In this document: positions 1-64,000 of the stretch, one piece after another
How positions within the stretch are numbered: the first letter of the stretch is position 1
Layout of the letters: every line of letters begins with the position of its first letter
From: Telopea speciosissima
Taxonomy: Eukaryota; Streptophyta; Magnoliopsida; Proteales; Proteaceae
Direction: 5' to 3'
DNA: 64,000 nucleotides
Assembly: GCF_018873765.1 (NCBI RefSeq)
Contig: NC_057919.1
Span: forward strand, 67,264,984 to 67,328,983
Position numbers and translations under genes: made by a program
The notes under the pieces: model-generated
The model's input: only the letters and a program-made list of their open reading frames with translations
What the model was told of the DNA's origin: nothing
Databases searched by the model: none

Positions 1-60
1 CATCCAAATTTAAACCCTATTTTCCTCATTCTCTCTTCAGATTTCAGAATAGCCCAACAA

Positions 61-494
61 ATGGATGCTAACATAGTAACAGATCTCAAGTCGGAGGAGC
101 AGCTCTTCTTCGAATGCCTCTAGAACCCAGAACCTCTGGAGCTTCAGAGGTGAACAAGAAAATTTTATTTTACTTCTCCGTAATTTCTATCTGTATTGAT
201 CTTATTTACTTACAAGTGTAGTAATCATCTTTCTGAACTTGCAGATGCAGTGCAAAAGAAATTACCCATAACTTCGATTCTCTTGCTCTTCATAACAGTC
301 TCTTTGATGCGCATTACGAACCCTTTGTTGGTTCATCAATGGCAATAGATTTGATTTCATCCCAGCTCCCGCCGCTCCCAAATTTGAATTTGGAATTTCA
401 ATCTTTTGATGTTTTCGATTGGTTGGATCGCTACCTTTCTCCCAATGGAGGTTCGATTATGCTGTTCCGGCACTCGGCAGGCCCTCTTCACTCT
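61..494 (+). pseudogene. Unrecognised two-exon gene fragment with in-frame stop
   Basis: An ATG at 61 opens a frame that continues through an apparent exon 1 (61-149, donor GAG|GTGAAC) into exon 2 (from 245, after TTGCAG). The phase is correct: AG+A makes an Arg codon. The exon 2 frame stays open to about 494, where ATGCAG|GTTGCA could be a donor. The only break is a TAG at 121-123 in exon 1, 20 codons after the ATG. The exon 2 product includes SSMAIDLISSQLPPLPNLNL and then a stretch ending DWLDRYLSPNGG. I do not recognise the family. No further exons were found downstream, where the DNA becomes a tandem duplication. This is best read as the 5' part of a decayed gene. A real gene with a different start in exon 2 is possible but less likely. 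Confidence 0.4.
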
Positions 495-768
495 CACATG
501 CAGGTTGCAGAGGAGGTGAATAGAGACGAGAGAGATGAACAAAGAGGAGAGAGAGAACATCGGGAATGAAAAGTAATTTTGTGGAAAAGCATAAAAGTCA
601 GAGGTAGGTAGAGATGAGAGAGATGAATAGAGACGAGGGAATGGTGGTTCGATTTTGGTCTTCCGGCAGGCCCTCGTTGCTCCCGCACGCAGTTGCAGAG
701 AGGAGGTGAATAGAGACGAGAGAGATGAATAGAGGAGAGAGAGAAAATTGTGAATGAAAAGTAATTTG
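445..768. repeat. Diverged tandem duplication, about 140 bp unit
   Basis: Positions 445-584 and 640-768 are two diverged copies of one segment. Both run from ATGGNGGTTCGATT through GGCAGGCCCTC, GTTGCAGAG and GAGGTGAATAGAGACGAGAG to GAATGAAAAGTAATTT. A shorter purine-rich piece of the same unit lies between them (about 601-638). The first copy overlaps the end of the exon-like frame at 245-494, so the duplication probably broke the 3' side of that gene. Confidence 0.8.
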
Positions 769-776
769 CAAAAAGT

Positions 777-835
777 AAAAGGGGGAAAGTTTCGTACACG
801 GTTTACACGGCCGTGTACGAAACCTTTCCCCTTTT
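777..835. repeat. Near-perfect 25-bp inverted repeat (hairpin)
   Basis: The left arm 777-801 (AAAAGGGGGAAAG then TTTCGTACACGG) is matched by the reverse complement at 811-835 with one or two differences. The loop is 9 bases (802-810). It may be the core of a short foldback transposon. No target duplication was identified. Confidence 0.7.
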
Positions 836-959
836 ATTTTAGTGTAATTACACAAACAAAAACATACACGGTTTAATCATTTGAGACATGGAATGCTTTA
901 TAGTTTTTAAAGCCAAACAACTTTGGATTCTTCATTTCAGATTTTTGAAATTTTGATAC

Positions 960-1950
960 TTATACAAATCTTCCATCCGATGATATGAATTTTTCCCAGC
1001 TACAAAGACCATAACCCTGTTTCCCACTTCAATCCAACAAGAAGCAGGCATCTTCTATACCCCTTGCTCCACCATTGCTTTCCGCACCTTCTCTGCTTCC
1101 TTCCATTGCCCACTTGCAGAAAACAAATTTAATAGCAGCACATAGCTTGCTTCTCTCTCAGATTTTATGATCATCAAATCCTCTCCTACCTTTTCCCAAG
1201 CCCAACATTTCAATGTGCAACAGATGCGCCTAGTAGAGCTTCATGTGAGCTTGTTTTTCATACTTACGGTCCTTGAATATTCCTCAACCAACTGTCTTGC
1301 TTCTTTTGAGTACCCAACGCGGCCAAGCATGTCCACCGTTCAAGTTATGGGATCTGCTTCATGAACCAGTCCATAAGCTGATATCATTGATTCGAAAAAC
1401 ACTAGGCCTAGCTCTATTAGCCCTGAGTGACTACACGCCATTAACAATCCAATCCTAAAGCTTACAGCTTCAAAAGCTTTTCCATATAGTCCAAACCCAG
1501 ATATCATCACATTCCAAGAGACCAAATCTTTACTGATTATATCAATAAAAGCTTGGCATGATCCTTCTAAGTCACCACATTTGGTGTGCATGTTTACTAA
1601 GCCACTGCCTACATAGGTCAAGGAATGAAAACCACGGCGGAATGCAGAGCCATGTACCATCCTTCCACACCCAAGAACTGCCAAGTTAGAACGCTTGAAG
1701 GATGGCCCCAAAGGTGAAGTCATCAGGTTTGATAAGATTCCTCGTCATGTCAACAAAGAAGCCAAGGCAAGAGCACAGTCCTTGCATTACCCTGAGATTA
1801 TAGCTGTCCATTCTCAGGTGTCTGCCAAAACAGAGCAAGAGCACAGTCAATCTCCCCAACCTTCATGAACGCCATAGATCATGGCATTCCAAGAACCTGG
1901 GTTTGAGTCCTTGCATACGCAAATGCCCTCGCAGCATCATGTAAGCAGCT
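960..1950 (-). pseudogene. PLS-class pentatricopeptide repeat (PPR) protein pseudogene
   Basis: On the minus strand, 1723 down to 1340 encodes PPR text in order: GRMVHG, a YVGSGLVNMHTKCGDLEGS motif, a KDLVSWNVMISGFGLYGKA motif and ACSHSGLIELGLVFFESM. This matches the P/L/S repeats of plant organellar RNA-editing PPR proteins. The frame then meets a TGA where the family has a residue before VDMLGR. It continues in pieces as VDMLGRVGYSKEARQLVEE and, after a frame change, an E/E+-like part (YVLLLNLFSASGQWKEAEKV, then a TAG, then SCWIEVGNRVMVFVAG) down to about 960. Upstream, 1736-1950 holds more broken repeats (SMAFMKVGEIDCALALFWQ). Multiple stops and frame changes make it a dead gene. The C-terminal E-like motifs suggest the ancestor was an editing factor. 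Confidence 0.8.
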
Positions 1951-3982
1951 AAGTTTGGTATGGATTCTTGGAATAGATTTTGGGTCTAGAAGGCATTCTG
2001 AAACCTTGTTGTTTTCTATTTTCTCGTTAAAGAATGTGTTTTAGAAGCAGAATCTATTCTAAGAATGCATACCAAACACAAAGGGTGGGATTCAATCCCA
2101 TGATCTACTCAGAATGAGGACACATAGTAAAGGATAATTAAGAGAAAAAAAGAAGACAGCCATGTGATGGGATTGGTGTCCTTCAGTGTGATAATTGTAG
2201 CATTTACCAATATAAACATCTCCAAATCTTTTGTATATATCAATCCTCCTCCTCTTTCAATGAAGGAGTTGATCTTCTTTCACCATTCCTTTGATTAAGA
2301 AAAGCAAGAAGAAAAGTATAATACTCAGAAGTTTAAAATGAAACCATTCTATAATTTATGTAATTTATATCATAGTTTCTTTTTACTTCTAAGGATGAAT
2401 CAATTACAATAAATACTTTTTCATCGGAGAAAAAAGTTATTATATTAGAAACTATTCTTCTATTTCACCTGATAAAGCAAACTCTTGCATCCTCCCCTAT
2501 CCTTGGAAAACAATCTTTTTGTATCAAGAATCCTACTGTAAATCTTTGATAATGACTGCATTTTTTTCTATTTACCAAAAAAAAAAAAAAAAAAACACAA
2601 GACAGCTTTGCTTCGTCGGTTCGACTTTCGTACAATAAGGATCGGGATAGTTTGGTTTAACACTAACAACCAAAGCTTGTCTGAAGATCTTGTTCCAGGG
2701 AGGATTTACTTCTTCCTTGTGACTGATTCACCAGAAGAGATATTGGAGAATTATGTAAGAAACAAACAAGCAAAATTTAGAAAAGGAAAAGAAAACAAGA
2801 ATAAGAAACTGCTCAGGTTCACCACAAAAATATGATTCCATCTTTTACAGTTATTTATTCCCATATCATACATCTTTTGTTATCAGTCCATTTCCAACCA
2901 CTTCATGATTTCTCTCTGTCCATTTAGGCAACTTTCACGGATTTTGTGTTTTAAAACAATGGTGAAAACCTGCCTTACATAGCATCATGGAGAAAGCAGT
3001 GCAGAAGAGGGTGCCTCATTGGTCGTTTTATTGACAAATATGTATGTTGAGATGTGGAAAGCTTTGGAGGTACATTCACACATCTTTTATCTGGGCTTTA
3101 AATCATGTGTGTTCAGGTTATCTTCACCTAATAGGTAAGCTTTTAGGTTAGATTCCCAAATGATATTTTATGAGTTCTCCCACTATAATTGACCCTTGTG
3201 AAAGTGATATGGATTAACCATTCTTATACAACAAAAATGAATAATTTTCTTTCCCACCCACCACCATTCCCTGGGAGCTGAGACTTGGGAGGAAAGGTTG
3301 GCAAGAAGAAATCCTAGTGTTTAGGCTCAAAGTAAGAGAGAGGGGTTTACATGCTGCACGTTTATGTTGACATTTTACACATCAAGCCAACAACAGGTAA
3401 CAAAATGGTATATTTAATGACCAGAGGGGAAGGATCACATATTTAATGAGAGAGACAGAGAGGGAAGTACATATGAGTATACTTCCTTCCCCATTCAAAA
3501 TAATATGATATTTAGAGCCTGTTTAGAGCCTGTTCGAATCATTTCTCAAATGAATTGGAGAACATGCAAAACACCCGACCCACCCAACCACAAAGGAAAA
3601 AGATAAGAGTACTAAAGAACAAAATGGATTAACAGTAATTTCACAAAAAAATAAGCAAAGATTTCCCCATTCATCTTTGTGGTATCATACTCTGGAACTC
3701 TAAAAATTTAGATCATATATTCAACTAATTTAACACAAGATGATCAAGCTTCAAATTCCCAATGATGTCAACATGGATTTACAACCACGGATCTGTACTC
3801 TGTAGAATTGGGTCAAACTATACATTAATATTTATCTAAGGAATCCTATGTAAAATATGTTCTATATAGGACTAAAATCTGCAGGGGACTAAGTGTCAGC
3901 CTGCTTGAGCCATTGTGATTTCCAGAATCTCTAATGAACTTCTCCAGGCTTGACCCATGTGATCTTCACCTCTCATCCAACA
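1951..3982. other. Intergenic stretch, no convincing gene
   Basis: AT-rich DNA between the PPR relic and the 3' end of the CAMTA gene. It has a poly(A) run at about 2577-2595 and a 75-codon open frame at 2608-2835 without a recognised domain. The stretch just below 3983 should contain the CAMTA 3' UTR. Confidence 0.6.
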
Positions 3983-6900
3983 CTAAGGATCAAGAAGCCC
4001 TTCGTATTCCAACTGCATGAAGTATAATTAATTCAGTAACAAGGTCTACATAACTTGAATCACATCTTTGGGATTTTCACCAATTACCACAAAAACACCT
4101 ACCGTTGCTTGATTGTGGGCCAATTTCATCCTTCGGTACTCTAGCTGTGCTTGCTTTGATCGGAACATGGATTGGACTCGTATAATAGATCTCTCCACAC
4201 GCTCTTCTGCTTGTTTCCTGCTGATCTGGAAGAAGTCCTCCACACCATTCTCTTGGTTTTGATTTACTCCAACAGCTTCAGTGCCTTGGACCTGAAGCCC
4301 ACGGAATCCTTTTTTCTTCTGACGCCAACGTAAAACTGCTTTCTCAAGTATTCCAACTGACCAAAGAATCTTACGGTACTGCTTCCGTACTTGGAGACCT
4401 CGGAATGCAGCCTGAATTGGAAAAAAAAAACTTAAATCAGCAGCTTCTTTGTTAAGCCATAGAAAAGCATATAACTGCAAGATTCTAAATTCAAACCACC
4501 TTATAACACACTAACATGACATGTAGCAAAACCTCCAAGTAGTTGGGAAGCTTCTGGTGCTATAGTTACATATAACTTGGGCTGGTATGATTTAAGTTTT
4601 TTTTGGATGAATAAAAAATTCATTACCAAAACCCCAAAGGGGAGAGAAGGGAGAAGGGGGGAGGGGAGAATATACAGGGGAAAAAGTGGGGGGGGGGGGG
4701 AGAGCTATATAAGTCTCAAGCCCTAGGAAGGACTAAGAGACTGAAAAAGAGAAACATCTAATCCCCAGGATACAACAACGTGCCTGTTCCTTGGGGAATC
4801 AAAAAGGGAACCATGAGGGAGCATATGAAGTTTAGAGCTGACGTAAAAAAAAGATGGTTTTCCAAATCAAGTCGAATGAATGGGAGCTGGAGGTCCATCT
4901 TCTGAGATTCCGCTCCATCCAAATGTGAGAAATAGCAGCCCCAAACACAAGCTTACCAATAGTATCACAGATAGAGCTACCAGAAAAAGTCATGTCCAAC
5001 CAAAGCCATTCTCGAGTGAAGGGTAGGGGTCTCTTACAACAGGGTCAGAGGGAACCAAGGGCTTTTTTGCAGATAGTGGAGGTAAAAGGGTGGGAGAAGA
5101 CAAGGTGATCGGTATCCTCAATGCCATTCCAACAAAACTTCCAGGGCCGACTTGCCTAAATTTGGGCTGATTTGGCAAGGTAAAACGTTCTGCTAGTACA
5201 CTCGCCCCCATACTACGTTCATAAATAAACACACTAACACAACACTCATCGCAGAATGTAGCAAACCCCTCAAGTAGCCAGGAAACCTAGCTGGGTTGAG
5301 TTGCATATGACTCGGGTTGGTATGACTAAGTTTACTTGAGAACCATTTGACCAGGGTTGACTTGCCTAATTTGGGTCCACTTGACGGTAAAAAAGTACTC
5401 CCTCCAACAAAACAAACACTTGGACTGAGCCATTACCACTGAAGGGTTAAACAAAGCCAGTACGCAATTTGGCTAGGATACTTCCATCCATGTAATAAAA
5501 CAACTATGTCGTATACAAGTAGATGTATTAGTAATGGTAAACCATTATCAAAAGGAACATACTTGAATTTTAATAGCCTGCCGACGTATATTGAGAAACT
5601 CTTTCCGAATCTTCCAAGTACGAAATCTATATTGGATTCGTGCAGCAGCTGACATCTTCTTTCGGATCTCATAGTTTCGGAAAGCATGTTGAATTCTCAT
5701 AGCTGCAACTATATTACGAGCCTCGTTCTCTGGATTGGAAAACTCAACTGCTTTTGTCCTCTGCTTTAGAGAATTCTCCCTGAATGCAGATTGTATACGG
5801 GATGCCGCATCAGCAGCTGCCCGATATGCTTCCAAGGTATCCTTCAGGCACAGCTCATCCTCACTGAGGTTTATGGAGTTAACCAGGTCAGTGGAGATAG
5901 TTTGTGGGGAGCCACTTATGTTTCCTGATATGTACATAGCATTCAATTGTGCTATTAATCCCTTTTCTGCAAGATAAGCAGCTAGGCCCTCATGTCCATT
6001 CTTGGAAGCAAGATCAGCAGCAGTCTGTCCACCAGGAAATTCTGGAGTTGGGTCTGTGACTAAATTTGGCTTTGCCCCTGCAGATAAAAGAACTGCAACC
6101 ATTTCCTTCCTACAAACGGATATCACCAAGTTTGAAAGAATTAGCGAAGTGAAAACTAATTATTTGAAAATGATAAGTTACTAAGTGAAACAGGTTTAGT
6201 TACCACACACACACACACAAAGGATCCAGGGTTGGCATTGAAAGCCACACACTGTTATATGCACACATGAAGTCTCTCCTCATTGGAGAATATGGAACAC
6301 TAACTCTTTTTTCTTTTTTCTTGCAGAGCAAACACATATTATACATATTGTTTCTTATGCCTTCCAAATAATCTCTCTTTTCAAAATAGATCCAATTATT
6401 CTCTATCAGCTAGCACACACTATTGCTGACCTGCCTTCTTGATCCAGGATTTTAATTTGGTTTAAAGCTGGGTGGACTAAAGTTTCTGAGTCCCCTGTCT
6501 CGCCCCCTCTTTGTTTCACCAGCTTTCAACAAGTCTCCACCACCAAGAAAAAGGGAGCCCAAATTCTCTATTGGTTCATAGATTAGTTTTGGTGTTTCTG
6601 AGGAAGTAGGCATTTCCAAGCTTGATTTTTAAGGTGTTGGAAAGAGGTGAATAACATGGAATATTTTGCTAATATACGTACGAAAATATATCTACATAAC
6701 ATTTTTCAGATCACGAATGTTCAAGCGAAAACAACATTAAACTCCAACTAATCACTAGGAAGAGTTTGGTGTTTTTCCACTTAGTGATCTTTTGTGCCAT
6801 AGTTGTATTAAATCAGATTATTCCTGCAATGCAGTTTTCAATATGTATTTTGGCTAAGGTAGGATTGAATAATTGAGGGTGGGCCTTGGTGCAGCGGTAA

Positions 6901-9900
6901 AGGTTGCTCCATTGTGACCAAGTGGTCACGGGTTCGAGTCTGGAAACAGCCTATCTGCCAAAGTAGGGGTAAGGCTGTGTACATTATGACCCTCCCCAGA
7001 CCCCGCAGTGGCGGGAGCCTCGTGCGCTGGGTACGCCTTTTTTTAAGGATTGAATAATTGATGTACGGTTAGGAAATAACATGTATCATATCTCGTACAC
7101 AATTTCCAGAAAGAATAAACAATATCGGAACATAAACTAAATAAAACTTAAACAGATATTACTTTTGCATGCCTTCATACATGGATGAGTGTGAACAAAT
7201 ACGTGTGTGTGTGTGAGAGAGAGAATAATTAAACAAATCTTGAAGCAAATGCCTTTTTTTTAAGAGTGAAAGAGAATGCCATAGGTAGCAAAAACAAATA
7301 TTTTGCAATTTCAAGTAGTATAAAGAAATACCTCCCATAGTAAGCAGCCCAATGAAGTGCTGTCCATCCAGATGCATCACGAAAATCTAAAGAGATGCCT
7401 GAACTTGAATATGGTTTAACAGACCAGGTATAGCCTAGGATAGCACACAAATGGATTACTCCTTGACCTTGACGGTCCCGAGCAGGGATTTTACACCCTT
7501 CAACTACTCTTTCCAAAAGCCACTCTAGAAACTTGTTCTTCAAAGAGAGTTCAAGCAAACTGTTTTTGGCTAGTGGAAACGAGATCCCATCACCAACTGA
7601 CTTAATTAAATGTGCCCAACCTTTGTCAATGGAAGAGATTATTTGCGCAAATCTTTTTGCCTCCCTTAGGGAATTTGCTGAAGCCTTACTAGATAGAAGA
7701 GTAATGCTATTAGTTGTAGAGAAGAGCAAATGTGCCAATCTTAACTGCACTTGACATTCTTCCCACTTATCTTCTGGCTGAGCAACCCAGTTGTTCATAG
7801 GAGAACGATACTCAAAAGTCAGTACTTGGCTAATGGGAGTACTGCCATCAAGACTCAGGTAGAAATTAACTGGGCCAGGGTTATGTGGCAATGCCATACA
7901 ACGGAACACCCCAAATTGAACCATTTCTACAGGAACACATACATCGCCAAAGACGCAATATAATCTAGTCTCTGCAAGAAGATGTGAAGAATCTCTGCTA
8001 AAACATCCAATCACTATGACCTGCAGAAATCATCAACCAAATGTCAACACTTGTAGTTAACATTCAATCCTTGTCATATAGTTACGGAGTAAAATAAAAA
8101 ACACGGGGCTTTCTGTGATCAGATGACTACACAGTGCAAAATGCAAGACAAACTTAATTACTTTCATAACAAATTTCCCATTGAGCAAAGTAAGTTTCAT
8201 TAAGTATGGAAATTTCTTGTGACAACTTCACACTCATAAGCAGGAGACATCATCCCAATATGATTGTTCAAGCCTTTCTTGCAACTATTTAGGACTGCCT
8301 ACTAAAATCCTGTTGCGGTTTGTTCTTCCATCTTATCTACAGCCACATCTTCTGTCAAATGCAACATTTCCAGAAAATAGAAGGAATTTGAGACAACCTG
8401 TCTATTTACACTACCACTATCCATTACTTTTTTTTTCTTGCATGAATTAGAAGATAATAGAGAAGAGGAACACAAAGAGGTTAAAGAAGAACCCATTGTT
8501 TGAAAAGGGGGGAGGGGGATTGGTCTCCATCTTCATATACTAAACTGTCAGGTGATGTCCTAGGAATGCTAATGATCAACAACTCAAAACAGATAGAACT
8601 TAACTCGCCTATATAACTAAGCTTCATTTCTCCACAACTCTTGGAAATGGATTTAAATTACATCCAGAGAACTAAAAGCAAAAGCATGCCAACTATCGAG
8701 CCCATCTCAAGTTGGGTCTAGCCCACCCAATTTTTCCACATCAGTATTTTATTTTAATTGCTTAGCTAGGCATTGAAATATTGATTTCATAGATCTAGAG
8801 GTTATTTTGGAAAATTGTCTGTTTGATAATGAAATTTAGTTTTCAGAGCTTTACATTGTCTGGAACAACAATGTAGACCCTATTGATAGTCAACTTCCTA
8901 ATGGGCCCCACATCATAATAATAGTGCCAAATAAAGAGATAAGGTTTAGAATTCAGGCTACACTGCCTTCTTCTATAATTTCTGAGGATGTACAAAATTT
9001 CCATCTGGTTCTTTCATCAAAACCTAGACAGCCTTTCAAAGGTCAAGACTTGATGAATCTAGACATTTAAGGAGGGTCTTCCACAAAAGATTCTAGTCCC
9101 ATAGAAAATGGTTCAATCAATACTCATAAGCAGTTAGATAAAGCCATTTGAGACTTTCAACAGCAGTTCATAAAGTTCTATAATTATTGCACCACCTATC
9201 TGACATGGTCCAATTTATTATTAACTCTGAACTAGGGGGTTTTTATCCTATGGCAGCCATTCTTTTCATATTTACTTTCATTCTAATGAACATGGAGAAA
9301 TGAGCAATGTTATTTTGTAGCTGTTCAGAGTACATATTTCTCTAAAATATTTCAATGCTTAGTCCATAAACTCTTCAATCAGCAAATCATATATAAATGT
9401 GTTCGTGAAAAGACTTGTTTCTCAACTGGAAAATAGTCTAGCCTCAAATAAGACATGCAAGCCATAACAAGAAGCTTATTTTGCAGAATGGAAATATAGT
9501 GAGAATAGACCTTTGTTTCTTCAGTTGAAAAAGCCCATGCAGGTGAAACTTCAGTTATACTGAAAACTTGCTCTCCAATAGAAGGTTGATTATTATCTAT
9601 CTCGGTATATACACTTGATTCATGACCACTGGAGATTGGGGATTCAAGTTGTGGATCATTGATCGATCCTTGGGAATTAGTCATAATGCAGTTCATCCAC
9701 CTGCCAAAGCTGTCCTGAGTTTGCAAACCTTCAACAGGAACATCCAATGAATCATATTTTCCCACTCTCAGCTCTTCAGAATCCTGTCTGTGGTCACTCA
9801 TTCCCATTGTTTGAAAGCAATCATGGATTGGTAGTTGTACACCGACAGGAACACACCCAGCAGCAGGTAAATTGTCTTTTAGGAGAATACTACCCTGCAA

Positions 9901-12900
9901 TGAGTCATAGATAGGGATTACTACATGGTAGAAGTTAAGAATCAAACAGAATATTTTGAAATATTATAGCTGCTTGGTCCCCTTAAATTGCCAATACTTG
10001 GAAGAGCAAAAGGTAATCATAGACTTCAGTAGATAATCCATGTATGCATCATTGTCAAGGCGTCGCCAAGCGTCCAAGGTTTGTACCCCCTCCAACGCCT
10101 TTTGTCACATAGATCCCATGACAACTATGATACTAACTATATGAAAAAGTCTGTGTTGTTCAGCAAGCCAACACAACCAAAGTTCGATGACTCTGAACCA
10201 TAAAAATGGCATTGGACAAACATTTTGAGTTCAAATCCAAAAATGGTAATGTATGCAATGGAGAGCCAATTTGAAGATTCAGTATGTGTGCAACTGGGAA
10301 TTCAAGCTACAAGACAAACAAAAGAGACAATTAACCTAAAGTATATTCAGAGACGATATGTATCATACTATATAAGGGATTGTGTGTGCATGAGTTAAAG
10401 TTCCCTTGACAGTTGTCAAGTCAAGCTTGCCTTGATAGACCACCTACTCTCTGCCACATGGAGGGCCCTTCTGCTCAAACTGACCATTGGATGGGACCCC
10501 CCGGCCCCCGCCAATGGGATTAGCTAGTATTAAAGTTTGGGCCCCATCAATACCGTACAGTTGACGATGCAAAAACGTAAACCCTTGTATTTTCAATGGT
10601 TAGACTGCCCCAAAGTTGCCACTGAATTTTCAACCAATTTCTAAAGCCTACCTTTCTTCATTTGGGAAAAATTGACAGGCTGAAACTTACTAGGCTGATA
10701 GATGATGATGTGAATACAATGTCTTTTAATTTGAGTCGCAACAGAGCTGCCACATGACATATTTGGGCTGTCAAGGCAAGCTTGGCCCAATGCCCACCCA
10801 TGTCCACCATATCTTGGCACATGGAACTGGTGAACTTTACAGAGTTCACCAATCTTGGTGAAAGTTAACTTCACCCGTGTGTATGCAGAAAAAATTTTCT
10901 TTATTGATTTTAAGCCAACAGAAAAGAGAGCTAAGCCTTTGTCTAAACAAGAGAATTGAGCAACTGTTCATAAGATATTTTGGATTTAACTGTCCCACAC
11001 AAAATAACATAACATCAAACAAGGGCGTAATACCACTGTGGCAGCTTATGAAAAGGAGTGAACAATGAAGAACAGTGTGTAATAGTGGCTGAATTTACTT
11101 ACATTGTTTTTGGAGTTACTCATTACATATAGGTTCTGCTGCTCAAAATATGAAACGTCATCTGCCATAAAGAAACTGTTATCAATGGTCTCTAAGTTGA
11201 ACAGCTAAGCAATATCAAGAAAAGGTTCTAAGTTATACACTTATACCTCTCTTAGGTCCTGGAGGATCATTGCGATTTTCTGTTGCCACCAGATCTTCCC
11301 ACTCAAGAGTGTTAATCTCATGAAGTTTCAGCTCATGATTTCTAACAGTCATACATTCACCAACCTCTTTTGATTCAACAGAACCTAATATTTTCAAAAA
11401 ATAATACATTATGATATTGCTGATATCAAGAACCATATCAGTAAGATCACATAATCAATTATTAACATGATATGATAATAAGGGTGTCAAAAACACCCGA
11501 CCATCCCTCCCTTCAGGCTGGGCTGGGTTTGCTATTTGCATGGCCCTGGCAGGGCCGGGCCAGGCCTGGGTTGAGGCCTCGACCCTGGCAAGGCCAGCCC
11601 GACCCTGTATTATATAATATATATATTTATACAATATAGAGAGAGTGTGCTTTGGTGCAACGGTCAAGGTTGCTCTATTGTGACCAAGTGGTCATGGGTT
11701 CGAGTCTTGAAACAGCCTCTTTGCGAAAAATGCCTTTTTTTAAAGCCTGGGATTTGTTAAGTGGGCTGTGATTGGACTTTGTTAGTACCACAACTCAATG
11801 GGCCAAGATATTTAGGGTCAATCAGGGCCGGGCCGGGCTGGGTTGAGGGTATGCTTGGCCCTGGCAGGGCTGGGCTGGGTTGGGGTTTAGGTTAAGGCTC
11901 CTAGGGTTGGGCTAGGGTTTAGGGCAAGCCCGGACCAGACCGGCCCGTTGACACCCCTATATGATAAAGAAAAATACAAAATCTGTGAACAAAGCTAGGT
12001 ATCTTCCATCTTAATTGAAATACAAGATCCTTTTTATTTGCACTAAAAAAGTTACAGCACAATCATGGAATGTTTATCTCACCAGCATAATCTACCACGG
12101 AATCAATTTCTTCCAATAAAACCCCAGAAGCGTATGGGTCAGAGTTTCCTGAGCTCGAATTTGAATGAACAGGTGTAGTGCTAGAACCCTGCACCTGTAT
12201 TGCATGATGTGATGTATATAAGAAAATGCATGAGTACCTTTCTTGACATTCATAGTTAACAAAGCATAATAAACCAACAAACTAACCTCTAATGTTTCAC
12301 GATAATGCACAAGGACTATGTGTTCTTGTTTCCTGTAGAAAAAAAGGGGACCACGAGATTAGAAAATTTTAATTGAACACTAAATAGTAAATATAGAATT
12401 TTATATAACAACCATAAGAGAAAGAAAATAAGTAGTTGAAAATGTGAATTATTCCACGCTTTAAATAATCATTACATACTTGTCAAGTAGCCAATAACAC
12501 CTGCGGACAAAGTTGGGGTTATCCTGGCCATGTGCATAATAGACATGGATCCTTTCTTCATTACCAACCTGTATGATGAAATGAAAACATGCATGGATTC
12601 CAAGAAATACAAATATTTTAGAGATAACGTGAGCATATATAACATTCTGGATTCCAAGAAAACAAAATACAGTAGAAGAGAAGGTTGGGAACTAGGAATT
12701 TGCTAACTTGGATCTTTGTTAAGTATTGATGCTCCAATAGAGATAAGCAATCACACGAGAATAGTAATTTTGGAAAGAAAGCCCATAAATACATAATTAG
12801 GACGATCTTTTGTTGATTCAACCACCAAACTTTACAAACTTCAGGGAGGCATATGTTGCATACTAGAACAGAATAAACCGTATCAGAAGTTAGTAACAGA

Positions 12901-15900
12901 CTTTTAAGTGTTCATGAGCTTCTTTGACAGTCTTCCCATCTTTTTTCTTCTTCCAGTTATGGCCATCTTTGCGGAAGTTCCTCAGCATTGTACGGTCAAA
13001 CAAAACAATTGTGCCACCTGAGTTTGGGAGAAAAAGACATTGAAGGGTAAAATCATTATCCGTCTCCATCTAATTACTGTTCGCAAAAGACATAAACCTT
13101 AAATTAATACATTAAAACAGATGTAAAGAAACCCACAAATATAAACCTTAAAGTAATACATTAAAAAAGAAGTAAAGAAACCCAAAAAAATAAACCTTAA
13201 ACTAATACATTAAAACAGAAGTAAAGAAACCCACAAATACATCTTATTTCACCTCAAAAAGTATTGGACTCAACTACACGATCATCCTCATCTCCAAATG
13301 CATAGATATATCAATGGATGCCTAGCATGTAAAAGATATGGATGTCGCAAAATATTGCATGACGAGAATCCCTTTTAGACTTCAATGTGCAAACCTCGCA
13401 AGTCCTGATCCATTATATTTCCTAGTTCATACAGACTACAGAAAAAGGCTGATACACACTTGACATGCCAAATGATTAAAAAACAAAAAGATGTTTACCA
13501 AACAATTAATGCAGGACAACTAGGGAGAAGATTAAGTTATAGGATAGGATTGGGTTTTGACACGATTGATGTCTGGCAGGATAACGAGTGCACAACATTT
13601 AATGCATAAGCTAAAGGGTAAGAACATTAAGATAAGAAAGGAAATAAAACATAGAAAGACAAATAACAACTCTCACTTCGATGAAGCTTGGAGTCTCATT
13701 GGAATTAAACAAGGCTTGATGAAGTATCAACACCAATGAATTTATGGAGTCTCACCAGACAAATCAGCAGAACAACCATCTGGCCTCTCAAAGCAGAAGA
13801 TACTTCACAGAGATAAAACTACAAATTCTACTAATACATCTTCTGGCTCATCAAATGTCAGTTAACTTAGAAAACCACCATTTTAGCATTTTCAAATAAC
13901 CTCTTGTTCTTTGCGTACAATTTACTTGTTCTTCAAAATTCCTTAATGGTTACAGTTCCCAAGATGAAAAGTTCTAATGAATCACTTCAACAAATATCTT
14001 ATGGCCCTTAGTATATGGCCTGGCAAGCAAATTATGGGCCTTGGCTTTGAGATAGATTTAACCTAGATCTGGTTATGGGCTTAGTCTTGCCTTGATCATC
14101 AATGTGGAGAGGAATGGTGGGCCCTGCACTCTGCTCATAGGCCTTCACTTACAGACCTTTGGGTCTATCACCATCATATTCTGTCAGCTTCATAAAATTC
14201 AGCTCAATTTGTTGAAAATATGATCTCTCTTGTGGAGGTGTACATCAAGTTGCTGGAATTAGCTATTGAGATCCAAATGGAATCAGAAATGGATTCCTTC
14301 GTATTTTGCAAAGAATTCCTGTACATGTCTTATAGAAAGTAGACACTAGTTGTTCATTAAGCACACTCTCAACCTTCTTGTAACCAGCATAAGCAATTGT
14401 GTCAGTTGAATAGCATGCCTGTCGGTCCCAATGTAAGCAAAACAAACTCCAACATTGAAAATTGGGCTGATTCAATTCCCAAGTGGAAGTTCCCACACTT
14501 AAATCTCCACAAAACTTCTACAGAATGTGGAAGGCATCTGGTCGTTCATGGATGAATCCTCTGGTAAGTTCCAGCTGGAAACTTTTTAAGCTTTAATTGA
14601 ACTATCACCATGTTGCCTTCTTTGAAACAAACAGAGGGAAACGAGAGGGGGGGGGGGGGGGGGATGAGCTTGTTCTTCATACCTCAGTATTCAAAGAAGG
14701 GTAAAGTACACGTACCCCCCTATAATGCACCCAATATTCCTCGTACCCCCCTAAGGTTCTGAAAAGTCCACGTACCACCCCTGCAAATTCCACGTACCAC
14801 CCCTACTTTACCCCCCTAATTCCAGATAAGTCCAAACCGTTAAGTGCTAAAAACTTGACCATTTTACCCTTTCTTCTATGTTTATAAATTTGAAAAGACC
14901 TAATTGCCCTGACCTATTTGTTCATAATATGAAAAGACCTTTTTGCCCTAACCTAATTTGATAAAACCCTTTTACCCCCACTATTTGTTCTTAAGAACCT
15001 AACCCAATCTAATTACCAAAATGCCCTTGTTAGGGCATAATTACCAAAATACCCTCATCTTCCCCAAATCTCATCTTCTCCAAAATCCATCTTCCATTTC
15101 TGAAACTTCTCTCAAAATCCACACAAACTCTCTCTCTCTCTCTCTCTCTCTCCTTCCGTCTTTCCCAATAATCTCTTAATTCTCTTTTTCTTGCTATCAT
15201 TCTCGTTTAGTAATCTCATTCTCTGTCTCATTCAATCATTCATTCCAATTATCTCAACCAAAACCGAACCCTAATAAAGAGGCATTGTCGAATTAGGAAA
15301 CCATTTTTCTGTTTTCTCTTGCTCTGCTTCTACGTTGTTTCCCTTCTCCGATTCCCTAACAATCCATCTTCTTTGTAAAAATTCGCTTCAGATTAAGAGT
15401 TTTCAGAAGAAACCCAAGAAAACCCTTTTTTTTTTTTCCTTCTCTTCCAATTCTTTCTGGGTCTGTCTCCGCCTGCGTGTGCAGGAGATTATTGTGTTTG
15501 TTTCGTCAGTGGCTGTTCCTTCGAACGTCCCTGCACCTACTTCACTTTATGCTGGAGACCTTCATCTTGATATCACCGATGGACAACTCTTTGATGCCTT
15601 CTCTGTCATCGATAACCTTGCATCTGTCAAGGTTTGAGAGAAGTTTCAGAAATGGAAGATGGATTTTGGGGAAGATGAGGGTATTTTGGTAATTATGCTT
15701 TAACAAGGGCATTTTGGTAATTAGATTGGGTTAGGTTCTTAAGAACAAATAGTAGGGGTAAAAAGGTCTTATCAAATTAGGTTAGGGCAAAAAGGTCTTT
15801 TCATATTATGAACAAATAGGTCAGGACAATTAGGTCTTTTCAAATTTATAAACATAGAAGAAAGGGTAACATGGTCAAGTTTTTAGCACTTAACGGCTAA

Positions 15901-18900
15901 ACTTAACGGTTTGGACTTATCTGGAATTAGGGGGGTAAAGTAGGGGTGGTACATGGCCTTTTCAGAAACTTAGGGGGGTACGAGGAATATTGGGTGCATT
16001 ATAGCGGGGTACGTGTACCTTACCCTTCAAAGAAACACTTCCTGCACCTAGTCATGAATTTGACTGTTATATGTTTGGTACATCAATCAGCATCTTAAAC
16101 TTTCCCGAGTTCTCACAAGTGATGGAATGAAATTGATTGGTTTCCTAAATTTTATCTTATTGGAAATCTTGTGTCATTATGTAGAGGTATTTATATCATT
16201 TGTGGCATGTGTGCATAGGTAATTTCTTGTACTTCTTGGGGGCATAATTTCTGTCCAATATATAAACCAACTTGAAAGGGTGAGGCTAATTCGTTTTTCT
16301 CCACAAAACCTAACCCAGAGTTTATCCATACAAAACAACTTGGTAACAGAGTATAAAAGATACAAGGAAGCTCGCAAAGAGGGCCAAGTAATGCAAAGTC
16401 TCCCAAAAGCATTCTCACACCTTCCAGCTGTATACTCATACAATGTAAGTGTAAGGCCAAGGTTTCAACTTTCAATACGTGAGCTATCAAGGTGATAGTG
16501 ATTATTGTAGAACTCCCGAGTATTTTTTAACAAATTTTGATCCTATCTTGTTTCTGGTATGCATTTTATCCCCAACTCCTCAGAAAACTCAGTTCAGAGT
16601 TAATCTATATGCAGATCTTCTTGCTGGGGAATTTATAAGGTTTACTAAAGATTGCAATATATCATGTGTCAATGTCACACTTTCTTTTTCTGTCATTCCA
16701 ACAATGGATTTGATCCTACAGAGGTAAAATCATTTACCCTTGGGATTATTATATAAACCAAAAAAAATTTTGGTATGTCAATCTGCTTAGACATTCATTT
16801 CAAGCAAAGGAAAAACAGGATATTTACATGCAAGGTTTTAAGTATCCTTCCATATCTGCCAATACTAACCGATATGTATCATATCTTTAAGGTACTGATA
16901 CGATATTTAAAAATTTTGGTACTAGTACATGTAAGAAACCTCATCCTTTATATATATTAGTAAGTGAATGCACTTGTCTTGTTGTATCTAGCGTATCTTG
17001 CGGCTCTCCGTTACAATACATCTCTTAAAATCACCCTCCCAATACAATACCTGATACCGATACTTTAAACCTTGTTTGCGTGGAATTATTATTGATCCAA
17101 ATATATTAAAAAATTCTTTAAAAATATCTTTTCACATACACCTGTAAAGGTACACTTTTACCTAGAGGTATGAGCAAAGATATGGCCCCACCCCTAAGGA
17201 TACTCACCAATAGACTCAATCACACTCATAGTTGTCAAGGTGTCGCCTAGGCAGGTGCCTTGGACGCCTTGCGTCTGGAACCCCCTCTAACGCCTTGGAT
17301 CGCCTAGATGCCGTGACAACTATGATCACACTTGCCAATCCCCACATTTTTACCATGATTTCCAACTTTGTGGCTTTGAAGTTTTAAAGATGAAAATGGC
17401 ATAAGAGTTACTACCGCTTATGTATTCAAACATGAAGATTTAAATAACATAGCAAAGAGGTTTTGATATTGTTAGAGTATGTATGTATGTCGGTTGGAGG
17501 TATATGGGTGTCCATAGACCTCCATACCATGGGAGTATATTTGTTTCTCTTTATTTCTCACACATTGGTTGCTTTCCTTTAACTATGTGTGGTCTCCAAG
17601 TATGAATAGGATCAGTGAAATAGCTAAGTTAGTAAGTTAGAGTTTGTCTTCTTTTTGGATTTTAATCTAATGTTGTATATATATATAAAGGACATACCCA
17701 GTGCACGAGGCTCCCGCTGCTGGGGGTCTGGGGAGGATCATAATGTACGCAGCCTTACCCTTGCTTTCACGGATAGGCTGTTTCCAGACTCGAACCCATG
17801 ACCACTTGGTCACAATGGAGCAATATAATTGATTCTTGGTTTTGAAAGTCTCAAGAGTTCCTTGTTAAAAGGAATGCAGCACCCTATGCTTCTTTCATTC
17901 TATATCTGACCCTAGTTGAATGAAAATGACGAGAAACTAGGGTCCATTCTTCTTAATCAGTACTACTATGGAGTGAAAGATTGATTGCAGACAAGAGGAT
18001 TGCAGATTGAAGCTTGCGGTCAGAATTCTGAGACATTCTTTTTCTCCCATAAATGATGTTAAATTAATTCACATCCAGCCAGTGGATGATTCTTAATTTT
18101 GAAGATAATTTGGCCCATCTTGGAGCACCACTCAATCAGATTTTTCAGCAGATCAACCTTGCTGATCAAGGTTAATTAAGGTTTGCTTTCACTCCGGGCG
18201 TTACCCTGTTTTTGGGGTGTTTCTCAGATTATTTGAATCTGAAATTAATCCCTACTTATCCATCAGATTCTCTTGATGTTTTATGACATTAATACTCATG
18301 TTATAGTGCCTTCGATCTTGTTTTTGGAGGATTTTTGGGCTGCTGGTGATTGGTGATTTGCCTACAAAATCTCAGCTTAAGGTACCCTGTTTTGAGGGTA
18401 TTTTTTAATATACTCTTGCTTGCTGAAATACTTATCTGTTCTCAGTCAGAATCTGAGATCCTAGGGGTTCATTCCCTAGCTGTTGAGGGATATTCGATCC
18501 CCATTGGATGGTTTTCTGGCACCACCAACCAGTGGTATTATTTTATCTATACTTTGGGATGTTTCAAGGATTTTTTTGTGCATGATGGCTGATTCTAAAT
18601 TCACCACTGACCATGTTAATATTCAAATCACCACCATTAAACTGAAAGGTATTTCCAATTATCTGTTGTGGGCTCAAGCCATCAAAGTTTATATTAATGC
18701 CAAAGGGAAGTTGCAGTATCTAGTCTGATCCTCCCTCTGCTGATTCCAAAGATCCTACCACTGTTAAAGCCTATGAAGATTGGATGCGTGAGAATGATAC
18801 TCTACTTATATGGTTGTGGAACAGCATGGAACCTACTATTGCTGCTAATGCCATGTTTCACACCACTGCAAAAGGAGTTTGGAACGACCTAAAGCAAACT

Positions 18901-21900
18901 TTCTCTTAAGAGAAGAATATCTCTCGCATTTATGATTTATATGATAAAATTGTTAATCTCAAGCAGGGGGACTGATCTCTCAACGAATACTTCAGTATAT
19001 TTCAAGGTTTGACGAAGAACTCAACATCCATCAGGCATCAGCCTCTCACCACTAATCTGGAACAGTTGAAGCTTCAACGGGAAGAATTTCATGTGGCCAA
19101 GTTTATGGCAAGGTAAAATTCAAATTATCAGTCTGTTAAGAGTCAATTGTTGGCTGGAGAAAAGATACTCTCTCTTAATGAATCTTTTGCACGACTTCAG
19201 CATATTGTTACCCCTTCCCGCCATGATGCCTCTCCAAAAGATAGTTCTGCATTTGTTGCTGACCGTGGGCACAACTATAATTTCTCTGGGAGGGCATGGT
19301 TCATAGGGAGGATGTGGTCATGGATGTCGCAGACTCGCAGTATAGGTGGATGTTGAATTATGTACACCAGAATACCATGGGGGTATTCTGGTCATTTTAC
19401 AGTTGTATTTTTTACTTCTTTGTTCCTCCTAGTTAAGTCGGCTGTACTAGGGGTATTTTTGGTTATTCATATGTAATCTCTCATATTATAAATACAATGC
19501 TTGTTTGATCATATTGATCATTCAAGCAATTACTCTCTAATTCAGGTCTGCTAACAGTGGACAACAGACTGACCGACCAATCAGACAGTGTTCTTTTTGT
19601 GGCAAGTTAGATCATACCATTGATACCTGCTGGGTGAAACATGGTAAACCAGACTGGGTCCTCAATCAACCAATACTGTTACGTTTGATGATCATGTCTT
19701 CTGGCGACACCAATATTGCATCCTCATCTAGCGTTCCGACATCTGGTTCAGGACCTCGTGATGATTACAGTCAAATTCTTAAACTTCTGCAGAACCTTCA
19801 ACCTTCCACTGGTGTGTCTTCCTCCACTGCCACCTTTTCTTATACAAGTACATCCGCCTTACTCTCATCTACGTCATCTGCTCTCTGAATAATTGATTCA
19901 GGGGCCTCCACTGATATGATTGGTAAGTCTCACATTCTTTCTTCACCTCAGAAGATTGCACATCCTTCTCAGGTCATTCTTGACAATGGCTCCTCTATGA
20001 ATATGGTTGCTTTTGGGTCTGGGTTCTCTACCGTCTTTTCCATCATTAACCTGTGTTCTTAATGTCCCTGACTTACCATTAAATCTTATGTCTGTTAGTC
20101 AATTAATCAAATCTTTAAACTGCTCAGCCACATTTTACCCTATCTGTTGTGTTTTTCAGGATCTCCAGACAGGAAGACGATTGGTGATGGAATCTACTAC
20201 TTTGACAACTCCACTCCTATAGCTGCTCTTGTTACCTCTCCTACGACTTCTCCACTTCATTTGCATTACCGGTTGAGACATCTTTCTCTTTCCAAGCTTC
20301 AACAGATGGTTCCCAGCTGCAGAAAAATATCTCGTATTGGTATGAAGCATGTGAGCTTGGAAAGCATCACCATACTTCATTCCCTCCTCATGATGTCCCT
20401 CGTAGTCTTTCTCTGTTTTCCTTGGTTCACTCTGATATCTGGGGTCCATGTCATGCCAAGAGTCAAATAGGTTTTGTTTATTTTGTGACATTTGTAGACG
20501 ATTATTCCCGTACAACTTAGCTATTTATGCTAAAGGATCGTACTGAATTTTTATTTGTGTTTACACAACTTCATTCTGAAATTAAGATTCAGTTGGTGTG
20601 TCTATTAAGATCTTTCGTTCACATAATGCTTTAGAATATACTCAACGTGAAAAACTGCATTTTGTTATGCACATAGAATGATACATCAAACTAGTTTTTC
20701 TTATACTCCTCAACAGAATGGTGTAGCTGAACGGAAAAACAGGCATTTGCTCGAAATAGCTCGTTCCTTGATGTTTTATATGAATGTTCCAAAATATTTG
20801 TTAAGTGACGCGATTATTACTGCTTGTTATTTGATATATCGTATCCCACCAGTTGTCCTTGATAATCACTCATTGTTCTCTACTGTTTTTCCTGATGTTC
20901 CTCTGTTTAGTTTGCCCCCGCGGGTGTGTCTGGTGGTGTTTGTTTTGTTCATAACCCTTGCCATGGACTTGATAAATTATCCCCGTGGGCAACCAAGTGT
21001 GTGTTTCTTGGCTATGCTCGCACTCAAAAGGGCTATAGATATTATGATCTCACTACTCGTCAATATTTTGTTAGTGCGGATACGACCTTCTTTGAATCTA
21101 CACCCTACGTTTCTACTGAGTGCAGCCAAATGGATGATGATATCTTACCACTTCTGGTCGTTGTATCCTTCACTGAATCTTCTTCTAAGTTCTAACAGTC
21201 CTCCCACCAAGCAGTTGCAGATATACAAGTGTCGTCCCAAGTCCACAACCCATGCTGCTCCTTCGCAACAGCCCTCTACTTCATTAGACACCCTGTTTGG
21301 GGATTCTCCATTTCCTTACTTGCCAATTACTCTTCACAAAGGTACCCATTCTCGCAAAGCTCCAACTACTTACACTATTGAGAATTATGTTTTTATATCT
21401 CACTTTCCATCTTCCTTACATAATCTTGCCTTGTCCATATCTACTAACTCCATTCCTAAGACTTATCAAGAGGGTTTATCTTATCCTGGGTGGAAAGTGG
21501 CTATGGACACAGAGATGAATACTCTATTGGATTGTTGGGCTTGGACTCTTAATGAATTACCTCCAATAAAGGAGCTTGTGAGGTCTTGTTGGTTGTACTA
21601 GAAAGTTCCCTAGTCTATTATAAATTGAGTGGGCTGTGGACATAATGTCACAAGCAATTATTCTCTAACTCTTCTCTCTATTTCGTCAGTATTAACATAT
21701 GTACTTACTGATAAAGCCTCTACACTACATGGTCATTTATATTTTTTTTGATGAGTCTAATATGTTAATGCTATTCAAGCAAACACAAAAAATGATAAAA
21801 GACAGCAAGGATAATAAAGTACACTTGCCTGCTACTATCAGGTCCACTTTTTGTGTTCCTGGCACCTGAAACAAGGCGCCAAGAGTCACAAAAGAGAATG

Positions 21901-23038
21901 GGCCTGACTGAAGTGCCGGTCTGGATCTATGCATGTCAACAACATGGTTCACAATTTTATTTCTTGTTTTTTTTATTGTCTAAACATATACAGAAAGGGA
22001 GGAGGAACTTACACGTTACCGATTTACAACATAAACATGCATCTTACTTGAAAATAAATTGTCATAAAATGGTACACCTAGTAGGATGCAAAAGAAAAAG
22101 AATGAAGCAAGTAATTACTTGGAGGCAAGTTCACTGGCTTGACACGGATACTGAAATAGTTGTGATTAAAGAGTATTGCATGAATTTCATTTGGCCGCAG
22201 CCACCTTGTTGTGGCTTCCTTCATTATAGTTCCAACATCCAAATCTGCTCAATAAATGAAAGAAACAAAATAATTAATTAAGTAACATCATTTGAGATAA
22301 TGCATAGACAAATCTTCTGGTCCAGGGGAAGACTAAGAAAGAAATGGCTTATGTTCTCAAAATGAATACAGCTGGACAGTTGTGGTGAGATACCAAAAGA
22401 ATCAAGTGAAAGTATTTCGGCAGTAAATACCGGAGGCAAAAGATATAGAAACAACGACAACAACTCAGAACTCAGCCTTATCCCAACTAAATGGGGTCGG
22501 CAGTTGGCTACATGGATCCTTGCCCTCCAATCAGCACTATTCAATGTCATACTTGATACAAGGCCTAAGCTATGCATGTTTTTTCTCACCACTTCTCCTA
22601 TGGTCATTTTAGGCCTGCCCTAATTCTTTAGTTAGAATAATGTTTTTTTTTTTTTTAATGCAACTAAACCCTTCAATTAACAACTCGAAAGGTTCATTGG
22701 AGTTGCTATGCATAAATAAGGATCTTTAGGGTAGAGCACTCAATGGACTTTAGTATTCAGAGTTTTAAGGGGGCAAAGATCCACAGGCTCTAAACATGGA
22801 TTGACGAAGGACGCTAAATGACGCCTCTGTTTGAGAATTAAAAATTCCAAACAGAATATACTTGTACAGATATAATTTTTGAAACAGGAGGACAAGAAGG
22901 AAATCGATATTAGCCTAACAGCAGTTGAAGTTAGACAATAAAGTAAGAATTGAAGAATCAGGTTTTGAACTTACCCTCCATTGTATGAAACCCATGAATC
23001 TCACATCCAGTAAGCCGACCAGTAGCACTACTCTCCAT
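3983..23038 (-). CDS. CAMTA: Calmodulin-binding transcription activator (CAMTA5/6-like), 13 exons
   Basis: Ca2+/calmodulin-responsive nuclear transcription factor. CAMTAs bind CGCG-type promoter elements through the CG-1 domain. Coding exons on the minus strand: 23038-22975, 22244-22119, 13017-12902, 12568-12480, 12332-12287, 12194-12083, 11384-11247, 11161-11103, 9894-9511, 8020-7332, 6109-5563, 4411-4103, 4012-3983. All have GT-AG borders and matching phases; the total is 2709 nt, or 902 residues, usual for the family. Domains: CG-1 about 22-147 (TRWLRPNEIHAI, LFDRTMLRNFRKDGHNWKKK, HIVLVHYRE); TIG from about 357 (EVSPAWAFS); ankyrin about 560-660 (GWTALHWAAYYGRKEMVAVL); IQ motifs about 720-830 (RIQSAFR, RIQHAFR, IKIQAAFRG); calmodulin-binding helix (ILEKAVLRWRQKKKGFRGLQ). 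Start: the ATG before GRLTGCEIHGFHTME, as in CAMTA5/6. The 3' end is a 30-nt exon (LEYEGLLDP). The subgroup assignment is from memory of the family. Intron 2 (13018-22118) is transposon-rich. Confidence 0.95.
4490..5340. repeat. Roughly 90-bp direct repeat flanking the LINE relic
   Basis: About 4490-4595 and 5232-5335 share the order CACACTAAC, TGTAGCAAA, CAAGTAG, GGAA, TGCATATGACT-like and GGTTGGTATGA. The similarity is clear but diverged. The LINE relic sits between the copies. At about 90 bp the repeat is too long for an ordinary LINE target duplication; a local duplication with insertion between the copies is the simpler reading. Confidence 0.55.
4597..5230 (-). mobile_element. L1-type LINE relic (3' end of ORF2) in CAMTA intron 12
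   Basis: The minus strand reads as the zinc-binding C-terminal region of plant LINE reverse transcriptases. About 5130-5100 gives FCWNGIEDTDHLVFSHPF, matching the family's C-x-x-x-ED-x-x-HLFF-x-CPF pattern. Further on come LVFGAAISHIWMERNLRRW and PFLIPQGTGTLL, with stops and frame changes between. A T run at 4597-4604 on the plus strand would be the poly(A) tail of a minus-strand LINE. It is dead and 5'-truncated. Confidence 0.7.
6877..7045 (+). mobile_element. Au-type SINE, full length with 16-bp target duplication
   Basis: A tRNA-derived SINE in CAMTA intron 10. It has an A-box-like TGGTGCAGCGGTAAAGG and a B-box GGTTCGAGTCT, followed by the Au-type body (GGTAAGGCTGTGTACATTA, CCTCCCCAGACCCCGCAGTG, GGGAGCCTCGTGCGC) and a T-rich tail. 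It is bounded by perfect 16-bp copies of AGGATTGAATAATTGA at 6861-6876 and 7046-7061. The orientation is opposite to CAMTA. Other copies lie at 11645, 17689, 33309, 33504, 33806 and 57800. Confidence 0.92.
8021..9510. other. CAMTA intron 9, 1.5 kb without recognised features
   Basis: AT-rich intron between the glutamine/serine-rich exon (9894-9511) and the TIG/ankyrin exon (8020-7332). Splice borders read AAG|GTCTAT and TGCAG|GTCATA on the minus strand. No coding sequence or transposon boundary was recognised inside. Confidence 0.6.
10047..10133. mobile_element. Short foldback MITE of the CATAGTTGTCA family (diverged)
   Basis: The segment begins CATCATTGTCAAGGCGTCGCC and ends CATGACAACTATG. 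It shares ends and the inner CCCCCTCYAACGCCTT text with the well-bounded copy at 17227-17324. It lies in CAMTA intron 8. No clean target duplication is visible here. Confidence 0.6.
11479..11959. mobile_element. hAT-type non-autonomous element with 8-bp target duplication
   Basis: The left end TAAGGGTGTCAA and the right end TTGACACCCCTA are inverted repeats. The element is flanked by perfect copies of TATGATAA (11471-11478 and 11960-11967), an 8-bp duplication typical of hAT transposons. The inside is made of GGGCTGGG/GGCCGGGC-like low-complexity text with no transposase. A deleted Au SINE (about 11645-11743) is nested inside it. It lies in CAMTA intron 6. Confidence 0.85.
11645..11743 (+). 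mobile_element. Internally deleted Au SINE nested in the hAT element
   Basis: The 5' half of the Au SINE is present: TTTGGTGCAACGGTCAAGG, GACCAAGTGGTCATGGGTTC and GAGTCTTGAAACAGCC. It is joined directly to the distal TGCCTTTTTTT tail. The middle of the element (the GGTAAGGCTG to GGGAGCC part) is missing compared with the copy at 6877-7045. Confidence 0.8.
13092..13238. repeat. Three tandem copies of a 49-bp unit in CAMTA intron 2
   Basis: Copies at 13092-13140, 13141-13189 and 13190-13238 each start ATAAACCTTAAA, contain TAATACATTAAAA and end GTAAAGAAACCCA. They differ at only a few positions, so the expansion is fairly recent. The array lies 75 bp upstream of CAMTA exon 3 in the direction of transcription. 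Confidence 0.92.
14699..16025. mobile_element. Pack-MULE: Mutator-like element carrying a gene fragment
   Basis: The element is 1327 bp, with long terminal inverted repeats at 14699-15116 and 15633-16025 (about 400 bp each). Both outer ends start GGGTAARGTACACGTACC. The arms match almost throughout, with two small indels: a 21-bp partial duplication in the left arm and an extra piece near the Ns of the TTAACGG motif in the right arm. A perfect 9-bp target duplication TTCAAAGAA lies at 14690-14698 and 16026-16034. Long inverted repeats plus a 9-bp duplication mark a Mutator-like element. There is no transposase. The 516-bp centre holds the start of a poly(A)-binding-protein gene, so it meets the definition of a Pack-MULE. 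It lies in CAMTA intron 2. Confidence 0.93.
15117..15632 (+). pseudogene. Captured 5' fragment of a poly(A)-binding protein gene
   Basis: The cargo of the Pack-MULE. It begins with a CT microsatellite and UTR-like DNA (15129-15430) and passes a possible splice acceptor (GTGTGCAG, about 15483). It then encodes VPSNVPAPTSLYAGDLHLDI followed by TDGQLFDAFSVIDNLASVKV, the linker and RNP2-containing start of RRM1 of plant PABPs. The coding text stops where the right inverted repeat begins, so only about 40 residues of RRM1 remain. The expected ATG is not clear: a GTG stands at 15511 in a plausible position. The fragment runs antisense to CAMTA. It could be transcribed, but no PABP function remains. 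Confidence 0.88.
16080..17226. other. CAMTA intron 2 stretch with weak retrotransposon traces
   Basis: No coding sequence was recognised. TTGGTAACAGAG at about 16340 resembles a plant copia primer-binding site with one change, but no LTR could be delimited. About 16835-17065 contains CGATATGTATC/GATACGATATT-type text related to the CATGGTT repeat family. Confidence 0.4.
17227..17324. mobile_element. 98-bp hAT-like MITE with perfect 8-bp target duplication
   Basis: The terminal inverted repeats are CATAGTTGTCA and TGACAACTATG, and the inside is nearly palindromic (GTCGCCTAGGC, GGATCGCCTAGATGCC). Perfect ATCACACT copies flank it at 17219-17226 and 17325-17332. The same ends occur at 10047-10133 and, on a larger element, at 28996-29917, so this is a family. 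Confidence 0.92.
17467..17680 (+). mobile_element. Probable copia LTR fragment upstream of the copia relic
   Basis: GTTAGAGTATG, GGTTGGAGGTATATGG, GACCTCCATACCATGGG and TATTTGTTTCTC resemble the copia 3' LTR start at 32562 (TGTAAGAGTATAG, GGTTGGAGGTCCATGG). It is therefore a likely 5' LTR piece of the element at 18585-21601 or of a sister copy. It is interrupted by an Au SINE at about 17689-17825, and its right end was not found. Confidence 0.5.
17689..17825 (-). mobile_element. Au SINE, minus orientation, 5'-truncated
   Basis: This is the reverse complement of the Au SINE body: CAGTGCACGAGGCTCCCGC, CAGCCTTACCC, then AGGCTGTTTCCAGACTCGAA and CCATGACCACTTGGTCACAA. It ends at GGAGCAA, so the A-box half is lost. 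It lies in CAMTA intron 2 between the LTR-like fragment and the copia body. Confidence 0.85.
18585..21601 (+). mobile_element. Ty1/copia retrotransposon relic in CAMTA intron 2
   Basis: Polyprotein domains occur in copia order but are broken by stops and shifts. Gag runs from 18585 (MADSKFTTDHVNIQ) with at least four in-frame stops before 19120. A CCHC knuckle CSFCGKLDHTIDTC lies near 19590. The protease core IDSGAST is near 19890, with a stop just before it. The GAG-pre-integrase region is at about 20170-20340. Integrase is at 20345-20920, with HSDIWGP, VDDYSR and NGVAERKNRHLLE marking the catalytic D, D and E. The integrase C-terminal part (FLGYARTQKGYRYYDLTTRQ) follows at about 21005. The frame ends at 21601 just inside the reverse transcriptase start (WTLNELPPIKE), so RT and RNase H are missing. 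The insertion is dead and is oriented against CAMTA. Confidence 0.92.
19354..19543 (+). mobile_element. Possible solo LTR inserted in the copia gag
   Basis: The gag frame is interrupted between the Gly/Arg-rich segment and SANSGQQTDRP by about 190 bp of AT-rich DNA with inverted ends TGAATTA and TAATTCA and a TATA-like ATTATAAATACA at about 19488. The 3' tail (CAAGCAATTACTCTCTAA) resembles 21648-21665 beyond the copia body. A nested solo LTR is the best reading. No clean 5-bp duplication was seen. Confidence 0.4.
21602..22118. other. End of CAMTA intron 2 beyond the copia relic
   Basis: AT-rich intronic DNA between the truncated copia body and CAMTA exon 2. CAAGCAATTATTCTCTAA at about 21648 resembles the tail of the LTR-like insert at 19354-19543. 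It may be a residual U5 piece of the 3' LTR. Confidence 0.4.
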
Positions 23039-23084
23039 GGCTGCAACTCTTCAGCCTCTGATAAACAGACCTATCTCCACCTTC

Positions 23085-23269
23085 AAAGTTCAAGCAACTA
23101 TTCCAGACTTCCAGACTTCGAACCCTTCTCCAGCTCCAGTCTCAGGGACATAATCACAGAAAGAAAACTTCACAGACGGGACATAATCGAAAGTTCAAGC
23201 AACCATTCCAGACTTCGAACCCTTCTCGATCTTCGCTTTAAATGACATAATTGCAGAAAGAAAGCTTCA
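23085..23269. repeat. Tandem duplication in the CAMTA 5' leader region
   Basis: 23085-23172 and 23190-23269 are two copies. Each starts AAAGTTCAAGCAAC, contains CCAGACTTCGAACCCTTCTC and GACATAAT, and ends GCAGAAAGAAAGCTTCA or a close variant. They lie 47 to 231 bp upstream of the CAMTA ATG, in what is probably the 5' UTR. Confidence 0.8.
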
Positions 23270-23765
23270 GTTATAGAAGACAATGAAAAGCATAAACTTT
23301 TGAGGACTACGGTATGAATCCAGTGATAAAATGAGGTCAATCTCCTCCGTTGGCGTCAATTGAACCGAGAAATTGCAGCAGTACATCGTACACTGATCCT
23401 GTTTTTTGGTATTGTCATTTTCATTGCTATAAAATGTTATCAAAATACATAGAAACCTTGGAAATACAGGTCAGAATAGAGTAAATGTGATTGTGATTTG
23501 TGAAAGCAACAGATTCTGAAACTCCGGATGGAACGGGTTATCACTTATCTACCATTCTTTTCCAAATTAAATGAAAAATTTCCCCGCCATAAATAAAATA
23601 AAAACTCATATTGCCTAGTTACGTTATAAATATGGATTTAGTAACTATAAAGTAACGATACCCGTTAGGCCGTTACCTTTAAAAAGGTAATGTGTCGGCC
23701 ATTTCAAAAAATTGTTTTTACATTAGAATCAGTCTAATACGACCGACCCCATATGTGCAACAGGG

Positions 23766-24192
23766 CAAGGGTGTCAATCGAACGGTTTGGTTCGGGTTTG
23801 GTTTGGTTTTTTGGGTTTTGTTGTGAGTTTTAGGAAATCAAAATCAAATCAATAAGGATTTTTCAGTTTCATTCGGGTTGGATTTAGGTTCTGTTTGGTT
23901 TGTATTATCGGTTTCACTTCGGTTCGTTTTGTAAACCAGGTATAGTCTGGTTTTGGGTATGGATTAGGTAGGGTTTTTAGGGTTTGGGGGTTGGTTTCAG
24001 TGTAAATGGTTCGGTTGAAGTTCGATCCTATCGGTGGGGCCAATCGGTGTCCCATCAGCTTAACCCAAACCGAACCAAAATCTGAATGGTGCTCTAACCC
24101 ATAAACCGAAACCAAACCAATAAGGCCTCAATTCGTTTTGGATTGGGCTCAATTAGGTCGGGTCGGTTTGACCGATTCGTTTTAGGCTTTGA
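23766..24192. mobile_element. Degenerate TIR element (AAGGGTGTCAA family)
   Basis: The left end AAGGGTGTCAA and the right end TTTGACACCCTT are inverted. The inside is a low-complexity GGTTTGGTTCGGTTT-type sequence. The ends match those of the better-bounded element at 11479-11959. No matching target duplication was found. It lies about 730 bp upstream of the CAMTA start codon. Confidence 0.6.
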
Positions 24193-24389
24193 CACCCTTA
24201 AATATGGGTATCGGTATCTATATTGAAGGCGATCAATATTGACTCAGATACAGTGAACTAAAACAGTAAAACCTTGATTCAATTTGTTTATGTTAAGAAA
24301 CTGCTTTTTGTGGTTTTAAGTTTTTTATGTCACTAATGATCGGTGATGTTTTGAGAAGTCATAATAGATACAGATTTGAACGGTCTGAT

Positions 24390-25080
24390 ACAGCATAAAA
24401 TCACCTCACCAGTCAGAAGCCGCCATGTGGCCGAGCCGAGGTCACCCTAAGAATCGAACCGAGCTGAATCAGAAACTTGGCCGATCTGCTCTCCATCAAG
24501 TCACATGGCTGGGCTGAGCACTCGGTTGAGCCCGCGACACATCACCCATGCCAACCTCCCTGGCCGAGCATACACAGGACGGCCTAGGCCGAGGTGACTG
24601 CCGAGATCGACCTCCCATATCGACCTCCATGGCCGACCTCCGAGGCTGAGCCCTCCACCAAGGTCATCACAACGGCCCACCAGGAATCGCGGAGCCACGT
24701 CAGCACATCCCGAGAATCATGGGATAAGGATCGAGCCACAATCCTAACGCGATACGGAATCACACCAAGTATGGACTCTTACCTTAACAAGAGTCCGACC
24801 CTGAAAATAACTCTCCACTTCGCTCTACGCGAGAGAGCCTTCCAAGAGAAGAACTCCTATCATACTGGGACTCTCCCAACCACCTCACCTCACTCTATAA
24901 ATATTCAGGTATAGAGCTCTATTGCTCATCTCACTTTTACTAGCTGTTACACGCGCTGGAGACCTGATTTGAGCATCGGAGATTCCTAAGCCGGAGCCAC
25001 GCCAGCTCTCTTGCGCTCACTCAATTTTTTGTAGGCTCATCCATGGGTGAACTGGACGACAGGGTTTTTCACACGTAACA
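24390..25080 (+). mobile_element. Probable solo LTR
   Basis: This is a block of roughly 690 bp, clearly richer in G+C than its AT-rich surroundings. It has a repeated GGCCGAG/GACCTCC vocabulary, a TATA box (CTCTATAAATA, about 24893) and a downstream part with GGAGACCTGATTTGAGCAT. It starts TGATACAGC and ends GTAACA, which would fit TG...CA. There is no coding sequence. It resembles plant gypsy LTRs, but no second LTR, primer-binding site or clean 5-bp duplication was found, so the limits are approximate. Confidence 0.5.
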
Positions 25081-28000
25081 CTATCAATTTCATTGTTTTC
25101 CCTACCTAAATCGTATATTCTTGCTCATGTTTAGAAGAGTGTACAGCAATGTCTTTTGAATCCATTATTGAAAATTTTATTGTAAGCTTTCTGCCTTTGA
25201 TTTTATTGTAATAATTCAGTATTAGAACCGAAGTGGTGAACTCAACAAAATGATAACATGTTTTTTGATTGCTCTTGACATATTCCTAAAAGTTCTGAAA
25301 GTCTTGGATAAAGATGAGTTTTATGATAATTTGAAAATAATTTATCATTATGTCTAATTTATAATATTTTATTTTGTTTTTTTTGGTAAAAGTCATTTTT
25401 AATAGTTTTTTTTTTTTTATGAAACAAAATATAATCACACAAACCACATACCAATCCCAAAAAGTTAACCGACTTTTGGAACCGTGGAATGGTGGCTATA
25501 CACAACACACACACCCCATGTGGGACTAAACCCACACACCCCTTTTTTTGATAAAACAAAGTGTAATTACCACTATATATTTGCATGTTTTAGAATACAC
25601 ATGTGAAATTATAGGATTTTACCCTCGTTTAAATAAGAATTGTGTTATACTAAATTGACAAACAAAAAAATTTCCCTTTTTTGTAACAAAAGTAATTTCA
25701 CTTGTGAATTCTAAAAGAAACATGCACAATAATGAAAGCTCTTGAAAACGACATAATGAGAAATCACTTGCATGATTTGAGGTATTGATGCCAGATCGTC
25801 AGTTACAAGTGATCCATAATGGCATGACTAGCCACTGATCCCATTAGCATATCGGTAAAAAATATGGATCAGGGGTAAACATAATCAAAAACTTGATTAT
25901 TTAGGAAAACTGGAGGCAAATTTGTCTAATCCATAACAATTTTGAAGGTAATCAATACCCAATTTGATACCATGCACTGAAACAATGGTCACTTGCATGC
26001 ATGCTAAATGACTCAGGTTTACCTTCATTGAAAGAAGAAGCGTTTTTTTTTTTTGGGGGGGGGGGGGGGTTGAAGAGAAGAAGTGTGTTATACATAATGA
26101 TAAGTCATTTTCAAATTATATTTCAAACCAATTGTAACTATAAAACTTGTAAGATAATAACATAGAGCAAATCACTTTCAAAATTGCTTTAAAAAAACAA
26201 ATTTGGTTCAACAATTTGGTTTTCACAAGATGCACCTGTATATGGTTTTACCAATCTCTCATTTATTATTAATTAAAATACTATATATGGATAATTAGAT
26301 GTTATTCAAATGTGACATCAATGATCAATGTGTGATGTCTTTATATCCAAATGAAACATAACAAGTCTGAATACCAATCTAAATAAATGTTGGATTCATT
26401 TATAACCCTAATTCAAAATTTAAATTCCCATATGCAATGATTGACTTTAGCTTCGTTTGGTTGTAAATTTAACTAAAGGAAGGAGAAGTGAAAATTTTCA
26501 AACCTTAAAAAGAAATTATGTAATCACTATCCCATGTGATTGTATAGACTAGTTAATGATACATTTTAGTTGCATATAATTTTTATTTTACTTTTTAAAT
26601 CAAAGGAAATTGGATGTAAAGCAAAGTGAAATTTAATTACTAAATATGAAATGATTTGATGTTAGTGATGTAATCACATGAGGTAATTATTACAAAAGTT
26701 TTTTTTTAATGATACATTTTTTATGCACTTGGTATTTTGTTTCATTCACACAAGCAGTGTTTTTTAAAACAGATTGCACGTCAAACCGTTTTGGTCTATT
26801 GAACGGTTCGATGGTCTAACCATTTGATATTGTGATATGACAATAAGAATGAAAAACATAATAAGTTTATGATATATATTAAAAAAATATAAAAAAATAA
26901 ATATGATTAACTGAAAAATAATCCTCTCCAATTCCTTAAAGTATGGTAGTCACGACAGTGCGGTGTGATTAACATGCCACGAACAATGCTTAAAAAGTTT
27001 GGATTTTAGAGAGTCGTAGGACGAGGAGAGTCATTTCGTCGGTGTTGTGGGCTTCAAGCATTTATATTCGGAAAGTCGTCTACAGTTGAAGTTTGGGTTT
27101 TAAAGTTTGAACGAGTTTGGATCACCCAAATTTACAATTTCTTGTCCACTCATCTTCTGTTGTTTCCATTAATGCAAACACTCCTTGTGAAAGGCATTTA
27201 TGAAAACAAAGGGACACGTGTTATCACAAAATCGTACATGAGGTATCTAGGGGATCTTAGTCTCACCTGAGTCGGGGTCTAAGAATTGGAATCCCATTGA
27301 CAGAGGCCGATGCCGATCTTGATTGAGGGTTGGTACCAGCCCATGGATTGGACAATCCGATCTGATCCAGTTCAAATCATCAAAAAACTGCTAGTTAATC
27401 CAGGCCGTTAATTGGCCGATATGGACCAATATAGACCAATCCTGAATCGATCCAGGCCGATACAAATCTTTGTTGGTCGATATTAAGGCTAAACTGGGCC
27501 AATACGGGATTTGATCCCACAAAATGACATTTTTCAAGGCTTTCCAACCGATCCAAATATCGGATTGGTATCGGGGGCGGAGACAGAGACTGTCCTGATA
27601 CCGATTCCTGTAACTAGGCACCCGAGTCAACTCGCCAGGTTTATTGGGGAAGTATCTTTCGTTATTCCAACTTCCGAAAACGGTTAAGTCCAAGAGAGTA
27701 CCTCCCACGCTCGAAGCCTGTGATGGGTTTCCAAGCAACGACGGTAGAAAATAATCTGCCACACTGGTTCTCTTTCAATGCTTTCTTCCTTGATGAAACA
27801 GAGTAGTAAATTGTCTTCGAAGTGGAATTGGATTTCACCTGATAGCTGCATCGAGTCTGTTCAGTTTTAGATTTCTCACAGGTTGGGCGGATGGTTCAAG
27901 AAGCTGATAAGAGGTATATGTATGGCTTATTTTCCTTCTTTCTCTACTTTCTTCACTTGCTACCAGGTGTGCATTAGAAATCAAAACATTCGGCAACATT

Positions 28001-28987
28001 AAAATGCTACCCGTTAAAGTTCTTCTATTCCCTGATTCTTCTAGGTCGAAATTTGCATACAACCTGAACGTCAGAGAGGTGGATCCATTGTTGTCGAATC
28101 CACCTTGCCCCTTCCCCGTCTCTCTTCCTTCTTCTTTTTTTTTTTTTTTTAAGCTGGTTACATTATCTCAAATACCTGGGATTCGTTTACATTAATCTTG
28201 TTTTGGCCCTGGATTTTACCCAGAACACTGTCAACCAGGGCACGATGTCAGGATGTCAACATTGAAGTCGTAGTCTTCATTGTGTATGACAAAATAACAT
28301 TTTTTTTGAGTTTCCTTCATTTATCTTCTGTTGGCTATGTCATTGAAAGTCTTGCTTGTTATTCATCACAACATCAGAATCCTTACCCACCCTTGTTTTA
28401 TATAATGAGTTGTTTATTGGTAAGTCAATATTCTACTCATTAAAGCATTGCTATTGTAATACTGTAAAACTTCTGTTTAAATTTCAATATCATGTAATGA
28501 TCCATCATATTATATTATAATTATATGGCATCATGTCTCCCATAGTTGGTTTGATGCTATTTACCACTTCATCATACCTCTAACTAAATCAAATGCATTT
28601 CTCTCAATAGCTTATGTAACAAATTGGTTCTTGATCTCCCTAGAGTAAATGTAAACATACTTTTGTACACTAGTTTCATCTCTTAGTTTGGATTCAAATA
28701 TGTTCATCAGTTTCCATTTGTGTGGATCACAAGCTTGATCTTGTCTTAATTCTATAAATTTTACAATATTATCCCTTAACTCTAATGGCTGTTTGAACTT
28801 CATCATTCTATCAATTGTCATTTCCCCTTAAAGTTAGTTGTCTAATCATCTCATTATAGATACCGTCGTTTTTTTTTTTTTTTTTTTTAATAACATAACA
28901 TTAGTTAAACTCTATTGAACTATGACTCTTGTTGTTGTCATTGTTGTCAACACAGTCAGTTGAACAACACACTCTCACAGCAGTTGT
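25081..28987. other. AT-rich intergenic stretch, no convincing gene
   Basis: Nearly 4 kb without a recognisable gene. It contains poly-T/poly-G tracts near 26047-26069. GATATGGACCAATATAGACC-type text at 27270-27610 is probably a decayed CATGGTT-family repeat. A few short open frames (for example 28004-28195) have no recognised domain. Confidence 0.6.
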
Positions 28988-28995
28988 CAACACAA

Positions 28996-29917
28996 CATAG
29001 TTGTCAAAGCATTAGGCAATCCAAGGCGTTCGAGGGCCAGCTAAGCACTTTAGTATTTTTTTTATTGTATTCTCGTAAGATTTGTCATCATTTCAATCTT
29101 AAAATGTCCAGAAAGACTTTGGAAGCCTTACTTATATATTAAATTTTTACTCCTGTTCCTTTTGGTTATAAAACAAAAGGATATTAATATATTAAAATAA
29201 GATAAACAACTATTATATTAAAGAACGGGGGATTGAAGACATTCTTGATGGATTCTGCCACAAATAATAATTAAAGAAGCGGGATTGAGGGAATTAGTAT
29301 ATAAATAAAAAACAAGTATAATATAAAAAAGGGGGAGTTGAGGGCATTCTTGATGCCAATGGATTCTAGAAGTAGAGACTTGAGGGCCAAGGGGAATAGC
29401 GGAGCAAAAACCACTTGTCCTCTCGGAGACATGATTAATGCACAATGTCGAAAGAATCGCAACTCTGTGGCTACGACAATGTTAAAGGGAGTGGAAGCGG
29501 CATTGGAACTTAATCGTGTACCCTCCCTCCTCTTTCTTCTTCTTCTTTTTTTTTTTTCATTTATGGTAGCGATGATGGTGTGGCGGTGGCCGCTACCACT
29601 TCTCTTTGTCGGCAACAATTGTTGTGATTACTTCTTCAATCCTCTTATTCTTCCTCCTCCCCCTCCATCCGTCTTCATCTTCTTCTACTTATTACGTGGT
29701 TGCTACTTCTGCTATGGTGTTGGTGAGGACAGTGATAGTGTTTCTGTTGTTGTTTCCTTCTTATCAGAGGTGGGGGAGTCGAGTCACAGGGGTGAGCATG
29801 TGTTGCCGACACCAAAGCGCCTTGAGCAATAAGGTGACAGGTTGCCTTGGTAGAGATTTTCCACTCGGAAGCCTAAGCAGTGCTAGGTGACGCCTAGGTG
29901 AAGCTTTAACAACTATG
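28996..29917. mobile_element. hAT-like non-autonomous element, 922 bp
   Basis: 15-bp terminal inverted repeats: CATAGTTGTCAAAGC at the left, and GCTTTAACAACTATG at the right (14 of 15 match after reversal). The flanks CAACACAA (28988-28995) and CAACACAG (29918-29925) are an 8-bp duplication with one difference. The ends match the 98-bp MITE at 17227-17324, so this is a longer member of the same family. The inside has a poly-T tract, several open frames without recognised domains, and near the right end GCGCCTTGAGC and GGTGACGCCTAGG text shared with the MITE core. No transposase was recognised. Confidence 0.82.
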
Positions 29918-30460
29918 CAACACAGTCAGTTGAGCAACACAATGACATGGGCAAAGCAGTGATGTGATGGCAGTGTAAGAGCAGTTGTAGAAATGACAGT
30001 GGCAATGAGATGACGAAAATGATACAGTAGAGTACAGTGGCAGTACAAGTGTGGTGACAATTATGTGGCATGTGTTGATGTAGTGGTCATGTGGCTGATA
30101 TGGCAATACTTGCATGTTGTGCCTATATGTTGTGGCAGGTGGTAGGTGCAATGGTGATGTGGAGAGGCTGGTTGATGAGGTAGCATTTTTAGTTGGCCTG
30201 TCAAAGTTCTGATGATGTGTACAATGTCAGTGATGTACTTACAGTAGTGGTGATGATATGTGGCAGTGAGTGTTAGTGGATGAGTCTACAGTGATGTAGG
30301 CAGAGCTAGAGGTGATATACAATTGTTTTGGTAGTGTTGGAAGTGTCAGACAATGATTTGGCAGTGGGAACTGGAGATGTGTCAGTTTGGTAGTGATATA
30401 GCTGTATCCGGGCACATGTGGCAGTATTTGACAATGTATTATGATGTTTGGGGTACTTTT
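29918..30460. repeat. GTG/GATG-rich low-complexity region
   Basis: The sequence is dominated by short GTGATG, GGCAGTG and TGTGGCA words, with no repeat unit of fixed length and no coding potential. Its first 24 bp (CAACACAGTCAGTTG and following) also occur at about 28948-28971, before the hAT-like element. Confidence 0.55.
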
Positions 30461-30710
30461 GTCACTGCCTTATCATAAGTCATGTTAAATTGTAATTTTA
30501 CTTTTTGCTCTTTTGTTCTTTTACCTCCTTAGGGAGGCCTATGTAATTTCCAGAAGTTGTTAAAGACAAAATAGGTGAGTAGAGTCTATTCTCCACTATC
30601 ATCAATTCTCCCAACTCCCCTTCTTTCTCTCTTCTTCTTCCTCTTGCTGTTAGATCTTGTTCCTTAAGTAGAATCAACCCTCATCTAGTTTCTAACTTGG
30701 TATTAGAGCA
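30461..30710 (+). mobile_element. Copia-type LTR end with primer-binding site
   Basis: A pyrimidine-rich stretch ends CTAGTTTCTAAC and is followed at about 30695 by TTGGTATTAGAGCAGG. This is one base from the usual plant initiator-Met tRNA primer-binding site TGGTATCAGAGC. The preceding 200 bp would be the 3' part of a 5' LTR. No gag follows, so this is a decayed element. Confidence 0.5.
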
Positions 30711-31954
30711 GGTTTGAGAGTCGTCCAATCTCAACTGTTCTCTTCACCTCTCTTTGGAACCCTAGAAAGGTAGAGGGTTCCAATAGAGGCCATACTATGT
30801 AAAGTATTTCACATAGAGTACTCATTGGAGTTCTAATCTTCAAACCAATGCTTAATGGAAGGAGTAGAAAGACTGTAGAAGTCGATTGAAGCCCTAGAGG
30901 GTAAAACCAGAATTACGACCAACCTTTCCTCTCTTGGTTTTGTTTCTGCTTCATTTCTTCTTGGTTTGCAATGAAACCAAGCCCATTTGGATCTCCCAAG
31001 GGTCCATTTGAAGCCCCCAAGAGCTCGGTTGGTAAGGAGGGATGGTTAGAGAGCATAGCTCTCCCCTATGCTGCCCACAGGTACCGCCAGATTTTTTTCC
31101 CCTCTGTTTGAAGTTTTTTGTCTGTTATGTGTTGAATAGCTGCTGTGAATTGAAGGGTTACACTATCTAAGTGTCTTTGGTTGTTGTGGAATGAAGTTAT
31201 GATGCAAGAAGTATATTTGAGGTTGTTATCATCAAGAAATTGTGGTCTGTTTACTTGCTGGTGATATATTTGGTAGTTGATTTGCTACCTTTCTCTCGTG
31301 GTATGTCTTGATCTCGATTCGACTCGGTCGAAAACCAAGCTATAAAAAGGCACCATCTCACCTCTCTCGCTTTGCTGTAAAGAAAAAACACTTGGAGGTG
31401 AGGGTTTTGGTGCTTTTTTTTTTTTGGTAATTCTCACCTCAAATGAAGATTAAAGCTTGGAGATTCAAGATTGAAGCTTCAACATCAAGAGAGGGTTTTG
31501 GTGTTTTTTTTCATAGATTCATGATCAATACTTGTTTTTTGACTATGTAGTTTTTATATGTGATGCAATATCCGCCGACACTCATTTCAGTACTAGCTAC
31601 TCTTAAATGGTAGGAGTTGTTACACACTTACACTTGTATTTGTTTAATTTATGTCTCTTTCTAAGTTTCTAACAATTATTAACAAACCGTCAAACCATCA
31701 CTATGTATGATTATGAATATGATGCCTAATGCTTAAATGGTTTATGGTTTGATGCTTTTTAATTCTTAATGCTTAATTAAGTTGTTTTACACCTCTACTT
31801 TAATTATATGTGTTCTAAATATTGTGTGGAATAGCCATGGGTAGAGCTCACCTACGTCATAAACTACCAACCTAGGGTCCGAAGTCAAAATACCATTTTG
31901 GGTTTGAATTTGTAAAACTAATGTTTCCATTGTGTTTAGAAGGCTAAAATAGGG
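30711..31954. other. Intergenic, no coding sequence; one TATA-like site
   Basis: It starts with the presumed leader of the decayed copia element. CTATAAAAAGG at about 31339 is a good TATA-like sequence, followed by a leader-like stretch with repeated GAGGGTTTTGGTG. It could be part of another LTR. No gene was recognised. Confidence 0.4.
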
Positions 31955-32225
31955 TGGGTGTCAAGTTTCAGGATCTATCTGTAAAACCTAACACGATGCA
32001 GAAAATAATGGAAATTGCAAACACAATCACACAACGCGCACAAAGATTTACATGGTTCGGCAAGGTTGCCTACGTCCACGGTGAGATGAGATCTGTTTCA
32101 CTATCAATGGAGAATAGGGTTACAGTCACTCGTTCCTCACACTATCTTGGCCATATGGCCACCGAAAGCCACCATCGAGTCAAGACAGGAAAAAATACAC
32201 CAACTCGCCAAGATCTCGCCAGACA
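31955..32225 (-). mobile_element. Copia LTR fragment, minus strand
   Basis: Read on the minus strand, it has the word order of plant copia LTRs: GGTGGACGTAGGCAACCTTG, CCGAACCATGTAAATC, and then a TGTGATTGTG and TTCTGCATCG stretch near the end. The LTR end lies near 31980. No attached primer-binding site or coding region is preserved. Confidence 0.55.
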
Positions 32226-32304
32226 TTGGTTTCGTGGTCTAGTGAAACCAGGGGCAAAACCGAGACCTAAAACCTTGACTGCAATTTCAAGCTGGGTTTT
32301 ATTG

Positions 32305-32800
32305 TTTCTAAACCTATGAAGATGTATTGTGACAATCAAGCTTCCATCTATATTGCTAGCAATCCAATTTTTCATGAGAGGATCAAGCATATTGAAGTTG
32401 ATTGCCACTTTGTGAGGAATGCAGTTATACAAAAGATTATTTCGATTCCGTTCATCAACTCCGACAGTCAACTTGGTGACATGTTTGCAAAGGCACTGTT
32501 TCGACTTACATTTTTTTATGGTTCTTCTAAGCCGGGTATATATATCCCAGCTTGAGGGGGAGTGTAAGAGTATAGTGTAGGTTGGAGGTCCATGGACCTC
32601 AGTACTGTGGGATTATAATTCTAGCTAAGTGTTTTAGATGTACCATCATTCCTTATTGTAATTAGATTTAGCTTTCAGTTTCCTATTATGAATAAGTTTT
32701 AGGCTTAGCTAGCTAAGTGTTTTAGATATACCATCATTCCGTATAAGGAATCTCTTCCCTGTTTGTTTATAATCATGGGTTGTTGTTTCAAATTTCCTTC
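32305..32800 (+). mobile_element. Copia 3' end: RNase H fragment, polypurine tract and 3' LTR
   Basis: 32316-32555 encodes the end of a copia RNase H region ([20 protein letters not shown], then [11 protein letters not shown] and GDMFAKAL). Directly after it comes the polypurine tract TTGAGGGGGAGTG and an LTR start TGTAAGAGTATAG at about 32562. Inside the LTR, GCTAAGTGTTTTAGATRTAC followed by CATCATTCC occurs twice (about 32626 and 32717), an internal duplication. Everything upstream of the RNase H fragment is missing. It is abutted by an unrelated LTR fragment at 31955-32225. Confidence 0.85.
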
Positions 32801-33308
32801 AAGTGCAGATTATGTTATCGAGTTCTAAGTTTTGATTCAGAATCTGCATTGATATTTTCTCTGCTTATGCATTGTTCTTCATGTTCTTGAACTTATTAGA
32901 TAATCAACTCATAATTCATGACAGGAAGTTAGAATTTTCTTTGATGTTCCACATGTGTTTTTTTGGATTTGCCAAGATTTCATTTTTAGGAGCTTTCTTG
33001 ATCTGATTTGAAACATATGCGATCATTTCATCAGCATGCCAAAATCACCTGTTGATTCATCATTTTCCCACAAATGAGCTCTTTGATCAGTAGTCCAATT
33101 GAGTATATACCACAATTGTGATTGCCTAAAATGAACCTTAAGGACCTTTTTTTAAAATCTCCATTTTTTTTCGTCTCAAAGTGATGTGAATTTTCCTCAG
33201 ATGTGCCTCAGGGTCCTTTCTTCAAACTTTATCTTTTCCCTGACAAGTAATGAAAAACAGAGCAACGATCATTGCTTATGCTCTTTTGTGATTCAATGAC
33301 CTCTTAAA

Positions 33309-33466
33309 AGGGCGTACCTAGTGCACGAGGCTCCCGCCACTGCGAGGTCTGAGGAGAGCATATGTACACAGCCTTACCCTGACTTTGCGGAGAGGCTGTT
33401 TCCCGATTCAAACCCACGACCTCTAGGTCGCAATGGAGCAAACTTACCATTGCGCAGAAGCCCATC
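33309..33466 (-). mobile_element. Au SINE, minus strand, near full length
   Basis: Reverse complement of the Au SINE, from the 3' tail (GGGCGTACCTAGTGCACGAG) through CAGCCTTACCCTGACTTTGC to the promoter half (CATTGCGCAGAAGCCCA). B-box text is present but mutated (GATTCAAACCCACGACC). It is the first of three SINE pieces within 600 bp. Confidence 0.85.
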
Positions 33467-33503
33467 CTCTCTTACTGGGCACTTCTTGTATAAAAAAAAA
33501 AAA

Positions 33504-33545
33504 GGGCATACCCAGTGCACGAGGCTCCTGCCATTGCTGGGTCTG
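33504..33545 (-). mobile_element. Au SINE 3' end fragment
   Basis: Only the distal 40 bp remain: GGGCATACCCAGTGCACGAG, then GCTCCTGCCATTGCTGGGTC, preceded by an A run. It lies 38 bp right of the near full-length copy. Confidence 0.7.
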
Positions 33546-33805
33546 GAAACTGGTGACCCTTACTTTGCCTGGAAACCTCTGAAAGATGAGTGCCAGAGCA
33601 TTGCTTCAGCATATACTTCTGGGACAACTTCCAGTCCAAAGTGGGTAGTATTGAGCCACTGAGGGGAATACTGTTTGAGTCCAGTGTCAACAATTCTCCT
33701 TGGCTCATATACAGAAGTATCATGTTTCTTTAGACAACTCTACTGCTGTTCATAGTTTTTCTATTATAACTTAATTTTTAGGAAGTAATCTTGAATTTTT
33801 TGTTC

Positions 33806-33904
33806 GGAAAACAGCTTCTCCGTGAAGTGGAGGTAAGGCTGTGTACATTATGATCCTCCCCAGACACCGCAGTGGCGGGAGCCTCATGCACCGGGTACGC
33901 CGTT
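33806..33904 (+). mobile_element. Au SINE, 5'-truncated, with 10-bp target duplication
   Basis: It starts inside the SINE (GGAAAACAGCTTC) and runs to GGGAGCCTCATGCACCGGGT and a T-rich tail. TCTTGAATTT is present on both sides (33789-33798 and 33910-33919). The truncation therefore happened at insertion, as expected for incomplete reverse transcription. Confidence 0.85.
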
Positions 33905-34479
33905 TTTATTCTTGAATTTATTGTGGATCATATAGATGCCGTGCTGACCATAATGCAGAAGGTGAATTTCATTCATATTTTTTGGGGTTATGGGAGATAG
34001 GGTTTGATCTTCCACACATGAAATGAATGTAGCTAGCTCTTGACAAATGATGCAAAGATGACTTGGATTGTTTATAAAACTACTTGAATACCATCCAAAT
34101 TCACTTGGATGAACACCTCTTCTTCCCAACACACATTGAGAGAAACTACTCCCAAGATTTGTGTCAGATTGGATCTTTATAAGATAGCTTTAACCATTCA
34201 AGGCAACTCATATGCCTTAAAGCTGGAAAGACAATATATGTATCAAATTACTTCTATAGTGTTTTGAAAATTTTGTTGTACTAGCATTGTTTTATTACTC
34301 TGTTCATATTGTGAGGTTCTTGTTATGGTTGATATGGTGACTTACAGATGGGACTTTCTAGATTTGATCAAACCAGCATTGGCCAAATTACCTTATAACT
34401 TTGAATTCAAGCGAAATATCAAACTTTGTAGTTTCACATGATGTAGTGTCCATGCTCTTGCTCTAATTTTTTGAATCCT

Positions 34480-35265
34480 TGCAGGTAACAACCAAGGCTG
34501 TCTGCTAAGCCATAGCTGACCAAGGTGTGACAACTTCTGTGCTGCTCTTGTGATTCTAAACACCATAATCAATGCCCCTAAAGATCAGACAATCCTCCCC
34601 CTTCCCTGTGTTGTCCATGTGAATAAGGCTGGTGCAGCACCATTCCCATCCATTCTCTTTGAGATGCCCCAATGTGGGTGCCAAGTCACCCACACCTATG
34701 GTCTCTGGGAGACATATGGCCCTTCTATCATATTTCTGTGGAAGCCTGAGTGGGACTTCCCACCCCCTGACATGCAAGCTTGGCTTCATGCTCACCAAGG
34801 TACAAGTTACATTGATTTTGAAGGCCTGGATGTTGTTAACCCATGAAAAATGCAACCTGTTCCAGATGATGGTACTACCATTGGAGAGGTTGTGATGCAT
34901 GGTAATTAAGTGATGAAGGATTTAAAGAAACCTAAAAGCCAACCAAGAGGCTTTTGAGAATGGATGGTTCCATAGTGGCAACCTAGCTGTGAAAGAGGCA
35001 TCAGTGGTGGCAAGGCTGGATGAGCAGTGGGGCAAGTCCTCTTGTGCTTTCATCACATTGAAGGCAGGAGTAGATGGATCAGATGAACAAAGATTGTTTG
35101 AGGATATAATTAAGTTTTGCAGGTCCAAGATGCCTGCATATTGGTTTCCTAAGTCTCTAGTTTTGGTCCTTTACTGAAGACAGCTACAGAAAAGATACAA
35201 AAAAATTTGTTGTGAGCCAAGAATGAAGAAATGGGACCTGTCAAGAGTAGACTCAAAGCCAGTTA
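34480..35265 (+). pseudogene. Acyl-activating enzyme (AAE1-like AMP-dependent ligase) pseudogene
   Basis: Plant peroxisomal-type acyl-CoA synthetases of the AAE clade activate carboxylic acids with ATP. Here 34550-34846 encodes the adenylate-binding region (NAPKDQTILPLP, HVNKAGAAPFPS, VTHTYGLWETYGPS; the intact family has GLSET). 34989-35177 encodes the C-terminal domain (EASVVARLDEQWGKSSCAF, DIIKFCRSKMPAYWFPKS). Breaks: stops and frame changes after about 34845 and 34900. GWFHSGNLAVK is joined directly to EASVVA, so about 40 residues including the family's DxxKDxIxxGGE hinge are missing. The C-terminal tail is frameshifted. The N-terminal half is absent. A TTGCAG acceptor-like site at 34483 before the first coding text suggests a genomic rather than a processed copy. 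Confidence 0.85.
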
Positions 35266-36821
35266 TGCTTTAGGCAGGGGGTTCTAAACTTCTAATATTG
35301 TTGTAGTTAAGAGTGTATAAAAGGTTTGCTTGTGGTTTTAATATTGTTTGTCCTAGTATCCAAATGTTCTCTTGTTCTTAATGTAATAATGGAATGTTAT
35401 AAGAATCATTACCTCTGGTTTTGGTATTTTCCCCTTCGGGGTTAACTGCTAAAGAACAGTGGTTATATGGATGGCTTGTCTAATCATTTCCAGAGAAAAA
35501 AGGGGGGGGGGGGGGGTGTCGTTGTGGGGGAGGGATATAAAGGGTTTGTCAATGCTTTTGTTTCTCTGATCTCCAAGAGGTCCAATTTTGTTAATATTCT
35601 GATTTCATCTGTAAGCACATAGAGCCTAGAAACCCTTTAAATGGTTTATAGGTCAGTACTTGGAAAAGCTCTTTGGGTGAACTGAGACTCTTGTGGCTTT
35701 TCTTTGCTTCTGGAAGCTAAATATTGCTTTCAAAAGCTTATCCAAACACCTGTTTTAGATTCTTTATTTAGATTTTCGATTAGAACAGTTTGTGCTTTCT
35801 TGGATGTTCAGTTTTTTTGGGCCATTTAATTCTTCCATGTAGTAGGATAATCTGATTATTTCCATATGGATAAAATGATCAATCTTTGGATTAGCTATAT
35901 GTCAAATTTTAGATTCATAGTCAATTTCTCCACTTTGCAAACTCGAATTGGACTGAAACTTGACAGTTAAATAAGGGATCTTGGGATCTACTTGTTCATA
36001 AAATTTAGAGTTCTAAATATTTTGGTTACTGGGTTAGTAAAAGTTAGGCTGGTTATCATGAATTCAATATCCTTACCAAGTTATATACATAAGTCAGGCA
36101 TGGCAATTGTAAGGGCGAGGTTAGGTGGTCAGTAACATCAACCATTGACCATTGTTGTAAGAAAAAGAGAGAAAAAATGAAAAAAAAAAAAAAACACTCT
36201 TTAGTAATTAGCATTCCTTTTGTCCAAGAAAGAGAAAAATGGCCAAAAGGGGGGGGGAACGTCCTAATGAAGATCAAGAAAGATTAAAGATTGCAACTAC
36301 TCTATCTTAGCTGTTATTTTGGGGAAAGCAACTCTCAAGAGAGATTTACTTCATTTCAGATCCCTCTTTAAGATCTTTCATTGTTTCTTCTTTTCTTTTC
36401 TATGACCTCATTTGAAATAGACACCGAATAGATGGTTGGTTGGTTATCCTGATATGTAAAATTCAGTTGGGAGACACATCAACTCAATCAATAGCTGTGC
36501 TTAAAGCTGAAATTATCAAGTTTTGACTCTAGCACCAACTTTTGTGAGGAATCTTCTTTGCCAAGATTTCTGAAGGCTTATTTTATTATTACCCTCTTAT
36601 AAGCTATTGTTTTTTTGGGTTCAATGAACCAGTTGTTTTCATCATAAAAGTCTTTTAAGTTCTATCCATTTAAGGACCCATGTAATGTGAAACATATTGA
36701 TGGAATGGCAGGGTTCAACACAAGGTTATAGGTATCATCAATATTGGTGTTCATATTGGTCTTGGCTAATGCTGATACAGTTTGGTTGGAATTGGACCAA
36801 TACCAGGTGTAATTTGAAAAA
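35266..36821. other. Intergenic, no gene recognised
   Basis: AT-rich DNA with G runs at about 35500-35515 and 36250-36257 and an A run at 36180-36195. No domain, SINE or element boundary was seen. Confidence 0.55.
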
Positions 36822-37208
36822 GGGTAAATTACACTTCATCCCCTGGTTTTCAAACAAAACTCAAATCGCCTCTTGGTTTTTGAAAAAACTCAAATCAACC
36901 CCTCTATAGTAATCGTGTTAGTCTATTATTAGTTATTGGTGTGAAAGGACTATTTTACCCTTGTACTAAAACATTAGAATTAAATTTATATTACTATATC
37001 CTTCTTTCATCTTCAACATTGGTCAAGGGTAGTTTAGGGATTTAAATTTATTTAACTGGTTGACATCACCACTTAACAGCATAAAACTAACGGTAGGGAC
37101 TAATTTGTCATATTGGGGTCTAAACTAGGGGGTGATTTGAGTTTTTTCAAAAATCAGGGGGTGATCTGAGTTTCGTTTGATAACCAAGGGATGACGTGTA
37201 ATTTACCC
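36822..37208. mobile_element. Mutator-like foldback element, 387 bp
   Basis: The outer ends GGGTAAATTACAC are exact inverted repeats, and the arms stay similar for about 90 bp (ATCCCCTGGTTTTCAAAC versus ATCCCTTGGTTATCAAAC on the other arm; then TTTTTGAAAAAACTCAAATC on both). The flanks TTTGAAAAA (36813-36821) and TTTAAAAAA (37209-37217) form a 9-bp duplication with one difference. The inside is AT-rich and non-coding. The ends resemble those of the Pack-MULE at 14699 (GGGTAAAGTACAC). Confidence 0.85.
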
Positions 37209-37221
37209 TTTAAAAAATGAT

Positions 37222-37319
37222 CAATACATCTGATTCATATCAGTATCATATCGGTATTGGGTTTTGACGATACTCGGCGAAGATAAGCTGATATGATACC
37301 AATACTTAAAACCATGGTT
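37222..37319 (-). mobile_element. CATGGTT-family repeat, partial
   Basis: Contains TATCAGTATCATATCGGTAT and ends GATACCAATACTTAAAACCATG. This is the reversed right end of the family best seen at 43060-43300 and 48338-48552. It abuts the Mutator-like element at 36822-37208. Confidence 0.55.
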
Positions 37320-37349
37320 CAATAGGGATCTATTTACTATTCTAGCCTC

Positions 37350-37381
<32 letters not shown>

Positions 37382-38105
37382 TTCTTACTAATTCATAGCA
37401 GCTACTGAAAAAGGAGAAACAAACACAAATAAGGTACAAAGGATGAATCGTTATCCCCTCCAATTGGCTGCCCCTCCAGTTCCTCAAATTCCTCACATGG
37501 GGGATGGAAATGACCACCCTACCCTCTACCCGAAAACACTGCCCAAGGTGGAGTCCACTCCCCCCATTAGAGGATTTGGAAGTGCCCGCAAATTGGAGGT
37601 GATAATTATCCACAAGGGATCGCCATTGGTAAGGTTCGAGCTAGACCCTTTAGCAAGCTTATATAGGGGCCTATAATATAGATTGAACCAAAACCAAACC
37701 CTTGTCCCTAATCCACATGTAAAGTGCAAATAGATGCATTATGAACTCAATTGATTAACCAAGCCAAAAGGGGGGGGAGGGGTAAAGTTATTCCAATATA
37801 ATTAGGTGGTGAAGATGAAGAAGCAAATTTTATTGGGTTCACATCAATCAGTGTTGGGGAAATAATTGATGTTTTGATGATCATATGCTGTCTAATACCC
37901 ATAAAGAAAAGAAAGAGGATAGAAGGAAATAGAAGGATGATAGAAGGGCTGGAACCACTGCAATTATTGTAAATATTAGAATAAGTCATGGCCCTAACAA
38001 GAAGCTGGTGATATAACTTGTCTTGGACTCCATATCTTTGATGATAAGCTTCATAATTTCAATTTGGACTGAGTACACACACAAACAGTCTACAAAAAGG
38101 AAAAA

Positions 38106-38180
38106 GAGTTTCAACTCTACAAAATAAACTCAAAACACACACACACACGAGTTTCAACTCTACAAAATAAACTCAAAACA
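38106..38180. repeat. 32-bp direct repeat split by a CA microsatellite
   Basis: GAGTTTCAACTCTACAAAAT plus AAACTCAAAACA occurs twice, separated by an ACACAC run. A GAGA run follows. Confidence 0.8.
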
Positions 38181-38266
38181 GAAAGAGAGAGAGAGAGATA
38201 GTTTTACATTATAAAACTAAATACACACTATTTCCTCTTTTGTTTGATATTTCTAATACTAATAAA

Positions 38267-38454
38267 GGGAAAAAAATGCTAACCGATGTTGTGTGTAGGT
38301 ATGTACTTACGCTTAGACACAACCCGACAAGTAAAAATCGCCGCACCCCTGGACCTTTCCACCTTTCCATGGGGTGTGGCGGTCTTTTTGCGTTGGGTTG
38401 TGTCTAGGCGCAGGTACATGCCCACACACAACACGGGTTAGTGTTCTTTCTACC
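38267..38454. mobile_element. Mutator-like MITE with 9-10 bp target duplication
   Basis: A foldback of about 188 bp. The left arm has CTAACCGATGTTGTGTG, TATGTAC, TTAGACACAACCCGAC and CGCCGCACCCC. The right arm reverses to CTAACCCGTGTTGTGTG, CATGTAC, CTAGACACAACCCAAC and CGCCACACCCC. TACTAATAAA stands on both sides (38257-38266 and 38455-38464). It is non-coding. Confidence 0.8.
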
Positions 38455-38464
38455 TACTAATAAA

Positions 38465-40340
38465 TTTTTTTGGGTCTATAAATATATTAAACGGAAATCT
38501 TATTATAACCAAATTGTGAACTAAAAAGTTGTAACCTTATTTTTTTGCCATTTTATGATAATACAAATTTTTTTTCCAATGATGATAAATCCTGTCATTT
38601 TATATATATACAACATAAAATAACTTTCAACATTTCAAAAACCTTTTTTTACCCCTTGTGTTAAATGCTGCATTAAATAATTTTTAGGAATTAGAATATG
38701 GACAATTAAAATAAGGTTACAACTTCTTAACTCACCACTTAGTTGATAACAAGTTGCACCCTATTTTAAAACATGATTGAACTTTGATCTCCATTGCTCA
38801 CAACTTGGCCATAAAGTCTAGAACATATAAAACCCGTGGACAACTCTATGTAGATCATCACTATTCGAGTGCAGTTTCAGGGGAAGGAGCATTTATAACA
38901 ACATATCACACCTTCACATGAATAGTAGTGACTAATTTCTATTCCCATAAAAAAAAAAATTGATCAACAGATGACCTTTTACATGCAAACCCACAAAAAA
39001 TGTGCATTAAAAAAATAATAAAAAAAAAAAAAAAGAGAGAGAGAGAGAGATCAAAATAGTCTTGTTTGGGTTTTTAATTGATTCTAAGAAGGATATGGAT
39101 TGGATTTGATTTAAAACCAAGTAATCTATTTTATGCTTCTGGCCAACAATTGGACAGATTGAGATGTATAGTCATCTAATCTCTGGTTTGATTAAGATGC
39201 ATGCATCAATCTTTAGATTGACATGTAAATATAAACAATATAGACAGAAAAATGGAACAAAACTTAAAAGTCTTAAACATGGTTAGGTGGCAGACAGACA
39301 TATAGCTAAGTCATGTCAGTATCATGTCCAAGAGGAGATAAGGACTAATGGAGGAATCGGATGAGAAAAGATAGTATTATTATTATGGCATAGATCCCAC
39401 TCCCGTGTAGAAAACTATTTTCTTATTATTATTTTAGTAACTAACTAATATTAGCTTATTCTTTTGTATTATTATTTTGAAGGAAAAAACTCTCTCTCTC
39501 TCTCTCACTCTCACAAATTCACATCCACTTATAAATCTTCATCACCATTTCCTGAACCTCAACCACAATTGAGGCTAATCTTCAAGTTGCAGGCTCTGGT
39601 GGGTCCACCAATCTCATGATCCAAGTGGGCTTGTCTTTTTTGGTCTCTCTTTCTTTTCAACTAGCAAAGGGCATTCCTGGGTTATAAGTTTATCACCTCT
39701 CCCCTCTCTTTCTTTCTTTGGGTTTTAAAGATCAGAATTGGGATCCAGATTCCAGATCAGTTTCAGCCAATTTCGATCAATTCCAATCTGAATGGATCAA
39801 AATGGTTACACATCAATCTAAATCGGTCAAATTCTGCCTTAACCCTAGCAATGCAGGGTATCGATTGCTCTGGATCGATCAGACTCTGGATCCCAAGTGT
39901 AGTGGGACCACCTTTGATGTGATTTTATTAGGCGTAAAGTATTGGATAATCTCAAAAAACTCTCTACATATATTTATATATTGTACGGTTATAAAACAAC
40001 ACCAAACTGATGCACTCCTCCAGGAATAATTATGAATTTTTATCTGGTGCTGTAACGGGAGCACTGCCGTGAGCATTGTGCGGTGTAGAAACGATCATGT
40101 GTGCCCAGCGGGTCCAATAATTATCACCTTAAATTCGTGGGCATCTTCAATTCATCCCATTCCTCTAATAGGGGGGAGTGGACCCCACCTTGAGTAGTGT
40201 TTTCGTGCAAGAGGTAGGGTGTTCATTTCCGCCCCCATGTGAGAAATTGGAGGGGGCAGCAAATTGGAGGGGATAATGATTCCTCCCCCAATATTACTCT
40301 TGAGGGCTACATCTATTTTTGCGATATGCCGATATCTATA
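38465..40340. other. Intergenic, no gene recognised
   Basis: AT-rich, with A/GA runs at about 39010-39050 and CT runs at 39490-39510. The 39720-40020 frame has no recognised domain. Part of it (GATCGATCAGACTCTGGATC) is repeat-like. Confidence 0.5.
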
Positions 40341-40440
40341 CCATGGTTTTAGCATACGGTATCGGTATCGGTGTCGTTCATTGCAATTCGATATTGATAT
40401 GTATTATTGGTATCAGCCTGCATCCATTTGACTCACCAAG
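40341..40440 (+). mobile_element. CATGGTT-family repeat, partial
   Basis: It starts CCATGGTTTTAGCATACGGT and continues ATCGGTATCGGTGTCG, then GATATTGATATG. This is the left end of the family. The right end was not found. Confidence 0.55.
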
Positions 40441-40749
40441 TTGAGAATTCTTTGATCTTCTCGAAGATTCAGGTTTTCTTTTTTCTTGAGAAAATATGGT
40501 TCGATGTGATACATATGGAATATGTTCACCAATGCCATGAGAACATGTGTAGAAAAGTTGAATCGGGGAATAGTCCAAGGAATAAGAACCCTATACCCCA
40601 GTCGAACCCAAACCATAATCTCATGTTTGAAGAGTGCGCAAGGAACTTTACACATGGCTGATCAAAGGAATAATCACTGATATTACTGATAAATTCAGTT
40701 AATGGTTGCCGTTGGGATCTCCCGCCTAACTTGAAGAATATGCAGCCCT

Positions 40750-41045
40750 AAGGAAGAGAGGACAATGTCATATATATATAAGAGGCAAGAGAAGAGAAGA
40801 AAGTTAGCATCTAGAGATTATTCTTGGGAATGGTTCAGGCCTAAGGGCTCCGGAATAGAACTTCCCATCCCCAGTCTCGTTAATTGTTGTATTGCTCTGA
40901 GATTTGACTTACGAATTGGAGAATCCTCCTCCGGAACCCATTTCGGAGCGCGCATTTGCGCTGCCCTTTGGTTCTATTGTGTGCAGGATCGAACCAAACC
41001 ACAACAGGAGGATCTCAGTCGCAACACGATGATTATAGGAAGAAG
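40750..41045 (+). other. LTR-like promoter/leader block without coding sequence
   Basis: A TATATATATAAGAGG box at about 40770 is followed by a G+C-richer leader (GGAGCGCGCATTTGCGCTGC, about 40944) and GTGCAGGATCGAACCAAACC. The pattern of TATA box plus leader in transposon-rich DNA suggests an LTR. No ends were delimited, and a decayed promoter is an alternative. Confidence 0.3.
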
Positions 41046-41404
41046 TAAGTAAATTAATTTGTAAAATTATACTTCATGTGTTTGTATCATGGACCTGGCC
41101 CGTAGTTTATTATGTGGGAAATGGTTCTTTGAGCTGCCAATGAAGCTAGCAGCCTTGCACCTTTTCTCTTTATCTCTCTCATTGCCACATGAAATAACAT
41201 TGTTGCTCTTCTATCTACAAAACTATTCCATGACATCTCATTGGTGCACTCCTGCCTGCTACACAAAAAATTTGCATTCTTTTGTTATCTCTTTCTTTGT
41301 CACATGAAATTATCTCTCTATCTTCCTATGTATGAAATCATTCCATCACACTTCATTGGTGCACTCGTACAGACAAAACCTCTCCCTTATTATTATTATT
41401 ATTA

Positions 41405-41410
<6 letters not shown>

Positions 41411-41490
<80 letters not shown>
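41411..41490. repeat. (AT)40 microsatellite
   Basis: About 80 bp of pure AT, preceded by an (ATT)n run at about 41384-41410. The self-complementary tract is likely to be length-variable. Confidence 0.98.
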
Positions 41491-41492
<2 letters not shown>

Positions 41493-41874
41493 ATAGAATC
41501 CCATATTATATTGCTCGACGAGAAGGAAAGAGAGACTAAAAATGATGGGAACACTCCTCATTCTTATCCACAATTATAGAAGTTGTTATCTTTAAGGAAG
41601 GATAGATGCACCAATTAAAACCTCATAAAATATTTCCCAACTGAATTTAGGACTTCCAATTGAGTTCCATCCAAGGGATAAAGTGGGTCCCCCCATCTTT
41701 GTTCTCTATTTTTGATTCCACACATTTGTGCCTCACCCTTTTTAAAAAAAAGCAAAAAAAAAAAAAACCTCACCCCTTCTTAAATCTTCACTTTCCCCCT
41801 TATAAAGCTGTAGCTATCTGTATATACTTATTATGTTTGTATCTATTGTCATTTTATTTATCATATGTAGGTAG

Positions 41875-42095
41875 CATGGTTCTAGGTATTGGTATTATAT
41901 CAGCGTATTGGTCAGCCAAAATGTATTGATATCATTGGAGTTGATACCAATATGTTATCGATATAAAACGATTGTATCAACTAGAAAATGATTCATTTTT
42001 TTAATTTGTGCTTAACACGACCGATATCAACATCATATTAGTATTGGCCAAAACCGACACAGACAATATGGTAATGATACCTATAATTTTTTATG
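41875..42095 (+). mobile_element. CATGGTT-family repeat, diverged
   Basis: It starts CATGGTTCTAGGTATTGGTA and continues with the GATATC/CGATATC vocabulary (TTGATACCAATATG, ACCGATATCAACATC) to about 42095. The right end is unclear. Confidence 0.5.
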
Positions 42096-42743
42096 GCTCA
42101 GAATTCATACACTGTTTATCGAGTGCCCACTTGAAAGATATTAATTAATTAATATAAAATAAATAAAGAAGAAATGTTCTCTGTACCGAAGAAGAAGAAG
42201 AAGAGTAGAAAGGAAGAAAAAGTGTAACCGTGCGCGGAGATTGAAAGAATAAGGAGAGGATAAGAAGGGGTAAAGGGAAAGGAAAAAGAAAAGGAAAAAG
42301 AAAAAGTAGATAAGGTAAAGGTAAAGACATACTCCAAAACCTTACAGGGACGGAATACAAGTTATTCTTTTTTCCTCTTTTACGATTTATTTACAACACA
42401 AAACCAATAAACCACATACAAGTAGGGGTGCGTTTGGTTCTTTTCATCCTGAGAGACAAATAAAGCGTCACCACTTTTAATCTTTTTGTTTGGGATTCAC
42501 TTTCTCTTTGTCTTCACCTGTGAGGTGATGATGGTCTTTAACAATTACGCTGCTCCCCTTGATTGGATGGAACCAATTCGAAGCAACTCGGTCGATTCCT
42601 GATTCAAATCAGCTGATTTTCCCAATCCGATTCTTTGTTTTAAGACAGTACTTATAGGTATTAGGTAGGTATCCATTAAATCTGGTCTACCCTGCCCTAC
42701 ACACAACTCAACAACTGGGAGGAAAGAGTACTTGAAGTCAGAA

Positions 42744-44014
42744 GGAGCAATTATTATCACTATCTTATACTTAACCTATATTTACTAAAATTATCCTATT
42801 TTAAATTAATTTTTTGAAACTATCTTGTTTTTAAACTTTTACATCTCTTTCTGTCCTCATATTTTTAAATATCCAAACTAGCATTCTTTTTCTAATTTTT
42901 AGTATTTTTTTCATTAAAATAGTAAAAATTGTAAAAAATGAAAGCACCCACTCGCTTCTTCTCTCTCCCATTTTTTACTCCATTCATTTTTTCTTCAAAT
43001 TTTCTATTTAATTAAAATTTTATTCAACATTCAGCATCATCGTTCTTCTTCAAACAAATCATGCTTCTAAGTATCAATATCGTATCGCCCGTATCGAACA
43101 ATACGTACCAGTTTTACTAGTCACCAATACCGTATTGATAGCATGGTATGAACAAGGGGTAAAATGGTTAAAATCTCATTTTTTAAGGAGATTCAGGGGT
43201 AATTTTGTTCGATACAATCAATCCAGGCCGATACCATATCGATATCTTATCGATTTGTATGTTACCGATATCCGTTCCGATATCATGCACTAAAACCATG
43301 GAACAAATCGACTCTCTTCAAAGCACCCCACTTCTTCTCTCTCTTCCTTTGTTTATTCAATTTACCTTTCTGTGTTTTTTATTTTTTATTAACCTATAGT
43401 ACGATTCTCGAGTCGTCACTTTTCTTCTCCCTCTTCATATTCGCTGAAGCATAAGGCAACCCTCCCTCTCCATTACAATTGATCTCTACACGACCATCTT
43501 CATCTCTCCTCAACCTCATAGCCATGAGATAAAATAGCATAAGATCAATCATCGGATTGCCTCTGCCTTCTTGACGATTTAAGATGAGAATCCATGAAAG
43601 ATGGATCGGTTTCAGAGAAGGGAACGCATCTATAACGGTGACGAAGGAGAAGAACTGGATCACGATGAGGATCAAGTCGATTTGTTCACAAAACGATGAG
43701 AATGAAATGTTGAATAAAAAATTAATTGAATAGAAAAAATTGAATAAAAAACAAAAACAAAAATAGGGGAGAGAGAAGAAGCGGGTAGGTACTTTTATTT
43801 TTTACTATTTTAATGATAAAAATAATAAAAATAGAAGAATGATAGGTTAAACAGATTAATAGGTAATTAGGTGAAAAAAGAAGGATAATCTAGGTATTTA
43901 AAAGTAGAAGGAGATGTAAAAGTTTAAAAGCAAGGTAGTTTTAGAAATGAAGTTTAAGATAGATTATTTTTAGTAAATATAAGTTAAGTGTAAGATTGTA
44001 ATAGTAATTGGCCC
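42744..44014. mobile_element. Mutator-like element with long TIRs upstream of the xylosidase gene
   Basis: A 1271-bp element with a perfect 9-bp target duplication AAGTCAGAA at 42735-42743 and 44015-44023. The left end GGAGCAATTATTATCACTAT pairs with the right end reversed, GGGCCAATTACTATTACAAT. Similarity runs on for over 300 bp on each side (for example TTTTAAACTTTTACATCTC, CATTAAAATAGTAAAAA and CGCTTCTTCTCTCTCCC on both arms). The centre (about 43330-43650) has short frames but no recognised gene. A CATGGTT-family MITE is nested at 43060-43300. The right end lies 638 bp upstream of the xylosidase ATG. Confidence 0.88.
43060..43300 (-). mobile_element. CATGGTT-family hAT-like MITE nested in the Mutator-like element
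   Basis: The ends are CATGCTTCTAAG and CTAAAACCATG, imperfect inverted repeats of CATGGTTYTAAG. AACAAATC is found on both sides (43053-43060 and 43302-43309), consistent with an 8-bp duplication with a one-base uncertainty in the boundary. It aligns along its length, in the opposite orientation, with 48338-48552: CGATACGGGCGATAC, TTGTTCGATA and GGCCTGGAT on one strand, and the same words in order in the other copy. Confidence 0.82.
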
Positions 44015-44090
44015 AAGTCAGAAAGACTATAAGAGAGTCTTTATTTGACTTCGGCAATTCATGACTTTACTAGTTCACACGGACACAGAG

Positions 44091-44113
44091 AGAGAGAGAG
44101 AGAGAGAGAGAGG
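44091..44113. repeat. (GA)n microsatellite upstream of the xylosidase gene
   Basis: A run of GA repeats about 540 bp before the ATG. Plant promoters often carry such tracts. Whether it acts here is unknown. Confidence 0.9.
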
Positions 44114-44573
44114 GGAAATAGTGAGTCATTGAATCCTTGAGAGGGCGACAGGTTTCTACCCTCATGGCTGTGGGCCCTATGGCCTACAATGCCACTAAGG
44201 CTAAAATTGGAAAATTAACCCCAAAACATGACCTCTTTTTCCACCACCGCCCCATTGGCCCCATTGGCCCCATTGGCCCATCCTCTTATTCCCATCCAAA
44301 AATTCTGAGTGGCCGTCCGTAAGCGTAAAGTCGCAAGATCGTCCACAATCTTCTTCTCTACTCTCAACTTTTAGTGTTTCTCTCTCACTCACTCACTCTT
44401 ACATACTCAGATTCTTTCTTTCTCTAGTTGCGACTTTCATGTCTCTTTAACAGCTTTAAGAGCGACGTGGAGATCCAATCACCTAAATCTTTCTCTCACG
44501 GCATCGCCACCGTTCAAACCTCCATTCTCTATCTCTTTCCTTCTCCTCAGATATGTGTATGTGTCTCTGTTGT

Positions 44574-44584
44574 ATCTATATATC
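44574..44584 (+). promoter_or_regulatory. Candidate TATA box of the xylosidase gene
   Basis: TCTATATATCC lies about 75 bp before the ATG at 44652. Transcription would start near 44605 and leave a leader of about 45 bases. Only the position and sequence support this. Confidence 0.4.
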
Positions 44585-44651
44585 CTCCTCATCTTCTAAA
44601 CTCACACAAACACACAAATTCAAGCCAAACAACTCTTCTTTATCTCAAAAA

Positions 44652-47600
44652 ATGAAAACGCCTTTCTCCTCCTCTTCCTCCGTCATCTATCTTCTCTTCT
44701 TTCCGGTGATTCTTCTCTGTTTTTCACCGTACACCGGAGAGGCAAGTCCTTCCTTCGCTTGCGATCCAAAAAATGCAAATACGGCGAGCCTACCTTTCTG
44801 CCAAATGTCTCTATCGATACCGGACAGGGTGAATGATCTCATCGGACGGCTGACATTGCAGGAGAAGATCGGGCTCCTCGTTGACAGTGCCGCACCGGTG
44901 CCGAGGCTTGGTATCAGTGGGTACGAGTGGTGGTCGGAGGCGCTTCACGGGGTCGCAGGAAGCCCCGGTGTTAAATTTGGTGGGAGCTTCCCTGGGGCCA
45001 CCAGTTTCCCACAAGTCATCACCACCGCTGCCTCCTTCAATGCCTCTTTGTGGAAACAAATCGGACAGGTGAGATTATTTACATTTCTTTTCTTCTTTCC
45101 CTTTTCCATTTCCATAGTTTAGTGCAACTCTTTCTACCAAAAATATAAAAAAAAAAAGTGTTTAGTGCAATTCTTTCCCTTCCAAAGAGGAAAGGAAATA
45201 TTTGCATTTTCTTTAAAATGTATTTCAAAGACTTTGTTAGAGATGCTTTGCTATCAAAAGGTCTTTTGGGTTCAAAGTTTTCTTGTTCACACCTCCCTTC
45301 CCCCTCATAGAATAGGATACTAGACGATTAGAACCTATAGAAAAAAAATATAATTTAACAAAATAAAATACGAAAATAGATCGCTACACTATTCTTTCCC
45401 CCAAAAAATATTTGTTCATTTTTCTTGCAATCAAACACTAAAATTAATATTTGATTTTTTTAGAAAAATATTTGCATTTTCCTTGCAATCAAATCGAACC
45501 CCAAAGATTATTGATCACCGATTATGGATAACATGCGGTTGTTTGTTCAATTACGCTCTTAGTTTAGTCTTGGCACCACCTAACCCTAAAGTAATGACAT
45601 CTAATTATTGTGGCAGTTCAGGTGGATCCCAAGATCTTTTGTTTACTTGTCAACTTTCGTCCAATCCAAATTTGCGAGAAAAACAACTTAGTAAAAAACA
45701 CAGGACTACCAAGGGACATAGTGGGGTCATTGACACACACATGAGGGTATATATGCCTACAACTGAGAGAATACATATTTTTTGATAGGAAAATATAAAT
45801 GAGAGAATACATTGAATTTCGTTTTAAAAAAAATAGTTATTATGTTGGATATTCATATAAGAGAAGAGAACGCTAATCAATTGTGTAGCCCTTGCACCAA
45901 TGCTGGGCTTTATAAGAAAGTGAATAACTCATGTGTCTGGGCAAAAAGACACACAATTGATCTTTGTTATTTTTCCCTTTATATAATTTTTCAAACATTC
46001 TCTAGGCAGAATTTTCATATCATCCATTCACATTGTAAAAACATATAATCTTGCGTAATCAATATTTTATTTTCCTTCTTTTTTTTAAATACCCTTCGTC
46101 ACAATTTAAATTTAATGGTGATATGAAGAGACATTTATGAGACCAAGTAAAGACATGTGTCGTCACCCAACGGTACATAAAAGGGGAATAATGAAGTTTC
46201 GTCTTCGGAGTGGAGAGTGCGGTCGTCATGAGAATCTGAGATTTCAGTTGCTCCATTATCTAACAAGTAATTGTGATTGGTTAGGCCGTTCACTGAAAAG
46301 TTTCGTGGGGCCCAAAAAGAATACTTTATCTTTATTTACTGTATTTAATATTAGGATTTATTAGGATCGTAGAATAGCTATGATCGTTCTACGATCCTAT
46401 GTGATATTAGTTGAAGTAAGTAATGGTGATGGTGATGGTACAGGTGGTATCAAATGAAGCGAGGGCGATGTACAACGGAGGAATGGCCGGTCTGAATTAC
46501 TGGAGCCCAAACGTAAATATATTCAGGGATCCCAGGTGGGGCCGGGGCCAGGAAACTCCCGGTGAAGATCCGGTTTTAGCCTCTAAGTACGCAGTCAACT
46601 ACGTCAAAGGACTGCAGGAGCCATACGGCACAGACGGTAGCAGGTTGAAGGTTGCAGCCTGCTGTAAACACTACACCGCCTACGACGTCGACAACTGGAA
46701 TGGCGTAGATCGCTACCACTTCAACGCCCTAGTATATTTCTTTCTCTCTCCTTATCACTGATAATCAGTAAAAATCCAGACTTGATCACCAAATTTATAA
46801 CCTAATACCTTCTGTGCAGGTAAGCAAGCAAGATTTGAAAGATACGTTCGATGTACCATTCAAGGCGTGTGTGTCGGAAGGGAAAGTAGCGAGTGTGATG
46901 TGTTCTTACAATCAGGTTAATGGAATTCCTACCTGCGCCGACCCAAACCTCCTTCGCAACACCATTCGTGGTCGATGGAACCTTAACGGGTACATCGTTT
47001 CAGATTGCAACTCTGTTGGGGTTTTTTACGATACCCAACACTACACCGCAACACCTGAAGACGCAGTTGCGGCCACTATTAAAGCAGGCGAGTCTTCCTT
47101 CACTCTTAAATAACATAAATCGTCTTTGATGATGTCCATCTTGGTAATTTCAATTCTATTTTTTACAGGTCTAGATTTAGAATGTGGAATATTCCTGTCT
47201 TCCCACGCGGAGCAAGCCGTGAGGACAGGGAAGATGAGCGAGTTGGATGTGAATGGAGCTTTGGTTAATACCCTAACCGTGCAGATGAGGTTAGGGATGT
47301 ACGATGGAGACCCATCGGAGCAGCCATTTGGAAAGCTGGGTCCAATGGATGTTTGCTCACCGGACCACCAACAACTAGCCCTCGAGGCAGCTCGACAAGG
47401 CATTGTCCTCTTGAAGAATATTGGGCCATCGCTACCCCTATCTCCCCGTCGCCACCGAACGATCGCTGTCATCGGGCCTAACTCCGACGTCACGGTTACC
47501 ATGATAGGGAACTACGCCGGTGTAGCATGTGGATACACTACTCCACTACAGGGGATCGGGAGATACGCCACGACCAACCACCAAATGGGATGTAGCGACG

Positions 47601-50600
47601 TGGCTTGCGGCGGCGACCAGATGTTTGGTGCTGCCCAGGAAGCTGCGCGTGAAGCAGACGCGACGGTGCTGGTGATGGGGTTAGATCAGTCCATCGAGGC
47701 TGAGTTCAAGGACAGGGATGGACTACTCTTACCGGGACGCCAACAGGAACTGGTCTCTAGTGTGGCCATGGCCTCCAAGGGCCCCACAGTGCTGGTGTTG
47801 ATGAGTGGTGGGCCTGTTGACGTGTCTTTCGCTAAAGATGATCCGCGTATCTCTGCCATCCTTTGGGTGGGGTACCCTGGCCAAGCCGGAGGAACGGCCA
47901 TTGCTGATGTGTTGTTCGGAACAACAAACCCAGGTAAGTTGCCACTTACTTAATAATTTAACTAATTTGGTTACCGTACTAATCATGGGGTCATAAGTCA
48001 AATTTATACTTATTAATAACGACAGAGAAAGAGACCTAACCCCAATAAAACATGTAATGACACTGAGCCTATAGTATCGAAATGTCATACTCTCTAGTTT
48101 ACCTAAAAAAAAACAGAAATGTCACCCTCTCCCCTCCGTTGTACGGACTCCTGGATTTGGATCCTCCTACGCTACCCGTGCGGCCAGCGTCAGCCTCACA
48201 CAAGCAGGGCGTGAACCCCACGTAGACCCATCCGAGCAAAAGTTGGGTTCATACGAGAATGGGTTCCAGCCATCCGGATGGATCCCACCATGTGAATGCC
48301 ATCTAGATGGCTGAAACCCAATGGGAATCCACCTATCCATGGTTTTAATGCACGGTAGTATTGGTAACATGTAAAACTGATACGATATCAATGTAGTATC
48401 GGCCTGGATCCACTGTATTGAACAAAATTATATTTAAATCTCTTTAAAAAACGAATTGTATTTGCTATCAATATGGTATTGATATCGCTGATTAGCAAAA
48501 TTGATATGTTTTGTTCGATACGAGCGATTCAATATCGATACTTAGAACCATGCACCTACCCGGACAGAGTACCGGAGCCCTTCACTGCCTCCAAAGTCAC
48601 GATCGACGGCGATAAAGACAGGGAATCGTTTCACTGTCTTGCCAGTTGGAAGGACTGGACTTTCTCTTGCGATCAGGTGAATCTCGTGATAGAAGCAATC
48701 GTTTTCCAAGTGACAAGGTACTTGGAGAGGACCCCACTGCCATCTTAACTAGTGATCAAATTTCAGCCGTATCAAGCCAAAAAAAGTTGATGAGAAAAGC
48801 AATATGAAGTTTCATGGAAGGATGTGGAGCCACCTTGCATGTGTGGTGAAACTGTCTAAGAATGCCATTCATAGTTGGTGGTACAGTAATGTTTGGCATT
48901 TTTTCAAGTTTTCATCATTTCATATTCCTTTTTGATTGCTTCTTGTGCTTGATCATGAAATTTATTATATGAAAATGCAACGTATTGGGTACCGTATCTG
49001 CCAATGGCCGATACAAGCGATCTATATCGGTACCAATAAAAATATCGGTCTTGGCTTATCGGACGATATGTATGAGACCGATAAATAGAACCCTGATGAG
49101 ATGGATTGGTGTCTAAAGAACTACTCATAGTTGCTATTAGTAAGAGTATTATGCTAACTCAAGGCACAACCCCTAGTACCCATAACACATTCTATGTTGT
49201 GTTTGGTATGCATTCTATATATATTCTCCAAGAAATCATTTCAGTCGTAACCCTAATTTTAAAAAGTTTATTATGCGATTTCAAATGTTTTCAAAATATA
49301 GCTATATAGTTCATTCTCTCTAATCATGATTTAGAGTTGAGATCTTCAAGGAGTGGGAGTGCCCAGGACCCACAATATATTGAGGTTGAGAAGATGAAAT
49401 GACAAATATGCATGAAATAAATAGTGAGTCCAAACATTCAAAGATCATGGGTTGAAGATGTAGGCTGCGTTTGGTATGATTTTTTGGAATGCATTATGAC
49501 CAAGAATGCATACTAAACACAACCTTAAGCCTTTAAGCTCAACACCCCCATAGCCCAAACTCCATTTAGAATCCCCAATCAAGAGGTTGACAAATCATGT
49601 TATAGCTTTACATATACTACTATGGACCATGTTTCCCTTCGATGAAGACGAAACATCTAAAGTCGTGACATTTGACTTTTAGATTAAACTAGGGAAGGGT
49701 GTTTTCGACTTCGTACAATAGAGGGCGAGAATTAATGATGAAATTCACATGTTCAAGAATCCAATCATGAGATTACATCAGTATGGATGAAGAGATCTTG
49801 AGCGTAAGGAAAACTTAATCAAGAGGAACTTTCCTATGTTATCATTTGATTAAGTTTTCCTTCACCCATGGAGAAGGAAGAATCTCTTCACCATTGATGA
49901 TGTGACCATGTGATTGGATTCTTGTGTCATCATTAATTCTCACCCCCTATTGTACGGGGTCAAAAATACCCTTCCCTAAGCTAATCATAGGGTCAAATAT
50001 TCATGGTGAGAAGATTTTCTTTTCACTGTAGGTGAAGAGAAACTTGGTCCATTACCAATTTACCTCTTAAGGGGCTGTTTGTGTGAGGTAAGGTATAGAA
50101 CCCCTCTCCACCCTTCAGAGTGTAACAGTAAGGTCCTTTCCGGGCCCTAACATAGAGATGTAGGTTGGGCTGGCCTGGATTCAGGAAATGATAATTTTTT
50201 AACAAAATTGAGATGCTGATCAAGTTGTGAATTGGTTCAAAATTGAATCCAAATTTAATTGGACCTGCACTTCTTCACCTAGCTATGAGATTAACTGTGA
50301 TGGATAGCAACCACCAACGGAATGAAAATATGGTAGTTCCAATATGGGTTCTTGACATTATTTTCAGGGCGGAGCGTAGGGGCCACATATGTGCAGCAAT
50401 CTATGAGAGCGCATGCTGGCATCTGGAGAGATGGGGTTTCCCCCCTTTATTGGGGTGGGGCGGTCATTTAGCCCCCCCCCCTCCCCATTGGGTATGGGCG
50501 TGGCCACCGTCTCCCCCACAGAGAACTTTTCTCCTGTTTTCGATGTTGAGTTTTCCTTCACCGATGTTGAAAGTCCATCTTAGGGATTGGTAGTGTCAGA

Positions 50601-51540
50601 TGGCCAAATGGAGGGTAGTTTTGGCCTTGTCAATAGGGGTGAGAGTACAATGATGACGCATGAATCCAATCACAAACATGGTTCTAGGTATCAGCCCATA
50701 CTTATTGATAGATATTGCAGGTATCCAATACCGATACAATATGGATCAGATATATCGGCCAAAAAATGATCCTATGGCCCAATTTAGCCTGATTCCTATT
50801 GATATCGGTATCGACGGGCGACCTATAATCATGTTTATATGTTCAAATTACCAGTGGAGAAGGAATTCTTCCTTGGCAACGGTTGGAGGAAAACAGAATA
50901 TTATGATTAACTGATATGGTACATATATACATCCTCAGGAGGCAAGCTTCCGATGACGTGGTATCCGCAGGACTACGTGGCTAATCTGCCGATGACAACC
51001 ATGGCCATGCGGTCCGACCCAGCCAATGGTTACCCAGGAAGGACCTATAGGTTCTACAAAGGCCCAGTTGTGTATCCCTTTGGGTATGGAATGAGTTACA
51101 CCCATTTTGTTCACACCATTGCCAATGCCCCATCAGTGGTCTCAGTTTTCTTCGGCGGTGGACATCATACTACCAATACCACAATCTCAGGGAAGTCAGT
51201 AAGACTCACACACGCCAAATGTGATGGGCTTTCGGTTGGTGTAGATGTCGACGTGAGAAACGCGGGCTCGAAGGATGGAACCCATACCTTACTTGTATAT
51301 TCGGCGCCGCCGGCCGGTCAATGGACACCTAACAAACAGTTGGTGGCATTTGAGAAGGTTCATGTCCCTGCTGGGTCTCAACAGAGGGTCAATATAAACA
51401 TACATGTGTGCAAGTATCTAAGTGTTGTGGGCAGGAATGGACTTAGAAGAATTCCCATAGGTGAACATAACCTACACATTGGTGATCTTAGTCATCCCAT
51501 CTCTCTCCAAGCTCTGCCTCTAGGGGAGATCAAAACATAG
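44652..51540 (+). CDS. BXL1: Beta-D-xylosidase / alpha-L-arabinofuranosidase (GH3, BXL1-like)
   Basis: Secreted cell-wall hydrolase removing terminal xylose and/or arabinose from xylans and pectic arabinans. Exons 44652-45068, 46444-46731, 46820-47087, 47169-47933 and 50939-51540 join in phase: 2340 nt, 779 residues, the usual BXL length. An N-terminal hydrophobic stretch ([14 protein letters not shown]) is a signal peptide. The GH3 N-domain has [37 protein letters not shown] and [10 protein letters not shown]; the nucleophile is Asp297 in [11 protein letters not shown]. The second domain has [14 protein letters not shown] and [11 protein letters not shown]. The fibronectin-like C-domain runs from [19 protein letters not shown] to [10 protein letters not shown]. 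Intron 3 uses a GC donor (GCAG|GCGAGT); the other introns are GT-AG. Intron 4 is 3.0 kb. A Mutator-like element lies just upstream. The choice of BXL1 over its close paralogues rests on remembered similarity. Confidence 0.95.
45069..46443. other. Xylosidase intron 1, 1.4 kb, no recognised feature
   Basis: AT-rich intron with borders CAG|GTGAGA and TACAG|GTGGTA. Short frames inside have no recognised domain. Confidence 0.7.
47934..50938. other. Xylosidase intron 4, 3.0 kb, repeat-expanded
   Basis: Borders are CCAG|GTAAGT and CTCAG|GAGGCA, splitting a Gly codon of [10 protein letters not shown]. It holds the MITE at 48338-48552 and further CATGGTT-family text at about 48965-49095 and 50679-50836. 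It also has a C/G-rich block at about 50440-50520 and a 60-codon open stretch at about 48560-48748 ([20 protein letters not shown]) of unknown origin. Confidence 0.75.
48338..48552 (+). mobile_element. CATGGTT-family hAT-like MITE, 215 bp
   Basis: The ends CATGGTTTTAA and TTAGAACCATG are inverted repeats with one mismatch. The flanks CACCTATC (48330-48337) and CACCTACC (48553-48560) are an 8-bp duplication with one difference. The inside matches the copy at 43060-43300 in the opposite orientation. It has no coding capacity. Confidence 0.85.
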
Positions 51541-54196
51541 TAATCAGTAAGAGCTATGGCAGTCATTTCCTTTTGTCTTCCTTCCATCAAGCAAGAGACT
51601 CTGTGGGACAAATTCTCATTGATTCAAGCCCAATTTCAAGTATATATATCACTTTTCCTAATGAAATTATGGAAAGCTTTAGTGATGATTAGTTTAGTTA
51701 GTTGTCTGTTTATTTTTATTTCTTTCAACATTTATATTTATAGGGAAAATCTTGTTGTAACGAAAGTTAGTGAAAGAAATGTTTTTCAGTTTTTTATTTA
51801 AAAAAAAAAATCCTTTTAGTAATAACAAAATTTTTTTTTCATTGAATGTAAATCCTGTCATTTTACGTGGATAATGATAACTATTGAAAATGACAAAGAT
51901 AAACCATCTTTAAATTATGTTGAGAATCCTTTTTTTTTTATCATTGATTTAAAAATTTTTGATGAATAAGAAAAGGGTTAATCAAAAGAAGTTACAACTT
52001 CTCACTTCATCATTGTCTCTACAACGGACGGCCATCTCGGACTCCGGGAGGGACTCTTCGATGTTTAAACCAGTTTTCTAGTAGCAGTTAAACATTGCAG
52101 GTCAAAATTACACAACTTAGAGTTCGATTGCAACCTTATTTATATCCTGTGGCTATAAGGTGTAAGGCGGTAGTAGGAGTCCGTATTTGGTATGTCGTCT
52201 TCTATGGTAAATAGTTTCCTCATAAGAGATTAGATACACGTGGAGAACCCTGATATGGGAAGTTTCCCTACGATGAGGTTCTTCGGCGATTTCCTTGCCA
52301 TGTTGGGAGTCTTGCCCTAAACACGAAATCACACAAAATTACTGCTCAACCCCCAGAGAACTAAAAAATTACATTTGCTTAATTGCTCCTAAGAAACTGT
52401 TTTCAATTCCAAAGAACAGCTCCACAATGGGCCCAAACTCATCAGACTGTCATGTATCGTTCCAAATTCCAATTATGTTGCTCCGAGCCCAATATTTCAA
52501 ACATACTCTCGATGGGCCACAATAGAATAGAATTCATTTTTTTCCCCGGTAAAACACACAAAATAGAATTAAAAAAATGCTAATCTCATAGATTATCTGA
52601 GCCTTAAGAGCATCACATGAAAACACCAGTTGATGGAAAAACTATTGGGAATTTTTCTTATATAACCATGGTTCCTAATCTTGGATCGGATCGGCCGAGA
52701 CTGATCTGATACACCTGTACAGACAAGGGTAAAAAATTTATTTTAACCCAAAAAAAAAAAAAAAATCAACTTTTTTACAGAAAAAACAGGGGCAAATATG
52801 TCATATTTGGCTCAATTCTGGGCGATACCGATTCAATCCCGATACCGAAATGGAACCATTTCTATAACTGTATCTTGAGAGGATTATTAGTTCATGGTAT
52901 CGATACCCGCGATAATGAAATTGATATTTATTGACTGTATCAGGCCGTATTGGGCTGATATGGTATAAAAACACTATTTTTCTTTATGGTGGCGTATTGT
53001 ATCTGTCGTATTGGTCAAGTACCAATGCAAATAAGGGTGCCAATTGGTTCGGTAATATAGTATGTGGAAACCGAAACCAAATAAGAGACTATTCTTCAAA
53101 CCAGAACTGAACCGACTCGTTTCAGTGCCAACTTGGTTCATGATAAATGTGTGAAAACTGAAACCGAATAAGTACCTATTCTTCAAATCAGACTTGAACC
53201 AACTTGTTTGTTGGTTCGATTTTGTTCGATTCACTCTTTGGTTTTGATTTGAGATTCTATTTAGTTTGGGCAAACTTATTGCATATTCACCAACCAAATA
53301 CTTTCCAAACCTTAAAAAGGAATATAATACGTTAAAAAAATATATGATTTATTTGGTTCCTTATTCGGATCATCAAAAATAGGTAATTTGATTCGATTTG
53401 AAAATTTCAATCATGAAATTAAAACCAAACTGAAAAAAAGATTCCAGATCTTGAAGAAAATTTGAACCATTTGTTTGGATTGTGTTTGGTTTTAATTCTA
53501 AATTGACACCAACCTCTCCAATACAAAACAACCGATTACCCAAAACCGTGGTACTATGTTGACTATTTTGGTGTCGTGGGACTGTGTGGACCTGAGAGAT
53601 AGAGAGAGAGAGGGGTGTCGGTGACCGACGATCACGAGAAGGAATGTTTGGTTTGGTTTAGCCGCGGACCGACGATTGCTTCCAGATATCTTTTAACTTC
53701 CACATTATTATATGCCAAACAGACCCCTATCTCTCTCTCTCTCTTTATGTGGATCAGCTCTCTAGTGTGTGTGTGAGTTAGTTAGCACATAGCGACTTCA
53801 TGTTAATTAGCAATTTGGATCTTCTACTGCCGAGCTGTCCGGCAGGACCCTACTACCAAGACACAGCAAGATGATAAATGATCGTCTTACCTCCATTCGG
53901 ATAAAGCATTCGGATAGGGGTAAGATGGTCATTCCTCACCTTGCTGTATCTTGACAGTAAGAAATCCGTTAATTAGTTTGTTATATAGTAATAGTAATAG
54001 TAGTAGTAGTAGTAATCCTTTTACATCTCCATCTATTTATTAGCTCTTCTGGGGATATTTCGATTTCTTGCACTACAAACTCCTCCCTCCCTCCCTCTCT
54101 CTCAACCTCTCGTCCTCACCTTTTCTCAACCCAATAAACAACTCCTCTCTCTCTCTCTCACTCTCAACTGGTGCTGTAGTGAAGGAGGGTGAGATA
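51541..54196. other. Intergenic between xylosidase and endosulfine genes
   Basis: No gene was recognised. 52666-52975 holds decayed CATGGTT-family text (ACCATGGTTCCTAATCTTGG). 53034-53508 is listed separately. The 54080-54170 part is a CT-rich leader, probably the 5' UTR of the endosulfine gene. Confidence 0.6.
53034..53508. mobile_element. Decayed TIR element of the AAGGGTGTCAA family
   Basis: The left end TAAGGGTGCCAATTGG and the right end TAAATTGACACCAACC are imperfect inverted repeats. The inside is GGTTCGGT/CCAAACCGAA-type text like the element at 23766-24192. No target duplication was identified. Confidence 0.5.
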
Positions 54197-56448
54197 ATGG
54201 CCGGTTGCAACAGAAGCGAAGAGTATTTAGCTTCTCAGGAGGAGGTAACATTCTCTCTCTCTCTCTCTTTCTCTGAATTACTAAGTTGAAATTGAGGTTG
54301 AAGGACCATAGCATGTTTCAATTTCATGAAGATTAATCTGTCTTTAAATTTTTTTTTAAAAATGACAAGGAAGGGTAAGGGTAAGTGAAGGGGTTAGGGA
54401 TTTGGGAAGAAATAACCATTTTCAGTGATATATATATATATTTTTTTCTCTTCCGGCTGCCGAAGATTTTTGAGGTAGAAAGAAGAAAGCCCAAATGCTG
54501 AACATTGGTTTGATTACGGCTGTGGGGTACTCTACCCTTCCTTTATGAAAAACACATGTGGTGTCTGTGTCTATAAGATAAGGGGAGAAGGTTTCCTTCG
54601 ACTCCAGAATGTACTAATTCGGGCCAATGAAGAGATAGGGTTACAAAACCTAAAATAGATTGTTTTGAGAGAGATAAAAGTGAATGTGTATGTGGGTCCT
54701 ATCTTGTTTTGTCTCTTCCGCAAACGTAGGATTTGCGGATCTTTGCCCTTAAACATAAAAATCCTAAAACAGAACAGAATGGCGGCTTAGTTGATTCTAA
54801 GTGGATATGTCTCTCGTCCAATCATGGCGGGAGTTGGAGGATCCAACCCAGTAAAAACAAGGCCTTATAAAATGACCAAACCCTCTTGTTTTTGCTGGGC
54901 TGGATCCTTCAGCTCTCGTCACGGTTGGAGAAGAGCCGAGTGCGTTGTAATGGATTTTGGACTTTTTTTGAACCATGTTAGTTGCGGTGGGACTCACTGG
55001 GATCGATAAGAATACATTAAATCCCAATAAAAGAGCGATCAAAACCGACTTTTGGCTAAATGGGTTGTCTCAGTTTGACCATTATTAGCCTAAAAATCGA
55101 TTCAGAGCAATCAAAATCGGACCAAATTGATCAATTGACACCCTTAAATTATTAACAGGACTTGTTTATGTTTGATTAAATAATTTTGAAACAGGCTGCA
55201 ACAGTAGGGAAAAAGTACGGGGGACTTGTGCCGAAAAAGAAGCCCTTAATCTCAAAGGTAAACTCTATTAAGAACTTTTTAGAAGCTTGGGCTTCCCTTC
55301 CCTTCCCATATGCCATAAGAGAGAAGCTTTTTAACTGTAAAAGCTCCATTTTTATTTATGTTTAATATTTGTTAAAGCCTCTCTTTTAATATTTTGATGA
55401 TTTGGGTGTTTTTCTATGTATGCTTTCGTGTTTATGTGTTCAGGATCATGAACGTGCCTTCTTTGATTCGGCAGATTGGGCCTTAGGAAAGGTATTTTAT
55501 TGCATACTGGGCTACTTTTTTTTTTTTTTTTGGGTCAAAATTACTGGGCTGGAGCAGAGGCAGCCCACAAAGAACTTGGAATATCATAAACTTTTTCTTT
55601 GAATTCTTTCTTGAAATTTGATTTTGATTTCTTGTGGTTGATAGCAAGGAGGAGCTGCGTTGGATCAGAAGTCAAAAGCAGCCGTAGAGACTCTGCGTCC
55701 AAAATTGCAGGTACCCCCCTCACTACAATGGATTTAGGGCAGAGGTCGGGCAGGCCGAATGGCGGCCTAGACCAATGGATTGGTGTGTGGGGTGGGATTT
55801 GCAGGGTGGTCCTTTCCATGGGGGCTGAGAGCGAGAGAGAGAGAGAGAGAGAGACAGACACAGGGTGGGCATTCCGGCTTCGTGTTCACCCTTTTCCCAT
55901 GGATTTAGTTCATGGAATCGGTCACCACTGATAACCCAATTGGTCCGATTCCAAATAAAAACACCATTTTTTTTCATTAAAAAAAACATATTCATACCAA
56001 ATCGATGAGGTATTGGTATCGATACAGCCGATCTGATATCAATTCCTAGAACCGTGCTCACTATAGAGTCAGGAATAGTGGTTGAGTGTTTCTCATCTAT
56101 GATCTAAACATGGTTAGGATGGGCTGGGCCGGGCCGGGCTGGTATGGGCTTTTACCAGCCCACAAGGTACTAATTGATGGGCCTTTTTGGGAAAGGACTT
56201 TTGACTTGAATTCACTTTGATATTTAGATGTATTGTTTGGATTGATTTTGGAATTCCACAGAGAACGCCTCATCAGCAACTCCCTCCTCGGAGACCGGCC
56301 TGTACATCAGGGGTAGTAGATGTGAGTTAAAAATCGTTTTGTCAAGGAAGCATCTTTTAATAATTTTCTCTCTCTCTCTCTCTCTTTCTCTCTATCTTTT
56401 CTAATCAAATTACCAATTAAACCTCGTTTCATGTTTCAGGCTGACTAA
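54197..56448 (+). CDS. Endosulfine (ENSA/ARPP19) family protein
   Basis: Small, probably disordered phosphoprotein. In animals and yeast, ENSA/ARPP19, phosphorylated by Greatwall kinase at the FDSGDY serine, inhibits PP2A-B55; the plant role is inferred. Exons: 54197-54244 (MAGCNRSEEYLASQEE), 55195-55257 (KKYGGLVPKKKPLISK), 55444-55491 (DHERAFFDSADWALGK), 55645-55710 (QGGAALDQKSKAAVETLRPK) and 56262-56312 (RTPHQQLPPRRPACTSG). All junctions are phase 0 with GT-AG borders. A last exon 56440-56448 would add Ala-Asp and a stop. If the 56312 donor is not used, the frame stops at 56330 with VVDVS. The product is 94 or 97 residues, normal for plant ENSA. The plant form FDSADW of the phosphosite motif is intact. 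A CT-rich 5' UTR lies at about 54080-54170. Confidence 0.88.
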
Positions 56449-57799
56449 ATATCTTTGAGGCCACAAAATAATGGTGTTTACCAAGACATTCTCAACAGCC
56501 ACAGAGAGAGAGAGAGAGAGAGAGAGTGTAGCTTTACAAAATGTTGCTTATTTGAGAATGGAATGATCTGCAATATAAATTTGTATCCGTCACAACCAAG
56601 GTTCGACATATCGGTATTGAAGGCCATATCTGTCTAGTATTGGGTCGTATCGGCCTAGGATTGGATGAATTTTTTTTAAATAAATGTGTTGACCGATATC
56701 ATTGATTAGTATCAGTATCATATCGGTATCGATCTCCAACAATATTGATAAATTAAGTTCTTTTTTTTTTATCATCTCCTATCGAGGGCCCATAGGCCAC
56801 TAGGGGTTGGTATCCCAACGCAGAAGAGGGCGGTTGGGGGTGGGATGAGAGAAGAAGGTGGGTGGGGGGGGGGGGGGAAGGGAGAGTTGACCAACCGACT
56901 TCTCTATAGAAAGTCAGCACAAACACTAAACTTGAGCCCAAACCAAATAAAAACCAGTCAAACCGAATAATGAACTGAATAAGATACCAAACCAAGCAAA
57001 TTTGATTATGTTATTTGTCTGATGGAGCCCACTTTAGTGTATGGCTGCTCGATTGTGTCAGCCTAGTATAAGATAAGTTAAAGGATTTGATTTAACGAAT
57101 TCCATCACTTTGAAGCTTTTAGCGTATCAATTAAGTACTTAACATTTGGTATCAGAATCAGTCATCACGTCACGGAAAGGACTACTTAGGAGAAGGGTTA
57201 CTTAGAGTAAAATTTTGGAACAGAGTGGAGTCGCTTGAAAAAGACTACCTACACAATGTTAAACCAAAGGAATTGGATCGAAAGGTATTACGTTGGGTAC
57301 AGTGTGAACAAAACAATGCTTGGTTGTGGCTGGCTATTTTCTATTACAATTTGTTTATCTTAAGTAGATATATATCCAGAAAGAATCTTAAGGAGATCCC
57401 TTCCCCGTTGCTTCCTCCACTGTAGACATGTCTAGAGATTGGGAGAGAAGTAGAGAACAAGAAAAACAAAGAGACCATTATAAAACTCTATTCATTGTGT
57501 GTGAACTTGTCAAACAAAGCATTCTTTTTATTAATCTTTCTTACTCCAGCTAAGCCAATACCCATAATATGATTAGCTTAACTAATATCCGATGGGCCAT
57601 TGCTAACCCCAGACAGAATTGCAGTTCCTTGTTGAAGACGATCGCTTTGCAGGTTAGTTAAGCAAGTTTAGTTAATGCACATTTTTCCTCCACATAGTTC
57701 TGGACTATTAAATGGTGGTATGCTTGATTTTGCAGATGGCCTACCAAATAGCACTTTGGGGTCATGATAAGAATCAGTTGGTTCCAAGGTTAAAAAAAA
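56449..57799. other. Intergenic with retrotransposon traces
   Basis: CATGGTT-family text at 56597-56760 (GGTTCGACATATCGGTATTG). TTGGTATCAGAATCAG at about 57147 is one or two bases from a copia primer-binding site and would follow an LTR ending near 57146. No coding region of an element follows. Confidence 0.45.
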
Positions 57800-57929
57800 G
57801 GGCGTACTCAGTGCACGAGGCTCCCGCCACTATGGGGTCTGGGAAGGGACATAATATACGTGGCCTTACCCCTGCTTTTGCAAAGAGGTTGTTTCTAAAT
57901 TCGAACCCATGACCACTTGGTCACAATGG
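57800..57929 (-). mobile_element. Au SINE, minus strand, 5'-truncated
   Basis: GGCGTACTCAGTGCACGAGG, CTCCCGCCACTATGGGGTCT, GTGGCCTTACCCCTGC and CGAACCCATGACCACTTGGT give the reversed Au SINE from its tail to the B-box region. The A-box half is absent. Confidence 0.85.
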
Positions 57930-60420
57930 ATACTGCTTTCGGAGTCAGCTAGAATTGGTGGAAATCGACAAACCCCCCCCCCCTAAACCCTAGTTTTCTT
58001 ATTGGATCGGTTTCACTACTCTGATCCGATTTTTCAAACCCTGGCTGATTCGGCTTCTCATCTTTAAAATGCCAATAATAATAATTATTGATGTAATCCT
58101 ACATCGACTGTGGATGCTCCGACTATCAAGTATAAGAGCCACAAGAGGTCACCCCACTTTAAACCAATTGGTTTTAAGATGGAAGTTTAATAATAATAAC
58201 ATCCATGTTAACAATAATTAAAAAAATCATTATCTAATGTTGGTCCCGCCTATGCAAGGTCCAAAGAGACGAGTTTGGAGTCCATCTAGGCTTTGACATT
58301 TTTTGAGCAAAGTCGTCGTCCTCAAAATTCGAACACAAATATTTGCCCTAACAACCCGATCGAACCTTTTTACTTTTGCCCTAGTGCATATCAACAATAG
58401 GGAAAAAGAAGGCTGCTTGACTGCATGGCACTTGCACTTAGACACAGGAAGGGCAAAATGACTGCCTTAGCCCTCGTGAAATGAAAAATCCTACCCTTGT
58501 TGCCTCCATGCACGCTTACATTAGTCCCCTACACTAGTGCAGGAACCACACACCTTGGCAGTGATCCCCCTCCCTAAACAATAATCTTGCATAATAATTT
58601 CTTTTCTTTTCTTTTTCTTTCCCTTAAGGACCGATTTTTCCTCAAGTCACACTAAAAGGGTATCCCTTGAATCCAACTTTCGGATGGGCAGGAAAAGGTT
58701 TTGCGCAACAATGAAGGGTAATGTTCGACCATTCATAAATAGGGAGGATGTTTTAAGATCCTAGAGTGATGACTTAACCCTTCCCATATGGTGAAGGAGA
58801 ACTTTCTCCACATAATAATTCTTTCGCTCAATATCTAGCTATGTTGTGTGGGTGTGCTAGCTAATTTGTCACAACCCACAGCCAAGCTTGTCTCCAATAT
58901 TGCTGTAGATTTCAAAGGCACAATATACCAACATAATTGAACAATGACAACAAAAGGAATTTAAAAATTTTTAGACCCAGAGAAGATGAGGTCCCACTGG
59001 TCTTCTTGTCTCACCAAGCACATGCCAATCCTACAAAACATGGTTGGGGCCTTGTGATAGAGTTCTTTAATTAGGAATTTCTGTTGGAAGTTTTGATTTG
59101 GGAGATCCTTTAGCCAACTAACCAAACAATTTATATATACCTAAAGAATGAGTTTGCAGATTCAAATTTTTGTACTTTGCTTTAGCCTTTATTTCTTTCC
59201 CTCTCCCCTCTTTTCTTATTCTAATTCCTCCCTTAATCCACTTGAAACTATTTTAGAATTTTTCTGATTCTCATTTCACTTTTCCTTAACTAATAGTTTT
59301 GGAACTGTACTGATATGGTTGTGGGTTGTTGTCCTTACAAGTTGGAACCATGTGGAGTGGAAGTCTAACACCCATATACCATAGTGACATGGTGGATTAA
59401 TTTGCGGGGCATGTGCCTAAGACTAAAGTTTTCTTTTTTTTTTTTTTTTTTTTTTTTGGGGGTAGAACTAAGGCTATAGTTAATTTTCTTCCTTAAGCAT
59501 ATATGACCCATATGAGGGGGAAGAGGGTCCCTTTCTTTGGTGTGTTATGTGGCTAACTAGTAAGAATAAAATCAACCTTTGTTACATTCAAAAAGGGAAT
59601 GGTTGCCGGGTTGCAGGCCATCGGGTGGAGCATCATTTTCGATGGCCAATAATACAGATATAGCAATTGGAAATGGTCGGTTATTTTACTGAAGCCATTG
59701 AAAATTTTTACTTCAAAAAATTATAGATGTAAAATTTTAAATATTGAAAAATGTTCCAATGTTTGTTTTTTTATGGAAACAAACATTAGAAACATTTTCT
59801 ACATGTAAAATTACATTTATGAAGTAAAATTTATCGCGTAAAATTTTACGCCGAAACAAATGGAACTGAAAAAAAAAATGATCAGTTTGGTTTGATTTTA
59901 AGCAATTTTTTTTACTCTAACATATATGGATCACCACTGATACCAATACCTAAAACCCTGATGAGGATGCCTAGGAAATTGTTAAGTGGCATGGTAGAAT
60001 GAGTTAGACTCATTCTAAATGAGGTTCCACATCAGCTTCCACCATGGATCAATAGATGGGCAATAACCTAAGCCCATCTATTGATCCATTGCACACCATG
60101 GTAGTATATTTAGAAGAAATTGCTTAATTATCAAATATTAGGATTGTTTAATGTAGTGTTTATGACACTTCTGCATTCATATAGGACCCTTTCCTCTATC
60201 TTACATGAGAGTGACAGAGTAAATAGCCTAATAAGCCAAATAACATTGAAGTCCTTTGTCAGTTAAATCATACTCATTCAATAGTAGACTAGTGGTTGGA
60301 GTTATTAGTGACCAAAAAAACAAAAATGTGATTACCCAAAACAACAAATCACAAACAGTGAAGAGAGTATTGTGGTTTTTATATTTACAACTATCTATGT
60401 TCATATTTTGATGAATTCAT
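57930..60420. other. Intergenic, no gene recognised
   Basis: AT-rich. About 58090-58225 contains ATGTAATCCTACATCGACTG and AAACCAATTGGTTTTAAGAT, wording I associate with a dispersed plant LTR/TRIM repeat, but no ends were found. There is a long T run at about 59432-59457. Confidence 0.45.
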
Positions 60421-60424
60421 TTTT

Positions 60425-60570
60425 CGTTTTATTCCAAGGGTGGCTAATGCTTTGGCAGATGCCTTGGCTAAGAGGGCATAATTCGTGGCGGATAGGACTG
60501 TTTGACCTACTTCTGATATCTGTTTCTCTGTGTCACGTAACACTGATGACAAGCGTGTATCCCGTTTCTA
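60425..60570 (+). mobile_element. LINE RNase H C-terminal fragment
   Basis: The plus strand reads RVANALADALAKRA and then a stop, followed by FVADRTV and another stop. RxANxxADALAKRA is the typical C-terminal end of the RNase H domain in plant LINE ORF2. Only this tail survives. Confidence 0.65.
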
Positions 60571-60881
60571 TCAATTGATGTTCTTTCTACCAAAAAAAAA
60601 CCTATCAAGGTGCATACTTGGTGGGAACCATAGATATGTAGCCTCAGTTATTGGCAAGAACAACTTGGATGCATTATGGATTATTCTTTGTTTAGTAGAT
60701 AACTCAACCAAGATAAATGCATTTATTGGGTTAGTTTAAGCCCAACAGCAATAGAATCCAATAAATATGAAGAAGTACATGCCTGTGATGAGAATAGGGG
60801 TTTTTTTTTTTGATGTGGGGTGAAGGTGTTATTTAATGATTATACTTAAGCACAGACTTAACAGAAAAAGATTAAAATAAA

Positions 60882-61017
60882 GGGGCTTTGTTCTCTGTGC
60901 CGCAGCGTAGGCTGCACCCAAGCACATGGAGGTGGGTGCAATGACCATCTTACCCTTTGCACAGACTGTCCATGTGCCTAAGCGTAGCCTGCGCTGCAGC
61001 AAAGAGAACATTCTCCC
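60882..61017. mobile_element. 136-bp MITE with perfect 9-bp target duplication
   Basis: The left arm GGGGCTTTGTTCTCTGTGCC GCAGCGTAGGCTGCACC pairs with the right arm, which reverses to GGGAGAATGTTCTCTTTGCT GCAGCGCAGGCTACGC. CATGGAGG/CATGGACA follows on each. TAAAATAAA stands on both sides (60873-60881 and 61018-61026). The 9-bp duplication suggests mobilisation by a Mutator-like transposase. Confidence 0.87.
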
Positions 61018-61531
61018 TAAAATAAATAAACAAAGAGGAAAAGAAGACTTCATATTTCAAAAACAATTGACCTCAATCACTAAATCATTATTCAAAGCAT
61101 GCAGACTTGGAGAGCAAGACAACTCGGATCATGCTTCACAGCTTTTGCCATTCCATTGTTTTCAACTGTACAGCTGGACTTGAGCCTTAACCCAAAAGAA
61201 ATAACTTCTTTATGTCTACTTTATTTTTTAATTTACAGTTTTCTTGCCATTTTGGCAACTCTCTTTGGATCATAAAGCTCACTTTGATTGGTTCATTCCT
61301 TGGTCTTTATTGTAGAAGGTTGAACTATTTTGATTGACTTTACCATTGGTGTGGTCTTTAAGTTTCATCTATTTATTCATATTTTATTTCATGCTTTTTA
61401 TGCTCATTTTTGTATGAGCAAGGCAAGGGTTGTCTGAGCCACCAGGTACCCTACACCCTCTCACAAAGAATAACTAAATAATTTTTTTAAGAAAAGGAAA
61501 CAAAAAAATTTCTTTGTGAGGGGGCCGCTCC

Positions 61532-61532
<1 letters not shown>

Positions 61533-61630
<98 letters not shown>
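61533..61630. repeat. 98-base uninterrupted C run
   Basis: Every base from 61533 to 61630 is C. The run is bounded by CCGCTCCA on the left and ACAATAAAA on the right. Runs of this length are very rare and are also a typical place for assembly or sequencing error. Confidence 0.97.
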
Positions 61631-63289
61631 ACAATAAAATTTCACTGCCACTGGAAACCCTGATGATGTAGAAATAAATAATGTTTTTTTTTGGAAAAAG
61701 ACAAAAAAACAAATAAAATTACTTTGCATGGTGCATAGGCATACTTTCAATCATTGGATGGGCATGATCATTTATAGTACACGACCCCTCATCCCTATCC
61801 AACAGCTGTAGGCATGGTCGTACATCATGCATGAAACCTTTTGTCATATATATATATGAGAGGGTTGGGCATGCCGCTCGCTATCTTGGAGCCACCAGCT
61901 GTACCCAATGGAGAGGGTGGGAAGGGAGGACAGCGGTATCATTTCCATAGGAGGTGGGAGAGAGACAGACTCAGGTTGGGCACAACGCTGGCATGCCCGC
62001 CTTATAAACTACAACATTTTGTATACCCTCTAACTAGTTGACCTAGCTTTAACATTATACGTAATATTTTCTTTTTAATTTCTCTCCCTCAATTATAATT
62101 GAACTAAGAGAATAATATACACTTGTTGTAATGTATTACTTGTTCAACAATCTTATCTTGTATTATTTTAAATGTTTATTAGAGTAAGTTGATTTAAAGC
62201 TTGCAATTAATAATAAAAATATGATAAAATAAAATATACTACTTGTCATTGTAAATATATTTTTTTAAATTTTTTCTCCTTAAGACATTGATGAAAAATC
62301 CTTTTGTTTTTTGGGTAGTTTTGTCAAGTTTCAAATTGTTTAGGAGTTTCATAAATCTTCTTAAAATTTAAAGGGAAAGATGAGCACTACTTGAGAATTA
62401 GGAAGAGTGAAAATGTTATTTTTCTATCAAAACTTGGGTGGCATATCTATCAAGTGGCAACTGGTAAGTATATAATATCCAAATTTTACTTATAAATTGA
62501 TCGAGCCTTCTTACTCATGCGACAAGTTTAAATCCAAACATGTATCAGCCTCTATCAAAATAAATAAGTAAAAGTAGTTAAAAATGAGTGTCTTTAAAAG
62601 ATTTTGGATTATTGAAATACAATGGAAAATACCCAAAATATTGCAAAACTAAAGTAGGGTTTCAAATTTGGCATATAATAATGTCTCTTATATTTATTCC
62701 CCTCTAATAGTCTAAACCGGTCAATTAGGGGAAAATTTGTCTAAAAACAAATTTTTTATTGAATTTTAGGGCAAAAGCGTCTGATATGTCCTGATATGGC
62801 CAATACATATCAGTTTCGATATCAGTATTAGGCGAGACCAATACAGATCCCAATACCAATACTAATAACCATGTTCACGACCTATATTGCCCTCTTTTGA
62901 CATTTATTAATTGCTAAAACAATTACTATAATTAAGCAATGGATGGAACATTATATGATAAATAATTCATGGTTACTCATGATGATCAGATTAAATTGTA
63001 CTTCCATTATCTTGTTGAGGCTCCACTACTTTGATCAATGATCCAAATTATGAATGGTAGCAAATGACACATGGACCATATTCCCAGAATAGTATTTTAG
63101 TCCCAAAATGGCAAGTGTCAAGCAAATAAATTGGTTAAGGGGAAAGATTTCTTTCACCCAAGATGAAGAGAGAATCTTTTTATCCATGGTAAATTTTTTT
63201 TTAACCCCGAATTTTACCTGGACCTGGGACAACCCCTAAGATTTTATTAAAATGAATCCAAATTAATGATGAATATAGTGGGGGGGGGG
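61631..63289. other. AT-rich intergenic, no gene recognised
   Basis: A G+C-richer repeat-like block at about 61855-61995 (GGTTGGGCATGCCGCTCGC). CATGGTT-family text at 62773-62872 ends ACTAATAACCATG. Otherwise it is featureless. Confidence 0.5.
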
Positions 63290-64000
63290 CATTCTCGCCT
63301 AATCCCAAGCCCAATCGAGAACAAAATATAATAGGACAAAGCACTCGATCACTCAAAGAAAGAGCTCACTCATAGACCCAAACAAAAACAAAGTCACACT
63401 CTTAACACTGGAAGACCACTAGCATCCTCGCGAGAAATCCACTGAAGATCTTGTGGTAAACTTAGTTTCTCCATGAAACAATGAATCAAACGTCGATTGA
63501 CAAGCCAAATTTGCCAGGTAATCCACTGCCCTATCGCCTTCACGGTATGTGAAAGAAATCATTGGTTTACGAGAGTCAATCAACTCCAAAACTTCCTGAA
63601 ACCAGTACCATCCTTTTCAAAAACCACATTTTCTTTTTATAATGCAAAGCATTGTAGCCACAGAATCAGAGTTGGCATTGAACTCCGTAAACCTCAAACT
63701 CGACCAAAGCTTTAGCCCATCTCCCAACGCCCTAAACTCAACAATGGAGTTAGTACACTCATTGGTACACACATCCTCCTTATTCCTAATGATACCCCCA
63801 TCCCCTTCTTCTCTAGGGTTACCTTTGCATGCACCATCCACGTTGAGTTTAATTGAGGAAAAGGAGGGATCAGAACACCGGAATAGGCACTTTATAGGCT
63901 CTGGGAGGGTGAAAAATACCAGAAATTTGTAGAACAAGATTTTTCCTGAAAGAAGGGGACTTCACAAACGAAGAATAAAAAGGAATCTCTTTAACCCAAT
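63290..64000 (-). mobile_element. LINE RNase H domain relic, continuing past the window edge
   Basis: Minus strand 63870-63617 encodes the plant LINE RNase H core: KLNVDGACKGNPREEGDGGI (first catalytic Asp), NSIVEFRALGDGLKLW (catalytic Glu) and NSDSVATMLCI (Asp). The frame stops at 63617; beyond it, degraded text down to about 63290 still reads like the end of the domain (SGLPGKFGLSI). The upstream reverse transcriptase would lie beyond 64000. Confidence 0.75.

Follow-up and report, generated by a model that had tools for sequence, protein, structure and literature searches.

Features of the locus

The window, that is, the whole 64,000-nucleotide stretch of Telopea speciosissima DNA that was analysed, carries on its minus strand CAMTA exons at about 22.2 kb and 13.0 kb that flank a 9,101-bp intron and join in frame. 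Together with the next exon the two flanking exons give a CG-1 domain (E 1.1e-39), and the host gene is a CAMTA transcription-factor gene. Within this intron lies an element spanning 14699-16025, or 14690-16034 with its flanking duplications (Table 1). The longest open frame in its core has 119 codons, the core matches a poly(A)-binding-protein (PABP) donor throughout, and there is no transposase inside.

Table 1. Coordinates of the CAMTA intron, the inserted element and its cargo in the window.
Feature	Position	Strand	Remark
Host CAMTA intron, 9,101 bp	13018..22118	-	GT..AG; between two CG-1 domain exons
Left 9-bp target site duplication TTCAAAGAA	14690..14698	.	present once in the empty intron of the CAMTA paralogue
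Left terminal inverted repeat, 418 bp	14699..15116	+	repeat-family sequence
Captured PABP fragment	15114..15637	+	includes bases common with the arms at both junctions; donor C2:10610593-10611142
119-codon open frame	15278..15637	+	holds the RRM1 start; no Met; closed by a TGA where the right arm begins
Position of the donor start codon	15509..15511	+	GTG here; elsewhere (donor, C7 sister, two further PABP copies) ATG
Right terminal inverted repeat, 393 bp	15633..16025	-	
Right 9-bp target site duplication TTCAAAGAA	16026..16034	.	

The original prediction described a Pack-MULE in a CAMTA intron, with terminal inverted repeats of roughly 400 bp, a perfect 9-bp duplication and a PABP cargo running antisense to CAMTA. 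The location agrees with the CG-1 domain across the flanking exons, and the orientation is as described, the cargo being on the plus strand and CAMTA on the minus strand. In pairwise alignment the two arms agree in 369 of 380 aligned columns (97%) and differ in 11; a further 51 gap columns fall mostly in three larger indels resembling tandem duplications. The terminal motif GGGTAMRGTACACGTACCYC is present in the window at the two element ends only, against a chance expectation of 0.01 when up to three mismatches are allowed. The perfect duplication is likewise there on both sides. Taken alone, the flanking copies of the 9-mer are little proof of an insertion, because TTCAAAGAA has five matches in the window where 2.3 are expected.

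Two other features of the surroundings were noted by eye. Ty1/copia-like fragments with interrupted frames in the open reading frame lists occupy 18500-21600 on the plus strand of the same intron, and a gene resembling a glycoside hydrolase family 3 beta-xylosidase lies at 44487-51540, also on the plus strand.

The empty site

A genome search with the left flank gave two candidates, both scored, and one of them is a second CAMTA locus on C7 with 72% identity. Its intron, near position 53535401, aligns to 13190-14647 and then to 16026-16143 of the window with only about 30 bp between. The junction reads CAGTATTCAAAGAAATA; it has one copy of the 9-mer, and the element is absent. The single 9-mer in an empty paralogous intron demonstrates the insertion directly, and it is this site, rather than the flanking copies, that is decisive. 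It also answers the possibility, named beforehand as one that would overturn the original prediction, that an ungapped allele or relative carries both arms as unique ancestral sequence: the paralogous intron has neither arm. With the C7 intron empty, the insertion would most simply be later than the duplication that produced the two CAMTA genes. A run of 17 G at 14647-14663, 26 bases before the left duplication, is also missing from the paralogous intron.

The arms belong to a large repeat family

The arms of the element are owned by a large repeat family. A genome search with the arm gave 1868 candidates, of which the best 40 were scored, with at least 43 matches including the element itself. 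The family set was built from 30 loci and two larger stretches, which gave 23 two-armed rows and 20 distinct elements after L013, L016 and L029 were left out as second views of the same element. Both arm matches reach the terminus in 14 distinct elements. By our own tally nine of these, ours and eight others, have exact 9-bp duplications in register; among the remaining five, the duplication is 8 bp long in two, two more show nothing beyond homopolymer-like matches out of register, and the fifth lacks a duplication. One member (L007 1102-1911; C1:8254502-8255311) consists of same-family arms without a spacer, an 810-bp near-palindrome flanked by the 9-bp duplication AAAAAATAA. When the best 150 of 828 MULE-domain gene candidates were compared by eye with the at least 43 arm matches, none lay within 5 kb among the matches listed; MULE-domain genes are thus plentiful in the genome, but no listed one could be linked to this arm family.

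The inverted-repeat anatomy, taken in isolation, would also fit a local inverted duplication around a PABP pseudogene with no transposon involved. Against this the arms are repeated genome-wide, other copies of the family have exact duplications, and the empty site in the paralogous intron already refutes it, so that its probability is negligible. The repetition of the arms likewise disposes of a second objection foreseen for the original prediction, a PABP paralogue with the same flanking arms that are not repeated in the genome.

Several interiors are common to two elements. Besides the PABP core, the origin of the cargo was sought genome-wide for the EBF-like part of the sister element described below and for L009, L028 and L010; the remaining interiors were compared among themselves. 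An O-fucosyltransferase-like 5' end is another cargo of the family. The L009 cargo is an internal exon, presumably of a CGI-58-like gene, in which a Pfam match is absent. The L010 cargo has matches of 96-97% on both C4 and C8 and was left out of the traced count. Three of the four traced cargos come from gene 5' ends, in a set that was chosen by hand and in which one gene has a tentative name.

The cargo and its donor

The core (15117-15632, 516 bp) is homologous to PABP; it has 5' sequence that resembles a leader and continues through part of exon 1 as far as the RRM1 start. All five candidates from a genome search with the core were scored: they are the core itself, the donor, the sister on C7 and two other PABP copies. 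The donor, C2:10610593-10611142 on the minus strand, is 550 bp long including the junction bases and 94% identical to the core. A PABP gene begins here, in which four stretches match RRMs and the two halves of an MLLE domain are both present. No arm matches were present in the 9.9 kb searched around it; about 550 bp from the 5' end of the gene were copied, not moved. The other two copies were rejected as donors and kept as outgroups, C7:8730536 having 87% and C3:32720592 80% identity. The copy at C7:8730536 (L038 3608-4620, reverse strand) is partial, with a break inside exon 1; its match covers part of the cargo only, and arms of the family are missing.

Comparison of the core frame with PDB sequences by phmmer pointed to RRM1 of PABP, with whole-sequence E values of 2.8e-6 and 7.5e-6 that sum several RRMs, the best single stretches having only 0.17 and 0.0035. 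Pfam searches with the cargo peptide of 42-44 amino acids found no RRM, one giving a sub-threshold chance match only and the other no hit. Because of the 94% identical genomic donor on C2, the assignment to PABP can be regarded as firm and settled. Thus the predicted cargo and the donor locus that was to be sought were both found, and the gene text does end at the inverted repeat, with 4 bp (TTTG) common to gene and arm.

Relative to the donor, about 20 bp of a CT-rich stretch are missing from the copy in the element. Divergence between cargo and donor is K = 0.039 over the 395 common sites. A value of 0.071 over all 523 aligned cargo sites was set aside, since the CT-rich stretch aligns poorly.

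The locus thus has long inverted repeats, a duplication of about 9 bp with an empty site, a gene fragment from another part of the genome, arms of a repeated mobile family and a non-autonomous interior. We are highly confident that the best explanation is a Pack-MULE by anatomy, a non-autonomous, probably Mutator-like element of a large family with host DNA copied into its interior. This reading is upheld by the donor gene and the sister copy as well as by the repeat family and the empty site.

A sister element and the number of captures

The sister copy that the original prediction proposed to look for is C7:4316421-4318151, which has same-family arms and an 8-bp flanking duplication. It carries the last 391 bp of the PABP core, with a 3' (right) junction identical to the base. 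To the left of its PABP part are 499 bp, and the 5' side of a C2 F-box/LRR gene, which we take to be EBF1/2-like, matches 493 of them at 97% identity. On the reverse strand this fragment has an ATG-led MPALVNYSG followed by GTAAGT, resembling an exon end, and the PABP and EBF-like gene starts stand head to head. A second EBF-like 5' end occurs beside a partial same-family arm (L044 / L053; C9:21936049-21936489) and is possibly a further Pack-MULE with the same EBF-like gene.

The cargo of the sister is 96% like ours, whereas the arms are only about 87% alike. In windows of 60 columns the right arms are 92-97% alike in the inner 240 columns, drop to 71-75% in the 120 columns that follow and return to 88-90% at the end; adjoining the junction, 42 of 44 columns are identical. 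This pattern suggests that the outer arms were exchanged between elements after the capture.

At the 395 common cargo sites nine differences are private to our copy, six are found only in the sister and six separate both from the gene. Two of these last six are derived in the copies, two are derived in the gene and two could not be polarised. Together with the identical 3' junction, the site patterns favour a single capture of PABP over two. Sites 15486 and 15544 group our copy with the sister and, when polarised, are derived in both, and the identity of the right arms next to the junction is close to that of the cargo. Independent capture of the fragment by the two elements at a preferred microhomology is unlikely, though it has several observations on its side: the arm divergence of the sister far exceeds its cargo divergence, the left ends of the captures differ, the microhomology at the right junction could recur, and at site 15567, one of the six differences found only in the sister, our copy agrees with the donor gene, in conflict with a single capture. 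A single capture followed by exchange of arms would be the preferred history.

Capture junctions

Microhomology of 3-7 bp was seen by eye at all four junctions examined, which were chosen because their donors are known. In our element it is AAATCCA (7 bp) between arm and PABP and TTTG between PABP and arm; in the sister it is ATC (3 bp) between arm and EBF and ATTC (4 bp) between EBF and PABP. In a simulation with the arm and PABP sequence and random breakpoints the probability was 0.0017 for at least 7 bp, 0.028 for at least 4 bp and 0.074 for at least 3 bp, so that the 3-bp junction is unremarkable. The microhomology favours template switching, which would be the best-supported mechanism of capture. 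An ancestral element under repair or replication would have switched template to the PABP gene at AAATCCA on the left and returned at TTTG at the right end; the finished product would have been moved by a transposase acting in trans. The Pack-MULE then inserted into the CAMTA intron with duplication of 9 bp, and the copy on C7 may later have switched template again, acquiring the 5' end of the EBF-like gene.

Similarity of the arms and the age of the insertion

The similarity of the arms had been taken to argue for a fairly recent insertion, and that part of the original prediction is unsupported. In 18 of the 19 elements compared, one arm or both resemble an arm of some other element more closely than the partner within the element. 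The loci in this comparison were retrieved by their likeness to our left arm, gaps did not count, and several of the margins are below 1%. Our left arm matches an arm of an unlinked element at 98.8% (327 sites) and its own partner at 96.6% (380 sites); dating from the alignment of arm to arm was rejected for this reason. For our right arm the own partner is marginally closest (0.966 against 0.965). Because nearly all elements have an arm closer to a foreign arm than to its partner, arm similarity is no reliable clock here, and equally it is no proof of an old insertion.

Effect on the host genes

The effect on CAMTA and PABP is most likely none or weak, with neutral persistence in a large intron as the default; no sign that the element is put to use came to light, and it would leave with the spliced intron. 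Translation of the cargo could not begin at the ancestral codon. A useful coding chimera becomes less likely, since GTG replaces the donor ATG and the frame is free of ATG codons. A scan for bacterial-type promoters and terminators was uninformative for a plant.

The long inverted repeats probably attract silencing. Minus-strand RNA, the CAMTA sense, is predicted to fold with the arms paired in a long stem (minimum free energy -773.5 kcal/mol, a raw value with no shuffle control). An intron hairpin of this kind, with a loop antisense to PABP and 94% identical to the donor, might give rise to small or antisense RNA that lowers the expression of PABP or CAMTA. Such regulation is improbable: the PABP part would form the loop and not the stem, and splicing is probably normal, the flanking CAMTA exons joining in frame. 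It is similarly improbable that the arm family builds chimeric gene 5' ends stepwise through repeated template switching, with one PABP capture later re-cut and placed head to head with an EBF-like 5' end and with outer arms swapped from element to element, and that the hairpin of the CAMTA copy displays antisense PABP leader in the CAMTA pre-mRNA and could tune the PABP donor.

Relation to known elements and significance

Among gene-fragment carriers the element is an ordinary member of a class already described. In rice, tomato, maize, Arabidopsis and sacred lotus, Pack-MULEs likewise combine long inverted repeats with a fragment of a host gene from elsewhere, whereas the arm family and the donor genes are different here. 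Pack-MULEs have a duplication of 9 bp, and some of them are chimeric, combining pieces of two or more genes. A literature search joining Proteaceae with Pack-MULE gave only the sacred lotus paper, and nothing is concluded beyond the literature searched. The tomato PM-ZIBP is a comparable Pack-MULE family with several copies of one capture (PMC3310237). A preference for GC-rich sequence is reported for Pack-MULEs of rice and maize (PMC3310237) and of Oryza (PMC4858842), whereas the GC content of the present cargo, 0.405, is not far above the 0.385 of the window.

Pack-TIRs of animals resemble the present case in the microhomology at their junctions, for which template switching is proposed, and in multicopy captures far from the donor, according to Tan et al. 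2021 (PMC8277862). In 190 of the 281 cases there, one breakpoint or both had microhomology, and more than half of the unique cases lay near the donor (PMC8277862). Here, in contrast, the host is a plant and donor (C2) and element (C4) are on different contigs.

The locus is an unusually complete single case, with the donor, the captured copy, a sister bearing a further capture, the junctions of both elements and the empty site in one assembly. It is a warning against dating such elements by the identity of their arms. Gene 5' ends have been captured in an AT-rich plant genome, and a strong GC bias is absent in the PABP cargo. The few traced cargos, three of four from gene 5' ends though hand-chosen, make a 5' bias testable across the arm family.
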